From Chitinophagaceae bacterium (lineage in GTDB: Bacteria; Bacteroidota; Bacteroidia; Chitinophagales; Chitinophagaceae), in contig JANINS010000003.1 in the NCBI GenBank assembly GCA_024508725.1, forward strand, positions 1,364,001 through 1,428,000: DNA of 64,000 bases, in the 5' to 3' direction. The notes beneath the pieces were generated by a model. The model saw only the letters and a program-made list of their open reading frames with translations, was not told where the DNA came from and made no database searches. Positions 1-64,000 of this stretch are shown here, in pieces (the first letter of the stretch is position 1; each line of letters starts with the position of its first letter). The translations under genes were made by a program, and so were the position numbers.

Positions 1-1651
1 ATTTCAGGTTATGTAAACGATGGGTGATCAGGATGATGATCTTATCTTTCTTTTTCTCAGTTATCTTTTGAAGTATCTCGTACTCAGCCAGCGGATCGAT
101 ATTACTTGTAGGCTCATCCAATATCATTACTGCTGCATTGCGATACAACATCCTGGCAAGTGCAATTTTTTGCCATTGTCCACCACTTAGCTGCATATCA
201 TTTCCAAACATTTTTCCTAAAGCAGTTTTATAGCCTTCAGGCATTTTTGAGACCAGTGTTTTCAGGTCTGCTTCAGTTTCTGCTGTATTCATCTTTTCAA
301 TATCTGGTGAATGACCTAGCAAAATATTTTCTTCTACAGAGAAATGATATTGATTGAAGTCCTGGAAAATAACAGCAACATTTTTATAATAAGACTGGCT
401 GTTAATATTAGTAATACATATGTCTTCCACCGAAATATTGCCTGAAGCTGGTGTGTACAAATTAGCGAGCAGTTTTACAAGTGTGCTTTTCCCAGATCCG
501 TTTTCACCAATGATGGCAGTAACTTTTCCGGGTTGAAACTGCATGTTCAAATTGGTGAGTGTTTCCTCGGTAGACTCAGGGTAAGTAAATGATATGTTTT
601 GTAACCGGATACCCTGCTGCAGTTTGTCTGGAAAGAGTGAAGAAAAGTTCTGCTCATTCTTTTTTTGAAATGATGGCAATTCAAGGAAATTCTTGATGTT
701 GATCAGGAAAAAACGTTGTTTAAAAAGCAGTATGAAAGAATTTAAGAACGTTTTGAATACCGATTGAATTCTTTGCAATGCCTGTAGATAAAAAATAAAA
801 CTTCCTGCAGTGATAAGTCCATCTAATGTGCTTAAACCCAGGTGCAAAATTATTGCAGCAAGGATGATGATCTCAATTGCCTGGATGATTGTTTCTGACC
901 ATGCCTGGTTCGCCGACAAACGTTTTTTGGCCCAGAATATTTTTTCACGCAGATCCCTGAACTTATCAATAAAAAAATTGCCATAAGAAAATGTTCTTAC
1001 TTCTTTGGCATGCGTTGCATCAGTTAATATCCTGCTCAGATAATGGGCCTTGCGTTCATTAACAATGTTATCTTTTTCGAGTTGCTGAATGGCTTTTGCA
1101 TGCTTGTATTTGATCAGAAGAACAGGAACACTTGCTACAAGAACCAACAACCCGTAAACAATATTGAACTGAATAAAAATGATGCACAAAGCCAGCATAG
1201 AAAAACCACTTTGAATGATCTGGTTGTAACTTGTAGTAAGTACGCCGGCATGATACATTACCTGTTGCTGCGCTAAATGAAGTGAATTAAAATACTCTGA
1301 CTTCTCGTAATAAGGATAATCGACTGATACGGCTTTTGTAAGAACCTGCGATGAAAGATAATCGATCACCAATTGCTGTTGCACAGTTTGAATATCTGTA
1401 AGTACCTGCTGAATACCAGCCTGCAATAGTTGAATAATGACCAATGTGATCAATGCATAAATAAAATCTGTTCTTCCTGCCTGTTGATACTGCGTAACAA
1501 TATCAATGATCTCTTTTATATACCACAAGCTCAGCAAAGGCAACAGGGAAAGAACAAGCGAAAGTGCCAGGTTGTAGATGGCATATTGTTTACTGGCTTT
1601 CCAGGTGATCCTGAAGCCATTTGAAATATCGTAAAAAAGAGATTTGATCAT
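1..1651 (-). CDS. ABC transporter, fused permease and ATP-binding protein (3' end outside window)
   Basis: Exporter-type ABC half-transporter; about 550 residues are visible and the C-terminus runs off the left edge. The N-terminal half holds several hydrophobic segments typical of a type I exporter domain. The nucleotide-binding domain follows, with Walker A GENGSGKST, signature LSGGQWQKIALARM, Walker B VMILDEP, and the H-loop IILITHR close to the edge. The start is the ATG at 1651; no better upstream start is seen. It lies 60 bases behind the PF14907-like gene on the same strand, so the two are probably co-transcribed. Its cargo cannot be read from sequence. In lasso-peptide loci such an exporter often accompanies that nucleotidyltransferase family, but the diagnostic genes are not in this window. 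Confidence 0.9.
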   Translation of the reverse strand, partial: MIKSLFYDISNGFRITWKASKQYAIYNLALSLVLSLLPLLSLWYIKEIIDIVTQYQQAGRTDFIYALITLVIIQLLQAGIQQVLTDIQTVQQQLVIDYLSSQVLTKAVSVDYPYYEKSEYFNSLHLAQQQVMYHAGVLTTSYNQIIQSGFSMLALCIIFIQFNIVYGLLVLVASVPVLLIKYKHAKAIQQLEKDNIVNERKAHYLSRILTDATHAKEVRTFSYGNFFIDKFRDLREKIFWAKKRLSANQAWSETIIQAIEIIILAAIILHLGLSTLDGLITAGSFIFYLQALQRIQSVFKTFLNSFILLFKQRFFLINIKNFLELPSFQKKNEQNFSSLFPDKLQQGIRLQNISFTYPESTEETLTNLNMQFQPGKVTAIIGENGSGKSTLVKLLANLYTPASGNISVEDICITNINSQSYYKNVAVIFQDFNQYHFSVEENILLGHSPDIEKMNTAETEADLKTLVSKMPEGYKTALGKMFGNDMQLSGGQWQKIALARMLYRNAAVMILDEPTSNIDPLAEYEILQKITEKKKDKIIILITHRLHNLK

Positions 1652-1711
1652 GAGGTACGTCTGAAAACTACAAATAAACGATAGAAGCTGCAAGCAATGA
1701 AATAAGATTCA

Positions 1712-2911
1712 TCAAGACTGCTTCCTGCCGGAGATCGCTTTAGCGAAAACTCGAAAAGGCCTTGCGATGCTGAGAAGCGATATGGGTAGTTTTATTGAAG
1801 CTGCATTATTCAGATCGTTATCCGTAGGTAAGAGGGAATAAAAAGCTGAACGGAGAAGAAAATTTATTTTACCTCGCAAGTTGTCCTGTGCTGCTGTAGA
1901 ACGTTTTAAAAATTTTATGTCAGAAGGTAGAAAACTAATGATGTCAAGCGGAATAGACAATACAGCATTTATTTGCTGATCATTTAATTTATACCTGATA
2001 ACATAATCTGATTTTATTCCCAGGAGTAACTCGGTTAACTGAAAGGCTGCATCCATTTTTTTTCTACAGCTAAAATCGTTTGCTATTTCTGCGATCAATT
2101 GATGATCTAACTGTTTGTCTTTTTTATGAAGCAGGCAGGCAATGTCTGTAAGATATTTGAATTTTACACCCAGGTCTTTAATAAAATGATTGGAGACAAC
2201 TGCTAAAAAATCACCAGTTGGTTCAAGGGTATTGAATTCAAGATTTTTGATCATCACTTTATTTCTCCTGGTATTAAAGAATTCAAATCCCGGATAATCT
2301 CCAATATAATAGTTCAACAGTTTCCAATGCAATTCAACTGAATAACCGGATCTTGTTTTTGCCGGTGCTGTATAAACGATCTCTTTAAAATATTTTCTAT
2401 AGTAATTTATATAGGATGAAGGCACAGCCAGCTTGGGACTAAAGCTTTTGTCTCGTAATACCTTCTCAGCGTTTAATACAGTAGATGATGAAATAAGCAG
2501 ATCAATATCTGTGCTTTCCCTTAGGCCAGAATTGCCATAATATATTGCTGAGAAAGTTGTTCCTTTAAAAGGAATGGCATCGATGCCTTCTTTTTTTAAG
2601 CTGGTGATCACATCATGGCAAATAGCGAACTGTTCAAGGCTTCGAAGTTGATTCTCCAGGTAAAATTGTTTCAGCTTGGTCAATAAGCTTTCTTCAACAA
2701 CAAGTTGATGTTCCTGTATAACATGGTATAAAAAAGGACGAATATTATGTGCACTGGCAATCTTCCAGGTAATGTCACTGTCAACATTCGTTTCGTTCAA
2801 ATATTTTTCTAATTCCTCTTTTGTAGAAGTATTGAAGTATAACCTGCACAGCAAAATGATCAACACCTGTTCGCTTGTGAACATTTGTTTCAGTTTTGCT
2901 GTGGGGTACAT
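1712..2911 (-). CDS. Nucleotidyltransferase family protein (PF14907-like)
   Basis: A 399-residue protein. Near residues 115-140 it has the pattern of this family: IPFKGTTF, then GLRESTDIDLLI, whose DxD pair would bind metal in a pol-beta-type nucleotidyltransferase fold. The rest is helical with no membrane segment. The family is of unknown chemistry and is found next to lasso-peptide and other RiPP genes as well as capsule loci. Here the only neighbour of that kind is the ABC exporter just downstream. A second possible start, at MFTSEQ, lies ten residues in. The assignment rests on the motif and overall length; the substrate is unknown. Confidence 0.7.
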   Translation of the reverse strand: MYPTAKLKQMFTSEQVLIILLCRLYFNTSTKEELEKYLNETNVDSDITWKIASAHNIRPFLYHVIQEHQLVVEESLLTKLKQFYLENQLRSLEQFAICHDVITSLKKEGIDAIPFKGTTFSAIYYGNSGLRESTDIDLLISSSTVLNAEKVLRDKSFSPKLAVPSSYINYYRKYFKEIVYTAPAKTRSGYSVELHWKLLNYYIGDYPGFEFFNTRRNKVMIKNLEFNTLEPTGDFLAVVSNHFIKDLGVKFKYLTDIACLLHKKDKQLDHQLIAEIANDFSCRKKMDAAFQLTELLLGIKSDYVIRYKLNDQQINAVLSIPLDIISFLPSDIKFLKRSTAAQDNLRGKINFLLRSAFYSLLPTDNDLNNAASIKLPISLLSIARPFRVFAKAISGRKQS

Positions 2912-2974
2912 ATTCAGATTTGCCGCTAAGTAAAAGCAATTTCAGCAGGTAAAACATAGTTAATTTGCAGTGTT

Positions 2975-3748
2975 ATGCGTATCATATCTTATAATGTTAA
3001 TGGAATTCGCTCTGCCGTGAGTAAAGGATTTATCGATTGGCTGAAAACTGATCCTGCAGATATCATTTGCCTGCAGGAAGTAAAAGCAGAACAAAGCCAG
3101 CTTGATGTAAAGCCTTTTAATGAACTTGGTTTTGAGGTATACTGGTTCTCTGCACAAAAGAAAGGCTATAGCGGAGTAGCAGTTTTTACGAAGATCGATC
3201 CGGAGAATGTTTTTTATGGCAATGGAATTGAGCAAAGCGATTATGAAGGAAGAGTGATCAGGCTGGATCTTGGTGAAGTAACTTTATTGAACGTTTATTT
3301 TCCTTCGGGAACCATGGGAGAGATTCGACAAACCTATAAATACCAGTGGCTGGATGAGTTCATGGCTTATTTAGATGAACTGAGAAAGACCCGTCCAAAA
3401 CTCATCATTTGCGGTGATTACAACATTGCTCACCAGGAGATCGATATACACAATCCCAAAGGCAACCAGAAAACTTCAGGATTTTTGCCGGAAGAAAGAA
3501 ACTGGATGACAAAATTTCTCAGCAATGGTTTTGTTGACAGCTTCCGTCATGTTCATCCAGAAAGAAAAGATAGTTATAGTTGGTGGAGCAGGAGATTTCC
3601 TACAGTAAGAGCTCAGAATAAAGGATGGAGAATTGATTACATTACCGTTACTGATAACCTGAAAGAAAATATTGTAAATGCTGAGATTTATCCTGATGTG
3701 CAGCATAGTGATCACTGCCCCATTTTCATGGAACTAAAAACCAATTAA
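2975..3748 (+). CDS. xth: Exodeoxyribonuclease III
   Basis: AP endonuclease and 3'-5' exonuclease of base-excision repair, 257 residues, the normal length. Visible family motifs are SYNVNGIR at the N-terminus (metal and phosphate contacts), CLQEVKAEQ with the metal-binding glutamate at about residue 35, ICGDYNIAH in the middle, and the C-terminal HSDHCPI with the catalytic histidine. The WRIDYI block is also present. It starts 63 bases from the divergent nucleotidyltransferase gene, with a TTAATTTG box just before the start that resembles the -7 element TAnnTTTG. The DUF4286 gene follows after one base, so they form an operon. Confidence 0.95.
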   Translation: MRIISYNVNGIRSAVSKGFIDWLKTDPADIICLQEVKAEQSQLDVKPFNELGFEVYWFSAQKKGYSGVAVFTKIDPENVFYGNGIEQSDYEGRVIRLDLGEVTLLNVYFPSGTMGEIRQTYKYQWLDEFMAYLDELRKTRPKLIICGDYNIAHQEIDIHNPKGNQKTSGFLPEERNWMTKFLSNGFVDSFRHVHPERKDSYSWWSRRFPTVRAQNKGWRIDYITVTDNLKENIVNAEIYPDVQHSDHCPIFMELKTN

Positions 3749-3749
3749 A

Positions 3750-4055
3750 ATGTTTATTTATAATGTTACGCTTAAGATCGATCACAGCATTCATGAAGAA
3801 TGGGTGAAGTGGATGAAAGAAGAACATTTGCCTGATGTAATGAAGACCGGTTGTTTCGAAAAATACCAGTTTGTAAAGTTGTTGGATGTTGATGAATCTG
3901 AAGGCCCAACTTATGCAGCACAATATTTTGCCATTAGTAAAGCCCAATACAATCGTTATATAGATATGTATGCCGCAAAGCTAAGGCAGGATGGAATGAA
4001 TAAATGGGGCAATAAGTTCATTGCATTTCGTACGTTGATGGAAGTGATAGAATAG
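3750..4055 (+). CDS. DUF4286 family protein
   Basis: A 101-residue soluble protein matching the DUF4286 pattern: N-terminal MFIYNVTLKID, then HEEWVKWMKEEHLPDVM, and TYAAQYF in the centre. The fold is expected to be a small ferredoxin-like alpha-beta barrel (dimeric), as in antibiotic-biosynthesis monooxygenase-like proteins, but no activity is known. It follows xth after one base and must share its transcript. Whether it takes part in repair is not known. Confidence 0.8.
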   Translation: MFIYNVTLKIDHSIHEEWVKWMKEEHLPDVMKTGCFEKYQFVKLLDVDESEGPTYAAQYFAISKAQYNRYIDMYAAKLRQDGMNKWGNKFIAFRTLMEVIE

Positions 4056-4072
4056 TTGAGTTATTTGTTGCA

Positions 4073-4120
4073 GTTGAAGTGTGCGACGCAACAACAGGTT
4101 AATAGCAGCACTTGAGCTTG
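4073..4120 (+). repeat. Dispersed intergenic repeat, copy a (GCGACGCAAC type)
   Basis: Contains GTTGAAGTGTGCGACGCAAC followed by GGTTAATAGCAGCAC and GAGCTTGC. The core and the TTAATAGCAGCAC part match the copies at 15083 and 17916. It lies in the spacer between the DUF4286 gene and HU. Confidence 0.75.
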
Positions 4121-4220
4121 CTAAATAATTATGCTAAAAAATATTTTAATCTGCCTGCTATGATCTATACTCACAAAGGATTATAGCGAAATGATTACGA
4201 ACAAAAAAACACAAAATAGT

Positions 4221-4250
4221 TTTGCTGCTTGGTAAAAGCGGATAAATTTG
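4221..4250 (+). promoter_or_regulatory. Promoter of the HU gene
   Basis: TTTG at 4221-4224, an 18-base spacer, and TAAATTTG at 4243-4250 match the Bacteroidota consensus TTTG / TAnnTTTG exactly. Transcription would begin near 4256, leaving a leader of roughly 30 bases before the ATG at 4284. Confidence 0.7.
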
Positions 4251-4283
4251 CCGTCTCAGATAAAATCAAAAAAATCATACACC

Positions 4284-4553
4284 ATGAACAAAGCTGAATT
4301 GGTTGCTCAACTTGCTGAAGAAGCAGGCATCACCAAAACCCAGGCTAACGCTGCTTTAGATGCATTTGTTGACAATGTTACCAAAACATTGAAGAAAGGC
4401 GACAAAGTAACTCTAGTTGGTTTCGGTACTTTCTCTGTTTCTAAGAGACAAGCTCGTACTGGACGTAACCCTCAAACCGGTGAAACGATCAAGATCAAGG
4501 CTAAAAAAGTTGCTCGTTTTAAAGCTGGTAAAGAATTAAGTGGTAAGCTCTAA
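4284..4553 (+). CDS. HU family DNA-binding protein
   Basis: Histone-like nucleoid protein of 89 residues; bends and compacts DNA as a dimer. The sequence begins [18 protein letters not shown] and carries the signature block [19 protein letters not shown], the beta-arm that inserts into the minor groove, ending in a basic tail. The ATG at 4284 was chosen over the in-frame ATG at 4248 because the latter adds twelve residues not found in HU and lies on the predicted promoter. It is a single-gene unit with its own promoter and a strong terminator. Confidence 0.95.
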
Positions 4554-4573
4554 TTCTATTAAACTCATTTAAG

Positions 4574-4610
4574 TCCCATCAATTCCGTTGGAAGACGATG
4601 GGATTTTTTA
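4574..4610 (+). terminator. Rho-independent terminator after HU
   Basis: TCCCATC (4574-4580) pairs with GATGGGA (4597-4603). An inner TTCC/GGAA stem lies in the loop, and a T-rich run follows to 4615. Confidence 0.85.
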
Positions 4611-4641
4611 TTTTTGTCGTTCATCAATAAAATTTCAACTC

Positions 4642-4758
4642 ATGGGAAGAGGAGATAAAAAAACAGCAAAAGGAAAGCGTTTCAAAGGTTCTTTCGGTAA
4701 AAGCCGTCCGGCAACAGCTACTAAAAAGAAAGCTGGTGTTGTAAAAAAAGAAAGCTAA
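4642..4758 (+). CDS. 30S ribosomal protein bTHX
   Basis: A 38-residue, strongly basic protein starting MGRGDKKTAKGKRFKGSFGK and continuing SRPATATKKKAG. This matches the bTHX/Thx family (Thermus Thx starts MGKGDRRTRRGK), a small protein bound in the head of the 30S subunit in Thermus and Bacteroidota. The pattern G(K/R)GDKKT-KGK-KG(S/T)(F/Y)GK-RP is diagnostic. It sits 31 bases behind the HU terminator and converges on pdxH. It is short enough to be missed by length-filtered gene calling. Confidence 0.9.
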   Translation: MGRGDKKTAKGKRFKGSFGKSRPATATKKKAGVVKKES

Positions 4759-4771
4759 TTCAGGTTGATAT

Positions 4772-4813
4772 GTTGAATAGTTGATTGGTATTTGAACTGA
4801 TCAACTGTTCAAC
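4772..4813. repeat. Inverted repeat between bTHX and pdxH
   Basis: GTTGAATAGTTGAT (4772-4785) and ATCAACTGTTCAAC (4800-4813) form a 14-bp stem with one G-T mismatch. It lies between converging genes and could act as a weak shared terminator, although no T-run follows. Its GTTGA units resemble the heptamer repeats elsewhere in the window. Confidence 0.55.
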
Positions 4814-4825
4814 CCATTCAACTTC

Positions 4826-5467
4826 CTAAGGAGCCAATCTTTCAATTTTCCAACCTTCACTGTTTCTCGTATAAAGAATTCTATCGTGTAAACGGCTCGG
4901 TCTGCCCTGCCAGAATTCAATTTTAGTTGGTTTTACAACATAACCACCCCAATAAGCAGGACGTTCGATCTGCTGACCTTTAAACTGATCTTTTAATTCT
5001 AAAAACTTGTTCTCTAAATATTCCCTGTTAGCGATCACACGGCTTTGTGGTGATGTCCATGCTCCAATCCTGCTGCCTTCGGGTCTTGAATTAAAATAGG
5101 CATCATTTTCTACTGCATCAGCTTTTTCAACAATACCTTCTATACGGATCTGCCTTTCCAATTCTTTCCAGAAAAAAAGCAGGCAAACTTTCGGGTTCTC
5201 AGCAAGCTGTTGCCCTTTTAAACTTTCATAATTGGTAAAGAATACGAATTCATCTTTGGTATAATCTTTCAATAAGATCGTTCTCGCCAAAGGATTTCCA
5301 TGCTTGTCTGCAGTAGCAACGGTCATGGCATTCACTTCGTAGATATCGCTTTGCACTGCTTCATTCCACCAGGTAGTGAACTGATCCATAGCATCAGCTT
5401 TAACATCTGTTTCACTTAATGATTTAAGCTTATAATCATTCCTCAAATTGGCGATCTCAGAATTCAT
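4826..5467 (-). CDS. pdxH: Pyridoxamine 5'-phosphate oxidase
   Basis: FMN enzyme that oxidises pyridoxine or pyridoxamine 5'-phosphate to PLP, 213 residues, full length. Family marks are [27 protein letters not shown] (FMN phosphate contacts), the [15 protein letters not shown] block, and the C-terminal [16 protein letters not shown] followed by ERLAP, which binds substrate and FMN. It is a single-gene unit with a consensus promoter just upstream. PLP made here serves SerC in this window among many others. Confidence 0.96.
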
Positions 5468-5484
5468 AGTAGATTTTTACTCCG

Positions 5485-5512
5485 CAAAACTAATTTATTG
5501 CCAGTGTCTCAA
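5485..5512 (-). promoter_or_regulatory. Promoter of pdxH
   Basis: On the minus strand TTG (5512-5510), a 17-base spacer and TAGTTTTG (5492-5485) match the TTG / TAnnTTTG consensus, 18 bases before the pdxH ATG. Confidence 0.65.
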
Positions 5513-5700
5513 GTCTGACATATCTCATAATTACCGGTTTGTGGTAAAAGTCAATGCCTGCAATCATTTGGCAGAGCCGTAATACTTGGCTAATTTGCAG
5601 CCCGAAAGGCGGATTTGTTTATTGTTCAGCCACGAATCGAACTAATAAACGCAAAGAAACTTCACATCGTTTCCCACACGTTTAATTAGTTATAAAGTAT

Positions 5701-5760
5701 TGCACCAGCTGATGTTTTCCATAGCATCGACTGTTGTGTCACTCACTTGTACGTTCCGAA
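5701..5760 (-). repeat. Dispersed intergenic repeat, copy b (GTGACACAAC type)
   Basis: On the minus strand it contains GAACGTACAAGTGAGTGACA followed by CAACAGTCGATGCTATGG and AGCTGGTGCA. It aligns over about 60 bases with copy c at 12360, with only scattered mismatches. It overlaps the 5' leader of metH. Confidence 0.85.
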
Positions 5761-5800
5761 CAATGAGCAACAACCCACCTTCTCTTTAACATTCAACTGT

Positions 5801-6805
5801 ATGAAGTCAATTCAACAATTACTGCAGGAACGCATTCTCATCATCGATGGAGCAATGGGAACAATGATCCAGCGTCATAAACTGGAAGAAGCAGATTATC
5901 GTGGAGAAAGATTCAAAGATTATCCTTCTGATCTTAAAGGCAATAACGATTTGTTGTGTCTAACACAGCCAGATATCATCAAAAATATTCACCTGGAATA
6001 TTTAAAAGCCGGAGCAGATATTATTGAAACCAACACCTTCAATGCACAGAAAGTTTCGTTGGCTGATTACAACATGCAATCACTTGCTTACGAGATGAAT
6101 GTTGCTGCTGCAAAATGTGCAAAGGATGCAGTGCAAGAGTTTAACTCACCAGAACCCAAATTTGTTGCAGGTGCTTTAGGGCCTTTGAATAAAACCTTGT
6201 CACTTTCACCCGATGTAAACAATCCGGGATTTCGTTCCATCACTTTCGACGAAGCTGTTGAGGCTTACTATGAACAAATTAAAGGGTTGGTAGATGGTGG
6301 AGTAGATATCATCCTTATCGAAACCATATTCGATACACTCAATGCAAAGGCTGCCATTTTTGCAACAAAAAAATTATTCAGAGATTCCGGTAAGCAATTA
6401 CCAATCATGATCAGTGGCACGATCACCGATGCTTCCGGAAGAACATTAAGCGGACAAACATTAGAAGCCTTCTATACTTCCATTGCTCATGCAAAACCAT
6501 TAAGTGTTGGATTGAATTGTGCTTTGGGTGCAAAAGAGATGAGACCACACATCGAAGAGTTGAGCCAGATCGCCGGATGTTATACTTCGGCTTATCCAAA
6601 TGCTGGTTTGCCAAATGCTATGGGTGAATATGATGAGCATCCTTCAGACACAGCGCACTTTATCGAAGAATGGGCGAAAGAAGGTTTTGTAAATATCGTT
6701 GGCGGATGTTGTGGTACAACACCGGATCATATTCGTCATATCGCTGAACATGTAAAGAGTATAAAGCCAAGACCATTGCCTGTTTTGGAAGAATCCTTTT
6801 CTTGA
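5801..6805 (+). CDS. metH: Methionine synthase, homocysteine-binding subunit (split MetH, N-terminal part)
   Basis: A 334-residue homocysteine S-methyltransferase domain, equivalent to the first module of cobalamin-dependent MetH. It opens [20 protein letters not shown]; the zinc ligands are the cysteine of [12 protein letters not shown] near residue 239 and the pair in [13 protein letters not shown] near residue 304. The ATG at 5801 was preferred over 5747 because the family begins here. The folate, B12 and reactivation modules are on the separate gene at 7270, with a GxxExxY gene in between. Splitting MetH at this point is common in Bacteroidota. The final codons run straight into a repeat arm. 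Confidence 0.93.
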
Positions 6806-6810
6806 ACCAC

Positions 6811-6840
6811 GAAGACACAAAGCCACTAAGAAACACAAAG
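6811..6840 (+). repeat. Left inverted-repeat arm of the GxxExxY cassette
   Basis: GAAGACACAAAGCCACTAAG plus AAACACAAAG lies between the metH stop and the GxxExxY ATG. Its first 12 bases match the reverse complement of the right arm at 7231-7254 exactly, and both continue to ACTAAG. Confidence 0.8.
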
Positions 6841-7230
6841 ATGTACTCCAAACTTTCTGAACGAGAAGAATATTTAGCAAGTCAGATCGTTGATATTGCT
6901 TTTAATATTCATAAACAATTAGGACCAGGTTTGCTTGAGAGTGTGTATTCCAAATGCTTTTATTATGAACTGCAGAGGAGGGAAATTCCTTTTGAAAGAG
7001 AGAAAGCTGTTCCGATTATTTTTAATGACTTAAAAATTGATGATGGCTTGAGACTTGACTGTTTAATAGAGAATTCAATTATTATAGAGTTCAAAGCTCA
7101 GGAGAACTATCATCCAGTTTGGGATGCTCAGCTAATGAGTTACTTAAAACTTACAAATAGACGATTAGGATTTCTAATCAATTTCCATGTTCCATTAATT
7201 AAAGAAGGCATCAAAAGAATTATCATCTAA
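6841..7230 (+). CDS. GxxExxY family protein
   Basis: A 129-residue protein with the naming motif GLLESVY inside GPGLLESVYSKCFYYEL, followed by an EFKA strand and the RLGFLINF block near the C-terminus. The fold is restriction-endonuclease-like (PDDEXK-type core with D61-like and EFKA residues), but no activity is proven for the family. The ATG at 6841 was chosen; an upstream TTG at 6802 would translate the repeat arm and overlap metH. The gene stands alone between the two metH parts and is bounded by inverted repeats, which suggests insertion as a cassette. Such genes are scattered in many Bacteroidota and Planctomycetota genomes. Confidence 0.88.
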   Translation: MYSKLSEREEYLASQIVDIAFNIHKQLGPGLLESVYSKCFYYELQRREIPFEREKAVPIIFNDLKIDDGLRLDCLIENSIIIEFKAQENYHPVWDAQLMSYLKLTNRRLGFLINFHVPLIKEGIKRIII

Positions 7231-7254
7231 ATCTTAGTGCCTCTTTGTGTCTTC
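7231..7254 (-). repeat. Right inverted-repeat arm of the GxxExxY cassette
   Basis: Read on the minus strand this is GAAGACACAAAGAGGCACTA plus AGAT, the partner of the arm at 6811. It directly abuts the GxxExxY stop codon. Confidence 0.8.
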
Positions 7255-7269
7255 AAAAAACAAAACAAA

Positions 7270-9984
7270 ATGGCTACGATCAAACCATACTTACGCTTAT
7301 CAGGACTTGAACCTTTAGTTGTTCGTCCAGAAACAAACTTTGTGAACGTTGGTGAAAGAACCAATGTAACAGGCTCGAAAAAATTTGCAAGACTTGTACG
7401 TGAAAACAAATACGAAGAAGCATTGTCTGTTGCACGCCAGCAGGTAGAGAATGGTGCACAGATACTCGATGTGAACATGGATGATGCATTGCTTGACGGT
7501 GTTCAGGCAATGACAACCTACCTGAATCTTTTGCAAAGTGAACCAGACATTGCCAAGATCCCGATCATGATCGACAGCTCTAAGTTCGAGATCATTGAAG
7601 CAGGATTGAAATGTGTACAGGGCAAGTGTATTGTGAACTCTATTTCTATGAAAGAAGGAGTAGAAAAGTTCAAAGAACAAGCAATCATTTGCCAGGCTTA
7701 TGGTGCTGCAGTTGTAGTGATGGCTTTTGATGAAGCCGGACAAGCAGATACATTACAAAGAAGGGTAGACATCTGTACAAAAGCCTATGATATCCTTGTG
7801 AATAAAGTTGGTTACGATCCACAAGACATCATCTTCGATCCAAACATCTTTGCTGTGGCAACTGGTTTGGAAGAACATAATAATTATGCTGTCGATTTTA
7901 TAGAAGCCACCCGTATCATCAAGCAAAGAATGCCTTTGGCAAAGGTCAGTGGTGGTGTAAGTAATCTTTCTTTCTCTTTCCGTGGAAATGACCATGTGAG
8001 AGAAGCGATGCATTCAGTATTCTTATTCTATGCTATTAAGGCTGGAATGGATATGGGTATTGTGAATGCAGGTCAGTTGGTTGTATATGATGAGATAGAA
8101 CCGGAGTTGAGACAATTGTGTGAAGATGTGATCCTTAACCGAAATAACGATAACAATCAGGCAACAGAAAAACTTATCGCTTTCGCCGAAACTGTAAAAG
8201 CAAAAGGTAAAGCAGAAGTAAAAGATGAGGCCTGGAGAAATACTTCCGTTGAAGAAAGACTGAAACATGCTTTAGTGAATGGCATCACAGATTACATCGA
8301 AGCTGACACAGAAGAAGCCCGTCAGAAATATCCGAAGCCACTGGATGTAATTGAAGGCCCGTTAATGGCAGGAATGGATGTAGTGGGTGACCTTTTTGGA
8401 AGCGGAAAAATGTTTTTGCCCCAGGTTGTGAAAAGTGCAAGGGTGATGAAGAAATCTGTTGCAGTGCTTACTCCTTTTATTGAAGCAGAGAAAGAAGAAA
8501 GAAGGCAAGCTCACCTTGCTGCCGGAACAGTGAATGAAGAAGGGGCCGGTGCTGCAAAAGTTTTGATGGCAACAGTGAAAGGTGATGTGCATGATATCGG
8601 GAAGAATATCGTTGGTGTAGTGCTTGGCTGTAATGGTTATGATGTGATTGATATGGGTGTGATGGTTCCTGCTGATAAGATCTTGGATGCTGCCCAGAAA
8701 GAGAATGTAGATATCATCGGTTTGAGTGGACTTATAACTCCGTCATTAGATGAAATGGTGCATGTGGCTCACGAGATGAAACGTAGAGGAATGAATCAAC
8801 CTTTGCTGATTGGCGGAGCTACTACTTCACGAATGCATACTGCTGTGAAAATTGCTCCGGCCTATGATAATGGTGTGGTGCATGTGCTAGATGCATCGAG
8901 AAGTGTGACTGTTGCAGGATCATTGTTGAGCAAAGAACAAAAGCCAGAATTTCTTTCCGGCATCAAAACCGAATATGAAAAACTGAAGAAAGATTTCGAA
9001 GGAAAGAAAACTGCAAAACAATATTTATCATTCAAAGAAGCCCAGCAGAATAAAGTAAAGATCAACTGGAGTAATTACCAGCCTCCGGTTCCAACTTTCA
9101 CCGGTACAAAAGTGTTCGACAACTTCGATCTGAATGAACTAAGAAATTACATCGACTGGCAACCCTTCTTCATTGCCTGGGAAATGCATGGAAAGTTTCC
9201 TGCAATACTCAGCGATTCCGTTATTGGTGCTGAAGCAACGAAGTTGTACAATGATGCCAATGCTTTACTTGATAAGATCATCTCAGAAAAATGGTTAACT
9301 GCAAAAGGAGTTGTAGGTTTTTGGGAAGCGAGTGCAAGTGATGATGATACAATAGAAGTCAAAAGTCAAAAGTCAAAAGTCAAACTCGAGAGCCTTAGGC
9401 AACAGGTGAAAAAAGCAGAAGGACAACCAAACATTGCATTATCTGACTTTATTAAACCAGCATCCGGCAACGAGCATCCAGATCACATCGGTGCATTCTC
9501 AGTAACCATCCAGGGAATTGACGAACACATTAAACGTTTCCAGGAACAGCATGACGATTATAACAAGATCATGTTGCAGGCCTTAGCCGATCGATTGGCA
9601 GAAGCATTTGCAGAATACCTCCACGAGAAAACCAGAAAAGAACTTTGGGGTTATGCTAAAGATGAGAACCTGACAAATGAACAACTCATCAAAGAGTCAT
9701 ACCAGGGAATTCGTCCGGCTCCAGGTTATCCTGCTTGTCCGGACCATACAGAGAAATACAAACTGTTTCAACTTTTAGGTGGAGAAGAGACAACCGGTAT
9801 TCATCTTACCGAATCACTTGCTATGTACCCTGCAGCATCTGTTTGTGGATGGTATTTTTCTCATCCGCAAAGCCAGTATTTTGGTGTGGGAAAGATCCAG
9901 CAAGACCAGTTACAGGATTATGCAAGGCGCAAAGGCATGAGCATGGACGAAGCAACAAAATGGTTGAGACCGATATTGGAATAA
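7270..9984 (+). CDS. metH: Methionine synthase, folate-, B12- and AdoMet-binding subunit (split MetH, C-terminal part)
   Basis: A 904-residue protein with the remaining MetH modules in order: pterin-binding ([20 protein letters not shown]), B12 cap, B12-binding Rossmann domain with [11 protein letters not shown] near residue 438 (the histidine that ligates cobalt), and the C-terminal reactivation domain with [12 protein letters not shown] near residue 816. Together with the gene at 5801 it rebuilds full-length MetH. The ATG at 7270 fits the family start; the ATG at 7237 lies in the repeat. An odd segment around residues 697-710 is encoded by four tandem AGTCAAA heptamers in the linker between the B12 and reactivation modules. 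Confidence 0.94.
9357..9384 (+). repeat. Tandem heptamer AGTCAAA x4 inside metH
   Basis: Four perfect AGTCAAA units translate as a KSQKSKVK-like stretch. The same heptamer occurs between genes at 39137-39162. Confidence 0.9.
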
Positions 9985-10359
9985 TTAAAAATTTTGATTT
10001 CGTTCTTTTAGCATTCTTTCAAAATCCTTTGCAACGAGTAATCCTCGCAAGAGTATTATGACTGCTGCGAGTCTAAATACTACGCCTCTAAAAATATTAA
10101 ATTCACTGGTGGCGATCTCTAGAATCATCAATAAAAAATAAAGGATCAGGGCTATGAGAATTCCTGTAAATGGAGATTCTTTTGAAAGAAAGCCTAATGC
10201 TGCAAATATTCCACCTATAGCTATACCTATACCAATATTTCTAAGCATGTCTTCTGAAGGATTTCTCAATTCAGATACAACAGAAATTGCGATATAGAGA
10301 AAGGCAATAACGAACATAGATATTCTTGCCAACCAAATTTTGCTTTCTAAGTGTTGCAT
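9985..10359 (-). CDS. Small four-helix membrane protein, function unknown
   Basis: A 124-residue protein with about four hydrophobic segments: residues 12-30 (MFVIAFLYIAISVV), 42-60 (GIGIAIGGIFAALGF), 66-84 (TGILIALILYFLLMI) and 92-112, ending in a charged KDFERMLKERNQNF tail. No family is recognised. Its stop codon directly abuts the metH stop (9984/9985), so the two genes converge with no spacer. The LOG-family gene lies 34 bases upstream on the same strand, so the two may be co-transcribed. Confidence 0.65.
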   Translation of the reverse strand: MQHLESKIWLARISMFVIAFLYIAISVVSELRNPSEDMLRNIGIGIAIGGIFAALGFLSKESPFTGILIALILYFLLMILEIATSEFNIFRGVVFRLAAVIILLRGLLVAKDFERMLKERNQNF

Positions 10360-10393
10360 AGGGGTAATTTATACACCTAAACTACAACTTACG

Positions 10394-11173
10394 TTAATTC
10401 GCTGCTGCAGCTTTTGATTTATCAGCCGGTGGTTCAGGGAAGTTGAATTTGTTCTTTTTACGCTTTGACCATGGCTTATAATTCTTTTCCATGTAATGAT
10501 TGATGTGATCTATTGCTTCATCATAATCATCAGTAAGCAATACCAGCTTCATATCTTCAGGTGAGATCGTTCCTTCATTCGCCATGAACATGATGTAATC
10601 CATGAGTGGCTGGTAATATTCTTTTCCAAATAAAACGATCGGGAACTGGGTGATGGTTTTTGTTTGCACCAATGTGAGTGTTTCAAAGAACTCATCCATT
10701 GTTCCAAAACCACCCGGCATGATGATGAAAGCATACGAATACTTGATCAGCATCGTTTTTCGTACAAAAAAATACTCAAAAGTAAACGAGCAGCTCAGGT
10801 AAGGATTCTCATGCTGTTCAAACGGAAGCTTGATGTTCAGTCCAACGGTTTTACCACCATTCTCAAATGCTCCACGGTTAGCAGCTTCCATAATTCCGGG
10901 CCCGCCACCCGTCATTGTAGTAAGGCCCAGCCCGGCAATTCGTTTACCGATCTCTCTTGCTGCAATGTAATGTTTGTGGTTCTCTTTAAATCTTGCTGAG
11001 CCAAATACCGTTACACACGGACCAACGTTGTGCAACACCTTAAAAGCTTTCATAAACTCCCAGAAAACCTTGTAGGCAAATCGCAGTTCAAACTGCTTTG
11101 GTTTAGGACCTTCGAGAAATGTTTGTTCTTTGGCAGGAATTACCTGCTTTCCAATCTTTTGATTATCATCCAT
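10394..11173 (-). CDS. TIGR00730 (LOG) family Rossmann-fold protein
   Basis: A 259-residue member of the LOG/YgdH-like family, many of which hydrolyse nucleoside 5'-monophosphates to base and ribose 5-phosphate. The two signature blocks are present: TMTGGGPGIMEAANRGAFE and the catalytic MPGGFGTMDEFFETL. The C-terminus is basic and low-complexity (KRKKNKFNFPEPPADKSKAA). Its closest relatives in Bacteroidota are annotated as cytokinin riboside 5'-monophosphate phosphoribohydrolase, but the in vivo substrate is uncertain. Confidence 0.88.
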   Translation of the reverse strand: MDDNQKIGKQVIPAKEQTFLEGPKPKQFELRFAYKVFWEFMKAFKVLHNVGPCVTVFGSARFKENHKHYIAAREIGKRIAGLGLTTMTGGGPGIMEAANRGAFENGGKTVGLNIKLPFEQHENPYLSCSFTFEYFFVRKTMLIKYSYAFIIMPGGFGTMDEFFETLTLVQTKTITQFPIVLFGKEYYQPLMDYIMFMANEGTISPEDMKLVLLTDDYDEAIDHINHYMEKNYKPWSKRKKNKFNFPEPPADKSKAAAAN

Positions 11174-11520
11174 GAAAGTAAAGTTCGGGATATTATGTAC
11201 TCAACTTTCGTGCTACTATTAAGCTTACCTTCCCTGACTTACTAGACTCTTGTACTGTAGTAACTTTATTAAGTCTGACTAACTGTAAAAGTTCAAGAAT
11301 AGCGTAAGCTCCATTAGCTGGAAGCAGCTCTTGATAAGATGGGTGTTAGCGTACTATAGGGTGTTAACGCAGTACTGAGCAATAACATGCAAATTCGAAG
11401 CTCTATAAGTACTCTATAGGAGCTCTATATGTACTCTATACATGCTCTATAGGTTGGTGGGAGATGCTGATAATCATTGCGTTTGTTTCTTGAGGCACGA
11501 ATGAAGGCTGTAGCAATCCG
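11174..11520. other. Repeat-rich spacer before the LOG-family gene
   Basis: No coding sequence is seen. A degenerate dispersed-repeat copy lies around 11200-11262 on the minus strand (CAGTACAAGAGT and AAGCTTAATAGTAGCAC). An 18-base near-direct repeat GGGTGTTAGCGTACTATA / GGGTGTTAACGCAGTACT occupies 11341-11376. A CTCTATA array occupies 11399-11452. Confidence 0.6.
11399..11452. repeat. CTCTATA tandem array
   Basis: Five CTCTATA units spaced about 10-12 bases apart: AGCTCTATAAGTA, CTCTATAGG, AGCTCTATATGTA, CTCTATACAT, GCTCTATAGG. Every second unit repeats a 20-22 base higher-order period. Confidence 0.8.
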
Positions 11521-12330
11521 CTAATCTTTCACTTCACATACACATCTAAAGCCAAGCCATGCTTCAGGCTTAGTATAAGATTGTTGATTTTGGATTTTAC
11601 ACTCTTCGAGAAAGGAATTATAATTTCCACCTTTGGCTATTCCCTTTTCTGAAATCATTTCAGAGACATTGCCAATCATATTATAAAGGCCGTAGCCATT
11701 GGGTAAATAAGCTGTTAATGGTGAAGTAAGTGCAGACCTTTCCACTTCATTACTAATTGAATGTTTCTTCTTAGTTGTTTCATATTTATAGTTAAATAAT
11801 CTAGAACCTTTCCAGACTCCCTTTCTTGCTATGGTGTCTTCATAACCATAAGGGTATTCAGCAATATTCAATTTTCCAGCAGCTGCAAGTTCCCATTCTT
11901 CTTTAGTAGGCAACCGGTATAAGTAGTGCTTACCTGGAAAAGGGTTTAATGTTGGATCTTTCATAAACAATTCATTTACCCGATCACTTCTCCATTTGCA
12001 AAACGCTACTACTTGTTCATAGCTGATTCCAACCACAGGATAAAAGTTGAAAGAAGGATGATTGTGATAGTACTTTGAAAATGGAGAGCTTTCACCCCAA
12101 ACACTAGTGTCCTGGATCATTTTCCGATAAGAAACAGTGTCATGTTTTATGCCTAATGTCCATGATTGAAGAAACTCTCTCCAATGCACATTTCCTATTT
12201 CCGTTTTGTCAATGAATAAATTGTCTTTTAGGAAGACAGTTCCAGGAGGAGCTTTTAACCTTTTCGGTTTGAATGAAAAGGAGAATAGGGTAACTATTGC
12301 TATCAATACCAAAATTATAGCTCTGAACAT
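11521..12330 (-). CDS. Formylglycine-generating-enzyme-like (SUMF1/EgtB fold) protein, exported or membrane-anchored
   Basis: A 269-residue protein with an N-terminal hydrophobic segment (MFRAIILVLIAIVTLFSFSF) followed by a C-type-lectin-like FGE-sulfatase domain. Family marks are FIDKTEIGNVHWREFL, PVVGISYEQVVAFCKWRS, YRLPTKEEWELAA, GLYNMIGNVSEM, KGGNYNSF and the C-terminal AWLGFRCVCE. The oxygenase cysteine pair of true formylglycine enzymes is not evident, so a structural role like that of the GldJ/GldK relatives of Bacteroidota is as likely as catalysis. It stands alone; copy c of the dispersed repeat lies upstream. Confidence 0.8.
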   Translation of the reverse strand: MFRAIILVLIAIVTLFSFSFKPKRLKAPPGTVFLKDNLFIDKTEIGNVHWREFLQSWTLGIKHDTVSYRKMIQDTSVWGESSPFSKYYHNHPSFNFYPVVGISYEQVVAFCKWRSDRVNELFMKDPTLNPFPGKHYLYRLPTKEEWELAAAGKLNIAEYPYGYEDTIARKGVWKGSRLFNYKYETTKKKHSISNEVERSALTSPLTAYLPNGYGLYNMIGNVSEMISEKGIAKGGNYNSFLEECKIQNQQSYTKPEAWLGFRCVCEVKD

Positions 12331-12359
12331 CTATTAAAGTTACGCATTGCTGAACAGAA

Positions 12360-12420
12360 TTCCGAACGTACAAGTGAGTGACACAACAGACGAGGCTATG
12401 AAATACTAAAGCTGGTATCA
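12360..12420 (+). repeat. Dispersed intergenic repeat, copy c (GTGACACAAC type)
   Basis: Begins TTCCGAACGTACAAGTGAGT, continues GACACAACAGACGAGGCTAT and ends AAAGCTGGTATCA. It is the best full-length match to copy b. Confidence 0.85.
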
Positions 12421-13503
12421 AAACAACTTTCCCTGCTCTCCAGGTCTTCTGAACAAGCTGCAATCAAGCCCCAACCTTTCATGATTCAATCCATACTTCT
12501 CTGTGTACTTTCTGTACTGCATGGCTACCATTTCTGCGATGTTGCCTTCGCCTCTCATTCTAACACCCCAACGACTGTCATTCACTTTTCCGTTGTGACT
12601 GCCTTCGATAAAATGCCACACCTTATCTGCACGATCAGGAAAGTTTTTATACAACCAATCATGAAACAACAACTTGATAGCACCGTTCAAACGTATATAC
12701 GTGTAAGCTGAGAATGTTGCTCCGGCATTGCTGGCTGCTTTGATAATGTCGTGCATTTCATGTTCGTTCAAACCTGGTATCATCGGGCCTAACATAACAC
12801 CCATTCTTACACCTTCTTTCGCCATTTCTTCGATGAGTTTGAGCCGTTGTTTTCCTGTGGTGGTTCGTGGTTCCATTACTCTTCTTAAGTCTTCGTTGAA
12901 AGAAGTTATGGATACAAGAATAGAAACGATGTTCTTTCGTCCCATTTCACCCAGCAGGTCTTTATCTCTTAGCATTCCTGCATTCTTGGTGATCATTCCC
13001 ACAGGTTGGTTGAATTCATTGCACACTTCGAGCAAGCCTCTTGTGATGCGAAACTTTTTTTCTGCAGGCTGATAACAATCTGTGTTTCCACTTAAGCCGA
13101 TAGGCACACATTCCCATTTAGGATTCATGAGAAATTTTCGAAGTAGTTCAGGTGCGTTTTTCTTTACGATGATCTTTCTTTCGAAATCGATCCCTGCACT
13201 CCAGCCCCAATATTCAAAACTGTTTCTTGCATAACAGTAGATGCAACCATGTTCACAGCCCTGGTAAGGATTCATGCTGTACCACATACCAACATCCGGA
13301 CTGTCGACCTTGTTCACAATACCTTTTGCATTGTCTTCGAAATATTGTGTTTCTACGTTTGGTTCTGTCCAGTCGTCTATTGCTTCTATGTGTTCTCTTA
13401 CTTTCTGGTTCTTGAGAAACTTATTTGGCGTGTTGAATTGTGCTCCTCTGCCTTTTATATAGCCCCCATCCCCTGAAGGGGAGTGATTAATTTGATTATC
13501 CAT
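12418..13503 (-). CDS. PA0069-type radical SAM protein
   Basis: A 361-residue radical SAM protein of the SplB-like PA0069 group. The [4Fe-4S] cysteines are in YQGCEHGCIYCYARNS (C-x3-C-x2-C). Further marks are IGLSGNTDCYQPAEKKF and the GVMLGPMIPGLNEHE block. The reaction is unknown. The ATG at 13503 was chosen because the longer frame from 13587 would translate a palindromic repeat (GTGTCTGACAC) that does not look like protein. Even so, the first residues (SPSGDGGYIKG) are encoded by another palindrome, CCCCTGAAGGGG. Confidence 0.9.
   Translation of the reverse strand: MDNQINHSPSGDGGYIKGRGAQFNTPNKFLKNQKVREHIEAIDDWTEPNVETQYFEDNAKGIVNKVDSPDVGMWYSMNPYQGCEHGCIYCYARNSFEYWGWSAGIDFERKIIVKKNAPELLRKFLMNPKWECVPIGLSGNTDCYQPAEKKFRITRGLLEVCNEFNQPVGMITKNAGMLRDKDLLGEMGRKNIVSILVSITSFNEDLRRVMEPRTTTGKQRLKLIEEMAKEGVRMGVMLGPMIPGLNEHEMHDIIKAASNAGATFSAYTYIRLNGAIKLLFHDWLYKNFPDRADKVWHFIEGSHNGKVNDSRWGVRMRGEGNIAEMVAMQYRKYTEKYGLNHERLGLDCSLFRRPGEQGKLF
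13469..13482. repeat. Palindrome TCCCCTGAAGGGGA inside the radical SAM gene
   Basis: A perfect 14-base palindrome within the N-terminal coding region. The sequence around it, GCCCCCATCCCCTGAAGGGG, looks like an extragenic repeat that has become coding. Confidence 0.7.
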
Positions 13504-13537
13504 TTTTCGATTGTTATGTTGTTCCTGAATTGGTGAA

Positions 13538-13568
13538 GGTGTTTGACACTTTGGAAGTGTCTGACACC
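13538..13568. repeat. GGTGT(C/T)TGACACTT palindrome upstream of the radical SAM gene
   Basis: GGTGTTTGACACT (13538-13550) pairs with AGTGTCTGACACC (13556-13568) with a single mismatch. It sits in the 5' spacer of the radical SAM gene. Confidence 0.75.
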
Positions 13569-13582
13569 TGCGATTTGTTTTT

Positions 13583-13648
13583 GCCACGCATTACAGATTC
13601 ACGGATTTTATTTAATTCTAATTCGTGGAAATCTGTGTAATTCGTGGC
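13583..13648. repeat. CCACGAATTAC-type inverted repeat between umuC and the radical SAM gene
   Basis: GCCACGCATTACAGATTCACGG on the left and, in inverse, GCCACGAATTACACAGATTTCC plus ACGAATT on the right form an imperfect long hairpin covering most of the spacer. Confidence 0.65.
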
Positions 13649-13652
13649 TGAT

Positions 13653-14933
13653 TTATTTTACTTCTCTCAATTCATTCCATCTGGTGGTGTAGCGTGGACT
13701 GATAAAATCCTGTCGCATCTTCCAATTTTTTTCGGTTCCCGCTGAGGCGTATTTGATGATGTCGTCTCTCATGCTGAAGTTGATGTTGTCGAGCATATTC
13801 ATCAGCCACCGGCTTTGATTACTTGCTGCAGACTTGAACAGGTTTGCCTGGATGGATGTATCGGGGACCAATCCACTCAGCATCACTCCGGCCTTACTGT
13901 ATCTTTCTCCATCTTTATACACTTTTTCTGCAAGCGCCATGGCAGGTTTAATAAGTTCATGCGTTAATGAAGTAGGCGAATAAAGTGTTTGATATCTTGT
14001 TCTTGGATAGCCTCCATGCCGGTAATCTGCTGATCCGCTTTGTTGTTTCGGAACGACGAACACACTGATGAGGCTTGCTGCACTATGTTGCCTCCTGAGT
14101 TTTTCTGCTGCTCTTGCTGTGTAAGTGGCAACAGCTTCTTTTATGTCTTTAAGATCACTTACTGCAGCGCCGAACATTCTTGTAGTGGCGATCATCTTTT
14201 TGTTCACCAGCGGATCTCTCATTTCAATTGAATGCTTACCGTTCAATTCCTGAATCATTCTTACTCCGATCACTCCACCAAGGTTGGCTCTTGCCCATTC
14301 TTCGTTCATGTGTTTCAGTTCCCATGCTGTGTGAATGTTCCAGTCCATCAACTTTAAAGCGTAACGTCTGCCGATTCCCCAGAGATCTTTTACGTGTGTT
14401 CTTTGTAGTGCATCTGCTGTTGCTTCATCGGTATCAAGCACCCAGGTTTTAGAAGCCACTCTGAGTTTCTTTGATAAACGATTGGCTACTTTAGAAAGCA
14501 CTTTTGTTTTGCCCACACCAACAGATACTGAAACACCGGTCCACTGTTCTACTACATCTCTTATATGTGCTGCACATTGGTGAAGCTCTTCAACAGGAAT
14601 GTGTGTGAGATCAAGGAAAGCTTCATCAACAGAATACACTTCTACATTTTCTTCTCCTACCAAATATTTAAGTGTATCCATTACTCTCCTGCTGAGATCT
14701 CCGTATAAATTGTAGTTGGAGGAGAATGTTGAGATGCCATTCTGTTCAATGATGTCTTTTGCCTGGTAATACGGAATAGCCATGTCGATCCCATAGTTTT
14801 TTGCTTCGTTACTGATGGAGATAATGCATCCATCATTATTGCTAAGTACAACAACAGGTTTCTCTTCCAGGTCTGGACGAAATACTCTTTCGCAGGAGCA
14901 GTAGAAAGAGTTACAATCGACAATGGCTTTCAT
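13653..14933 (-). CDS. umuC: Y-family DNA polymerase, UmuC type
   Basis: Catalytic subunit of a pol V-like translesion polymerase, 426 residues. It begins MKAIVDCNSFYCSCERVFRP with the first metal-binding aspartate, followed by VVVLSNNDGCIISIS and the catalytic VEVYSVDEAFLDLT. Thumb and little-finger domains follow, including the VSVGVGKTKVLSKVANRL helix-hairpin-helix and a C-terminal RWNELREVK tail. The start at 14933 fits the family; the frame stays open to 15017 but the extra residues come from the inverted repeat upstream. It lies behind umuD on the same strand with a 200-base spacer rich in repeats. Confidence 0.95.
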   Translation of the reverse strand: MKAIVDCNSFYCSCERVFRPDLEEKPVVVLSNNDGCIISISNEAKNYGIDMAIPYYQAKDIIEQNGISTFSSNYNLYGDLSRRVMDTLKYLVGEENVEVYSVDEAFLDLTHIPVEELHQCAAHIRDVVEQWTGVSVSVGVGKTKVLSKVANRLSKKLRVASKTWVLDTDEATADALQRTHVKDLWGIGRRYALKLMDWNIHTAWELKHMNEEWARANLGGVIGVRMIQELNGKHSIEMRDPLVNKKMIATTRMFGAAVSDLKDIKEAVATYTARAAEKLRRQHSAASLISVFVVPKQQSGSADYRHGGYPRTRYQTLYSPTSLTHELIKPAMALAEKVYKDGERYSKAGVMLSGLVPDTSIQANLFKSAASNQSRWLMNMLDNINFSMRDDIIKYASAGTEKNWKMRQDFISPRYTTRWNELREVK

Positions 14934-14982
14934 AAAAACAGAAATTTTTCTAATTGCACGAATCACACGAATTGGGAATGTT

Positions 14983-15060
14983 GAACCACTAAGACACGAA
15001 GTCACGAATTTCCACAAAGCTCTTCGTGTGCCTTTGTGTTCTTTGTGTCTTTGTGGTTTT
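14983..15060. repeat. Solo CACGAAGACACAAAG-type inverted repeat
   Basis: Left arm GAACCACTAAGACACGAAGT plus CACGAA; right arm, inverted, AAAACCACAAAGACACAAAG plus AACACAAAGGCACACGAAG. The arms resemble those that flank the GxxExxY gene, but here no gene lies between them. Confidence 0.75.
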
Positions 15061-15082
15061 CTTTTGATGAATAATGAACAAT

Positions 15083-15135
15083 CAGTACAAGAGTGCGACG
15101 CAACAGAAGCTTGATAGCAGTACCGGATTCTGGTT
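15083..15135 (+). repeat. Dispersed intergenic repeat, copy f (GCGACGCAAC type)
   Basis: CAGTACAAGAGTGCGACGCA, then ACAGAAGCTTGATAGCAGTAC and TTCTGGTT. Near-identical to copy g at 17916 (minus strand). Confidence 0.85.
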
Positions 15136-15619
15136 AATGATGTTTCTTTTTCTTCGCCGGCGTTCGGTGATGATCGAGTAAACCTTTTTCGAAGATGTGG
15201 ATGACACAGGTGACCAATCCAAATGGATTGAACTGGGTAAACTCACCAACTTCGATGGGTTCATAGCGACCATTTTCTGCAATGAGAGAAGGACCTTTAA
15301 TGCCCTGCTGAAAACGACGAACTACGAGGTCTCCGTTCACAGCTGCAACAATGATCTTTCCGTTGGTGGCTTTTAAACTTTTGTCAACGATGAGTACATC
15401 TCCGTTCTGAATTCCGGCACCGATCATGGCATCGCCATTCATGCGAAAGAAGAAGGTTGCTGGTTTGTTGTAAATGAGCTGTTCATTCAGATCAATACCA
15501 CGTTCGGCATAATCGTCTGCAGCAGCTCCAAAGCCTGTTGCATTAGCAGTTTGCACATCCTGCTGCGTAAAATGCCTGGTGCCCTCGTAAGAGGCACTGT
15601 AAAAGTTTTCCCATTCCAT
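15134..15619 (-). CDS. umuD: UmuD-like S24 peptidase-fold protein, catalytic dyad lost
   Basis: A 161-residue LexA/UmuD-family protein. The C-terminal fold is intact (FGAAADDYAERGIDLNEQL, MNGDAMIGAGIQNGD, NGKIIVAAVNGDLVVRRF, FGLVTCVIHIFE). However, the nucleophilic serine of the GDSM motif is Ala64 (codon GCC), and the general-base lysine of the TVKK block is Arg101 (CGT). The usual A/C-G cleavage site before the FP/FG turn is Thr28-Gly29. All three features needed for RecA-stimulated self-cleavage are therefore altered. It may act as a fixed, uncleaved partner or regulator of UmuC. The C-terminus is unusually basic (PAKKKKHH). A divergent LigT-like pair starts 59 bases away. Confidence 0.88.
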   Translation of the reverse strand: MEWENFYSASYEGTRHFTQQDVQTANATGFGAAADDYAERGIDLNEQLIYNKPATFFFRMNGDAMIGAGIQNGDVLIVDKSLKATNGKIIVAAVNGDLVVRRFQQGIKGPSLIAENGRYEPIEVGEFTQFNPFGLVTCVIHIFEKGLLDHHRTPAKKKKHH

Positions 15620-15678
15620 ATAACTTAATTTTGTTCTGCTAAAATAATTAGTATTTTTATGCCAAAGAAAATAGTTTT

Positions 15679-16272
15679 ATGGAGGCGTTAGTTAATTATC
15701 CACAACAGTCGTTGTTCAAAGGCAGCATTGTAAAAGAATACCTGCTGGTAGTAAATCCTGAAGCTGATGTATGGCAACAGGTTATGGATGAGAAAACGAA
15801 TTTCTTTAATGAATATCGTGATGTGAATGCCATCAAAACAAAACCGCATATCACTATCGCTAGTTTTCTTGCAAAGGAAGAAATGGAAGAAATTCTGTTG
15901 AGATGGATGCACAGGATCATCAGTACTTACAAAAGTTTTCAGGTATCGCTGAATAATTACAGTGGTTTCCCAACTTCTCAAACACTTTATATAAGAGTGC
16001 AGGATCATCAGCCATTTAAACAATTGGCTAAAGAGCTGAAAGTGATCGATGAACTGGTGAGAAGTAATGGGTTACCCAAAGCTCATTTAATCACGAATCC
16101 GCACATGATAATTGCAAAGCAATTGGAAAGTACTGTGTATGAAAGAGCGATGATGGAATATTCTAAGAAAGATTTTCATGCCGAGTTCGAAGTGAAAGAG
16201 TTGCTGCTGTTAAAAAGAAATAACCAGTTCGACACCTGCCAGCAGGTAAACATTTTTAGACTTCAACCATAA
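15679..16272 (+). CDS. 2',5' RNA ligase family (LigT-like) protein, first copy
   Basis: A 197-residue protein of the 2H phosphoesterase fold. The first catalytic motif is KPHITIASF (H57-I-T59). At the second expected motif the sequence is NPHMIIAKQL (H142-M-I144), lacking the Thr/Ser. The ATG at 15679 is followed by a short N-terminal tail. It is in tandem with a paralogue two bases downstream and divergent from umuD across 59 bases, so shared regulation with the umuDC pair is possible but unproven. Confidence 0.82.
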   Translation: MEALVNYPQQSLFKGSIVKEYLLVVNPEADVWQQVMDEKTNFFNEYRDVNAIKTKPHITIASFLAKEEMEEILLRWMHRIISTYKSFQVSLNNYSGFPTSQTLYIRVQDHQPFKQLAKELKVIDELVRSNGLPKAHLITNPHMIIAKQLESTVYERAMMEYSKKDFHAEFEVKELLLLKRNNQFDTCQQVNIFRLQP

Positions 16273-16274
16273 TT

Positions 16275-16931
16275 ATGGCACTGACGTATAAAGGACGAAT
16301 ATCAAAGGAGTTTACGTTGCCGGATTTTGGCGATGCGTACGATAAGAAACTGGAGCCTGCAGAGTATATGGTAGTGCTGGCTCCGCATGAAGATCTGTAT
16401 AATAAGATCATGGAGCTAAAACAGGAGTTCGCAAAAGCATATGAGAATACGATGGCTGTGGCTTTGAAACCGCACATCAGTATTGTTCGCTTTATTCAAT
16501 ATGAAATGAATGAGCTGAAGATTCACAATAAGCTGAAGTTATTGGCTACCGCTTTGCCTGATTTTAAAGTTGACCTGGATGGGTTTGGAAGTTATCCTTC
16601 TCACACTATTTATATCAAAGTACAAACGCAGGAACCGATAAAAGCGATCGCAAAGAAGTTGAAAGAAGCGCAATCGTTGATGACGATCAACAAGGAAAAC
16701 AAACCGCACTTTCTAAATGAACCGCATATTGCTGTTGCAAGAAAGTTGTTGCCCTGGCAGTATGAGAAAGGCTGGCTGGAGTACTCCAACAAACATTTTC
16801 ATGCAAGTTTTATGGCAGATCAACTGCTTTTTATGAAACGAACAGGTGGAAGTAAAGCCTGGCAGATCATTGACCGACTGAAAATGATGAATCTACCTGT
16901 GGAAACAAAGCAGGGAGATTTGTTTGCCTAA
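16275..16931 (+). CDS. 2',5' RNA ligase family (LigT-like) protein, second copy
   Basis: A 218-residue paralogue of the gene just upstream, with the same layout: KPHISIVRF (H67-I-S69) and EPHIAVARKL (H151-I-A153). Shared features include the GxxPSxTxYIxVQ strand and the terminal LLFMKR / LLLLKR strand. As in the first copy, the second motif keeps its histidine but lacks Thr/Ser. The two genes are separated by two bases and end in a good terminator, forming a bicistronic unit. Confidence 0.82.
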   Translation: MALTYKGRISKEFTLPDFGDAYDKKLEPAEYMVVLAPHEDLYNKIMELKQEFAKAYENTMAVALKPHISIVRFIQYEMNELKIHNKLKLLATALPDFKVDLDGFGSYPSHTIYIKVQTQEPIKAIAKKLKEAQSLMTINKENKPHFLNEPHIAVARKLLPWQYEKGWLEYSNKHFHASFMADQLLFMKRTGGSKAWQIIDRLKMMNLPVETKQGDLFA

Positions 16932-16980
16932 AGACTGCATCCAAATCCTAAGGAGAAAGGTTTTTTTCAGTAAAATATAT

Positions 16981-17010
16981 GAGAGTGTTTTAATTACACT
17001 CTCTTTCTTT
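16981..17010 (+). terminator. Rho-independent terminator after the LigT-like pair
   Basis: GAGAGTGT (16981-16988) pairs with ACACTCTC (16996-17003), followed by TTTCTTT. It overlaps or abuts the proposed start of the acyltransferase gene. Confidence 0.75.
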
Positions 17011-17911
17011 GCAGTATAATTCATTTTCTGTGTATCCAATTGTTTACGGATTTTTTTACCTGCTTTCTTTGTTGCCATGGAGAGTATTATACTTCTTCAG
17101 CGATTGCATTTATGTGCTGTTATATTATGTGATCGGCTACAGGAAAGATGTGGTGATGAATAACCTGTCTATTGCGTTTCCTGAAAAGACCGAAAATGAG
17201 AAGATAAGAATTGCAAAAGATTTTTATCACCAGTTCCTGGATACATTCATTGAAACGATAAAACTGCTTTCTATAAATAAGAAGCAGTTTGCCAGGAGAA
17301 TCACTACCAATATTGATACGCTGAATAGTTTGTATCCAACTGGCCAGTCTGCAGTATTGGTGTCAGGGCATTTTTTCAATTGGGAATTTGCAAATCTCAC
17401 CATGTCTGGATTTAGCCCGTATGATTTTGTTGGAGTTTATATGTCGGTCTCCAATAAAGTTTTTGATAAGCTGATGTGTAAGCTCAGGAGTAAGTTTGGA
17501 ACCAATCTGATCTCTGTGAATGATTTTCGAAAAGAGTATCCTGCTTATAAAGAGAAACAACATGCCATTGGGTTGGTGGCAGATCAAAACCCAACCAATC
17601 CTTCAAACGGATTCTGGTATCCATTTTTTGGTAAGATGGCACCATTTGCAAAAGGGCCAGAAAGAACTTCAAAAAGTTTGGACGCTGCTATTGTGATGGT
17701 GAATTTTTACAGGAAGAAAAGAGGCTATTATAATATCGAGTGCGAAATTTTAACAACGAAACCCAAAGATTTTGCAGAAGGAGAGATCACTAAAAGGCTG
17801 GTGCATTTTGTGGAAGATTGCATCAGGCAAAACCCATCCAATTATCTCTGGAGCCACAGAAGATGGAAGCACCAGTTTGATGAAGAACGGTTCGGACATC
17901 TAGTGATTTGA
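17009..17911 (+). CDS. Lipid A biosynthesis lauroyl/myristoyl acyltransferase family (LpxL/HtrB-like)
   Basis: Membrane-associated acyltransferase of about 293-300 residues. Marks of the family are the N-terminal hydrophobic YGFFYLLSLLPWRVLYFFSD, the catalytic HFFNWEFANL (HX4-5E type), ADQNPTNPSNGFWYPFFGK and the C-terminal LWSHRRWKHQF. No ATG lies at the expected start. A TTG at 17009 or a GTG at 17030 (VYPIVYGFFYLLSLLP, the usual family start) must be used. The upstream terminator ends right at this TTG, which favours the GTG or a leaderless transcript. Confidence 0.88.
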   Translation: MQYNSFSVYPIVYGFFYLLSLLPWRVLYFFSDCIYVLLYYVIGYRKDVVMNNLSIAFPEKTENEKIRIAKDFYHQFLDTFIETIKLLSINKKQFARRITTNIDTLNSLYPTGQSAVLVSGHFFNWEFANLTMSGFSPYDFVGVYMSVSNKVFDKLMCKLRSKFGTNLISVNDFRKEYPAYKEKQHAIGLVADQNPTNPSNGFWYPFFGKMAPFAKGPERTSKSLDAAIVMVNFYRKKRGYYNIECEILTTKPKDFAEGEITKRLVHFVEDCIRQNPSNYLWSHRRWKHQFDEERFGHLVI

Positions 17912-17915
17912 TTGT

Positions 17916-17973
17916 GCAGCCAGCTTTTTGTACTACTAATAAACTTCCGTTGCGTCGCACTCTTGTACTGCAA
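17916..17973 (-). repeat. Dispersed intergenic repeat, copy g (GCGACGCAAC type)
   Basis: Minus strand: GCAGTACAAGAGTGCGACGC, AACGGAAGTTTATTAGTAGTAC, AAAAAGCTGGCTGC. It matches copy f almost throughout and lies at the 3' ends of two converging genes. Confidence 0.85.
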
Positions 17974-18000
17974 CAAAAAAGGTGAGCTTTTTCCCACCTT
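17974..18000 (-). terminator. Terminator of the MBL-rhodanese gene
   Basis: On the minus strand AAGGTG (18000-17995) pairs with CACCTT (17984-17979), followed by a T-run formed by the A-stretch at 17974-17980. Confidence 0.65.
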
Positions 18001-18025
18001 AAGTATCGTTAATCATCTTACCATC

Positions 18026-19438
18026 TTAATTCAGCGCTGCAACGTTCTTTTCAATTTCAAACTTATCAAGCTTCTTGATCTCGTTCCAGCCTCCTAATAC
18101 ATTCCTCAGGTTATGAATGCCTTGTTTCTTTAACATAGAAGCTGCGATCACACTTCTGTAACCACCGGCACAGTGAACATATACATTGTCTGTATCTTCA
18201 ATGTTAGCCATACTTCCAGGATCAGTTAAGGTGTTAAGCGGAATGTTTACTGCATCTTTAATATGTCCGTCAGCAAACTCTGTTTCCTTTCTAACATCCA
18301 TGATCACCAGATTGTCATCGAAAGGAATATCCATCAACAATTCATCGGCTTCAACATCAATGATCATATCTGTTGGTTCACCTGCAGCTTTCCATGCTTC
18401 AAATCCACCTTCTAAATAACCAACGATTTTTTCAAATCCAACTCTTGCCAAACGAATGATGGTTTCTTTTTCTTTTCCTTCTTCAGTGATCAACACCATC
18501 TTCTTATCGAATGGTAATAAGCTGCCAGCCCATTCAGCAAATCTTCCTTCCAGTCCGATGGAAATAGAACCTGGAACAAAACCATTTGTGAATTCTGTTG
18601 CTTTACGGGTATCAAGAATGATAAGGTCAGGATCTTTGGTTACTTTCTTAAATTCAGGAATATCTAAAACAGTCAATCCTTTTTCCAAAACATTGTCTAA
18701 GCTTTCGTAACCTTCTTTATTGATCTTAGCGTTGATGGGAAAATAATTGGGTGGTGCAGCTAAACCATCAGTCACCGCTTTTACAAAATCTTCTTTTGAT
18801 GCTTGCTGTAAAGCATAGTTGGTTTGCTTTTGTTCGCCAATTGTGCTAGACGTGTTTGGACCTAAATTTTTACCACAGCTACTACCTGGTCCGTGTGCAG
18901 GATAAACAATTACGTCATCAGCCAGCGGCATAATCTTGTTTTGTAAACTAGTGTACATCATACCAGCAAGATCTTCCATCGTAAGGTCAGCACCTTTTTG
19001 TGCAAGATCCGGACGACCTACATCTCCAACAAACAAAGTGTCGCCTGTAAACACAGCATGATCTTTTCCATTTTCATCTTTCAATAAATAACAGGTGCTT
19101 TCTAAAGTATGGCCAGGCGTATGCAATACTTCAATCGATAACTTACCAACCTTGAAAGTCTCTCCATCTTTTGCAACATGCACATCAAAAGCAGCATTAG
19201 TGTTTGGTCCGTAAATGATAGTAGCGCCGGTTGCTTTTGCAAGATCTATATGACCACTTACAAAATCTGCGTGGAAATGTGTTTCAAAAATGTATTTGAT
19301 CTTAGCATTTCTTTCCTCTGCCATTTGCAGATAAGATTCGATATCTCTTAACGGATCGATGATCGCTACTTCACCTTCACTTTCTATATAGTAAGCTGCT
19401 TCACTAAGGCAGCTGGTGTATAATTGTTTTACAAACAT
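18026..19438 (-). CDS. MBL-fold metallohydrolase with two rhodanese domains
   Basis: A 470-residue protein. The metallo-beta-lactamase domain (residues 1-240) has THFHADFVSGH and HTPGHTLEST, as in persulfide dioxygenases (ETHE1/Blh type, one iron). Two rhodanese domains follow. The second keeps the active-site loop VHCAGGYRS with its cysteine; the first has ITEEGKEK in that position and is probably inactive. The likely role is oxidation of glutathione- or protein-bound persulfide, handling sulfide stress. An ArsR regulator lies 272 bases upstream on the same strand. Confidence 0.9.
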   Translation of the reverse strand: MFVKQLYTSCLSEAAYYIESEGEVAIIDPLRDIESYLQMAEERNAKIKYIFETHFHADFVSGHIDLAKATGATIIYGPNTNAAFDVHVAKDGETFKVGKLSIEVLHTPGHTLESTCYLLKDENGKDHAVFTGDTLFVGDVGRPDLAQKGADLTMEDLAGMMYTSLQNKIMPLADDVIVYPAHGPGSSCGKNLGPNTSSTIGEQKQTNYALQQASKEDFVKAVTDGLAAPPNYFPINAKINKEGYESLDNVLEKGLTVLDIPEFKKVTKDPDLIILDTRKATEFTNGFVPGSISIGLEGRFAEWAGSLLPFDKKMVLITEEGKEKETIIRLARVGFEKIVGYLEGGFEAWKAAGEPTDMIIDVEADELLMDIPFDDNLVIMDVRKETEFADGHIKDAVNIPLNTLTDPGSMANIEDTDNVYVHCAGGYRSVIAASMLKKQGIHNLRNVLGGWNEIKKLDKFEIEKNVAALN

Positions 19439-19710
19439 GATGTAGGAATTTGTGCAAAGATAATCAGAGTATAAGATAATGCTATGTTATTGCTGGTCAA
19501 GGGAGAAAAGTGAGTGAGTATATAAAAGTATATAAAGTAGATAGGGTGAATAGAGAACCACTTAAGTATATAAAGTTGATAAGAATAAAGAAATGAAGTA
19601 TTGCCGGTGATGATAGATATAGTTTGCCGGGTTGTTGCGTAAAGAACAAAGCCCTGAAGTGTGTGACACAACGGGGCTTAATAGTAATTCCTAGGATCGG
19701 ACAAATATGA
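19439..19710. other. Spacer between ArsR and MBL-rhodanese genes with AGTATATAAA repeats
   Basis: No gene is seen. Three AGTATATAAA copies occur between 19514 and 19572, near the MBL gene start, and dispersed repeat copy k lies at 19655-19690. Confidence 0.5.
19655..19690 (+). repeat. Dispersed intergenic repeat, copy k (diverged)
   Basis: TGAAGTGTGTGACACAACGG, then GGCTTAATAGTAATTCC. Shares the GTGACACAAC core and the CTTAATAG part of the family. Confidence 0.6.
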
Positions 19711-20070
19711 TTATCCCACCAATTCGCTTACGAATGCATTAACCTCGTTGATACGAGAATAGTTAACACCATAGTAGATGAACTTACCATCTCTTTCTGT
19801 GCTTACAATACCAGCACGACGAAGAATTGCCAGGTGCTGAGAAGCAACAGATTGTTCAAGGCGAAGTTTAACATAGATATCAGTTACTGTCATTTTTTTG
19901 TTCTCATCCAACAACTTAACCATTTGCTGGCGAAGCTTATGGTTCATAGCTCTTAAGATCATTGCTGCTTTTTTCATGTGCACAAAATCGATGTGCAAAC
20001 CATTCTGCTCACCAGCATTCGCTGCATTATGCACTACCAGGGTGGGTTGCTGAGTTGTTGATGTTGTCAT
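19711..20070 (-). CDS. ArsR/SmtB family transcriptional regulator
   Basis: A 119-residue winged-helix repressor. The HTH reads VTDIYVKLRLEQSVASQHLAILRRAGIV, followed by the wing STERDGKFIYYGVN. There is no cysteine anywhere in the protein, so it cannot sense metal or persulfide by the usual thiol sites of ArsR or BigR. The likely start is MTTSTTQQ at 20070; an ATG at 20082 is also in frame. A perfect inverted repeat lies just upstream. It may control itself and the MBL-rhodanese gene downstream on the same strand, which is inference from proximity. Confidence 0.88.
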   Translation of the reverse strand: MTTSTTQQPTLVVHNAANAGEQNGLHIDFVHMKKAAMILRAMNHKLRQQMVKLLDENKKMTVTDIYVKLRLEQSVASQHLAILRRAGIVSTERDGKFIYYGVNYSRINEVNAFVSELVG

Positions 20071-20096
20071 TGCGTAAATCATTGGGGTATGTATTT

Positions 20097-20123
20097 AAGA
20101 ATTCAAAAATATCATGAATTCTT
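20097..20123 (-). promoter_or_regulatory. Operator and -7 box of the ArsR gene
   Basis: A perfect inverted repeat AAGAATTC (20097-20104) / GAATTCTT (20116-20123), 11 bases apart. On the minus strand TATTTTTG (20111-20104) lies in its centre and matches TAnnTTTG. This is the classic placement for autorepression. Confidence 0.7.
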
Positions 20124-20161
20124 TCGCTATCGTTCACACTAAAGATATATTAAGAGGTTTT

Positions 20162-20866
20162 TTAATCAGATTTAAGTTTCGATGCAGGTGTAAAGAACTC
20201 TTTAATGTAATATGGTTCGCTGTAAGCCTTATCTGCAAAGGATTTTAACAGATACAACTTTTCTGCAATCGTTTGCATATGACGAGCATCATGTTGTATG
20301 TTGAGAAAAAACCCATTATCATTTTTGATAACAGTTTTGAATTTTTCTGAACCACTTCCACTGAAGATGATCTTGTGTTGTTGCAAAAGATCGGTGAAAG
20401 AATTCTCATCAAGAATCATTGCTGTTGGTGCAAGAATTGGCTGCAGGGTTTGATCGTAAACGGCAGTAAACACTTCCATTCTTCTTGCATCTATCATTGG
20501 ACAGAAAAGAGTTGTTGGATGTTGGATGTTGGATGTTGAATGAGATTCACTTATTGCCGCTGTTGCAATTACTTCTAATGTATTGATGAGTATCAGCGGC
20601 TTATTTAATGCATAACTGATCCCCTTTGCAGTAGAAAGACCAACACGCAAACCGGTATAACTGCCTGGTCCATTAGAAACGGCTATAGCATCTACATTTG
20701 GCAGTTGACAGTTGACAGTTGAAAGTAATTTATGAATTGCCGGTTGAATAAATGCTGCATGATCTTTTTGATTGGGATTGGATTCTATTGCTAGTAATTC
20801 TCCATCTTTTGACAGGCAAACACTTGCATGTTCTGTAGCGGTATCTATGTTCAGGATCAATGCCAT
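20162..20866 (-). CDS. tsaB: tRNA threonylcarbamoyladenosine biosynthesis protein TsaB
   Basis: A 234-residue ASKHA-fold partner of TsaD for t6A37 formation. Marks are MALILNIDTATEHASVCL and the IAVSNGPGSYTGLRVGLSTAKGI block split by residue variants, plus PMIDARRMEVFTAVYD. The start at 20866 overlaps the upstream gene's stop by one base (TAATG), indicating translational coupling. Two unusual insertions, around residues 50 and 112, are encoded by tandem heptamers (CAGTTGA x3 and GTTGGAT x4), which enlarge surface loops. Confidence 0.92.
   Translation of the reverse strand: MALILNIDTATEHASVCLSKDGELLAIESNPNQKDHAAFIQPAIHKLLSTVNCQLPNVDAIAVSNGPGSYTGLRVGLSTAKGISYALNKPLILINTLEVIATAAISESHSTSNIQHPTTLFCPMIDARRMEVFTAVYDQTLQPILAPTAMILDENSFTDLLQQHKIIFSGSGSEKFKTVIKNDNGFFLNIQHDARHMQTIAEKLYLLKSFADKAYSEPYYIKEFFTPASKLKSD
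20514..20541. repeat. Tandem heptamer GTTGGAT x4 inside tsaB
   Basis: Three perfect GTTGGAT units and a GTTGAAT variant. On the coding strand they encode the loop SHSTSNIQHPTT. Confidence 0.9.
20702..20722. repeat. Tandem heptamer CAGTTGA x3 inside tsaB
   Basis: Three perfect CAGTTGA units, read on the coding strand as a loop ending STVNCQLPN. Confidence 0.9.
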
Positions 20867-21468
20867 TATGCAATTGTTTTGAGCTCTTGTTCTAAAGCGG
20901 GTGCTACCCAATAACGGTTATCTGTTTCGCCAAGCTTTTTTAATAATCTATATATATTATGTAAGCCGATCTTTTCACTCCATTCAAATGGTCCGTATGG
21001 ATAATTGGTTCCCAACTTCATAGCGATATCAATATCCTTTTTTGAACTTACCTCATCACCTAAAGCAAAATATGCTTCGTTAATGATCATGGAAATCGTT
21101 CTTGGAGCGATCATCCCGGGAATATCAGGTACTTCCTGATATTTGAAACCTATCGTTTCTAAGATTTGTTTTGCCAATTGGTCTTTTAAAACAACTTCAA
21201 TTACATCTCGTTGTAAAAAACCATTCCATGCATTGATGCGTGAAAAGTTTAACGGTAATTCTTCTGAAGCTTTTATAACTGCATTTGCAAAAACCGTTTT
21301 GTGTGTAATATCAGGAAATGCAGATCCATATTCTTCAAAACTGAGATCGAAATAAGCATCAGCATCAGGAACATTTGTTTCAACCCATATCAATTCTATA
21401 GCAGTAGATATTTGCTTTGATAACCATTCTTCTTTTTGTTGAGGTGTTGCTTTTATTGCGATTCTCAT
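20866..21468 (-). CDS. 3-hydroxyacyl-CoA dehydrogenase C-terminal domain protein
   Basis: A 200-residue protein in which the C-terminal helical domain of 3-hydroxyacyl-CoA dehydrogenase is clear: PGMIAPRTISMIINEAYFAL, KDIDIAMKLGTNYPYGPFEW, IGLHNIYRLLKKL. The N-terminal half shows no GxGxxG nucleotide motif and is shorter than a Rossmann domain, so it cannot be a complete dehydrogenase. The start MRIAIKATPQQ at 21468 was preferred over 21522. It is translationally coupled to tsaB. Its job is unknown. Confidence 0.75.
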   Translation of the reverse strand: MRIAIKATPQQKEEWLSKQISTAIELIWVETNVPDADAYFDLSFEEYGSAFPDITHKTVFANAVIKASEELPLNFSRINAWNGFLQRDVIEVVLKDQLAKQILETIGFKYQEVPDIPGMIAPRTISMIINEAYFALGDEVSSKKDIDIAMKLGTNYPYGPFEWSEKIGLHNIYRLLKKLGETDNRYWVAPALEQELKTIA

Positions 21469-21545
21469 ATTCAACTTTGAATGGGCAAAAATAGGTTGGA
21501 GAGTTGATGGAAATTCATTCAATTTGCCTTTACTAAATGCTCAGT

Positions 21546-21929
21546 ATGAAACAGATCATTAAAACAGATAAAGCACCTGCACCTATCGGGCCTTACAACC
21601 AGGCTGTAAGAACAGGAGAAAACTTATACATCAGCGGACAAATTCCAATGGATCCGGCAACGAATGAACTGGTGCAAGGTTCTATAAAAGAGGAAGCTGA
21701 TATGGTGATGAAGAATCTGAAAGCAATACTTGATGAAGCGAAACTTACTTTTGAGCATGTTGTGAAAACAACGATCTTTTTAACGGATATGAGTTTGTTT
21801 ACTGAGGTGAACGAAGTGTATGGCTCTTATTTTAAAGGTGATTTTCCTGCACGTGAAACTGTTGCCGTGAAAGGATTGCCCAGAGGTGTGAACGTGGAGA
21901 TCAGTATGATCGCTGTGGTTAATTTATAA
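21546..21929 (+). CDS. ridA: RidA family imine/enamine deaminase
   Basis: A 127-residue YjgF/YER057c/UK114 protein that hydrolyses reactive 2-aminoacrylate and related imines. Family blocks are APAPIGPYNQAV, NLYISGQIPMDP, VKTTIFLTDMSLF, the catalytic arginine in FPARETVAVKGLPRGVNVEI. The ATG at 21546 gives the normal length. Its 3' end overlaps the convergent epimerase gene by 11 bases. Confidence 0.95.
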   Translation: MKQIIKTDKAPAPIGPYNQAVRTGENLYISGQIPMDPATNELVQGSIKEEADMVMKNLKAILDEAKLTFEHVVKTTIFLTDMSLFTEVNEVYGSYFKGDFPARETVAVKGLPRGVNVEISMIAVVNL

Positions 21930-22866
21930 CTTCTGCTATATAATGCGTAACGAACGATGCTGTCTCGTTTGGTTCGATCATTCTCAACCCAATTTTGTTA
22001 TTAAAGCAATCCGGCGCACCACTTAAACATTCCAAAGCAATACTTCTTCTATCATCAGGAGTATATATTTGGAAATATGGATAAGAAGCTTCCGGTAAAA
22101 TGGTGAGCTTCAACTTTTCGCTGCTTAGTATAGCTTTAGGCTGTGCTTTACTTTGATCCAGTACAAAACAATTATCCAGGAAAACACCATCCATGTATGC
22201 CTTCGATCTGAACTTTTCGTAAGACATCATTTTGCCTGTAGGAATAAGTGTTTCATCAAACTCCACCATTTCACTGGTATCTATTTGCAAATAACATTCA
22301 TCAATACTGGTATCAAGCGAAAAATAAGGATGCCATCCATCCATGTAGGGAATAGCAAAAGCGTTTGTATGACTTACTGATGTTTTTACAGTCAACATAT
22401 TTCCTTCCGAAAGTTTATATGCAACTTCAAGATCGAACTCCCAGGGATATCCATTATCTGAACCATCGTAATGATGTGTGAGAATGATTGAAGCACTTTC
22501 CTGGTCTGTAATACTTTCTTTGATCTCGAAAACAGCATCGTATAATAATCCATGCATTGCATGTTTGCCTAAGTAGTTCTTTTCTACCTGGAATTCTTTT
22601 CCATGGAAATGAAATTTACCATTATTCAATCTGCAGGCAAACGGACTGAGTTTCGCACTTTTAAAAAATGGCTTCAGATCGTCTTTTGCTTGTTCGGGAG
22701 ATGAAAATGCAGCTACTATATTAATGATTGTGTTTTCAAAAGGAAAGCGATAGGCATTCAGGATGGCACCAAAAGCAAAGACCTCTGCTTCAAACTTTGT
22801 TTTAGTGTTTCTGAGAGTGATCTTTTGATGATTCAGCGTATCATCTACCAGTATTTCGTAAGCCAT
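21919..22866 (-). CDS. Aldose 1-epimerase family protein
   Basis: A 315-residue galactose-mutarotase-fold protein. Seen are the acceptor histidine region GKHAMHGLLYD, THHYDGSDNGYPWEF, and the catalytic PYMDGWHPYFSL with a histidine. The general-base glutamate lies in the IALECLSGAPDCFNN block. It interconverts anomers of a hexose or hexose derivative; the exact sugar cannot be told. It stands alone. Confidence 0.88.
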   Translation of the reverse strand: MAYEILVDDTLNHQKITLRNTKTKFEAEVFAFGAILNAYRFPFENTIINIVAAFSSPEQAKDDLKPFFKSAKLSPFACRLNNGKFHFHGKEFQVEKNYLGKHAMHGLLYDAVFEIKESITDQESASIILTHHYDGSDNGYPWEFDLEVAYKLSEGNMLTVKTSVSHTNAFAIPYMDGWHPYFSLDTSIDECYLQIDTSEMVEFDETLIPTGKMMSYEKFRSKAYMDGVFLDNCFVLDQSKAQPKAILSSEKLKLTILPEASYPYFQIYTPDDRRSIALECLSGAPDCFNNKIGLRMIEPNETASFVTHYIAEVIN

Positions 22867-23091
22867 AGTTCAAATTCGGGCTGAAAGATAAGTTAGATTG
22901 GGTGAGCCAGGTTTGCTGCCTGAAAATATGCAGTAGAATTGTGCAACGTAACGAACGAGCCCTACATTTACAGCTAAAATCATAAGAATATAAATTTTAA
23001 GGCAATTTTTATACTGATTTTCAAACCTTTGTAAAGACATTGTTGAAAATAGTTCTTCAATTCCTTGGTAAATCCGATGCATCAGCCCACC

Positions 23092-23124
23092 TTTGCCACC
23101 CGTTTAAAAATAGCGGAACTTTTG
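23092..23124 (+). promoter_or_regulatory. Probable promoter of rplM-rpsI
   Basis: TTTG (23092-23095), 21 bases, then AACTTTTG (23117-23124), one mismatch from TAnnTTTG. Transcription would begin about 50 bases before rplM. Confidence 0.4.
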
Positions 23125-23142
23125 CCTGGATAGGGGCAGAAG

Positions 23143-23180
23143 AATTTTCAAACTCCCGATGCAAGTCGGAAAATTTTCAA
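23143..23180 (+). promoter_or_regulatory. Structured leader of rplM
   Basis: AATTTTC ... GAAAATT can pair around an inner CCGA-TGCAAG-TCGG hairpin, ending right at the rplM ATG. It could serve as an L13 autoregulatory site, which is inference from position only. Confidence 0.35.
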
Positions 23181-23181
23181 A

Positions 23182-23625
23182 ATGAGCAAATTACATTTCA
23201 CAACCAAGCATGCGAACGAGGCTACCGTACAGCGTAACTGGTACGTTGTGGACGGTACTAATCAAACCGTTGGTCGTATGTCTTCGAGAATTGCTTCTGT
23301 TCTTCGTGGAAAGAACAAGACTTATTACACACCACATGTAGATTGTGGTGACTATGTTATCATCATCAATGCTGACAAGATCCAGTTCAGCGGTAACAAA
23401 ATGGATGAGAAAGTTTACATCAACTTCTCTGGCTACCCGGGTGGTAAAAAAGAAGAGGTTGCAAAAGACCTTTTAAAGCGTCGTCCTGAAGTGATCCTTG
23501 AAAGAGCGATCAAAGGCATGCTTCCTAAGAACCGTTTGGGAAGAAAGATGTACAAGAAGTTGTTCGTTTATGCCGGTGACCAACATCCGCACTTTGCACA
23601 ACAGCCTAAAGAGTTGAAATTCTAA
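23182..23625 (+). CDS. rplM: 50S ribosomal protein L13
   Basis: A 147-residue L13 with RNWYVVDGTNQTVGRMSSRI, GDYVIIINADKIQFSGNK, YINFSGYPGG and the GMLPKNRLGRKMYKKLFVY signature near the C-terminus. It is followed after 29 bases by rpsI, the standard rplM-rpsI pair. Confidence 0.98.
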   Translation: MSKLHFTTKHANEATVQRNWYVVDGTNQTVGRMSSRIASVLRGKNKTYYTPHVDCGDYVIIINADKIQFSGNKMDEKVYINFSGYPGGKKEEVAKDLLKRRPEVILERAIKGMLPKNRLGRKMYKKLFVYAGDQHPHFAQQPKELKF

Positions 23626-23654
23626 TTAAACATTCAAATTCCAAATCATTATAA

Positions 23655-24044
23655 ATGGAAAAGCAAAAAAATGCAGTTGGTCGTCGTAAAGAAGCTGTTA
23701 CCCGTGTTTTCATTAGCAAGGGTGATGGTAAGATCACTGTAAACGATAAAGACTATAAAAATTACTTTCCACTGGTTTATTTACAAAACCAGGTTGAAGT
23801 GTCTCTGAAAACTGCTGATGTTTTCGGCAAATTCGATGTTGTTGTTAATGCACAAGGTGGTGGTTTAAAAGGACAAGCTGAAGCTACCAAACTGGCCATC
23901 GCAAGAGCATTATTAGAAGTGAATCCTGAATTCCGTCCGGCGTTAAAAGCTGCTGGATTGCTGAAAAGAGATCCACGTAGCGTTGAAAGGAAGAAATTCG
24001 GTCATAAGAAAGCAAGAAGAAGCTTCCAGTTCAGCAAACGTTAA
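23655..24044 (+). CDS. rpsI: 30S ribosomal protein S9
   Basis: A 129-residue S9 with NAVGRRKEAVTRVFI, NAQGGGLKGQAEATKLAIAR and the C-terminal KKFGHKKARRSFQFSKR, whose final arginine reaches the P-site tRNA. Confidence 0.98.
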   Translation: MEKQKNAVGRRKEAVTRVFISKGDGKITVNDKDYKNYFPLVYLQNQVEVSLKTADVFGKFDVVVNAQGGGLKGQAEATKLAIARALLEVNPEFRPALKAAGLLKRDPRSVERKKFGHKKARRSFQFSKR

Positions 24045-24126
24045 TGAATTTGAGATTTGGCATTTGAGATTTTAAATGCCGATCTCTCGATATCAAATTA
24101 TAAATATCAAATTTCAAATTAATAAG
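24045..24126 (+). repeat. CAAATTTCAAAT-type repeats and hairpin before rpsB
   Basis: GGCATTT (24058-24064) pairs with AAATGCC (24073-24079). The remainder is TATCAAATTATAAATATCAA plus ATTTCAAATT, a repeat also present before tsf (25323-25355). Confidence 0.6.
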
Positions 24127-25026
24127 ATGGAAAATAACACTTCACTTCAACATCAACTCCTCGAGGCAGGTGTACACTTTGGTCACCTGAAGAAGAAGTG
24201 GAATCCTAAGATGTTACCTTACATCTTCGCTGAGAAGAAAGGTATTCACATCATCGACCTCAACAAAACTGTTGATGGTTTACAGGAAGCTGCTGCTGCA
24301 ATGAAACAAATTGCAAAAAGCGGTAAAAAGATAATGTTCGTTGCAACTAAAAAGCAAGCGAAAGAGATCGTTAGCGAATGTGCTAAAAGAGTTAACATGC
24401 CTTACGCAACTGAAAGATGGTTGGGTGGGATGCTTACCAACTTCAACACGGTTCGTAAAAGCGTGAAGAAAATGCAGAGCATCGAAAAAATGCTTAGCGA
24501 TGGTAGCGCTGAAAGCTTAACAAAGAAAGAGCGTCTTACTTTAAGCCGCGACAGAGACAAGATGGAAAAAGTATTGGGTGGTATCTCTCAATTGGGAAGA
24601 TTACCGGCTGCTTTGTTCCTTGTTGATATCAATCACGAGCATATTGCATTGGCTGAAGCTAAGCGTTTGGGTATCTCAACTTTTGGTATGGTTGATACTA
24701 ATAGCGATCCTAACAAAGTTGATTTCGCCATTCCTGCGAACGACGATGCTACAAAGTCTATCGCTATCATCACTAACTATATCGTTGCTGCAATTGCAGA
24801 AGGTTTGTCTGAAAGACAAGCTGCTAAAGACGACGATACTGAAGAAGTAGATAACGAAGCTGAAAGAAAAGCAGCTCGTTTACAAGCTGAAGCTGAAGCT
24901 GAAGCTGGTGGACGTGGAAGAGGTCGTGGTCGTGGTAACAACGACGGTGGAAACGCCGGTGGACCAGGTGGTGCTCCAAAAAGAAGAGTTCCAAACAGCA
25001 GAAGACCTGCTGGTGGCGGAAGATAA
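24127..25026 (+). CDS. rpsB: 30S ribosomal protein S2 with an RG-rich C-terminal tail
   Basis: A 299-residue S2. The core (residues 1-245) is typical: LLEAGVHFGHLKKKWNPKM, IDLNKTVDGL, TERWLGGMLTNFNTVRKS, LFLVDINHEHIALAEAKRLG, GMVDTNSDPN. The last 45-55 residues form an alanine/glutamate stretch followed by RGRGRGRGNND and a GGPGGAPKRR tail, an addition not found in enterobacterial S2. The start at 24127 was chosen over 24076 because the extra residues come from AT-rich repeats. Confidence 0.97.
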   Translation: MENNTSLQHQLLEAGVHFGHLKKKWNPKMLPYIFAEKKGIHIIDLNKTVDGLQEAAAAMKQIAKSGKKIMFVATKKQAKEIVSECAKRVNMPYATERWLGGMLTNFNTVRKSVKKMQSIEKMLSDGSAESLTKKERLTLSRDRDKMEKVLGGISQLGRLPAALFLVDINHEHIALAEAKRLGISTFGMVDTNSDPNKVDFAIPANDDATKSIAIITNYIVAAIAEGLSERQAAKDDDTEEVDNEAERKAARLQAEAEAEAGGRGRGRGRGNNDGGNAGGPGGAPKRRVPNSRRPAGGGR

Positions 25027-25106
25027 TAAATAGTCAATGGGTCAATAGTCATTTTGAGTCATTAAGACTATGATGATTGTTGACCCATCTTACTATCTAT
25101 GATTTA

Positions 25107-25133
25107 GCTTCCGTTGCGTCGCACTCTTGTACA
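25107..25133 (-). repeat. Dispersed intergenic repeat, copy h (short, GCGACGCAAC type)
   Basis: Minus strand: TTGTACAAGAGTGCGACGCA then ACGGAAGC. Only the core half of the element is present. Confidence 0.75.
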
Positions 25134-25154
25134 ATTAGTTCTTTATTCAGCAAT

Positions 25155-25243
25155 AAGTATCGCAGAGAACACAAAGGACACGCAAAAGTCGCAAAGCATC
25201 TTAGCGGTCTTTGCGAAAGTCTCAGCGAACTTTGCGTTACTTC
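25155..25243. repeat. GCAAAG-type inverted repeat
   Basis: Left CGCAGAGAACACAAAGGACA plus CGCAAAAGTCGCAAAG; right, inverted, AACGCAAAGTTCGCTGAGAC plus TTTCGCAAAG. Same general style as the repeats at 14983 and around GxxExxY. Confidence 0.7.
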
Positions 25244-25265
25244 AAAAAGATGAGTAAAGTTTAAA

Positions 25266-25318
25266 AAGTACAAGTGAGTGACACAACAGACGATGACCAG
25301 AGAGTCGAAAGCTCGTCA
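25266..25318 (+). repeat. Dispersed intergenic repeat, copy d (GTGACACAAC type)
   Basis: AAGTACAAGTGAGTGACACA, then ACAGACGATGACC and GAAAGCTCG. Matches copies b, c and e in the first 30 bases. Confidence 0.8.
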
Positions 25319-25357
25319 CATAATTTCAAATTATAAATTTCAAATATCAAATTCGAT

Positions 25358-26197
25358 ATGTCAACAGCAACTATAACAGCGCAAGACATTAACAAACTTC
25401 GCCAGGCAACCGGTGCAGGAATGATGGACTGCCGTAAAGCATTAACAGAAACCAACGGTGATTTTGAAGCAGCGATCGACTGGCTTCGTAAGCAGGGACA
25501 AAAAGTAGCTGCTAAAAGAAGTGATCGTGAAGCGAAAGAAGGTGTTGTTATTGCAAAAACAAGTGCAGATAACAAAACAGGTTTCATTGTAACGATCTCT
25601 TGCGAAACAGATTTCGTTTCTAAGAATGCAGACTTCGTTGCTTTTGCTACTTCTATTGCTGATGCAGCAGTAGCAAACAATGTTAAGAGTATTGAAGAAT
25701 TGAACGATACAACTGTAAACGGTGCTAAGGTTTCTGACCTGATCAACGATAAACTTGCTGCTATTGGTGAGAAGATCGGTGTTGCAAGATTCGAAAGAAT
25801 TGAAGCTCCTTATGTTGCTTCTTATATTCATGGTGCAAACAGAATGGGTGTTTTGGTAGGATTGAATAAAGAATCTGCTGAAGCTGGTAAAGATGTAGCG
25901 ATGCAAATTGCTGCTATGAACCCCCTTGCAGTTGATGCTGACAGCATTCCGGCTGAAACAGTTGAAAGAGAAAGAGCGATCGTGGTTGATACGATGAAAG
26001 CTGATCCTAAGATGGCAGGCAAAACCGACGATATGATCGCTAAGATCGCTGAGGGTAAACTGAATGCTTTCTTTAAAGAAAATACACTTGCTGCTCAACC
26101 TTTCGTTAAAGACGGAAGTAAGAGTGTTGCTGACTACCTGAAAAGTGTTGACAGCGACCTTAAAGTGACTGAGTTCAAAAGAGTAGCTTTAGGATAA
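25358..26197 (+). CDS. tsf: Translation elongation factor Ts
   Basis: A 279-residue EF-Ts, guanine-nucleotide exchange factor of EF-Tu. It begins with the UBA-like domain (INKLRQATGAGMMDCRKALTE), then the core TDFVSKN motif and MQIAAMNPLAVDADSIP. It ends in ADYLKSVDSDLKVTEFKRVALG. It closes with a strong terminator, so pyrH has its own promoter. Confidence 0.98.
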   Translation: MSTATITAQDINKLRQATGAGMMDCRKALTETNGDFEAAIDWLRKQGQKVAAKRSDREAKEGVVIAKTSADNKTGFIVTISCETDFVSKNADFVAFATSIADAAVANNVKSIEELNDTTVNGAKVSDLINDKLAAIGEKIGVARFERIEAPYVASYIHGANRMGVLVGLNKESAEAGKDVAMQIAAMNPLAVDADSIPAETVERERAIVVDTMKADPKMAGKTDDMIAKIAEGKLNAFFKENTLAAQPFVKDGSKSVADYLKSVDSDLKVTEFKRVALG

Positions 26198-26223
26198 TTG
26201 CATCATCTTTATTTTAATATTCG

Positions 26224-26250
26224 ATCCCGCTCTTGCAGCGGGATTTTTTT
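26224..26250 (+). terminator. Rho-independent terminator after tsf
   Basis: ATCCCGCT (26224-26231) pairs with AGCGGGAT (26237-26244), followed by seven T. Confidence 0.92.
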
Positions 26251-26253
26251 GTG

Positions 26254-26282
26254 TTTGACTATAGCAAAAAGTTCTTTCTTTG
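26254..26282 (+). promoter_or_regulatory. Probable promoter of pyrH
   Basis: TTTG (26254-26257), 17 bases, TTTCTTTG (26275-26282), one mismatch from TAnnTTTG, 17 bases before the ATG. Confidence 0.5.
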
Positions 26283-26299
26283 CAACGAAACTTTTTTCT

Positions 26300-27019
26300 A
26301 TGTTGCCAAGGTACAAACGCATTCTTCTTAAACTTTCCGGTGAAGCTCTGATTGGTAGTCAAAGAGAGGGATTTGATCCTTTCGATCCCAAGATCATTGA
26401 ACAATATGCACAAGACATTAGAACAGTTACTGATCTTGGTGTGCAGGTAGCTATCGTAATTGGCGGTGGAAATATTTACCGTGGGATGAACGAGGCTGAA
26501 ACAGGAATTGAAAGAGCTCACGGAGATTATATGGGAATGCTGGCAACAATGATCAATGGAATGGCAATGCAGGCCATGCTTGAAAAGATCGGCGTTTATA
26601 CAAGACTGCAATCAGCCATTCAGATGGAGCAGGTTGCTGAACCTTATATCAGAAGAAGAGCGATTCGCCATCTTGAAAAAGGACGTGTGGTAATATTTGC
26701 GGCAGGAACAGGTAATCCATATTTTACAACAGATACAGCAGGTTCTCTGAGAGCAATCGAAATAAAAGCAGATGTTATTTTAAAAGGAACAAGAGTCGAT
26801 GGTATCTATACAGCCGATCCTGAGAAAGATCCTTCAGCAACACGATTCGAAAAGATCAGTTTCCAGGAATGTATATCAAAGAACCTGAAGGTGATGGATA
26901 TGACAGCCTTCACACTTTGTATGGAGAACAAACTTCCGATCATTGTATTCGACATGAACAAGCCCGGTAATTTATTGCAGGTTGTTCAGGGGTCAAATGT
27001 AGGAACGCTGGTGAGTTGA
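26300..27019 (+). CDS. pyrH: UMP kinase
   Basis: A 239-residue hexameric UMP kinase of the amino-acid-kinase fold. Marks are [48 protein letters not shown] and [19 protein letters not shown]. The start is the ATG at 26300; the in-frame ATG at 26198 lies before the tsf terminator and is not used. Confidence 0.97.
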
Positions 27020-27781
27020 TCAATCTCCCGCAAGCCATGCTTTAAAAGCAGCAGAACGTTCGGTACTTACAATTGTTTCTTCTTTAGTAGGGGGATTGAG
27101 CTTTACCAAAACTCTTGACTTGGTGTATGTATGCATTTCGGCAATGGCATCATAACAAATGATGAATTGCCTGTTGATGCGAAAGAATTTTTTCGGATCA
27201 AGCATTTCTTCAAGCTGGTCCATGTTAAAGTCGAGTGCATAACGTTTGCCTTCTTTCAGCATGGCAAAGCTGATCCTGTTCTCCGAAACGATGTACGCAA
27301 TATCAGCAGTTTGAATGGTTCGCATGTGCTCACCAAATTTTATCACGAAACGTTCTTTGTATTCTGCTTTTTGTTGAATCGATGATAAGAGTTTCTGGAT
27401 ATCGATTGGAGCAGTCGGCTTAAAGTGAAGTTTTTTGAATTTGTCAATCGCTCTTTCTAACTCTTCTTTTTTCACGGGCTTTAGTAGATAATCGATGCTG
27501 TTTACCTTAAAGGCTTCCAAAGCATATTGATCAAAGGCTGTTGTAAAGATGATAGGACATTCAACTTTAACCTGTTTAAAAGTTTGAAAGCTGCTTCCAT
27601 CAGCAAGATGAATATCGAAGAAGGCAAGATCGGGTTGTGGATTAGTTTGAAACCAATTAATAGCAGATGCTACACTGCTCAATTGCTCAACTATTTCAGC
27701 TTCCGGCAACGCTTCTTTCACCATTTTAGCCAATCGCTTTGATGCTGATTCTTCATCTTCTATTATCAGTATTCTCGCCAT
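27020..27781 (-). CDS. LytTR-family response regulator
   Basis: A 253-residue regulator. The receiver domain has ILIIEDEESA and the phosphorylation site DLAFFDIHLADGSS, then TTAFDQYALEAF and the LLKPVKKEEL lysine. The C-terminal LytTR DNA-binding domain follows (FRINRQFIICYDAI). It overlaps the histidine kinase gene by 29 bases, so the pair is translationally coupled. Confidence 0.95.
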   Translation of the reverse strand: MARILIIEDEESASKRLAKMVKEALPEAEIVEQLSSVASAINWFQTNPQPDLAFFDIHLADGSSFQTFKQVKVECPIIFTTAFDQYALEAFKVNSIDYLLKPVKKEELERAIDKFKKLHFKPTAPIDIQKLLSSIQQKAEYKERFVIKFGEHMRTIQTADIAYIVSENRISFAMLKEGKRYALDFNMDQLEEMLDPKKFFRINRQFIICYDAIAEMHTYTKSRVLVKLNPPTKEETIVSTERSAAFKAWLAGD

Positions 27782-30641
27782 CTGTTTTCAATATTAATGG
27801 AATGATCACCGTGTAGTATTCATCATCATTGCTGATCACCACTGTTTTTTTGGTAAGCAGCTCATATCTCTTTCTAATGTTTTGCAAACCCATTCCTGCA
27901 CTTTTCTCGGCATGAAGTTTTGGATTGAGATTGTTCCTTACGATTAACTGATATGCTTCTACAAATATTTCAAGTAGTAACGGTTTCTCTTTTAATACGG
28001 AGTTGTGTTTTATTGCGTTCTCTGCCAGTAGCTGCAATGTAAGGGGAGCCAGAAAGAATCGTTCCTGGTCTTCTTCAGTTATTGAGATGTTCACCTGGAA
28101 AGCACATCCATATCTTTTTTCCTGGATGAATAAATAGTCTTTGATGATACTGATCTCTTCTTTCAACGAGATCACATCTTTCTCCCGGTACGTTACAATA
28201 CTGCGAAAGAAATCTGCCATGTGTTCAACATACGCAACAGCACGTTTTGGATCTTCTTCTATCTCTGAAACAAGTGTATTGAAACTATTAAAAAGGAAAT
28301 GAGGATTTACCTGGTTTCTCAATGTTTCAAACTGTGACTGGATCTTTTCTTTTTCAAGCCTTTCCCATTTTTGCAGTCTTTTTTCCCTGTCTTTGATGAA
28401 CCAATACAAAACAGCTGTAATAATTAATGCAAGCGATACTATGAACCACCATCTCATCCAAATAGGTTTTTGAATGGTGAATGTGAAGGTTGCTTCAGAT
28501 GCGTTGCTGAAGTTTTTATTAAGTGATGCCCTTACTTTGAAAGTGTAAGTGCCGGGAGGGAGTTTTGGAAAATCCTGTCGTCTATCGTTAGTAGAAACCC
28601 AATCCTGCCCAAATCCTTCAAGTTTATATTGATATTGGATCTTACTTGTTTGAGAATAAGATAAGCCTGTGTAATAAAAGCTGATGTTGTTTTCATTTGA
28701 AGAAAAACTATGCCCTTGCTGAATATCTAAATCATCCAGAAAAAGCTGAATATGGTCTATAATAACCTTTGGTGAAGCAAGCTGCATTTCGCCGTTGTAA
28801 CGAAAGATGAGATTGTCTGCAATAAAGTAAATGTTTCCGTCTACATCACTGATCACCGTATTAAGATCGGTGTTTAGGTTTGAGATGCCAAGCTGATCAT
28901 CGAGGTAGTAAAATGTGCTGTTCAGTGTATTTAGCACATCAACTCCATTTTTATGACCGATATATAAATTGCCTTTTTGGTCATTTGCTAACGAAGTAAT
29001 GTTCATATCTGTCAAACCTTCTGCTACTCCAAAATGAGTGAATGCTTTTCCATCAAACCTCACCAATCCTCCGTTAAAAGTGGTGAACCAGATATTACCT
29101 TTTGTGTCTTCCGTTATTTGGTATACAACTTCACTTCTTAAACCATTCTTCTGGGTATAGTTGGTGATCTTGCCGTTATCGTATACGGCAACTCCTCTTC
29201 CATCTGTTGCAAACCATGTTCTGTTTTTGCTATCTACATAAATGCTGTAGATATAATTCGTGCCGATACCTTGCACACTGGTAAACCGTTCAAGCTGTAA
29301 ACTTTCGCTGATGTTTTTGTTTCTAGCTGTAAGCGTAGCCTTTATCGCTCCTTCAAGACTTGCGATCCATACAATGTTATCTTTTCCATTAATAGACAGA
29401 ACACTTGCATTCGGCAGTAAACTATTTTCAACAAGCTTCCTGAAAACTCCTGTTTCTCCATCAAGTAAAAAGACACCATTTCCCATTGTGCCGATCCATA
29501 CATTCTCATATTTGTCTTCATACAAAGCAGTGATCTGTGAATTGATAGATACCGGAAGACTGAAAATTTTCTCAGTCAATTTGCCAGTTGCATTTCTGCT
29601 CACATGTTTCAGACCTTTACTCACATTGTACCAAACATGTTTGTCACGATCTATAAGCAGCGTGTGCAGGTTGGCAGCTTCTACTCCAGGTATTTTGATC
29701 ACTTGTTCAAGCTTATTCCCATTGGTTCTTATCAATTGATCACCTCCACCAGTCCAGATATTTCTCTCTGAATCTTTAAGCAAGCAAGCAGTTTTTCCGG
29801 GGAATTGCTGCGTAAAATTATTGAACGAGATATCGGCTTTTATCAAACCGTTTGATTCGGTGGCGATCCATGCAATATTGTTTTCTAATAGAATTGCATT
29901 TGCTGTTCCGTTATTCCAATTTGGCAAATTGAAAATCGTGCCATTCGATTGCTGAAATGCAACTCCACCATCCTGCATGCCTAGTGCAAGTTTATTATTA
30001 CTGCCATTTATGCATCTTACAATATTATCCGGGATCTTTCCATCTGCTGAAGTGACAGCGTTGACCTGTTTTCTCCCATTAACAAGTTTGCAAAAATTAA
30101 TTCCCCTGTCTGTTCCTGCTGCAATAGTGTTTTGCCAAAGCGTTATATCATACACATAGTTATCAGTCAGTCCATCATCTGTGTTGATATTATAAAAGTG
30201 ATTATTCGTGTAGTAGTATAATCCCTCTCCGGCCGTTGCAATCCAGATCACTCCTTTATCATCCTGAAGTATTTTCCTGATCGTGTTTTTTGGAAATCCC
30301 TCTTCGGTTTGCTGCAGGATGATCTTATTGTTCTCCAACCATCCTAATTTTCCATCTGCAAAACCCAACCAGATTTTTCCTTCTTTGGTTTGGCAAACGG
30401 CAGTTGTATTTTCAGGAACATCTTTGTTCTTTTCGAACCGCTGAAAATTTTTTCCATCGAATTTATAGAGACCTGTGGTTGCTCCTGCAACAATGTAACC
30501 ATTGCTTAATTGGTATAAACAGTTGATCTGTGGTGTTGGACCATCGGATGGTAGTGTATAGCTTTTGTGAAACGTTTGCGATGAAACAGATGATGAGAAC
30601 AGAAGAAAGAACAACAGCGTTTTGATTGCAAGAAGCTTCAT
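27753..30641 (-). CDS. Propeller-sensor histidine kinase (LytS-type kinase core)
   Basis: A 962-residue sensor. Signal peptide MKLLAIKTLLFFLLFSSSVSSQ is followed by about two seven-bladed Reg_prop propellers with repeats such as GKIWLGFADGKLG and NVWIGTMGNGVF. A Y_Y_Y domain (YKLEGFGQDWVSTNDRR), one membrane helix near residue 735 and a His_kinase core follow: NQVNPHFLFNSFNTL carries the phospho-accepting histidine, and LLAENAIKHN and GMGLQNIRKRYEL form the ATPase. The large periplasmic part would sense a carbohydrate or envelope signal. A YceI gene precedes it by three bases, so the sensor belongs to that cluster's transcript. Confidence 0.95.
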   Translation of the reverse strand: MKLLAIKTLLFFLLFSSSVSSQTFHKSYTLPSDGPTPQINCLYQLSNGYIVAGATTGLYKFDGKNFQRFEKNKDVPENTTAVCQTKEGKIWLGFADGKLGWLENNKIILQQTEEGFPKNTIRKILQDDKGVIWIATAGEGLYYYTNNHFYNINTDDGLTDNYVYDITLWQNTIAAGTDRGINFCKLVNGRKQVNAVTSADGKIPDNIVRCINGSNNKLALGMQDGGVAFQQSNGTIFNLPNWNNGTANAILLENNIAWIATESNGLIKADISFNNFTQQFPGKTACLLKDSERNIWTGGGDQLIRTNGNKLEQVIKIPGVEAANLHTLLIDRDKHVWYNVSKGLKHVSRNATGKLTEKIFSLPVSINSQITALYEDKYENVWIGTMGNGVFLLDGETGVFRKLVENSLLPNASVLSINGKDNIVWIASLEGAIKATLTARNKNISESLQLERFTSVQGIGTNYIYSIYVDSKNRTWFATDGRGVAVYDNGKITNYTQKNGLRSEVVYQITEDTKGNIWFTTFNGGLVRFDGKAFTHFGVAEGLTDMNITSLANDQKGNLYIGHKNGVDVLNTLNSTFYYLDDQLGISNLNTDLNTVISDVDGNIYFIADNLIFRYNGEMQLASPKVIIDHIQLFLDDLDIQQGHSFSSNENNISFYYTGLSYSQTSKIQYQYKLEGFGQDWVSTNDRRQDFPKLPPGTYTFKVRASLNKNFSNASEATFTFTIQKPIWMRWWFIVSLALIITAVLYWFIKDREKRLQKWERLEKEKIQSQFETLRNQVNPHFLFNSFNTLVSEIEEDPKRAVAYVEHMADFFRSIVTYREKDVISLKEEISIIKDYLFIQEKRYGCAFQVNISITEEDQERFFLAPLTLQLLAENAIKHNSVLKEKPLLLEIFVEAYQLIVRNNLNPKLHAEKSAGMGLQNIRKRYELLTKKTVVISNDDEYYTVIIPLILKTDGENTDNRR

Positions 30642-30644
30642 CGA

Positions 30645-31208
30645 TTACCTTGGTTCTAAATTCGTGGCGATCTCTACTTTGATCTCATTCGCAAGTTTTT
30701 GATAAACCACTTTTGGGATCGGGATGTTATGGTCACTCAGCAATACTGTGAAGTTACTCTTTATGCTAATGTCACCATTCTTTATAGTGAGATCAGATTT
30801 GATGATCCTTTCCTGTTCAACTCCATGAATATTCAACATTCCTTTTGCACGAACCGGATAAGTTCCATTCCTGGAGAAATCAATATCTTCTATGATCTTT
30901 CCTTTGAATGACGCTTCAGGAAACTGCTCCGTTTGCATGTAATTCTCATTAAAATGCTCCCGTTGTGTTCTGCTATTAAATCCCTGAAACGAACTGATAG
31001 AAACCTTGAAGCTGAATATTTTTTTTGCAGAATCTATCACACCAACCAGGTCGTCTGAAGATGCCTTGATTAATTCCAATGGAGCTTCTGAACGGAAGTT
31101 GATTTTACCAGATGATGTTTTGTATAGTCTAACTGCAGCCAGGTAACTGCAAAGTGTTAGGCCAATCGCAAGAACAAATACATTCCAAAAACCTCTCTTG
31201 GTAAACAT
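30645..31208 (-). CDS. YceI family protein, membrane-anchored
   Basis: A 187-residue lipocalin-like YceI protein with an N-terminal membrane anchor (VFVLAIGLTLCSYLAAV). Family features are GKINFRSEAPLELI, REHFNENYMQTEQFPEASFKG, and the long YPVRAKGMLNIHGVEQE strand. YceI proteins bind isoprenoid chains such as those of quinones. It precedes the propeller histidine kinase by three bases. Confidence 0.9.
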   Translation of the reverse strand: MFTKRGFWNVFVLAIGLTLCSYLAAVRLYKTSSGKINFRSEAPLELIKASSDDLVGVIDSAKKIFSFKVSISSFQGFNSRTQREHFNENYMQTEQFPEASFKGKIIEDIDFSRNGTYPVRAKGMLNIHGVEQERIIKSDLTIKNGDISIKSNFTVLLSDHNIPIPKVVYQKLANEIKVEIATNLEPR

Positions 31209-31246
31209 AAGGCAAGTTAAAAAATAAACCCTCAGAACGGTGTTAA

Positions 31247-32173
31247 TTACTTTCTCTTGCCGATCTGGAATACCCTTGAAATATTAAAACCAAAATGAAC
31301 ATCACCATTGCCCCAATTACCAGGCGTTTCTGGAATGAATTGTCTTTCGGTCATGCCTCTCGAGTTGGTAAAGTGTAGTTGAAATACATGGCCACCTGTT
31401 TCAATATCAAAACCAATCGATAATGGATTGTGCACTTTTTGACCTCCAATCGCATCAAGCTTATTTACCTGGTAATAATATTCGAGATTGATGCTCATTC
31501 GCTTTGTTAGTTTTAGCCTGCTGCCAATTCCAACAGAATAAAGATCGTTCGGATCGCCGGCTTTAGGAACAATGTTGCTATGCACCATCGTAGGCATGAT
31601 CTGTAAAGAAAAATCAGTGCTGAACTTTCTTGCAATGATCACTTGGGTTACATACGATAGCTTATCGTCTCCTCTCAATTTTACATTCAGCGGAATGTTG
31701 TAATTATTTTTTATCGAGGATGAATCTGTCGCATACATAAAACCAGCCATCACACTAACTGATAATGGCATGTTGCTTTTGCCGATGGCTTGCCTTAATA
31801 CTCTATACTTGAAAAAGCCATCATATTGTTTTTGAAATGTGCTTCTGCCAATACCTATCATCAACCTATCTGAAATGCCGTAGTCAAAACCCATTCTCAT
31901 CGTGGCATTATCCAATCCAAACATCTGGTATAAACCACTGTTCAATGTTCCAAAACGATGTGAGATCTTAAAATCCAGAATACCACGAGCCGTGTTCTCG
32001 ATAGAATGACCGTTGATGATCCTCGAGGTTTTAAAAGTGGCTTCCACCAGCTCACTCTTATCTTTTCTCTTATCCATTTCTTCGTCGAGAACCTTGTCTA
32101 TATCCAATGTGTCCTGGGCAAAAACGCTTCCGCAGAACAACAGGCTAAAAATGGTAAACTTCAATTTTCTCAT
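31247..32173 (-). CDS. DUF5777 family beta-barrel protein
   Basis: A 308-residue outer-membrane protein. The signal peptide MRKLKFTIFSLLFCGSVFAQ is followed by alternating strands (LDFKISHRFGTLNSG, RMGFDYGISDRLMIGIGRS) and a C-terminal strand ending with the ISRVFQIGKRK tail. The start at 32173 fits the signal peptide. It sits between two YceI genes on the same strand, with a dispersed repeat just upstream. Function unknown. Confidence 0.82.
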   Translation of the reverse strand: MRKLKFTIFSLLFCGSVFAQDTLDIDKVLDEEMDKRKDKSELVEATFKTSRIINGHSIENTARGILDFKISHRFGTLNSGLYQMFGLDNATMRMGFDYGISDRLMIGIGRSTFQKQYDGFFKYRVLRQAIGKSNMPLSVSVMAGFMYATDSSSIKNNYNIPLNVKLRGDDKLSYVTQVIIARKFSTDFSLQIMPTMVHSNIVPKAGDPNDLYSVGIGSRLKLTKRMSINLEYYYQVNKLDAIGGQKVHNPLSIGFDIETGGHVFQLHFTNSRGMTERQFIPETPGNWGNGDVHFGFNISRVFQIGKRK

Positions 32174-32189
32174 AAACATTGTTTTGATA

Positions 32190-32249
32190 CCAGCGTTTGT
32201 AGCTATAAGCATCTTCGTTGCGTCGCAAGCACTTCAACTTTTATGCTGG
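32190..32249 (-). repeat. Dispersed intergenic repeat, copy i (GCGACGCAAC type)
   Basis: Minus strand: CCAGCATAAAAGTTGAAGTG, CTTGCGACGCAACGAAGATG, CTTATAGCTACAAACGCTGG. The two ends form a CCAGC/GCTGG inverted terminus. It lies inside the YceI/DUF5777 gene run. Confidence 0.75.
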
Positions 32250-32260
32250 TGGCAACAGCA

Positions 32261-32812
32261 TTACCTTTTATCGTAAGTACAGTCAACTTTAATGGTTATC
32301 ACCTGGCCGATCTTTTTTTCATGGATCGCTTCTCCTTTTACATTGTATTCTGCACGTTTGATCTTGAACTCAGACTTTGCAGTAACCTTTCCACCCTTAA
32401 CCACGATGGTTCCTGTAGCAGTAACAGGTTTCGTAACATCTTTGATCGTTAGCTTACCAGAAACATTTACTGTGTAGGTTCCATCTTTTTTGAAATCAAC
32501 TTTTGACAGGTCAGTGATCTTTCCTGAGAAACTGGCTTTCGGATATTTTTTAGAATCCATATAAGTCTCACCATTAAAATGCTTCTGCATATCAACAGCA
32601 TCGAACTTGAATCCAAGAATAGCAACAGCGAAATTGAACTGGCCAGTAGTAGTATTTAATGTACTTACCACTTCGTTGTTCACTGCATCGATGTCTTCTA
32701 TCGGCGTATTTGAATGAAATGAGATCTGCCCGTTCTTAGTTAAGTAATCTTGCGCTGCTACAGTTGCTATTGTTGCAGCAAGAAAAAACGTCAGGACAAG
32801 GAATTTTTTCAT
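32261..32812 (-). CDS. YceI family protein, secreted
   Basis: A 183-residue YceI protein with signal peptide MKKFLVLTFFLAATIATVAAQ, then NGQISFHSNTPIEDIDAVNN and MQKHFNGETYMDSKKYPKAS, and a long strand TVNVSGKLTIKDVTK. Periplasmic in this context, unlike the anchored second YceI. It follows the cytochrome gene by 24 bases. Confidence 0.93.
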   Translation of the reverse strand: MKKFLVLTFFLAATIATVAAQDYLTKNGQISFHSNTPIEDIDAVNNEVVSTLNTTTGQFNFAVAILGFKFDAVDMQKHFNGETYMDSKKYPKASFSGKITDLSKVDFKKDGTYTVNVSGKLTIKDVTKPVTATGTIVVKGGKVTAKSEFKIKRAEYNVKGEAIHEKKIGQVITIKVDCTYDKR

Positions 32813-32836
32813 GATCGGCTTTTATTGATGATTGTA

Positions 32837-33214
32837 TTAGTTGTTTGGTGCTCCTCTGTTAACCCATGCTTTGATCTTATTGATCGTACATTCAGGTAAT
32901 TTAGGAAGCTGGTAAGGCATTGGTGTTGCTCCACTGGAATGTGTAATGGCCTTAATAAGTTTGCCACTGTTTACATAGTTCAGCAATAACGAATGACTGT
33001 CGAATTTTCTTCCACCACTGTTAGATGCATTACCACCATGGCATACATAACAGTTAGCGGTAAGTATTGGAACAATATCGGTACTATACTTCATGTTCAC
33101 TGTATCGCAAGTGGCGGGCTGCGGATAAACCAATTCGGCTTTATCGTAAATACAACCCGAATATGCTAAACCCAGCACAACAGTTATCGTTAAGAGTGTA
33201 AACGTTTTCTTCAT
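32837..33214 (-). CDS. c-type cytochrome-like lipoprotein
   Basis: A 125-residue protein with a signal sequence and probable lipidation cysteine (LAYSGC, residue 21), then a single haem motif CYVCHGG. A possible distal methionine lies in SSGATPMPY. The domain is like those found in outer-membrane or periplasmic electron carriers, with a disulphide-rich end (LPECTINK). It is seven bases from the OB-fold gene, in one transcript. Confidence 0.85.
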   Translation of the reverse strand: MKKTFTLLTITVVLGLAYSGCIYDKAELVYPQPATCDTVNMKYSTDIVPILTANCYVCHGGNASNSGGRKFDSHSLLLNYVNSGKLIKAITHSSGATPMPYQLPKLPECTINKIKAWVNRGAPNN

Positions 33215-33221
33215 ATGGTCT

Positions 33222-33647
33222 TTATTTCTTTATGATCACACCTTCAATGATAGGAATACTCACCATCAGGAAGCCAGTACAAATACCTTTGAATGTTATT
33301 GTGTTTCCTGGTTTGATCTCTCCCGGATCTTCTTTGAACTTACAGTTTACTGTTACTGTTGAATCGGATGTCTTTAGCTCAACAGAGATTTGATTGTTAT
33401 CGTCTTTGCTCACTTTCAACACTTCACCCGAAACCTGGATCGCTTTATTGGTATATAAACTATCGGCCAATATTTCGTTGGTTGAATAAGCTTTATATAA
33501 TGAATCAGCAGTGATCCCAATGCCTTGTTCATTCTTTACATCCCTATGCGGTTTATTGTTGAGGTAATATACATACCCTTTCATAATACCAAAACCAAGT
33601 AAGACTACTACCAGTAGCCAGATAATAGCTCTTTGCCACTTCTTCAT
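33222..33647 (-). CDS. Membrane-anchored OB-fold protein
   Basis: A 141-residue protein with an N-terminal anchor (IIWLLVVVLLGFGIMKGYVYY), then a five-strand region resembling the tRNA_anti-like/OB-fold family (AIQVSGEVLKVSKD, SVELKTSDSTVTVNCKF, GNTITFKGICTGFLM). It is the first gene of the seven-gene run. Ligand unknown. Confidence 0.72.
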   Translation of the reverse strand: MKKWQRAIIWLLVVVLLGFGIMKGYVYYLNNKPHRDVKNEQGIGITADSLYKAYSTNEILADSLYTNKAIQVSGEVLKVSKDDNNQISVELKTSDSTVTVNCKFKEDPGEIKPGNTITFKGICTGFLMVSIPIIEGVIIKK

Positions 33648-33779
33648 GTTGGGAGTTTAGACTTCAAAATACGGCAGCATTCATGGCTTAGTCAGAAAAA
33701 TCCTACCGAACGGGAAAAAATTGCTACTGAATCGGACATGAACCGATTTTGAAATGCTTGATTGGTGATAAAAGATTTA

Positions 33780-33832
33780 CAGTACAAGTGAGTGACACAA
33801 CAAAGATCGATCGAAGGTGTAAAGCTGGCTAA
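33780..33832 (+). repeat. Dispersed intergenic repeat, copy e (GTGACACAAC type)
   Basis: CAGTACAAGTGAGTGACACA, then ACAAAGATCGATCGAAGGTG and TAAAGCTGGCT. Full-length copy between the OB-fold gene and recR. Confidence 0.85.
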
Positions 33833-33834
33833 AC

Positions 33835-34452
33835 CTATCCTTTAACATATTGCTGAACAGGCAAACGATTCGCAATGCTGCGGGCTAAAGTCATCTCATC
33901 GGCATACTCCAATTCTCCACCAAATGCAATTCCACGAGCAATGGTGGTGATGTTACAGGCAGAAGGCTGCAATTTTTTCTGGATGTAATAGATAGTTGTG
34001 TCGCCCTGGATGTTTGGGTTAAGAGCAAAGATGAGTTCTTCGGTTCCTTCTTTTTGAATACGTTGGATAAGTGATTCGATGTTGAGTTGATCTGGCCCAA
34101 TGCCATCTAAAGGAGAGATGATGCCACCCAGCACATGATATGTTCCGCTGTATTGCTGTGTACTTTCGATGGCGATCACATCACGAATGTTTTCTACCAC
34201 ACAGATGGTTCGTTGATTGCGAAGCGAGTTGGCACAAATAGAACAGATATCGCCATCACTGATGTTGCAGCACCGGCTGCAGAATTTGATTTCGGCTCTC
34301 ATCTTAGCGATCGTTTCGCTGAAATGCTGCACATCGTTCACATCCTGCTTTAGTAAATGAAGCACAAGGCGTAATGCAGTTTTTTTTCCAACTCCGGGAA
34401 GTTTAGCAAATTCGGCTACGGCATTTTCTAAAAGCGAAGAAGGAAGCTGCAT
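33835..34452 (-). CDS. recR: Recombination mediator RecR
   Basis: A 205-residue RecFOR-pathway protein. It has the helix-hairpin-helix ENAVAEFAKLPGVGKKTALR, the zinc site CSRCCNISDGDICSIC, and a Toprim domain (CVVENIRDVIAIE, YHVLGGIISPLDGIGPDQL). Normal length. Confidence 0.97.
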   Translation of the reverse strand: MQLPSSLLENAVAEFAKLPGVGKKTALRLVLHLLKQDVNDVQHFSETIAKMRAEIKFCSRCCNISDGDICSICANSLRNQRTICVVENIRDVIAIESTQQYSGTYHVLGGIISPLDGIGPDQLNIESLIQRIQKEGTEELIFALNPNIQGDTTIYYIQKKLQPSACNITTIARGIAFGGELEYADEMTLARSIANRLPVQQYVKG

Positions 34453-34502
34453 TGGGCGAAATTATGAAAACTGAGACGAGAGTTTTGCCTGGATGTTCAA
34501 AT

Positions 34503-35885
34503 TCACAAACTAATATCAACTTCATTATCCCAGTTAGCTTTGATCGTGAGTTTTCGCTGTATGGGTTGAACAATTTCCGGTTGTTTTTTTAGATAGAAGT
34601 TTCCCGGATCCCAAATGCCATTCTTATTGTTATCGTACAAAATACGAAGCTCATATTCACCCGGTTTAAACAATTCCTGCCTCCATTCACGACCAGTAAG
34701 TGGAACAGATTGAATGATCGTTTCATTCTGAATGATCTGCAATACAGGGTTTTTTGAAAGATCGACATTGGTGAATCGAAGTCTTACAGATCCATAATCT
34801 TCAGCACGTTGGGTACTGAAGGTTAATGTGTCGGCTTTGGTGAGTGTAATTCCCTCAGCATCTGCAACGGCATCTTTAGCGATCAGAAGTTTATAAGCTG
34901 AGCCAAGTTTCCAGGGATGTATAACCACCAGTTTTGTTGCTGTGCTATCTAACTGAACGGAATAATTTGTTAACTGACTAAAAGCCGTATCAGTAAGAAT
35001 GATTTTCGTGCTGTCGATCGTTTTTAGTTTGCGGTTAAAGAGCAGCTCTAAAGGTTTGAAAATATCTTTTGGACCGGTTTCAGTATTTGCAAAACGCAAA
35101 CGTTTATCTCCGGTTTTGGGAGCTGTATTCGTTGTTGCAGCAGGGGATTTTTTCTTTTCCTGAATGTAGGCATATAAAGTAACAGGCTTCGATGAGTCTG
35201 AGGCTTTGACCGGTGAATTTAAAAAGGCAAATAATGCTGTGCTGTCATATTGCCTGAATGATGCTATCGGAACAACAAACACATTAAAATTTTCATTCGG
35301 GAGATTGTTGAATGTAAAATTTCCAGAACCATCAATTGTAGTGTAATAACGGGGTCTCAACTTTACGATTGCAGAATCAGAAAGATCTCGATGCAATAAA
35401 ACAATAAGTGTACTATCCACTTTGCCCGTTTCGGCCAGGATGACACGACCTTTTATCTGGCTGTTGTCAATGTTGTTTCCCGTAGAAAATACATAGGTAA
35501 AATCCTTGAGAATATTTCCTTCATTCACATCCCTGATCGTATTCTTAAAGTTGATCGAATACGTTGTGTTGGCTTCCAAAGAATCCTGGAAACGCACCGT
35601 TATTGTTTTGAGCCGGCTTTCAATGTTTGGAGTCTTAACAGGAATGGGAGATATGATGATGTCTTGTGTATTCTGTAGCTGAGCAACGTACTCATCGAAC
35701 GTTAGTGTGATCCTTTTGGGATGAACACTCTTCGAAGAGTCTGGAGGAGTTGCTGATATAAGTCGTGGTGGAATGCTGTCTCTCGGTCCGCCTGCAGGTG
35801 GAACGATGTTGGCACAACCTCCACCAGCTATCACCAGCATAGTAAAAATTATTGATGCAAATACTAGTTGTACAAATGATCTCAT
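34503..35885 (-). CDS. Ig-like domain lipoprotein
   Basis: A 460-residue lipoprotein: signal peptide with lipobox IAGGGC, then NIVPPAGGPRDSIPPRLISA and a bacterial Ig-like domain of the SbsA type (VHPKRITLTFDEYVAQL), followed by further beta-sandwich regions. The FNVFVVPIASFRQYDST region resembles carboxypeptidase-like modules. It lies 53 bases behind the helicase gene on the same strand. Common in Bacteroidota; function unknown. The ATG at 35885 gives the best signal peptide. Confidence 0.83.
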   Translation of the reverse strand: MRSFVQLVFASIIFTMLVIAGGGCANIVPPAGGPRDSIPPRLISATPPDSSKSVHPKRITLTFDEYVAQLQNTQDIIISPIPVKTPNIESRLKTITVRFQDSLEANTTYSINFKNTIRDVNEGNILKDFTYVFSTGNNIDNSQIKGRVILAETGKVDSTLIVLLHRDLSDSAIVKLRPRYYTTIDGSGNFTFNNLPNENFNVFVVPIASFRQYDSTALFAFLNSPVKASDSSKPVTLYAYIQEKKKSPAATTNTAPKTGDKRLRFANTETGPKDIFKPLELLFNRKLKTIDSTKIILTDTAFSQLTNYSVQLDSTATKLVVIHPWKLGSAYKLLIAKDAVADAEGITLTKADTLTFSTQRAEDYGSVRLRFTNVDLSKNPVLQIIQNETIIQSVPLTGREWRQELFKPGEYELRILYDNNKNGIWDPGNFYLKKQPEIVQPIQRKLTIKANWDNEVDISL

Positions 35886-35937
35886 GATATCAGCTGCAAA
35901 CATAACAGCTTTAAGCACAGTTGTAAGTGCTGAGTTC

Positions 35938-38900
35938 CTAATAATCTTTTAAATCAGCTGCTTCGATGGCTTCCGGTTCGGATTCGTTAAGGTCGTGAAG
36001 CGATATCGCAAGGTTATTTGTTTTTACAAAACCGCACCAATGACATTCTTCTTTGCCACAGCCAATATAAAACTCCCGGTCCTGGATCTTTTGCCAAACA
36101 TCTTTGATCTGCTGGGTAACCGTTGTAATGTCTTGTGGAGTGATGACCACTTTTGACCGTATGTAGTTCTTCTTTTTATCAGGCTCGATAAAGTCGAACT
36201 CACTGCTCACCACATTCCATTTGTGGTTTGCATGGTCTACAAGTATCTTATAAAACACTGCCTGCCTCCAATAGTCTCCACCATTCGGATCTTTTTCATT
36301 TGGCGGAAGAAGTTTGGGCCTTGCTTTTTCGGGATCACCGGTTTTATAATCAACTACATTCACGTCTCTGCCGTTGAATTCAAGTTTGTCTAATTTCCCT
36401 TTAAGCGGAACACCATTCACCACCACGTTCCGGATATTTCTTTCTATAGAAACGATCTTATTCCACTCGTTTACATACTTGTCGTAGTATTTTGAAAGCA
36501 CTTCCTGTCCGTATTCCATTCTCCTGGCAAACTGTTCTTTGGTAAAGCTTTCACGATGGCGTTTCATGAACCATTCAAAATCTGCAATGAATAATTCTTT
36601 AGACGGAAATTCTTCTTTGCCACTATCCTGCATTTTACGAAATAACTGTTCTAATGCATGGTGGACAGCAGAACCAAATTCAGTTGCTTCATTTTTCGGT
36701 GAAGGAATACGGATAAGGTTTTTAAAATAAAATTCTAAAGGACATTTTAGATAATTATTCAGCGCTGTAACATTCATCACAAACTTATCGAGCAATCTTG
36801 TGATGAGGTCTTTCTCTATCTGGTCGATCTCAGGAGCAAGCGAATCGCCAAATTGTAATGATTGAAATTCTGCAATCGCTTCAGGAGTAACGACTACTTT
36901 TTGGATTGAAAGATCATGCTGGTCTAATATCTCAGCAATGAACATCGATGGCTCCATTTCCTTTCCATCATTCTTAAACTTGCTGTAAGAAATATGCAGA
37001 TGCTGTTCTGCTCTTGTTAATGCAACATAGAACAATCTTCTTAGTTCTTCTTCTTCCAAATGTTTTGGTTGAGAAGTGAACATGGTATCAGGAAACGTAT
37101 AACCACCACCGGGTTTTCTTTTCTTTTCCCAGAAAGCGGCATTACAACCGGCAAAAAATACATGTTCAAACTCCAGGCCTTTTGAGCCATGAGCTGTTAA
37201 CAGGTTTACGCCTTTATCGCTACCGCTTACCTGGACAAGCGGAATAGATAAACCTTCTTTTTCCATGAGTTCGAAGATGTTCACTAGCTCCTGCAGTTTC
37301 ATTGTTTGATTTCGTGCTGTTTCATCTTTTACGAAATCGAACAATGCAGTCAGCACTTGAAGCAACCAGTGCTTTTCTTTGCTCTGCATGATCAGTTTTA
37401 AAACACCAGCTTCACGAATGATGCTTTCAAACAATTGCTGCAATGTTATATTGGGAACTTCTCCGATCAGTTTCTCAATAACTTCACTTGCTCTTTTTAG
37501 ATTTTCATTGATGCCTTGACTAAACAGATCTTTTGGAGGAGTGGTTGCTTTCTCATGCAACAACTGGCGAAGCGATTTTCTGTTATCGCTGAACTGTGTT
37601 TCTGCAGATTCAATGCTGAGTTTCGCTATTTCAATCGGTGGAATATTAAACCAGTCGAAGTGGAGTATCTCGAACAACATCTCATCTCCACTATATGGAA
37701 TATCATGTTCAGTACACAGGTAGCGAAACATGAGAATAAGCTTCTGTGCAAAAGGAATGTCTAACAGGTTCTGGCTTCTTTTACTGTAAACAGGGATATT
37801 CCGAAGTTTGAAATATTGTGTTAGCTCTTCTCCGTATTTATTTTCTTTATAGATGATGGCAATCCTTCCGGGTTCAACCAACTGTAGCAGCTTTTCAACC
37901 TTTAGCACAAGATCGATCATCTCCTGTCTTTGTGTTTCATATTCATGAATTACCGGATGATGATTGAGATTGTTGATCTTGATATTGGCAGCCAGTAATT
38001 GTTTACTCAACCCATCGATCTGCTTTACAAGTCTTTCATTGTTTTTGTCGATGAGGGCTTTTGAAATATTCAGTATTGGCTGAGTAGATCTGTAGTTATT
38101 GGTTAACACCACCGTCAATAAATCCCTTTCATATTGGTTGGCAAACCTGAGCATGTTCTCTACATTGGCTCCCTGGAAACGATATATACTCTGATCATCA
38201 TCTCCCACCACAAACACATTTGGTTTTTCCCAGTAGTTGATGAGCAGTTCTACCAGTTTGTTTTGTGTTCCACTTGTATCCTGGTATTCATCAACTAGTA
38301 TGTAAAGAAATTGTTCCTGGTAACGACGAAGCAGGTTTTCATTTTCACTGAAAGCTTTGATCACCCAATTGATCATATCATCGAAATCGTAACGATTCCT
38401 TTTCCGCATCAGTTCCTGGAAGTTGCTGAACTCACATACAGCAGCTTTCAGCTTTTCCATTTTTTCTATCTCTTCAGCGATCTTGTCTGTACGAACATCT
38501 CCTTTTTTGAATTCTTTCGTCGCTCTTTTTGCAATGTATTCTTCTCTTGTATGAAGTGAGTCAATATACTGCTGGATCTTTTCGCAAATAGAATCACTTG
38601 TCCAGCCTTCACGTTTCATCGTGCTGAAGAGTGATTGCAGGTTGTTGATCTCGTAATACACATCGCCACGGTATCTTTTCAGCGGATGATCTTTGGGAAA
38701 GGCATCGATAAGATGTTTGAATAATTCGATCTTTTCAAGATCAGAGATCGGATCAAGAGAAGTCTTTTCAAACAAAGAAAGATTCTCCTGTATCACATCA
38801 TTGCAGAAAGCATGAAAGGTGTAGATGTTTACTTTGTAAGCATCGGCACCGATAAAACTCAGCAGCCTTTTACGCATAGCAACCACACCTGCATCTGTAT

Positions 38901-39096
38901 AGGTAAGGCAGAGAATATTTTCAGGAAGTGCATCTGTGTCGAGCAAGATCTTACCGATCCTTGCACTGAGAATTTGTGTTTTGCCGGTTCCGGGTCCTGC
39001 GATTACCATTACTGGGCCTTCGATCGCATCAACAGCACGTTTTTGTTGTTCGTTCAAACTGTTGTAGATCTTGCTAAAATTCTCGTGCAATTGCAT
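35938..39096 (-). CDS. UvrD-type helicase with C-terminal PD-(D/E)XK nuclease
   Basis: A 1052-residue SF1A helicase-nuclease. Motifs in order: Walker A AGPGTGKTQ near residue 34, DEYQDTS with FVVGDDDQSIYRFQG, TVVLTNNYRST, HGSKGLEFEHVFFAGC, and YVALTRAEQHLHIS. The C-terminal RecB-like nuclease shows GSAVHHAL, GKLDKLEFN and VVDYKTGD. Four cysteines (KCPLEFYFKNL and the CGKEECHWC cluster) look like the iron-sulphur staple of AddB-type nucleases. Likely role: end resection in double-strand-break repair, as a single-chain AddAB-like enzyme. Confidence 0.92.
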   Translation of the reverse strand: MQLHENFSKIYNSLNEQQKRAVDAIEGPVMVIAGPGTGKTQILSARIGKILLDTDALPENILCLTYTDAGVVAMRKRLLSFIGADAYKVNIYTFHAFCNDVIQENLSLFEKTSLDPISDLEKIELFKHLIDAFPKDHPLKRYRGDVYYEINNLQSLFSTMKREGWTSDSICEKIQQYIDSLHTREEYIAKRATKEFKKGDVRTDKIAEEIEKMEKLKAAVCEFSNFQELMRKRNRYDFDDMINWVIKAFSENENLLRRYQEQFLYILVDEYQDTSGTQNKLVELLINYWEKPNVFVVGDDDQSIYRFQGANVENMLRFANQYERDLLTVVLTNNYRSTQPILNISKALIDKNNERLVKQIDGLSKQLLAANIKINNLNHHPVIHEYETQRQEMIDLVLKVEKLLQLVEPGRIAIIYKENKYGEELTQYFKLRNIPVYSKRSQNLLDIPFAQKLILMFRYLCTEHDIPYSGDEMLFEILHFDWFNIPPIEIAKLSIESAETQFSDNRKSLRQLLHEKATTPPKDLFSQGINENLKRASEVIEKLIGEVPNITLQQLFESIIREAGVLKLIMQSKEKHWLLQVLTALFDFVKDETARNQTMKLQELVNIFELMEKEGLSIPLVQVSGSDKGVNLLTAHGSKGLEFEHVFFAGCNAAFWEKKRKPGGGYTFPDTMFTSQPKHLEEEELRRLFYVALTRAEQHLHISYSKFKNDGKEMEPSMFIAEILDQHDLSIQKVVVTPEAIAEFQSLQFGDSLAPEIDQIEKDLITRLLDKFVMNVTALNNYLKCPLEFYFKNLIRIPSPKNEATEFGSAVHHALEQLFRKMQDSGKEEFPSKELFIADFEWFMKRHRESFTKEQFARRMEYGQEVLSKYYDKYVNEWNKIVSIERNIRNVVVNGVPLKGKLDKLEFNGRDVNVVDYKTGDPEKARPKLLPPNEKDPNGGDYWRQAVFYKILVDHANHKWNVVSSEFDFIEPDKKKNYIRSKVVITPQDITTVTQQIKDVWQKIQDREFYIGCGKEECHWCGFVKTNNLAISLHDLNESEPEAIEAADLKDY

Positions 39097-39136
39097 AAGG
39101 TAAAGTTACCGAAGAAGTGAGCAGTAAAATGAAGTA

Positions 39137-39242
39137 AAAAGTCAAAATTCAAAAGTCAAAACTATTTCTTGCTTACATGAGTATTCTACTACTAACCTTA
39201 TAGAACCTTCTTTCGATTTTTGACTTTTTAATTTTGACTTGG
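39137..39242. repeat. Inverted heptamer repeats AAAAGTC around the SRPBCC gene spacer
   Basis: Left arm AAAAGTCAAAATTCAAAAGT plus CAAAAC (39137-39162); right arm, inverted, CCAAGTCAAAATTAAAAAGT plus CAAAAATC (39215-39242). Same heptamer as inside metH. Confidence 0.75.
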
Positions 39243-39281
39243 CATTCTGAACCAATCATACACTATAAACGTTTTCTCATC

Positions 39282-39758
39282 ATGTCAAAGACTTACGCAT
39301 TAAAGTTTGTGCAGAAGATACCTTGTTCACTTGATGAAGCCTGGCAGTTCTTCAGCGATCCGGCTAACCTGGTGAGGATTACTCCTGATACTTTTGGATT
39401 TAAAGTGATCAGTAAACATCATGGTGAAAAGATGTATCCGGGCCAGATCATTGAATATAAAGTGAAGCCGCTTTTCGGAATTCCTTTGTATTGGATGACA
39501 GAAATAACACACGTGAAGGACAAAGAATTCTTTGTTGATGAACAGCGATATGGTCCGTATGCATTGTGGCATCACCAGCATTTGTTTAAAGCGATAGAAG
39601 GTGGTGGTGTAGAGATGACGGATATTGTGCATTACAGAATTCCTTACTGGTTCATTGGCGATATTGCGAATGCGTTGTTCGTAAGAAAAAAACTGGAGAA
39701 TGTGTTTGAATACAGATTCAGAAACGTGGAGGAAATGTTTGGAAAGTTCGGTTCTTGA
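39282..39758 (+). CDS. SRPBCC family protein
   Basis: A 158-residue START/SRPBCC-fold ligand-binding protein: KIPCSLDEAWQFFSDPANLVRITPDTFGFKV at the N-terminus, GQIIEYKVKPLFGIPLYWMTE, and the GPYALWHHQHLFKAIEGGGV strand pair. This subgroup is often annotated as cell-division-inhibitor-like, without proof. The start at 39282 was preferred over 39234. Confidence 0.88.
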   Translation: MSKTYALKFVQKIPCSLDEAWQFFSDPANLVRITPDTFGFKVISKHHGEKMYPGQIIEYKVKPLFGIPLYWMTEITHVKDKEFFVDEQRYGPYALWHHQHLFKAIEGGGVEMTDIVHYRIPYWFIGDIANALFVRKKLENVFEYRFRNVEEMFGKFGS

Positions 39759-39767
39759 TGCTCGATG

Positions 39768-39829
39768 CTGGTTTGTTGAAATTCTTAGCGGTTGATTAAT
39801 AGCAAAAGTTCGGAGGTTGAACAAACCAG
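39768..39829. repeat. Inverted repeat between SRPBCC and TPR genes
   Basis: CTGGTTTGTT (39768-39777) pairs perfectly with AACAAACCAG (39820-39829). It lies between converging genes. Confidence 0.55.
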
Positions 39830-39851
39830 TGTCTAGCAACTAGCATCCAGC

Positions 39852-40502
39852 TTATCCCGGAATACGTGAGATGTACTTTTCGATTTCTTTGATCTGATCA
39901 ACCACTTGTTTGGTTGTTGGTTTGCAGGCCTTTGCTTTCCTGAAGAAATCTTTTGCAGCCCGAAACTCTCTCTTGTTCATGAAGATCTGGCACATGCTCA
40001 GGTAAGCAACAGCTTCACTTTCTTTATCAGGAATGCCGGCACGAAGTGCAGCTCTGATATAACCTTCACCTTCTTTCATATTGCCTTTCTGCATCGCCAT
40101 CATGCCGAGTTGCAGTTTGTTGGCACCTTCCGCTTCTTTCATCGGGGCACCAAGGCTAGAACTTTTCTTCAGGTGTTTTTCAGCAGTATCAAAATCCTGT
40201 TCCATCATGGCAAGATTGCCCTGAACAGTATAATAAGTTGAACGAATAGGTTTAATGAGCAAACCCGGAAACCAGATGCTCTTCATGATCTTTTTTACTT
40301 CATCAATATTGCCTGATTCCATCGGTTCCTGGATCAAACGCATTGGCCCGATCAAAAAATGACTCAGCAAACCAATCACACCTAAAAAATACAGGATGAA
40401 AGCCGGCCAAAAACCACTGTTATAATGAACCAGCACAGCCAAAGCAATTGCTACAAGACTAAGCCAGAGACGGTATTTGATGACAATGTTGTAAAACTTC
40501 AT
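39852..40502 (-). CDS. Membrane-anchored TPR protein
   Basis: A 216-residue protein with two N-terminal membrane helices (SLVAIALAVLVHYN and FWPAFILYFLGVIGLL), then a tetratricopeptide region (TYYTVQGNLAMMEQDFDTAE, LQLGMMAMQKGNMKEGE, AYLSMCQIFMNKREFRAA). Probably a scaffold at the inner membrane; no specific role is recognised. Confidence 0.75.
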   Translation of the reverse strand: MKFYNIVIKYRLWLSLVAIALAVLVHYNSGFWPAFILYFLGVIGLLSHFLIGPMRLIQEPMESGNIDEVKKIMKSIWFPGLLIKPIRSTYYTVQGNLAMMEQDFDTAEKHLKKSSSLGAPMKEAEGANKLQLGMMAMQKGNMKEGEGYIRAALRAGIPDKESEAVAYLSMCQIFMNKREFRAAKDFFRKAKACKPTTKQVVDQIKEIEKYISRIPG

Positions 40503-40592
40503 ACTTCACATTTGCAAGGCGGCAAAAGTACAGTTTTGAAGGCAAAGTTTGGTGATTGATATTGTAACCGAATGCATGTTGACCGAACATGT

Positions 40593-40985
40593 TCAGGAGT
40601 TACTCTCAACCAATTGTGCATGAAGTTGCTCCAGCTTTTCCATTGGGTTGTTACAAAGCCCGGGATGTACTTTTGATGTTTGTACAATGGTGCTTCGGGT
40701 GGCTGTGAGCCACCTGAACCTGCCAGGATTATCCATTTTTGCAATGGGTGAGCCAGCAGAACTGCCGCAACAAACTTCTTTGTAAGCTTCCATAAACTTT
40801 TGAAGTTCGGCAAGATCAACTTCAGGATAGAATGCTTTCAATCTTTCTTTATTCAAAGTGAACCTGAGCTGCAGGAATTTTTTTGAAGCACAAAAAAGTA
40901 TCACCCCGATGTTCAGGAACTCTTCCCTTTCAGGACGAGGTACAAAGCGAATCACGGCATACTCAAATAAGTTGCTTCCTTGCAT
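40593..40985 (-). CDS. DUF3037 domain protein
   Basis: A 130-residue protein matching DUF3037: FEYAVIRFVPRPEREEFLNIGVILFC at the N-terminus and the FRWLTATRSTIVQTSKVHPG block. The family occurs directly next to HipA-like kinases. Here it overlaps the HipA-like gene by 23 bases, so the two are translationally coupled. Confidence 0.87.
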   Translation of the reverse strand: MQGSNLFEYAVIRFVPRPEREEFLNIGVILFCASKKFLQLRFTLNKERLKAFYPEVDLAELQKFMEAYKEVCCGSSAGSPIAKMDNPGRFRWLTATRSTIVQTSKVHPGLCNNPMEKLEQLHAQLVESNS

Positions 40986-41754
40986 TGAGGGCTTCGTTTA
41001 AAAATGTTTCTGATGCAGCTAATCTTGTTGTTAAATATCCGGTGTACACTTCTCTAACCTGTTCAGGACTTTCTTCAAATGTAGATTGCAACCATTCATC
41101 AGGTAAAACCGAAACAATGGCTTTGATCTTTTCCGGTGTGATGCGTTGCTTCATTTCAGCATCGGCTTTCTCTAACTCACTTGCCAGTGGCAACAATACA
41201 TGATCTTTTACCTGCGGGAAAGGTTTTTTTGCATGAGTTTCCCAGCCAGTCCAACTATGATGAAAATACAATGAAGCTCCATGATCGATCAGCCACAATT
41301 CTTTTTGCCACATGAGCATATTGGTATTGCGGTAAGAACGATCAACATTGGTGAGCAAACAATCGAGCCAAACAATTTTACTAGCCGTTAAAGGATATGT
41401 TTTATGCACTGCAGGATCGTAAGTGATGGCTCCTTGTAAGTAATGCAAAGCAAGGTTCAACCCGATACTGAATTTTAATAAGTCTTGTATCTCTTCATCC
41501 GGTTCTGTTCTGCCGAAAGCTTCATCAAGGTTGGCAAAAACGATCTCGGGTATTTTAAACCCGGCAGCTCTTGCCAATTCGCCACCGATCAGTTCTGCTA
41601 TCAATGCTTTGATCCCTTGTCCGGCACCACGAAATTTCAACACATACAAGAAATCATCATCTGCTTCTGCAATGGCAGGAAGTGAACCACCTTCTCGCAA
41701 AGGAGTAACATATCGTGTAACGTTCACTGTTCTGATATCAGGAGCAGCACTCAT
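40963..41754 (-). CDS. HipA-like kinase (stand-alone, DUF3037-associated)
   Basis: A 263-residue HipA-fold kinase. The likely ATP-contact lysine is K40 (YVLKFRGAGQG). The catalytic loop TNVDRSYRNTN gives Asp138 with Asn143, and LIDHG gives the metal-binding Asp157. This layout resembles HipA's NxDxHxxN and DFD motifs but the protein is shorter. No HipB-like HTH repressor is adjacent. A helical protein of unknown type precedes it by 23 bases and DUF3037 follows in overlap, so it is the centre of a three-gene operon. Confidence 0.85.
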   Translation of the reverse strand: MSAAPDIRTVNVTRYVTPLREGGSLPAIAEADDDFLYVLKFRGAGQGIKALIAELIGGELARAAGFKIPEIVFANLDEAFGRTEPDEEIQDLLKFSIGLNLALHYLQGAITYDPAVHKTYPLTASKIVWLDCLLTNVDRSYRNTNMLMWQKELWLIDHGASLYFHHSWTGWETHAKKPFPQVKDHVLLPLASELEKADAEMKQRITPEKIKAIVSVLPDEWLQSTFEESPEQVREVYTGYLTTRLAASETFLNEALNARKQLI

Positions 41755-41777
41755 GCAGCAAAGAAAGCGATAAAACG

Positions 41778-42215
41778 TTATTCGATCTTAAGGGCAATTT
41801 TGAACTTTTTTAGTTCCTGTATTTCAGCTGAAGATAACGACTGATCTTTCTCAAACTTAGCTTTTAGAAAAAGCACTCTTTTATGTTGGGGATATTTATA
41901 AAGGATTGAATTGATCAATTCTTCTGATTCTTCATCTTTCTCTATTAATGGCTTTGATGAAGGCAGTTCACTTTTTTGCCTGTTGGGCATTTTCTTAATG
42001 ATGGCTTCAAGTGCCGCAAGTTTTTCAGCAGGAATGATATGGTTTTTAGCTGATGCAGCTTTCTGGTGTAAGCCTTCCAATTGTTTTTTCGTTAGCCAAC
42101 CTCTTTGCTGGTATTGCTGGTAAATGCTGATGATAAACGATGAAACAGGATAAGCGATGATGCATTCTTCCAGTACCATATTAATTACATCCACTTTTGG
42201 TTTTTGCTTATCCAT
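41778..42215 (-). CDS. Hypothetical helical protein upstream of the HipA-like gene
   Basis: A 145-residue predicted mostly helical protein, charged at the C-terminus (EKDQSLSSAEIQELKKFKIALKIE). No domain is recognised and no HTH is apparent. The start MDKQKPKVDVINMV at 42215 is preferred to 42233. It is 23 bases from the HipA-like gene and likely co-transcribed. Confidence 0.65.
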   Translation of the reverse strand: MDKQKPKVDVINMVLEECIIAYPVSSFIISIYQQYQQRGWLTKKQLEGLHQKAASAKNHIIPAEKLAALEAIIKKMPNRQKSELPSSKPLIEKDEESEELINSILYKYPQHKRVLFLKAKFEKDQSLSSAEIQELKKFKIALKIE

Positions 42216-42437
42216 CGGCTGCAAGTTGTTCAATTATGGGCACAAAAAAAGGGCTTGGATGGAAATCCTACCCTTTTTTAAATCCAATATCCTATGAAAA
42301 ACCGTGGCAAATATGGCAGGATTTGTTCAGCCCTTATGGTTGCTTTTCGGCAAATCATATGCTGTTATCGTCAAAATTTTCGAAAATGCTTTATAAGAGG
42401 CAAAACCACAATGCTTGGTTTTGTTACCTTGGTGGCT

Positions 42438-45400
42438 ATGAAAAAACTACTCCTGATTGCTTTGCTGTCTGCATGCACTGCACCATCTTTCTCGCAAGAG
42501 AAGAAGAAATGGGATGTAAATAATCCCGGTGGACCTTATAAAGATGTTTCATTCACAGTGAATGAAGGAACCTGGATGAATGTTGATATTTCTCCTGATG
42601 GTCAAACACTTGTCTTTGATTTATTGGGTGATGTTTATACGATTCCGGTAACAGGAGGAACCGCTAAACCCATCAGAACCGGATTGGCTTTTGAAGTGCA
42701 GCCACGCTTTTCGCCTGATGGAAAGAAGATACTTTTTACCAGCGATGCAGGTGGTGGAGATAATATCTGGGTGATGAATGCTGATGGTAGCAATGCGAAG
42801 CAGATCACCAAAGAGAATTTCCGGTTGTTGAATAACGCAACATGGACTCCGGATGGTAACTACATTATTGCCCGTAAACATTTTACGAGTGGAAGAAGCC
42901 TTGGTGCAGGTGAAATGTGGATGTACCATATCAGTGGTGGTGGAGGTTTGCAACTCACCAAAAGAAAAAATGATCAGCAGGATGTGAACGAGCCTGTGGT
43001 TTCGCCTGACGGCAGATATGTTTATTTCGATGAAGACATGTATCCCGGTGGATTTTTTCAATACAATAAAGACCCTAACAAACAGGTCTTCGTGATTCGC
43101 AGGTTCGATAGAGAATCAGGAACAATTGAAAATGTTGCCGGTGGTGGCGGAAGTGCCATTCGTCCGCAGATCAGCCACGATGGTAAAACATTGGCTTTTA
43201 TCAGACGAGTGAGAACAAAAACGGTGCTCTTCCTCAGAAATCTTGAAACAGGAGAAGAATGGCCGGTGTATGATAACCTGAGTAAAGATCAGTCAGAAGC
43301 ATGGACAACCTTTGGTGCTTATACGAACTACAGTTTTACACCAGACGATAAGCACATTATCATTTGGAGTAACGGCAAGTTGAATAAGATCGATCTTGGT
43401 AAAGTCAATTCAAGTATTGATATTCCATTTACCGTACAGGTGAATCAGAAAGTGGCTGATGCAGTTCGCTTTAAGCAAAACATCAATCCAACCGATTTTA
43501 AAGTGAATGTGATTCGCCAGGTGACGACTTCACCAGATGAAAAGATGATCGTGTTTCATGCATTGGGTCATCTCTACAAAAAAGAATTGCCTAATGGAAA
43601 TCCTGTTCGCTTAACATCATTCGCTGATTTTGAATTTGAACCTTCATTTTCTGCTGATGGAAAGAAACTCGTTTTCACTACGTGGAATGATAGTACAGCA
43701 GGTGCTATGTACACGATCGATCTTTCGGCTTCAAACGCAAAGCCTGTTAAGATCACACAGAAAAAAGGCATTTACAGAGAACCGTCCTTTTCTCCAGATG
43801 GGAATAAAGTTGTGTATGTGATGGAAGATGGAGATAATGTACTTGGGCCGGCTTTTACATCACAGCCCGGTGTTTACGTGATGCAATTGAACTCTTCTGC
43901 TGCTCCTCGATTTGTAAATGATAAAGGCACAACACCTCGTTTCAATAAACAGGGAAACCGGATTTATTTTATTGTTGGCGATGGAATGAACAGATCATTT
44001 GCCAGCTCAAAAATTGATGGCGATGAAGAGAGAGTTCATTTAAAATCTACATATGGATCGCAGTTCGTTGTAAGTCCTGATGAACAATGGATCGCTTTTG
44101 TTGATCTGCACAATGTATATGTTGCCAGTTTTCCAATGACAGGAAGAACCATTGATCTTGGAAGCACAACAACTGATTTTCCTGTAAAGAAAATATCGAA
44201 AGATGCAGGACTGAATCTTCATTGGAGCAGTAACAGTAAAAATCTGCATTATAGTTTGGGCGATCAATACTATTCAATCAATCTTGATGACAGGTTCGAG
44301 TTTCTTGCAGGTAAGCCTGACTCAGCTTTTATAATGCCGGAGAAAGGGATCAGCATCGGTCTTACAGCGAAAGCAGATAAGCCTGAAGGATTAGTGGCTT
44401 TCACAAATGCAAGGATCATCACCATGAAAGGTGACCAGGTAATTGAAAACGGAATGGTAGTAATTGAAGGAAATCTAATTAAGGCTGTAGGAAAGGCAGG
44501 AGAAGTTGCGATACCTGCAGGTACAAAAACAATCGATGCATCAGGCAAAACCATCATGCCGGGCTTTATTGATGCTCATGCTCATGGCAATCATTTCAGA
44601 AGTGGCATCACACCACAAAAACATTGGCCATATTATACCAATCTTGCTTTTGGTGTAACAACAATGCATGATCCATCAGCCAACAGCGAAATGGTATTTG
44701 CACAAAGTGAACTGGTGAAAACAGGACAAATGGTTGGTCCAAGAGTATTTAGCACCGGAACGGTTTTATATGGTGCTGATGGAGACTTTAAAGCTGTGAT
44801 CAATAGTTTGGAAGATGCAAGATCAGCAGTAAGAAGAACCAAAGCTTTTGGTGCATGGAGTGTGAAAAGTTATAATCAACCAAGAAGAGAACAAAACCAA
44901 CAGTTGTTACAGGCAGCAAGAGAATTGGGAATGGAAGTAGTGCCTGAAGGTGGCTCGTTCTTCTATCATAATCTTGCAATGATCATTGACGGACATACAA
45001 CGGTAGAACATAATCTGCCGATCGCTGAATTACATGATGATGTGATCAAACTTTGGCAGAAAGCGGGTACGGCTTATACTCCAACACTTATTGTGGCTTA
45101 TGGTGCATTAAGTGGAGAATATTACTGGTATCAACATACCAATGTTTGGGAAGATCAGAAACTTCTTCGATTTACACCCAGAGGTATTATTGATCAACGT
45201 GGAAGGCATCGAATAATGGCTCCTGAAGAAGAGTATGTGAACGGTCATATTCTTGTTTCAAAACAATTAAAGAAATTGAATGATGCAGGTGTTAAAGTGA
45301 ATATGGGAGCTCACGGTCAAATTCAAGGTATCGGTGCACATTGGGAGATCTGGATGATGCAGCAAGGTGGCATGAGTAATTTCGAAGCTTTGAAAACAGC

Positions 45401-45707
45401 AACGATCAACCCGGCTCAGAGTTTAGGTCTTGATCAATGGATCGGAAGTTTGGAAGCTGGTAAATTGGCAGACCTCATCATCTTGGATAAAAATCCTTTG
45501 GAGAATATCCGCAACACCGCAAGTATTCGTTACACTATGGTGAACGGCAGGTTATACGATTGTGAAACGATGAACGAGATTGGTAATTATAATAAGAACA
45601 GGGGCAAGTTTTATTGGGAACTTGGTAAGAATGCAGGTTCATTCTCCTGGCCAACAGATGTGCAAACGACAATGAAAGAAACACATACGGATTGTGTTTT
45701 GGATTAA
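42438..45707 (+). CDS. Secreted amidohydrolase with N-terminal TolB-like propeller
   Basis: A 1089-residue exported protein. Signal peptide MKKLLLIALLSACTAPSFSQ is followed by PD40/TolB-type propeller blades (VNIDVSPDG-like repeats such as RFSPDGKKILFTSDAG, VSPDGRYVYFDED). A metal-dependent amidohydrolase follows from residue ~660: GFIDAHAHGNHF (metal-binding HxH) and, further on, a histidine in TVEHNLP and ADLIILDKNPLENI. The likely activity is peptide or cyclic-amide hydrolysis. The start at 42438 gives a clean signal peptide; longer frames do not. Confidence 0.9.
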   Translation: MKKLLLIALLSACTAPSFSQEKKKWDVNNPGGPYKDVSFTVNEGTWMNVDISPDGQTLVFDLLGDVYTIPVTGGTAKPIRTGLAFEVQPRFSPDGKKILFTSDAGGGDNIWVMNADGSNAKQITKENFRLLNNATWTPDGNYIIARKHFTSGRSLGAGEMWMYHISGGGGLQLTKRKNDQQDVNEPVVSPDGRYVYFDEDMYPGGFFQYNKDPNKQVFVIRRFDRESGTIENVAGGGGSAIRPQISHDGKTLAFIRRVRTKTVLFLRNLETGEEWPVYDNLSKDQSEAWTTFGAYTNYSFTPDDKHIIIWSNGKLNKIDLGKVNSSIDIPFTVQVNQKVADAVRFKQNINPTDFKVNVIRQVTTSPDEKMIVFHALGHLYKKELPNGNPVRLTSFADFEFEPSFSADGKKLVFTTWNDSTAGAMYTIDLSASNAKPVKITQKKGIYREPSFSPDGNKVVYVMEDGDNVLGPAFTSQPGVYVMQLNSSAAPRFVNDKGTTPRFNKQGNRIYFIVGDGMNRSFASSKIDGDEERVHLKSTYGSQFVVSPDEQWIAFVDLHNVYVASFPMTGRTIDLGSTTTDFPVKKISKDAGLNLHWSSNSKNLHYSLGDQYYSINLDDRFEFLAGKPDSAFIMPEKGISIGLTAKADKPEGLVAFTNARIITMKGDQVIENGMVVIEGNLIKAVGKAGEVAIPAGTKTIDASGKTIMPGFIDAHAHGNHFRSGITPQKHWPYYTNLAFGVTTMHDPSANSEMVFAQSELVKTGQMVGPRVFSTGTVLYGADGDFKAVINSLEDARSAVRRTKAFGAWSVKSYNQPRREQNQQLLQAARELGMEVVPEGGSFFYHNLAMIIDGHTTVEHNLPIAELHDDVIKLWQKAGTAYTPTLIVAYGALSGEYYWYQHTNVWEDQKLLRFTPRGIIDQRGRHRIMAPEEEYVNGHILVSKQLKKLNDAGVKVNMGAHGQIQGIGAHWEIWMMQQGGMSNFEALKTATINPAQSLGLDQWIGSLEAGKLADLIILDKNPLENIRNTASIRYTMVNGRLYDCETMNEIGNYNKNRGKFYWELGKNAGSFSWPTDVQTTMKETHTDCVLD

Positions 45708-45725
45708 ATAAGATAATCTTTTAGA

Positions 45726-45758
45726 GAAAGAGCTGACTTAGGTCGGCTCTTTCTTTTT
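45726..45758 (+). terminator. Rho-independent terminator after the amidohydrolase
   Basis: GAAAGAGC with TGAC (45726-45737) pairs with GTCG and GCTCTTTC (45742-45753), followed by a T-run. Confidence 0.85.
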
Positions 45759-45788
45759 AAAGGCAGGAATTTTGCGGTCGGTTTCTTT

Positions 45789-46697
45789 ATGAGACTTGTA
45801 ATATTGGTAATAGCTTCTCTTATTTTTCTTTCCTGTAAACAACCAACCATGGTAGAAAAGCTTGTTGTAATTGAACACTACGCTTCAGGATCTGCTTTGG
45901 CTTATAAGCAGGGAAAAGCATACCTGATGGGTGATGATATGAATTACATGATCATCATGAATAATTCACTTCAAGTTATTGACAGTATTCTGCTGGAAGA
46001 TTCCATTAAGTATAAGATTGCGAAAGATATCAAACCTGATATAGAAGCAGCAACTTTTACAAGCCCTGATAGTTTACTACTACTAGGTTCAGGATCGAAG
46101 AAGCCATTTAGAAATACTGCATTTGTAGTAAACATTAATTCAAAACAGAAAACAGCATTTAACTTAGATACATTTTATCAGCGATTAGAAAACGAAGGCA
46201 TTGAGATCAATTTCGAAGGAGCAGCTGCATTCGATGATAAAATTTTATTGTCTAACAGGGGGAATAATGCTCATCCCACAAATTATTTAGTCATTACTTC
46301 GGCAGCCTTTTATAAAGATCAGAAAAATGCATCGATCAAAGTTGTTGAAATTGAAAATCCATCAATTGAATTTAGTGGCGTTTCAGGGTTGGAATATTCT
46401 TCTCAATACGATCGCTTATTATTGACCGTTTCCACCGAAGACACATACAGCACTCATGCTGATGGTGCAATAGGGAAAAGTTATCTCTGGATTATAAATA
46501 ATATTTCAGCCAAACTCAACGGAAGAATAAAAGCTGAAAAGATCATCGATCTCGCAACACTTGATAAACATTTCATTGGCCAAAAGATAGAATCTGTTTG
46601 TATTGTATCTGAATCTATCAATGAAATGGAACTCATACTTGTAGCAGATAATGATAATGGGAATTCAACTGTGTTTAAGTTAAGGCTTAGCTTATGA
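45789..46697 (+). CDS. Hypothetical lipoprotein
   Basis: A 302-residue lipoprotein with lipobox IFLSCKQ. It has several strands of the form of a small propeller (FEGAAAFDDKILLSNRGN, FSGVSGLEYSSQYDRLLLTV) and a D-rich C-terminus (LVADNDNGNSTVFKL). Such repeats recall phytase-like or esterase-like domains, but no active site is visible. Confidence 0.75.
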   Translation: MRLVILVIASLIFLSCKQPTMVEKLVVIEHYASGSALAYKQGKAYLMGDDMNYMIIMNNSLQVIDSILLEDSIKYKIAKDIKPDIEAATFTSPDSLLLLGSGSKKPFRNTAFVVNINSKQKTAFNLDTFYQRLENEGIEINFEGAAAFDDKILLSNRGNNAHPTNYLVITSAAFYKDQKNASIKVVEIENPSIEFSGVSGLEYSSQYDRLLLTVSTEDTYSTHADGAIGKSYLWIINNISAKLNGRIKAEKIIDLATLDKHFIGQKIESVCIVSESINEMELILVADNDNGNSTVFKLRLSL

Positions 46698-46711
46698 TCC
46701 TGTTATTACAT

Positions 46712-46816
46712 TCAGTAACTCAATGTATTGTCATCTTTGGATAACGCAATAAAGCCTACGATCACTGCCACTATCACAAACAGTAAGTAAGCGGTCACTG
46801 CTAAACCGTCGTGCAT
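46712..46816 (-). CDS. Candidate 34-residue single-span membrane protein
   Basis: On the minus strand an ATG at 46816 opens a 34-residue frame, MHDGLAVTAYLLFVIVAVIV then GFIALSKDDNTLSY, with one strong hydrophobic helix. An AAAAGAAG stretch lies just before the start. It sits between a lipoprotein and a TonB-type gene with no other coding option. It could be a small regulatory or accessory subunit; no homology is recognised. Confidence 0.45.
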   Translation of the reverse strand: MHDGLAVTAYLLFVIVAVIVGFIALSKDDNTLSY

Positions 46817-46929
46817 CTTCTTTTGTTTGGAAATAAAAGTAGCAGACCTCCTTTAAGAGCAAATGATAAATATCATTTTTTACTCTGGAATATTGTTAAG
46901 TATCCTTGATGGACGGTTGTAACTTTTTT

Positions 46930-49332
46930 CTAAGGAGCTTCAATGTTAAACATATTATTTCCTTCTTCTTTTTTCTTTATTCCAAAGTTGTATCGGAGAT
47001 TGATGCCAAACCTTCTCGAATCTGCGAAACGTGTACCTGAAGCTTTGATGTTTGCCTGGTCTATGCTGAAGTCATTCTTATTTGTATAAAAAATATCGTT
47101 CACACTTAAAGTAACCACAAGTTTTTGCTGGAAGAACTGTCGATTGATCGTTGCTGTTAAAGATCCGAAGTTCCCTAGCTCATAAAACTGTTGTAAGCCT
47201 TTAAAACGAACAAACCCATTTAAAGTAAACTGAGATAGCTTGCCAAGCTTGAGTTGATGATAGGTGAACAGTGTCCACGTTCCTCTTTTGTATGATAGTG
47301 CTTGAAAATTATACAAGCCTTCATAAAAGCTGTGATTGTATTGTGCACCCACTACAAAAAAATATTTCTTTCCTGGAGGAATTGCACCCAAGCCACGGAA
47401 GTAAATTTCTTTGTTCGATCCAAGATTGTCATACGTTCTTACCAGTCTTCCACTGTCTGCCGGATAGATCACATTAGTGAAAATATCTTTTGTTTTATTG
47501 TAGCCAATCGCTAACAGTGGTCTTTCATCTACGCTGATGTTGGCTTCATAGTTATTGCTGAATTGCGGTCTCAAAGAGGGATTTCCCGATTCAAAAAGGT
47601 ATTGATCAATGTATCTTGGAAAAGGATTCAGGAATTCGTAATTAGGGCGATTCAATGTTCTTCTGTAAACAAGATAAGCCCTCAATTCATAGCCTGCTAT
47701 CGACATCACTTTCTTGCTCAGGTATATGTAAGGGAAAAAGTCTGTGCGATGAATACTGAAAGATGTGTCTTTAGGAATGAACTGATCCCCTTTCATATTG
47801 GTGTTCTCAGCTCTTACACCAAACTTCAAAACGAAATTCTTGCCCAATGTTTTAGCTCCCTGAATATAAGCTGCATTAATGTTCTCAGTATAATCAAATC
47901 CATTTGATCGGGTAACATCAACTTTACGATTACTTCCATTTCCTAAATAATAATCAGCAAGACTTCTGAATTTCATGTATGATAAACGAGTACCGGCTTC
48001 AAAAGTAAAGCGGTTCTTCATCTTTAATTTGATATCCGATTTGAATACGCCATAATTTCTTCTCGATGTATTCGTTCCATCACCACCAAATCCTGCTGAT
48101 ATTGGGAAATTGAAATTATTAAAGTAGCGTTGCTCGTTTACGTTCGACGAGTATGAATAAAACAAGTTCGTCGTCCATTCAGATCCTGCAGAGTCAAGCT
48201 TCAGTTTTGTATCTAATCCGTTGCCGGTATAAAATCCATGCCCCATATTGTTTACAGTATTTAAGTTATCGCTAACCAGGGAAGAAGTGGATGACTTGCT
48301 CACCTTGTTGCTGTTCCATGTATTGTTGTCGATGGTGTTGTAACTGATGTTACCTGAAAAATCAATATCAAAATTTTTAGATAAAGAATTGGAGTAACCA
48401 TATCCTAAATAATAAAAAGGCGAAGCGTACTTAGTGAATGCATTTTGAGAAAGTATCGTATCTGCATTCAATCTTCTGTCGCTGATGATGCTTTCGTAAG
48501 AATTTCTTTTGCCAACATTGGCATTTATGTAAGTGCTTTTCTTTCCATCGTTATTGTTGAGTGTAAAGCCGATCACCTGGTTTCCATAAGTTCCCTGTTG
48601 CGCTGAAGCAGTAATGCTGCCTGTTAAGCCTGGTTTCACCCCTTTCTTTAAAACGATATTGATGATCCCTCCAGAACCGGAAGCATCGTATTTTGCCGAT
48701 GGTGATCTGATGATCTCAATTTTAGCAATGGCATTCGGCGGAAGATTCTTGAGCATCGTAGCAATATCTGCTGTACTCATTTTCATTTCTCTACCATTAA
48801 TATAAATAACAGAAGGTGTAGTACTGCTGAGATAAACATTGCCATCCTGGTCAAGAAAAATTCCGGGTGTTTTCTCCAGTATTTCATAAGCGTTAGTGGA
48901 AGCTGCAGCCAGTTGTTCAGGCTCTACTATCGTTTTATCATCTTCCTGTCGCATCAGTGGTTTGGTTGATGTTACAGTAACATTACCAATATCACTTTGT
49001 TGTGGTTCGATAATCAGTGTGAAAGACTGTTCAACTCCTTTTACAATAATTCCTTTTTCAAATGATTTATAGTTCAATGCAGTTACCAGGATCTTGTATT
49101 GCTTTCCTGAAACAAGACTTAAAACACATCTGCCTAAACTGTCTGTAAGTTTTTGGACCGGGTGCAAACTATCCTCAACAGCAATGGCCTTTAGCGTAGC
49201 AAAAGCAATAGGGTGATTATTGTTTTTCTCAAGGATGATAAAATGAACATTGGTTTGTGCAGAAGATCTGAATGCCATAAATAAAATGCAACAGATCACC
49301 AGTAAAGGGATTGACCTAATTGGAGTTGACAT
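46930..49332 (-). CDS. Outer-membrane beta-barrel receptor (TonB-dependent-like)
   Basis: An 800-residue protein: signal peptide, then a carboxypeptidase-regulatory-like domain (HFIILEKNNNHPIAFATLKAI), a plug (KTPGIFLDQDGNVYLSSTTPSVIYING, IEIIRSPSAKYDASGSGGIIN), and a 22-strand-type barrel ending RRFGINLRYNFG plus a short tail. It matches the outer_membrane_beta-barrel family of Bacteroidota receptors. No SusD partner is adjacent, so its substrate is unknown. Confidence 0.9.
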   Translation of the reverse strand: MSTPIRSIPLLVICCILFMAFRSSAQTNVHFIILEKNNNHPIAFATLKAIAVEDSLHPVQKLTDSLGRCVLSLVSGKQYKILVTALNYKSFEKGIIVKGVEQSFTLIIEPQQSDIGNVTVTSTKPLMRQEDDKTIVEPEQLAAASTNAYEILEKTPGIFLDQDGNVYLSSTTPSVIYINGREMKMSTADIATMLKNLPPNAIAKIEIIRSPSAKYDASGSGGIINIVLKKGVKPGLTGSITASAQQGTYGNQVIGFTLNNNDGKKSTYINANVGKRNSYESIISDRRLNADTILSQNAFTKYASPFYYLGYGYSNSLSKNFDIDFSGNISYNTIDNNTWNSNKVSKSSTSSLVSDNLNTVNNMGHGFYTGNGLDTKLKLDSAGSEWTTNLFYSYSSNVNEQRYFNNFNFPISAGFGGDGTNTSRRNYGVFKSDIKLKMKNRFTFEAGTRLSYMKFRSLADYYLGNGSNRKVDVTRSNGFDYTENINAAYIQGAKTLGKNFVLKFGVRAENTNMKGDQFIPKDTSFSIHRTDFFPYIYLSKKVMSIAGYELRAYLVYRRTLNRPNYEFLNPFPRYIDQYLFESGNPSLRPQFSNNYEANISVDERPLLAIGYNKTKDIFTNVIYPADSGRLVRTYDNLGSNKEIYFRGLGAIPPGKKYFFVVGAQYNHSFYEGLYNFQALSYKRGTWTLFTYHQLKLGKLSQFTLNGFVRFKGLQQFYELGNFGSLTATINRQFFQQKLVVTLSVNDIFYTNKNDFSIDQANIKASGTRFADSRRFGINLRYNFGIKKKEEGNNMFNIEAP

Positions 49333-49506
49333 TCGGCTAAAGTAGAAGTTTGATTACTACCATTTTGTTAAACGATTTAACAACGGATAGGTTACGAGTT
49401 ATAATTTATATCTATTCAAATAATCATAAATATGATTCGATTGCTGACGGTCATCATGGAATGACATTGAGGGCTTTTCTAAGTTGCATTAGTAAAACTG
49501 CCTGCC

Positions 49507-51186
49507 ATGATCGCATTTCCAACAGATATTGATATTGCACAATCAGCACCAATAGAACACATCAGGAATATCGCAGCAAAGCTGGGTGTTCTGGAAGATG
49601 AGTTAGAATTCTATGGTAAATACAAAGCCAAACTTCCGCTATCGTTGATAGATGAAAAAAAAGTAAGGCAAAATCACCTGGTGCTTGTTACAGCGATTAC
49701 GCCTACCCCTGCCGGAGAAGGCAAAACCACGATGAGTATTGGGCTTGCTGATGGATTGAACCGTATCGGTAAAAAAGCGATGGCTGTACTTCGTGAGCCT
49801 TCACTGGGTCCTGTTTTTGGAATGAAAGGCGGTGCTGCAGGTGGTGGATATTCACAGGTAATTCCTATGGAAGATATCAACCTGCATTTTACCGGTGACT
49901 TCTCAGCAATTGAAAAGGCGAATAATCTTTTATCTGCGATGATCGATAATCATCTGCAGAATAAAGACGCTACGATAGATCTTGATCCTCGAAGTATTTC
50001 CTGGAAGCGAGTGATGGATATGAATGACAGAGCACTTCGCAATATCATCATAGGAATTGGCGGCAAGCAAAACGGAATTCCACGTGAAGATGGATTTAAT
50101 ATCACACCGGCATCTGAGATCATGGCCATACTTTGCCTGGCGAAAAATTTCGAAGATCTTAAAGCAAAACTTGGCAATATCTATATCGGTAGCACTTACT
50201 CAGGTGAACCGGTTTTTGCAAGAGATATCAAAGCAGTTGGTGCAATGGCTGTGCTCTTGAAAGATTGTATCAAGCCAAATCTCGTGCAAACATTGGAAGG
50301 TAATCCGGTATTGTTGCATGGTGGTCCGTTTGCAAGTATCGCACAGGGAACGAATTCCATCCTGGCAACTAAAATGGGATTAAGCCTTGCAGATTATGTT
50401 GTTACCGAAGCCGGGTTTGCGGCAGATCTTGGTGCAGAAAAATTCTTCAATATAAAATGTGTTACCGCAGGGCTGAAACCAGAAGCTGTTGTACTCGTGG
50501 CAACCATCAGGGCTTTACGGCATCATGGTGGTGTGAAAAAAAGCATGCTCAACTTTCCTGATGCACAGGCAGTAGCAAGAGGATTGGGCAACCTTGAAAA
50601 ACATATTGATAACCTGCAAAAATTCAATGTGCATCCTGTGGTTGCGATCAATTCCTTTCCTGGAGATACTGCTGAAGAGATACAACTTGTGCAGGATGTT
50701 TGTGCCGGTTATGGAGTGAAAGCGATTATTTCTACTGCTTTTGTTGATGGTGGAGCAGGTGCAGAAGAACTTGCAGCAGAAGTAGTGAACATTATTCAGC
50801 AAAAGCAAAGCAATTTTCAACCATTGTATAGCTAGAATATTTCGGTTGAAGAAAAGATACATTGCATCGCTACAGAAATGTATGGTGCTACTGCGGTAGA
50901 ATATTCGGTTAAAGCTAAGTCTCAATTAAAACAGATAAAAGAACTTGGGTTTGAGCACATGCCAATATGCATGGCTAAAACACCAAAAAGCCTGAGTGAT
51001 GATGAAAAGAAACTGGGCAGACCTGAAAATTTTAAAGTAACTGTTCGGGAATTTGAATTTGCTTCGGGTGCAGGATTTGTCATACCTATCCTCGGCGATA
51101 TTATGAGAATGCCTGGCCTACCTGCAGTTCCTGCAGCAGAACGTGTTGATATAACACCAGATGGGAAGATCGTCGGTTTGTTTTGA
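49507..51186 (+). pseudogene. fhs: Formate-tetrahydrofolate ligase, interrupted by an in-frame TAG
   Basis: The first part (49507-50835, 442 residues) has the FTHFS marks: [16 protein letters not shown] (P-loop), [30 protein letters not shown] and [20 protein letters not shown]. After TAG at 50833-50835 the same frame continues NISVEEKIHCIATEMYGA and ends MPGLPAVPAAERVDITPDG, which is exactly the missing C-terminal part. Together they give 559 codons, the normal length. Nothing else is broken. Either this is a nonsense mutation, a base-call error, or readthrough. It would attach formate to THF. Confidence 0.88.
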
Positions 51187-51207
51187 TTGATTGTATCGGT
51201 TTATTAT

Positions 51208-51238
51208 AAAAAAAGCAGATCTATTGATCTGCTTTTTA
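51208..51238 (+). terminator. Bidirectional terminator between fhs and tRNA-Arg
   Basis: AAAAGCAGATC (51211-51221) pairs perfectly with GATCTGCTTTT (51226-51236), with T and A runs on both sides. Confidence 0.9.
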
Positions 51239-51239
51239 G

Positions 51240-51311
51240 TAGCCCGGACAAGAATCGAACTTGTATCTAAAGTTTAGGAAACTTCTATTCTATCCATTGA
51301 ACTACCGGGCC
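51240..51311 (-). tRNA. tRNA-Arg (anticodon CCT)
   Basis: A 72-base cloverleaf on the minus strand: acceptor GGCCCGG / CCGGGCT, D-stem GTTC / GAAT, anticodon stem GAAGT / ACTTT around loop TTCCTAA (anticodon CCT), T-arm ACAAG-TTCGATT-CTTGT. CCA is not encoded. It reads AGG. Confidence 0.95.
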
Positions 51312-51410
51312 AACAAGGCTGCAAAGTAAATGAAACAAGCGGTTTTTTCCAATCTTAATCTTCGCAACCAAATGAAGCGTATCGCAATACCGAATCAGTA
51401 ATTTTATTCT

Positions 51411-52859
51411 ATGAATTTGCAAAATCAATCCCTGTTGCAAACAGGACTTTTTATAGATAATAACTGGTTAACAACAGGTTCTGAATTTCCCGTTCTTAAT
51501 CCCGCAACCGGGGAATTAATTACAAAAGTGTCTGATGCAAGCGAAGCTGATTGTTATACTGCTGTCGAAGCGGCATCAGCAGCTTTTAAAACCTGGAGTG
51601 CCACTACTGCGAAAGAACGTTCATCAGTACTTAAGAAATGGTTCAATCTCATCATCCAAAATACTTCAGACCTGGCATTATTGCTCACGACAGAACAAGG
51701 CAAACCATTGGCAGAAGCAAAAGGCGAAATTCAATATGGCGCTTCTTTTATCGAATGGAATGCAGAAGAATGCCGCAGAACTTATGGTGAAGTGATTCCT
51801 ACTCCTGCAGGGAATAAAAGACTCCTCACTATTAAACAACCCATTGGTGTTGTTGCTGCCATCACACCATGGAATTTTCCTGTGGCTATGATCACAAGAA
51901 AGATCGCTCCTGCAATTGCAGCTGGATGCACTGTAGTACTTAAACCTGCAGAAGACACGCCATTGTCTGCATTGGCATTGGCTCAGTTGGCAAAAGAAGC
52001 AGGGCTTCCTGCAGGTGTGTTGAATGTTTTGCCTACTTCAAAATCTTCAGTCATTGGTAAAATACTCACCACTCATCCGGATATAAAAAAACTCTCTTTC
52101 ACAGGCTCTACCGAAGTAGGTAAAATATTGATGGAGCAATGTTCATCAACTGTAAAAAGATTATCACTCGAACTGGGAGGGAATGCACCTGTGATCATAT
52201 TCGATGATGCAGATATCAATGTAGCTGTTGAAGGAACATTAGCAAGCAAGTATCGCAATGCAGGACAAACCTGTGTTTGTGCCAACAGGATTTATGTACA
52301 AAGAAATATCTACCCGCTTTTTATTGAAAAATATCAATCAGCTGTGGCTGCATTGAAAGTTGGAAATGGTACTGATAACGATGTTAAGATCGGCCCGCTT
52401 ATCAATGAAGAAGGATTGAATAAAGTAAAGCGATTGCTATTCGATGCAACAGAAAAAGGAGCAGAGATATTACTTGGTGGAAAATCTCACTTTGCAGGAG
52501 AACTTTTCTTTGAACCAACGATCATTACCAACTGTTCAACTGAAATGCGATTAAGCAAAGAGGAGATATTTGGCCCTGTGTCTTCTGTATTTATTTTCGA
52601 TACAGAAGAGGAAGTGATCGGGATGGCCAATGCAACAGAATATGGATTGGCTGCATACTTCTTCTCACAAAATATCAATCGCATTTGGAGCGTTGCAGAA
52701 CAACTTGAGTATGGAATGATCGGTATAAATGAAGGACTCATCTCACACGCCGAAGCTCCATTCGGAGGGGTTAAAGAAAGTGGCTTCGGCAAAGAAGGAA
52801 GTTTTTACGGTATTGAAGAATACCTGGAAACAAAATACCTATGCTTCGGTAACATATAA
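51411..52859 (+). CDS. NAD(P)-dependent succinate-semialdehyde dehydrogenase family
   Basis: A 482-residue aldehyde dehydrogenase. Motifs: ITPWNFPVAMITRKIAPAIA (cofactor), FTGSTEVGK, LELGGNAPVI with the general-base glutamate, and NAGQTCVCANR with the catalytic cysteine. The FGGVKESGFGKEGSFYGIEEYLE C-terminus is typical of GabD-like enzymes. It stands alone. Confidence 0.9.
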   Translation: MNLQNQSLLQTGLFIDNNWLTTGSEFPVLNPATGELITKVSDASEADCYTAVEAASAAFKTWSATTAKERSSVLKKWFNLIIQNTSDLALLLTTEQGKPLAEAKGEIQYGASFIEWNAEECRRTYGEVIPTPAGNKRLLTIKQPIGVVAAITPWNFPVAMITRKIAPAIAAGCTVVLKPAEDTPLSALALAQLAKEAGLPAGVLNVLPTSKSSVIGKILTTHPDIKKLSFTGSTEVGKILMEQCSSTVKRLSLELGGNAPVIIFDDADINVAVEGTLASKYRNAGQTCVCANRIYVQRNIYPLFIEKYQSAVAALKVGNGTDNDVKIGPLINEEGLNKVKRLLFDATEKGAEILLGGKSHFAGELFFEPTIITNCSTEMRLSKEEIFGPVSSVFIFDTEEEVIGMANATEYGLAAYFFSQNINRIWSVAEQLEYGMIGINEGLISHAEAPFGGVKESGFGKEGSFYGIEEYLETKYLCFGNI

Positions 52860-53192
52860 TTATCGTTTCCAGATCGTTCTTTTAAAAACGGCTGTCTCGA
52901 AAAACTTTTCCCCGTTACAGGTTGTAAATCCTGCAATACCGCCAAGAAAACAAAGTTGGTTACAATTGGCATCGATCACATCAATTCCGCCATCAGCGAT
53001 CTTACGGTCGTCGATCAGAACATACACTGTTTTTCCCTGGAAAACATATTCATCCACCTGGGATTTCATTCCTTCCGGCTGCGATTTGTATTGTTCGATC
53101 TTCTCTCTTACGCAGCCTGGAGCCATATGTTTGCTGCAGCTTTGAAAAGTTAAGCCTGCAGCTATCAAAATAATTATTGCGATCTTCTTCAT
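52860..53192 (-). CDS. Small hypothetical lipoprotein (DUF6970-like)
   Basis: A 110-residue lipoprotein with lipobox LTFQSCSK. Conserved-looking features are CVREKIEQYKSQP, VDEYVFQGKTVYVLID and three cysteines (DANCNQLC, TTCNGE). It resembles the DUF6970 group, which I cannot confirm. The start at 53192 fits the signal peptide. Its stop abuts that of the aldehyde dehydrogenase. Confidence 0.75.
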   Translation of the reverse strand: MKKIAIIILIAAGLTFQSCSKHMAPGCVREKIEQYKSQPEGMKSQVDEYVFQGKTVYVLIDDRKIADGGIDVIDANCNQLCFLGGIAGFTTCNGEKFFETAVFKRTIWKR

Positions 53193-53227
53193 AAAATGAT
53201 GATTGCAGTTAGAGAGCAATCGTTGCA

Positions 53228-55018
53228 TCAGGCATAGATCTTTTCTATCTCGGTTTTGTATTTTTCTATGATCACCTTGCGCTTCATACTTAGCTTAGGT
53301 GTCATTTCTCCTGATTCGATGGTCCACTCTTTTGGTAAAAGCTCAAACTTCTTCACCTGCTCAACATGATTAAAATATTCGTTGTAGTGCTTTACGATAT
53401 TATCGAACAAGTGCAATACTTCCGGAGACTTGATCATCTCTTCATTAGAGTTGAACTGAAGGTTCTTGTGCTTAGCCCAATCGTTCAATGCAACAAAAGA
53501 TGGAACGATCAAAGCACCAACAAATTTCCTGTCGTTACCAACTACCATCACCTGCTCAACAAACTTGCTTTGCTTAAGCTTATTTTCTATTGGTTGTGGC
53601 GCTACATACTTTCCGCCACTCGTTTTAAATAATTCCTTCTTTCTGTCAGTGATCTTGATAAACCTGTCTTCTACCCACATGCCAATATCTCCTGTATGTA
53701 ACCAGCCATCCATTACTGTTTCAGCAGTGAGGTCAGGACGTTTGTAATATCCCACCATTATCGACGGACTTTTACAACAGATCTCACCATCATCGCAGAT
53801 CTTTACTTCAACTCCATCTAATGGTGGGCCTACAGTACCAAACCTCGTAAGATTATCCTGTTTCCTGTTAACGCATATTACCGGGCTATGTTCTGTTGGT
53901 CCATAACCTTCATACACCGGTATTCCTGCACCATTAAATATCCGAAGTAAATTTTCCGGACATGCAGCTCCACCTGTGATAATAAACTCAATGTTACCGC
54001 CAAGTGCTTCTTTCCATTTTTTAAATACCAGCTTTCTGGCAATATTCAGTTGCAGCTTGTATAACCCACCAGGCGGATTGATATTATCGTACTTCTTACC
54101 CAAACCAACAGACCAGAAGAACAATGCTTTTTTAATTCCGGATAGTTCTGCTCCTTTGGCCATGATCTTTTCATATACTTTTTCGAGCAACCTTGGTACA
54201 GTGGTAAATCCGTTGGGCTTTACTTCTTTAAGATTGTCTCCTATGGTATCTAAACTTTCAGCGTAATAAATAGAAATGCCGCTGAACAAATAGATATAGG
54301 TGACCAGCTTCTCGAAAATGTGATTCAACGGAAGAAAGCTCAGTACTTTGTAATGCGGTGCATCAGGAAAAGGAAAACTCTTCTTCGAGAAATAAACATT
54401 GCTCACAATATTCCGGTGGCTCAACATTACACCTTTCGGTGTTCCTGTAGTACCCGATGTATATATGATCGTTGCTAAATGATCTTGCGGTATTTTCTCC
54501 TTGATCTCTTCCACTTCTCTTAAAAGCGGTTCGGTAGCAAGGTCGCTAACATTCGTCCATGGTTCTGCACCTTCAATATTGTCGAAAGAATAAACGTTGA
54601 GTAAAGAAGGCACATTGGGTTGCAGGTTTTTCACTTTTGCCAGCATCTCTGCATTGCTAACGAACATGTATTTTACCTTCGCATCGTTAAGTATAAACTC
54701 CAGTTCATTAGGGTTGGTTGTAGGATATATCGGAACCAAAATGGCACCGATCTGCTGCACTGCAAGATCAGTGAATACCCACTCAGGCCGGTTATTGCTG
54801 ATGATGCCGATCTTATCAGATCCTTCTGCAGAAAAATCATTACCGCTAACACCCAGCTTAAGTAAACCTGCACTCAGCTTGTCTACCGTTTGCTGCATCT
54901 CGAGGGTACTGTAATTACGCCACTGGCCACCAATTTTTGCATTGAGTGTATCCAGCTTTGGAAATTTAGTAAGTTGGTAAGTGATACTGTCAAACAATCG
55001 ATAGTTATAGTGCTCCAT
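53228..55018 (-). CDS. Long-chain acyl-CoA synthetase (AMP-forming)
   Basis: A 596-residue AMP-dependent synthetase. Motifs: TIIYTSGTTGTPKGVMLSH (P-loop), VYEGYGPTEHSP, WLHTGDIGMW, and KITDRKKELFKTSGGKYVAP with the final lysine near residue 577. The lack of a membrane segment and the LPLNHIFEK block fit the FadD15-like family. It likely activates fatty acids for the lipid pool. Confidence 0.93.
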   Translation of the reverse strand: MEHYNYRLFDSITYQLTKFPKLDTLNAKIGGQWRNYSTLEMQQTVDKLSAGLLKLGVSGNDFSAEGSDKIGIISNNRPEWVFTDLAVQQIGAILVPIYPTTNPNELEFILNDAKVKYMFVSNAEMLAKVKNLQPNVPSLLNVYSFDNIEGAEPWTNVSDLATEPLLREVEEIKEKIPQDHLATIIYTSGTTGTPKGVMLSHRNIVSNVYFSKKSFPFPDAPHYKVLSFLPLNHIFEKLVTYIYLFSGISIYYAESLDTIGDNLKEVKPNGFTTVPRLLEKVYEKIMAKGAELSGIKKALFFWSVGLGKKYDNINPPGGLYKLQLNIARKLVFKKWKEALGGNIEFIITGGAACPENLLRIFNGAGIPVYEGYGPTEHSPVICVNRKQDNLTRFGTVGPPLDGVEVKICDDGEICCKSPSIMVGYYKRPDLTAETVMDGWLHTGDIGMWVEDRFIKITDRKKELFKTSGGKYVAPQPIENKLKQSKFVEQVMVVGNDRKFVGALIVPSFVALNDWAKHKNLQFNSNEEMIKSPEVLHLFDNIVKHYNEYFNHVEQVKKFELLPKEWTIESGEMTPKLSMKRKVIIEKYKTEIEKIYA

Positions 55019-55056
55019 TAAGTGAATTATTTTATGAAGTCGGCGACACGATCTTT

Positions 55057-55100
55057 ACTCAACATATGTTGCGTCGCACACTTCAACTTTCATAACAATG
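55057..55100 (-). repeat. Dispersed intergenic repeat, copy j (GCGACGCAAC type)
   Basis: Minus strand: AAAGTTGAAGTGTGCGACGC, then AACATATGTTG. Shares the AAGTTGAAGTGTGCGACGCA core with copy a. Confidence 0.75.
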
Positions 55101-55147
55101 CTCATCAATTCATCAACAGAATTTCGATCAGCATATAGGCGATCAAT

Positions 55148-55432
55148 CTAAACGTCCTGTTGGTTCTTTAGCTTTTTGTATTCTTCTTCGGCAAGTGTTT
55201 GCTTATTTCCATGATAGGCTTTAAAATACTGGAAAGCCAATCCTATTCCCCAACCCAGCATCACCCAGCATGGCCAGGGAACACCTCTTCTGTCGTCCAT
55301 ATAATCTTCACCCGAAGTAAACCACCAGATAGCCCATAAAAATAAGATAACAACGATAAACGAATATAGATTACGCCTGAACGAAGCCCGATGCTGGGCT
55401 ATTCGCCACAGCTTTTCATCTCTTTGTTCCAT
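55148..55432 (-). CDS. 2TM domain protein
   Basis: A 94-residue protein with two membrane helices (FIVVILFLWAIWWF and WVMLGWGIGLAFQYF), matching the 2TM-domain family. The C-terminus is charged. Often next to sensor kinases or LytTR regulators in this phylum; none is adjacent here. Confidence 0.82.
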   Translation of the reverse strand: MEQRDEKLWRIAQHRASFRRNLYSFIVVILFLWAIWWFTSGEDYMDDRRGVPWPCWVMLGWGIGLAFQYFKAYHGNKQTLAEEEYKKLKNQQDV

Positions 55433-55478
55433 AATAAGCAGTTTGAAAAAGGTAAGATACTCAAAATGTGCATAAATG

Positions 55479-55508
55479 AAAAAAGTCTCGCTCTCGCAAG
55501 ACTTTTTA
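55479..55508 (-). terminator. Bidirectional terminator between TPR and 2TM genes
   Basis: AAAAAGTCT (55480-55488) pairs with AGACTTTTT (55499-55507). It could end transcripts from both sides. Confidence 0.8.
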
Positions 55509-55522
55509 AAATGTATTCACCA

Positions 55523-56521
55523 CTATTTTGTCTGGTAATATTGACCTGCAGGAACCTTGTACACTCTGCCGCCTACGAATTTTTCATAAGCAGCTTGTTT
55601 GTCTTTATTAGCCGCTTTCCATTTTTCATAGCCATCGTAATCGAAAGAGGCAAATAACCATTGATTATAGGCATCGAACAATCCTTCTTTGATCAACTGG
55701 TCATGATACTCAAATAACCTGAAAGGATATTTGCTGCTATTCTCTTTCCAGTTATTAATAAAGTTCATCCGCATTAACGTAAGACTCTGAACATTCACAC
55801 TGCCTTTCGGTAATTCCCTGGTGATCGTTCCTGCAATTGCCTGTGCAAATGCATTGTTCTTAGCTTTTAAAAATCCTGGTTCTGCTGCCTGGCTATAAAG
55901 AATAGAAAGTAATTCTTTGATCTCCCTGGTTCTTTCACTAAGACTTTCAATGTTCACGAAAGTCTCGCCGTACAGCATTGCCCAAACGGGATTTTTATTG
56001 TCGTAGTAATATTTCGTTGCGAAGTAATAATTGCTGTTAAAGCCAGGATCAACCTCAATTCCTTTTTCCCACATCTTAATGGCTTCCTCAGGCTTGCTCA
56101 TTTGTGAGAAAAGATCGCCATACTCATTATACAGTAATCCGCTGGAAGGAAATTTTAGTAAGGCCTTATCATATACTTTTCTTGCTTCTTTAAATTCAGC
56201 GATCTCTTTATAGGTCATACCTACAAGCTGAAAAGTTTTTACACTTGCATCAGGCCTTTCAGCCAGGTTTTTTCCAAGGGTAACAGCTTTTACAAAATCC
56301 CTGTCAAGATATTGTACATACAGCAGGTCTTCCAGCATCTCCAGGTTATTGGGAGAAAGTTCAAGGGCTTTGCCTAGATAATAGTTGGCACTGTCCATCT
56401 TGCCCTTATTGATGAATTTTTTAGCCTTAGAATAAAACTCATTCGAATCCTGGGCAAAGGATGCAGAAGCAAAACAAACAGAAACAACAAACAGAATGAA
56501 TGCAATATATCTTCTAATCAT
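55523..56521 (-). CDS. Secreted TPR protein
   Basis: A 332-residue exported protein with signal peptide FILFVVSVCFASASFAQ and tetratricopeptide units (ANYYLGKALELSPNNLEM, ARKVYDKALLKFPSSGLLYNEYG, AIKMWEKGIEVDPGFNSNYY). A coupling overlap of eight bases with the DUF1015 gene upstream indicates an operon. Confidence 0.85.
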   Translation of the reverse strand: MIRRYIAFILFVVSVCFASASFAQDSNEFYSKAKKFINKGKMDSANYYLGKALELSPNNLEMLEDLLYVQYLDRDFVKAVTLGKNLAERPDASVKTFQLVGMTYKEIAEFKEARKVYDKALLKFPSSGLLYNEYGDLFSQMSKPEEAIKMWEKGIEVDPGFNSNYYFATKYYYDNKNPVWAMLYGETFVNIESLSERTREIKELLSILYSQAAEPGFLKAKNNAFAQAIAGTITRELPKGSVNVQSLTLMRMNFINNWKENSSKYPFRLFEYHDQLIKEGLFDAYNQWLFASFDYDGYEKWKAANKDKQAAYEKFVGGRVYKVPAGQYYQTK

Positions 56522-57749
56522 ATATAAGATGTGTTAGCAGGCCATCCCTCAGCTTAGGCTCGAACCATGTGCTTTTGGGAGGCATAACATTACCGCTGTC
56601 TGCAATATCGAATAATTGATCGATCGTAACAGGATACAGGCTGAAAGCAAGCTGCATTTCACCTGATTTAACACGATTTTCTAATTCCTGCAAACCACGG
56701 ATACCGCCTACAAAATCAATTCTCTTGTCAGTACGCTGATCTTTTATTCCAAGAACAGGATCAAGCAGACTGTCCTGCAGAATGGTGATATCCAAAATGC
56801 CGATCGGATCTTCTGTATAAGTTCCCGGTTTAGCAGTGAGTTTATACCATGTGCCATCTATATACAGTCCAAATTGATGCAATTCTTCAGGACGATACGC
56901 TTCACTGCCTACTGATTGAACATCAAACTTATCACCGATCTTTTCAAGAAAAGTTTCTTTCGTTAACCCGTTCAGATCTTTCACCACACGATTGTAATCC
57001 ATGATGTGTAATTGCTTTGCCGGGAATAAAGTGGTAAGAAAGAAGTTCGATGCTTCTGTAGCCTTATCGCCCAATGCATTTTTCACTTTAGCAGCAGATG
57101 CAGCACGGTGATGGCCATCAGCGATGTAAGTTGCCGGAACTTTTTCTGTAAAGATGTTTGATATCTGCTCAATCGATTTATCGTCATTAACGATCCAGAT
57201 CGTATGCTGGATCTCGTCATCTGCAATAAAATCATACACAGGGCTTTTTGCTTTCTTCCAGTTTTCGATCAGCGTATTCAACTCATCCACATCCCTGTAA
57301 GCAAGAAAAACATTTCCTGTTTGTGCACCAGAGGTTTTGATGTGATTGATGCGGTCCTGCTCTTTCTCTGGCCTGGTGAACTCATGTTTCTTTATCACAC
57401 CTTCTTCATAATCCTTTACAGAACTTACGGCAACCAAACCTGTTTGTGTTCTGCCGTTCATGATCAACTGGTAGATATAATAACAATCCTTGTTTTCACG
57501 AAACAAAACATCTCTCTTGATAAAAGCCGAAAGGTTCTCTTTGGCTTTTTCATACACCGATACACTGTAGTGATCTACATTTTCAGAAAGATCTATTTCA
57601 CTTTTAGTGATATGCAGAAAAGAATTCGGATTGCCCTGAGCTTCAACTTTCGCTTCAGCACTGCTCAATACATCATAAGGCCTGCTGGCAACTTGTTTGG
57701 CAAATTGTGCCTGCGGACGTAATGCTTTAAATGGTTTAATCGTAGCCAC
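56514..57749 (-). CDS. DUF1015 family protein
   Basis: A 411-residue DUF1015 protein: KPFKALRPQAQFAKQVASRPYDVLSS at the start, the ADGHHRAASA motif in the middle, and the C-terminal block VMPPKSTWFEPKLRDGLL. Members are fused or adjacent to serine-biosynthesis genes. Its role (possibly a kinase or amino acid-related) is not proven. It is 43 bases from serC. Confidence 0.88.
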   Translation of the reverse strand: MATIKPFKALRPQAQFAKQVASRPYDVLSSAEAKVEAQGNPNSFLHITKSEIDLSENVDHYSVSVYEKAKENLSAFIKRDVLFRENKDCYYIYQLIMNGRTQTGLVAVSSVKDYEEGVIKKHEFTRPEKEQDRINHIKTSGAQTGNVFLAYRDVDELNTLIENWKKAKSPVYDFIADDEIQHTIWIVNDDKSIEQISNIFTEKVPATYIADGHHRAASAAKVKNALGDKATEASNFFLTTLFPAKQLHIMDYNRVVKDLNGLTKETFLEKIGDKFDVQSVGSEAYRPEELHQFGLYIDGTWYKLTAKPGTYTEDPIGILDITILQDSLLDPVLGIKDQRTDKRIDFVGGIRGLQELENRVKSGEMQLAFSLYPVTIDQLFDIADSGNVMPPKSTWFEPKLRDGLLTHLIYD

Positions 57750-57792
57750 TAATTCTCAAAATTTTTGGGCTGCAAACATAACTAATCTAAAT

Positions 57793-58857
57793 CTAACCGT
57801 TTTTTCGCTGGAATTCGGTCATCAGATCACATATTGCCTGCACGCTGCTTAACGGTAAAGCATTGTACATCGAAACCCTTAAACCGCCTACAGTTCTGTA
57901 GCCTTTAACGCCAACCATTCCATTCGCTTTACATGCTTCCAGGAAGGCATCCTCAAGCTGCTTGTCTTCGATGCTGAAAGTAACATTCATCAAACTGCGA
58001 TCTTCTTTGGCGACCATAGGTTTGAAAAGTGGAAGTGCGTCAAGCGTATTATAGAAAAGATCCGCTCTTTGCCTGGAACGTTTTTCCATCTCGGCCAGTC
58101 CACCTTGTTTAACGATCCATCTTAGCGTTAACATCGATACATAGATTGCAAAAACCGGAGGTGTATTTAATAAGGAGTTGGCTTCGATATGATTTCGATA
58201 ATCCATTATTGCAGGAATGGGACGTTTGATTTTTCCGAGGATATCTTTTTTCACTACTACAATATTCACCCCTGCAGCACCCATATTTTTTTGTGCTCCG
58301 GCATAGATAAGGATGAACTGTTTAAAATTGAGTGGACGGTGAAAAATGTCGCTGCTCATGTCTGCTATCAACGGAACATCTGTTGCAGGAAACTCATGCC
58401 ACTGAGTTCCTTCTACTGTATTGTTTGATGTAATGTGCAGGTATTTACAATCTGCCGGAACGGTAAAATCCTTGGGTATATAAGAATGTTTACGGTCTTT
58501 TGAAGATGCAACAACTAACGCTTTCCCAAAAAGGTTAGCCTCTTTGATGGCTTTTGCACCCCAGATGCCGTTATCGCAATAAGCTGCAGTTTCACCATCA
58601 TCCAACAGATTCATGGGAATTTGCATGAACTGGGTGGTGGCTCCTCCATGTAAAAACAGCACGTCATAGCTGTCGTCTAACTGCATCAGGTGTTTAACGA
58701 TCGCTCTTGCCTCGTCCAATACATCTACAAACCATGCTGTTCTATGCCCGATCTCGAGAATAGATAATCCGGTATTATTAAAATCATGAATGGCTGTAGC
58801 AGCCTGTTCCAGTACTTCTTTTGGTAGAATAGATGGCCCTGAATTAAAATTATGCAT
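57793..58857 (-). CDS. serC: Phosphoserine aminotransferase
   Basis: A 354-residue PLP-dependent enzyme that makes 3-phosphoserine. Seen are MHNFNSGPSILPKEVL, the VLFLHGGATTQFMQIPMNLL region, the PLP-lysine in LIYAGAQKNMGAAG and the NTPPVFAIYV/GGLRVSMYNALP blocks. The ATG at 58857 was used over 58863. Transcribed with DUF1015. Confidence 0.95.
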   Translation of the reverse strand: MHNFNSGPSILPKEVLEQAATAIHDFNNTGLSILEIGHRTAWFVDVLDEARAIVKHLMQLDDSYDVLFLHGGATTQFMQIPMNLLDDGETAAYCDNGIWGAKAIKEANLFGKALVVASSKDRKHSYIPKDFTVPADCKYLHITSNNTVEGTQWHEFPATDVPLIADMSSDIFHRPLNFKQFILIYAGAQKNMGAAGVNIVVVKKDILGKIKRPIPAIMDYRNHIEANSLLNTPPVFAIYVSMLTLRWIVKQGGLAEMEKRSRQRADLFYNTLDALPLFKPMVAKEDRSLMNVTFSIEDKQLEDAFLEACKANGMVGVKGYRTVGGLRVSMYNALPLSSVQAICDLMTEFQRKNG

Positions 58858-58959
58858 TTGCATTCCTGGTAACGCTTAAGTGCCAAAGTTCGGAAATAAA
58901 TAATGGGCTTTAATACTACTATGATGGAACATAAGTAAAAATATACCAATTAAACAGTA

Positions 58960-58989
58960 TTGCTAAACAGCGTAATGTGATACACTTTG
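58960..58989 (+). promoter_or_regulatory. Possible promoter of the outer-membrane protein gene
   Basis: TTG (58960-58962), 18 bases, then TACACTTTG, one base longer than the TAnnTTTG consensus, 29 bases before the ATG. Confidence 0.35.
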
Positions 58990-59018
58990 CACCCTGAACT
59001 AAAACCAAACTACTGCAC

Positions 59019-59594
59019 ATGAAGAAACTATTGTTTTCATTGGCTTTGCTTTGCTCAATCTCCGGTTTTTCCCAGGCTTCTGCTCGTGAAGAAGGTGGCC
59101 AGGTTACTTTCGAAAAAACAAACTCTGTAATTGGTTATAATGGTTTCAGTGTTGAATACCTGTTTCCAAGTTATTCGATGAACTATGCTGCATTTAGCAG
59201 CAGTGGCCTTGCTTTGTCTTACGAGGCATATAAACCTTTAGGTAAAAGAACGGCAGTTTCAGGAAACATATCGCTGGTACTGCTTGATGAACTGAGCAAC
59301 CTCGAGTTGAATGTAGGTTTTTACTTTCTACCTTATAAAGGGATCTACCTGAAACCACAGATCGGCTTTGGTAACTATAGTTTCAATGATGATTATTTAA
59401 AGAATGCTATTCCAAGTGCAAACTTTACCTATCGTGCACAGGCAGGTTACCTTTTTGCAGTCAACAAAGAAGGTAAGCGTCCAAAGTTTATTGACCTTGG
59501 ATTTGCTTATCACACTGCAACCAACTCGGTGTTAACTACCAATTATTTCGGAATCAGTCTTAAATACCTGTGGGGACCTAAGCCACAGAAATAG
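59019..59594 (+). CDS. Outer-membrane beta-barrel protein
   Basis: A 191-residue secreted protein with signal peptide MKKLLFSLALLCSISGFSQ and alternating strands (GYNGFSVEYLFPSYSMNYAAF, FYFLPYKGIYLKPQIGFGNYSF, TYRAQAGYLFAV), ending FGISLKYLWGP. Its relatives in this phylum are often annotated TraO-like, with no conjugation genes here. It lies 38 bases before the PD40 lipoprotein. Confidence 0.75.
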   Translation: MKKLLFSLALLCSISGFSQASAREEGGQVTFEKTNSVIGYNGFSVEYLFPSYSMNYAAFSSSGLALSYEAYKPLGKRTAVSGNISLVLLDELSNLELNVGFYFLPYKGIYLKPQIGFGNYSFNDDYLKNAIPSANFTYRAQAGYLFAVNKEGKRPKFIDLGFAYHTATNSVLTTNYFGISLKYLWGPKPQK

Positions 59595-59632
59595 ATCAGT
59601 CTCTTTTTTCTAATCATAAAAACTACTGCAAA

Positions 59633-60583
59633 ATGAACATTAAAAATTTTATTGCTGCTGCAAGTGTTTCTGTAATGCTGGCTTCATGTGGCTCTACGGG
59701 AAAAATTGTAAAAACAGACTCCTCAGCTCCTCCAGGAACTACCGGAAATGCTCAGTCGCTTGTGAGAATTACATCAGATCCGATCCCTGAGTTTTATCCA
59801 AGGATCAGCCCAGATGGAAAAAGAATGGTTTTCCATGTAAGAGATGACAATAAGAAAGCAAGTGAAAGATGGAGTATCATGTTAATGAATCTTGGACAGC
59901 CTGGCCGTATTCCATTGGTAGGTTCTTATACCAGTACGCCAAACTTCTTCCCAGATTCGAAGACCATTATTTATACTTATATGAAGCCTTCAAAATCAGT
60001 AATTGCAAAGAGCAGTGCTGATGGAGCTTCTGGTATTAACTATATCGCTCCTAATGCTATGGGTGATGGCGATGATATGGCAAGTGTATCTCCTGATGGT
60101 AAAAAGATATTATTCAATACATCTTTTGGTGGTACATGGCAGATCGCTACCATGGAGCTTACAGGAATGAACTCAACGATCCTTACGGATGGTTACAGTC
60201 CAAGATGGAGTCCAAAAGGTGATAAGATCATTTACAGCAAATCTGTTGGAAAGTATCAACAAATCTTTGAATACAATATTTCTACAGGCCAGAGCACACA
60301 GCTTACAAGTGGAGACTTCGATAACTCAAGCCCTACTTATTCAGGTGATGGAAAATACATCGCTTTCGGATCAACAAGAGATAACCAGAACGAGCATGTT
60401 TTTATCATGAATGCAGATGGATCTCAGGTTACACAGCTTACACAGGGTAATTCAAGAAACGGTATGCCATGCTTTGCACCAAATGGTGATATCTATTTCT
60501 GCTCTAACTCAGGAAGCAAAACAGAAAGACTTAACTGGACAAGTTCTGATATCTGGAAACTTACACCAAACCTTAACAGGTAA
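59633..60583 (+). CDS. TolB-like PD40 lipoprotein
   Basis: A 316-residue lipoprotein: lipobox MLASCGS, then six WD40-like PD40 units (EFYPRISPDGKRMVFHVR, VSPDGKKILFNTSFGG, YSGDGKYIAFGSTRDN). Probably a periplasmic beta-propeller. Co-transcribed with the upstream beta-barrel gene. Confidence 0.85.
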   Translation: MNIKNFIAAASVSVMLASCGSTGKIVKTDSSAPPGTTGNAQSLVRITSDPIPEFYPRISPDGKRMVFHVRDDNKKASERWSIMLMNLGQPGRIPLVGSYTSTPNFFPDSKTIIYTYMKPSKSVIAKSSADGASGINYIAPNAMGDGDDMASVSPDGKKILFNTSFGGTWQIATMELTGMNSTILTDGYSPRWSPKGDKIIYSKSVGKYQQIFEYNISTGQSTQLTSGDFDNSSPTYSGDGKYIAFGSTRDNQNEHVFIMNADGSQVTQLTQGNSRNGMPCFAPNGDIYFCSNSGSKTERLNWTSSDIWKLTPNLNR

Positions 60584-60622
60584 GAAGCAGTAGTTTGCTT
60601 TTCATTTAAGTGATCTACATTT

Positions 60623-60652
60623 AGCAGTCTCCTTTTGGAGGCTGCTTTTTTT
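60623..60652 (+). terminator. Rho-independent terminator after the PD40 gene
   Basis: AGCAGTCTCC (60623-60632) pairs with GGAGGCTGCT (60637-60646) with one G-T pair, followed by seven T. It ends right at the convergent regulator's stop. Confidence 0.9.
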
Positions 60653-61286
60653 ATACAATGTTGTTTTCTTTGGCGAAGTTCATCAAACCTGCCACATTCT
60701 TTACGTTCAGTTTTCTGAAAATATTTTTTCGATGCGTATTAACGGTAAACTCACTCAGAAAGAGTTCGGAAGCTATTTCTTTACTGCTAAGTTCATTACA
60801 GATCAAACGGATGATATCGATCTCTCTTTTGGTGAGTTGGTATTTACGGGTGAAATCATCAATAAAATGTTCAGACCGGGGTTGTTCTGATGTTGCCTTA
60901 TTGATCTGAAAATACTTTTCTCCATTTAAAACATCCAGTACTACCTGTTTTAATTCTGTGGAGCTGGAATCTTTTATAAGAAAACCATCAGCATTCATTT
61001 TACGCACCTGTTCTATCAGTTCGGGCTGATTATAATTGGTAAGTACCAATACTTTTACTGAACTGTATAGTTGCTTGATGGTGCTAAGGCAATTCAATCC
61101 GTCCTGTCCCGGCATATTCAGGTCAAGCAAAACAAGATCAGGTCTTATTGAGTTTAGCAGCGTTAAAAGATCTTTGCCATTAGCAACTTCTGCTATTATC
61201 TCAACTGAATCGATGTCTTTTAAAATAGTACGAACACCTTCTCTAAGCAACTGGTGATCATCAGCCAGGATTATCCTTTTTTTCAT
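60651..61286 (-). CDS. NarL/LuxR-family response regulator
   Basis: A 211-residue regulator: receiver with IILADDHQLLREGV and LVLLDLNMPGQDGL, and a GerE-type HTH (LTKREIDIIRLICNELSSKEIASELFLSEFTVNTHRKN). Overlaps its kinase gene by 26 bases. Confidence 0.95.
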   Translation of the reverse strand: MKKRIILADDHQLLREGVRTILKDIDSVEIIAEVANGKDLLTLLNSIRPDLVLLDLNMPGQDGLNCLSTIKQLYSSVKVLVLTNYNQPELIEQVRKMNADGFLIKDSSSTELKQVVLDVLNGEKYFQINKATSEQPRSEHFIDDFTRKYQLTKREIDIIRLICNELSSKEIASELFLSEFTVNTHRKNIFRKLNVKNVAGLMNFAKENNIV

Positions 61287-63123
61287 AGGGCGTTTTAGGT
61301 ATTTCGATGGATATTATCAGACCCTTGCCAGTATTATCTAACACGATCGAACCGTTAAAGTAATTGATTTTAGAAATTATTCCATTTAAACCTTTAGTAT
61401 TTTGTTTGTCAAATTCCTTTTCTAATCCTTTTCCATTGTCCTCCGCAATCAAAACAAAGCTGTCATCATGCTCTATTAACTGTATAATCGCATTCGAAGC
61501 ATTGGCATGCTTCACAATATTATTTACCAGCTCATAGATGATACTGTACAGAGTAGAATAGATGTTCTCGCTTTCCGGATCCAACTCATCAAAACCAATT
61601 ACAACAGTTTCAATATTGATCTTTCCTGAACTATTAAAAAAAGAAGTAATGTTTTGAACAGATCGCTTGAAACCAATCTTATCTATCATGATAGGGCTAA
61701 GTGCATGGCTCAGATTACGAACAGAACCCGATACTGCTTCTATTGCTTCTTCTGCTTTCTGCAGTTTCAGTTTTGCTTCCGCTTCAGGGATCAGGTTTTT
61801 TTCTCTTATAGAAGTGATGTTCAGCTTTGCAGCAGATAACATCGATCCTGCAATATCATGAAGCTCATCCGCTATACGTTTTCGCTCATTTGCTTCTGTT
61901 TCGAGTAAAGCTTTGGCATTTTCTTTCTGATTTCTTTCAAAATCTACCTGCAATCTTTCTTTCTCCAGTCGGTAATTGTTAAACCTGTAGACCAGGCCAA
62001 AGGTTAGAATGATCGCTTCACATACGTAACCTATTGCAACGCCATAACGTTCCAGAAAAGTTCCGCTGATGTCTATGGCTCCCGAATGATTGAGTACACT
62101 TATCACGGTGAGCAGCATCAATGGTATCAATGCTCCGAGATAAAACATGGCCATAATGTTTTTTCGAAGTGCCTCCAGTGTTAAAGCAAGCAGACTTAAC
62201 ACGATGTAAGAAATTACGGTAGCAGGGATGGATATCAGCAATACCCATGATAAAAGATTTGCATTATACACTTCCACCGGTATCAGCATCAAAAGGGAAA
62301 ATAACAATGCAAATAAGGAGATAGCCTGCAGCGATCTTTGAAGGATCTTGCTTTTTAATCCTCCTAAGTAATATATAATGTACTGAAGTGAAAGAGCAAT
62401 TGTAAGCGTGGCAAATACAGGCCTTGATCTGCTGGCAAACCATGTGCTCTCAGGCCACAGATATTTAAATCCTACTCCCAGATCTGCCAATACCCAAAGC
62501 CAGCCTGAAGTAATGTAAAGCAAGTAAAAAGTGTAAATGCGTTGTCGGGTGATGATGGTAAGATAAAGTCCGATAACCAGTAGTAGAACAACAACACCAG
62601 AAAGAATACCGGTGATAAGACTGTTATTCGTTTCTTCTGAAATGAAACCTGCTATATTAAATGTATCGAATGTAAGTTGAAGTGATTCATTGTGCTTGTC
62701 AATCCTTAACAGGTATAAATAGCTTTGGTTTGATAAAGGAAATGAGTAATCAACCGTTAACATCGGCCGATGGCTGTATTTAAAATGATCGCCGGTTTGA
62801 TAAAGCAACTTTGCCTTGTCTTCTATCGAATAGAAATCGATTCTATTGATCACAGTCTGGCCGATCACCAGTCTTAATGAATCCGGATGTTGCGTCTCGT
62901 TGATCTCAACTGCCAGCCAGTAAACAGATTTGGTGAATCCCGGGTTGAATTGTTTTGTTTGCTGAAGAGTGAATTTCCCCTGCCTGAATTGTAGTAAAGC
63001 ATCGTCTGCCTGCAGCTTTAATGTTGGATCTTCAAGGATATAATAAGATGCTCTCGGTGTAGAAGCAACTGCTGCAACACAGAGTAACAGTAAAGAAAAA
63101 AAGAGGAAAATGTGTTTTCTCAT
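61261..63123 (-). CDS. 7TMR-DISM sensor histidine kinase
   Basis: A 620-residue kinase. Signal peptide (MRKHIFLFFSLLLLCVAAVAS), a periplasmic 7TMR-DISMED2-like beta domain, seven membrane helices (about 180-385), then a coiled coil and a HisKA_3-type core with ERKRIADELHDIAGSML (phospho-histidine) and the ATPase YELVNNIVKHANAS and DNGKGLEKEF. The start at 63123 suits the signal peptide. It is coupled to the NarL-type regulator; the DUF502 gene lies seven bases upstream. Confidence 0.94.
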   Translation of the reverse strand: MRKHIFLFFSLLLLCVAAVASTPRASYYILEDPTLKLQADDALLQFRQGKFTLQQTKQFNPGFTKSVYWLAVEINETQHPDSLRLVIGQTVINRIDFYSIEDKAKLLYQTGDHFKYSHRPMLTVDYSFPLSNQSYLYLLRIDKHNESLQLTFDTFNIAGFISEETNNSLITGILSGVVVLLLVIGLYLTIITRQRIYTFYLLYITSGWLWVLADLGVGFKYLWPESTWFASRSRPVFATLTIALSLQYIIYYLGGLKSKILQRSLQAISLFALLFSLLMLIPVEVYNANLLSWVLLISIPATVISYIVLSLLALTLEALRKNIMAMFYLGALIPLMLLTVISVLNHSGAIDISGTFLERYGVAIGYVCEAIILTFGLVYRFNNYRLEKERLQVDFERNQKENAKALLETEANERKRIADELHDIAGSMLSAAKLNITSIREKNLIPEAEAKLKLQKAEEAIEAVSGSVRNLSHALSPIMIDKIGFKRSVQNITSFFNSSGKINIETVVIGFDELDPESENIYSTLYSIIYELVNNIVKHANASNAIIQLIEHDDSFVLIAEDNGKGLEKEFDKQNTKGLNGIISKINYFNGSIVLDNTGKGLIISIEIPKTPYEKKDNPG

Positions 63124-63130
63124 GCAGCAA

Positions 63131-63778
63131 TCAATCCTGTTCGTGTACTTCGGTAACACCTCCGGTAACTGCAAATTTCATTGCGTCGGCAGCACTGATG
63201 TGTTCCAGGGCTTTTATCCTTGTTTTCGGTACAATATAAGTTGTTCCGGTTACAGCATATGCTAACGGAACATAAACAGTTACATAATCTCTCATTCCAA
63301 ACTCATCCATCTGGTTTTGAGTGATAAAACCAATACGCCATACATCTGTATCATCCACACAAACCAAAACCGGCTTATTGAACTTCTTTTTATTTCCTGC
63401 AAATGCCTGTAGAAAGTCTTTAACCGAACTATAGATGAATTTTATTCCCGGTGTTTTCTCCAGCAGGCTATCGAATAAACCAAGGAGGCGGTTAAAAACA
63501 AAAAGCGAAGACAACCATCCAACAAAAAAAACAAAAGCGATCACTACCACAAATCCTAATCCAGGGAACTCTTTCAGCGAGCCGTCTGCATTTCTCGGGA
63601 TTAGGTTTGGAAACAATGAATGGATAGCGTTGGGAAGTATTCCATCAACAAAGTTGAACAATGATATCACTACCCAAAGCGTGATTCCTACAGGAGCGAT
63701 CACCAGCAAGCCCTGTAGAAAATACCGAAGCAGAATACTAAGGCCTGATTTGATCTGCACTTTTGGGTTAATGTTCAT
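63131..63778 (-). CDS. DUF502 family membrane protein
   Basis: A 215-residue protein with two long membrane segments (FLQGLLVIAPVGITLWVVISL and LGFVVVIAFVFFVGWLSSLFV) and the DUF502 block TPGIKFIYSSVKDFLQAF plus a soluble C-terminus (VLVCVDDTDVWRIGFIT). Function unknown. Probably co-transcribed with the 7TMR kinase. Confidence 0.88.
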   Translation of the reverse strand: MNINPKVQIKSGLSILLRYFLQGLLVIAPVGITLWVVISLFNFVDGILPNAIHSLFPNLIPRNADGSLKEFPGLGFVVVIAFVFFVGWLSSLFVFNRLLGLFDSLLEKTPGIKFIYSSVKDFLQAFAGNKKKFNKPVLVCVDDTDVWRIGFITQNQMDEFGMRDYVTVYVPLAYAVTGTTYIVPKTRIKALEHISAADAMKFAVTGGVTEVHEQD

Positions 63779-63885
63779 CAGCTGCTAATGTTGAAACAAA
63801 GAAACGAAAATGTACCTGTGATAGTTCTGACTCCTCATTTATCCATCTAATTGACCGTTTAACCAAAAAATAATAATAAAAGTTA

Positions 63886-63926
63886 CTATGGAAACTTTTA
63901 TTATGAAAAATGTTTCCATAGTTTTG
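63886..63926 (+). promoter_or_regulatory. Operator and -7 box of the TetR gene
   Basis: CTATGGAAAC (63886-63895) and GTTTCCATAG (63912-63921) form a perfect 10-bp inverted repeat. TAGTTTTG (63919-63926) overlaps the right arm and matches TAnnTTTG, nine bases before the ATG. Confidence 0.75.
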
Positions 63927-63934
63927 CACCCGCT

Positions 63935-64000
63935 ATGGAAATGAAGGAAAGAATACTGCAGAAATCGGAAGAATTGTTCAAACGCTTTGGCATCAGAAGC
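63935..64000 (+). CDS. TetR/AcrR family regulator (start only)
   Basis: The first 22 residues, MEMKERILQKSEELFKRFGI and RS, match the N-terminal helix of TetR proteins (ILxxAxxLFxxxG). The remainder lies beyond the window. The perfect palindrome and -7 box just upstream suggest autorepression. Target genes are likely downstream, outside the window. Confidence 0.72.
   Translation, partial: MEMKERILQKSEELFKRFGIRS

Follow-up and report, generated by a model that had tools for sequence, protein, structure and literature searches.

A clade of Chitinophagaceae UmuD proteins without the Ser/Lys dyad and with a conserved N-terminal arm

In E. coli, UmuD carries the residues Ser60 and Lys97 and a Cys-Gly cleavage site, and cutting activates it. 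As usually taught, this RecA-driven cleavage is the safety catch that restrains the most mutagenic polymerase of bacteria. A umuD-like gene in the DNA analyzed here (the window, meaning the whole stretch of 64 kb) has none of these three elements, and its N-terminal arm differs as well. This raises the question of how such a UmuD can serve its polymerase, and how that polymerase is then controlled. The features of the locus are collected in Table 1.

Table 1. Features of the umuDC locus in the window
Feature	Position	Strand	Basis or remark
umuD-like gene, S24 fold without Ser/Lys dyad, 161 aa	15134..15619	-	ORF, Pfam/NCBIfam, AF2
N-terminal arm, residues 1-28 (Y-x-G-S/T-K ... Q ... TANAT)	15536..15619	-	kept and conserved in clade
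Thr28-Gly29, counterpart of scissile Ala/Cys-Gly	15533..15538	-	sequence comparison
Ala64 codon GCC (motif GDAM), position of nucleophilic Ser	15428..15430	-	direct reading
Arg101 codon CGT (motif VVRRF), position of catalytic Lys	15317..15319	-	direct reading
SOS box CTAA-N5-TTAG, perfect palindrome	15639..15651	.	motif from PMC8565304
umuC, 426 aa (IMS, IMS_C, DUF4113), carboxylates D6, D103, E104 intact	13653..14933	-	downstream of umuD
PA0069-family radical SAM gene	12418..13587	-	neighbor in many relatives
2'-5' RNA ligase/2H phosphoesterase-like gene 1	15679..16272	+	divergent, conserved neighbor
2'-5' RNA ligase/2H phosphoesterase-like gene 2	16275..16931	+	divergent, conserved neighbor

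The UmuD of the window and its locus

The first-pass annotation had read alanine for the nucleophilic serine, arginine for the catalytic lysine and Thr-Gly for the scissile bond, in a UmuD fold that was otherwise intact and still paired with umuC. All of these readings held. The codons were read directly from the sequence, and umuC lies downstream. The protein matched Pfam S24 with 80.7 bits and NCBIfam PRK10276 with 119.9 bits (cut-off 110). The closest solved structures to its AF2 model were those of UmuD' (1ay9/1umu), and UmuD' gave the best PDB matches by sequence as well as by fold. The window protein is therefore of the UmuD family in its S24 UmuD-type fold and in sequence. It shares the fold, the length class, the umuC operon and the apparent SOS control with E. 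coli UmuD and UmuD', at about 40% identity in the core. Of the serine nucleophile, lysine base and Ala/Cys-Gly bond that define an S24 autoproteolytic peptidase, all three are missing. No DNA-binding domain was found in it by Pfam or NCBIfam. UmuDAb of Acinetobacter is likewise a diverged UmuD with changed control, but it is a cleavable repressor that binds DNA.

Autocleavage of the window UmuD is chemically improbable, and we regard it as very unlikely. Arginine is not known to stand in for lysine in Ser/Lys dyads, and the absent serine alone suffices to make the protein non-catalytic, whatever the arginine can do. The NCBIfam model NF007621 (PRK10276) assigns the name "autoproteolytic subunit", above its cut-off, both to the window UmuD and to a second dyad-less UmuD of the same genome (L001:1501-1872, described below). 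This curated NCBI label is very probably wrong for UmuDs without the dyad.

The two ligase-like genes have the SOS box region in common with umuD and often neighbor it in the family. In many relatives both of their His motifs have degenerated, and an unstudied SOS function of these genes is possible. In several relatives the radical SAM gene directly follows umuD, with umuC shifted beyond the ligase genes. An exact 19-bp repeat, GTACAAGAGTGCGACGCAA, was present at 15085-15103, 17950-17968 and 25114-25132 (chance expectation 0), one copy lying in the 200 bp that separate umuD from umuC.

Spread of the clade and conservation of the arm

UmuDs of the window's type are referred to as group A. A family sample of 197 genomes contained 124 with a match, and about 97 of these carried group A (hand count); 132 distinct sequences from fetched loci were used for the core comparison. 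Arginine occupied the lysine position in all 132. The serine position was Ala in 114, Ser in 16 and Thr in 2, and the cleavage position was Thr-Gly in 123. Whether the double change was clade-wide had been left for an alignment to decide. The dyad proved to be lost throughout group A; strictly, only the arginine is invariant, whereas position 64 varies.

Group A formed a single clade with support of 100/100 in a tree built without both catalytic columns. Named loci place it in Chitinophagaceae (Lacibacter, Ferruginibacter, Niastella, Filimonas, Sediminibacterium, Flavisolibacter, Longitalea, Limnovirga and many MAGs). A genome of the same genus (G069, locus L006) showed identical changes in a UmuD with 79% identity to that of the window. 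For this pair of umuD genes dN was about 0.13, which is a rough bound only, because dS was saturated. Since the double change recurs in this genome and across the family, a sequencing error at both codons and a pseudogene beside an intact copy, both named in advance as possible refutations, were ruled out.

In other families of the same class and order, all 28 examined UmuD loci, which were the best-scoring ones rather than a random draw, had Ser, Lys and Ala-Gly. No match covering the arm at group A similarity was found outside the family in the samples of 395 genomes from the class, 199 from the order and 296 from the phylum. Matches outside the family mostly began at about residue 24-28, with about 45% identity or below. 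Judged from these samples, the dyad-less, arm-keeping clade appears to be confined to one family, Chitinophagaceae. No close phage or plasmid relative was present among the matches listed (all <60% identity), and a mobile origin of the window UmuD was rejected accordingly. A description of the clade was not found in the open-access literature searched, and dyad loss in UmuD is not described in the passages of PMC8565304 considered here.

The arm of group A appears to be a conserved, rebuilt element. Mean pairwise identity in group A was 0.65 for residues 11-19, 0.92 for residues 25-47 and 0.59 for the core, compared with 0.18, 0.58 and 0.49, respectively, in cleavable UmuDs of the same class. 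Cleavable UmuDs have a docking patch before the cleavage point, FPLF in E. coli and mostly L-P-[FYL] in the compared sequences. These arm-docking hydrophobics are swapped for polar residues in group A. Position -8 from the Gly was hydrophobic in 51 of 54 cleavable UmuDs versus 0 of 130 group A members, and position -3 in 54 of 54 versus 0 of 130; position -10 was Gln in 127 of 130 group A members. If UmuD were merely no longer cut, the first 28 residues would be expected to be lost or to drift, but in group A they are conserved instead. The AF2 model of the window UmuD as a monomer gave pLDDT values of about 40-50 for residues 1-48 and >90 for most of the core. That residues 25-47 are the most conserved and yet are modeled at low confidence would fit an arm that becomes ordered on a partner.

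Internal starts were considered as well. Residue 29, at which a start would yield UmuD' directly, is encoded in the window by GGC, which is not a start codon, and Met38 is missing in some group A members, the window protein among them; both candidates were rejected. As a speculation, the arm motif Q-x-[DE]-[VI] might be a clamp-binding motif.

Linkage with umuC, as expected of the UmuD family, was found in the window, and of 80 loci from named relatives, 78 contained umuC. The catalytic carboxylates were intact in 70/70 UmuC partners of group A. These partners formed one clade, with 15 UmuC sites that are fixed or nearly fixed in group A and rare in the Bacteroidota set referred to as group B; several of the sites lie in the C-terminal half. 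The UmuC clade matches the UmuD clade. Binding of UmuC and support of translesion synthesis are predicted properties of the window UmuD.

SOS box, candidate repressor and second umuDC

The SOS box begins 32 bp before the umuD ATG and is the sole match in the 64-kb window. Wherever a named relative had 200 bp of sequence upstream of the gene, CTAA-N5-TTAG was there (79 of 79), in most cases 31-33 bp ahead of the ATG; among control windows it occurred in 8 of 3,235. This conservation points to SOS control of the window umuD. In the part of PMC8565304 considered here, CTAA-N5-TTAG is given as the Bacteroidetes SOS motif of a non-canonical LexA regulon, and umuDC is reported as one of its regulated targets. 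The genome of the window also encodes an S24-HTH regulator (L004) with GDSM, VYKRV and Ala-Gly, i.e. with Ser and Lys intact, and two CTAA-N5-TTAG boxes stand immediately before its start. The box is thus shared by umuD and the regulator, and by analogy with PMC8565304 the latter is likely the repressor of the CTAA-N5-TTAG regulon.

The search for an intact UmuD elsewhere in this genome (3.88 Mb, 8 contigs), proposed in the first-pass annotation, uncovered a second umuDC (L001:1501-1872 (+), G000:C2:98741-99088), with umuC directly downstream of its umuD. This copy is dead as well: Ala replaces Ser (GNAM) and Arg replaces Lys (TVRYL). An intact second copy was thereby ruled out, and with both UmuDs dyad-less, no catalytic UmuD was found in the genome. 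The L001 protein starts with MGFPSPSTDYLEERIDLN, exactly past the normal cut and close behind an in-frame stop.

N15 gp26 encodes UmuD' directly, like P1 HumD. HumD is annotated as complementing UmuD' and starts with MGFPSP. The L001 UmuD has the same design, with its start at the cleavage point, and scored 77 against the HumD equivalog model, below the cut-off of 120. The window UmuD scored 59.6 bits against this model, also below the cut-off, and does not start at the cleavage point. HumD needs no cleavage, as is proposed here for the window UmuD, but HumD is armless, whereas the window UmuD has a conserved 28-residue arm.

In group B, 13 of 67 UmuDs had Arg for Lys. The arm was absent or very short in 12 of the 13 Arg forms versus none of the 54 Lys forms (Fisher p = 2e-12, with relatedness ignored). 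Parsimony gave at least five changes within group B, two of which are forced by starred branches. Arm loss and Lys loss thus appear to have been coupled repeatedly, group A being the exception in which Lys was lost and the arm was kept. The loss of Lys from armless Bacteroidota UmuDs supports the view that the dyad survives solely for self-processing. Group B UmuDs whose genes begin at the cleavage point were L037, L038, L044, L052, L064, L068, L070, L071 and L073; in this sample all such forms have Arg for Lys.

Proposed control of a polymerase with a probably uncleaved UmuD

We consider it fairly probable that the window UmuD is a permanently UmuD'-like, uncleaved Pol V subunit with a rebuilt arm, controlled at the level of transcription by a cleavable S24 repressor. 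The ancestor would have been a UmuD that cleaved itself in the ordinary way. On the branch that gave rise to the Chitinophagaceae clade, Arg would have replaced the catalytic Lys, with Ser also lost in most members. The hydrophobic patch docking the arm on the globular domain would have turned polar, and the arm would have acquired a conserved sequence that is new (Y-x-G-S-K ... Q ... TANATGFGAAADDY). The arm would no longer fold back, the protein would behave permanently as UmuD', and arm residues would engage UmuC. A cleavable S24-HTH repressor would act at CTAA-N5-TTAG until RecA activation releases umuDC. Activity without cleavage, the lack of cleavage in the cell, release of the arm and its contact with UmuC are what we infer in this scheme.

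An engineered counterpart is UmuD-3A (T14A L17A F18A), a non-cleavable, full-length mimic of UmuD' with a weakly docked arm (PMC5342242). The corresponding docking position -8 is polar in group A, so that weak docking may be expected here as well. UmuD-3A is artificial, whereas the change in group A arose in nature, spans the clade and comes with a new arm sequence that is conserved. Other observations speak against the proposal. E. coli UmuD S60A sharply cuts UV mutagenesis and sensitizes cells (PMC3901139, PMC5342242). Because this non-cleavable form fails in E. coli, the proposal requires compensation by the rebuilt arm, by UmuC or by both. In a published Pol V model the free UmuD' N-terminus is placed close to the active site of UmuC (PMC11791011), an arrangement that an uncut arm cannot copy exactly. 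In addition, about 6 of the about 97 group A genomes also have a Ser/Lys UmuD, which could cut in trans.

It is unlikely, in our estimate, that the window UmuD is instead a permanent brake, which would keep UmuC from mutagenesis in a checkpoint-like manner and leave bypass to another polymerase or the second UmuDC. Uncleaved E. coli UmuD2C is reported to block mutagenesis and act in a checkpoint (PMC3901139; PMC4045847), and the pre-cut UmuDC at L001 could be such a second system. However, in about 85 of the 97 clade genomes a second UmuD was not found at E<=1e-3 (hand count), which would leave a dedicated brake without another UmuD to release it. Moreover, the docking residues that would hold the arm are gone, and the catalytic residues of UmuC are all kept. 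The first-pass annotation had proposed that a protein unable to cleave needs another form of control, or is permanently active or inhibitory. The need for another control stands, and the evidence favors a permanently UmuD'-like protein under transcriptional control over an inhibitory one.

Removal of the arm by some other protease, be it of Clp/Lon type, a different S24 protein or a catalytic UmuD present in the same genome and cutting in trans, is a shade less likely again. The high conservation of Thr-Gly would agree with it, as would the finding that an active partner can cut E. coli UmuD S60A in trans (PMC5342242). Against it, about 91 of the 97 clade genomes lack a Ser/Lys UmuD (hand count), and the N-terminal segment to be discarded shows a conservation not seen in cleavable UmuDs. 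Residual autocleavage, with Arg as a weak base and the 16 Ser-bearing members still being cut, is highly improbable, as Ala takes the place of the nucleophile in the window protein and in 113 others, and exchanges between Ser and Ala inside the clade resemble drift against an Arg background. Decay to an inactive relic heading for loss has the missing catalytic residues in its favor but can hardly be maintained given the dN value, the invariant columns and the conserved SOS box and operon.

We see even chances for a family-wide Pol V lineage without a proteolytic switch, in which the UmuD arm, once an inhibitor to be removed, would be a permanent structural part in or on UmuC, and activation of the mutagenic polymerase would come from transcription and RecA binding only. 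A large environmental family seems to have dropped the cleavage catch with the polymerase still under SOS control, and regulated gene expression is probably the sole control left on this mutation-prone polymerase. Group A would serve as a clean natural experiment on the purpose of UmuD cleavage, and on a possible working role of the arm.
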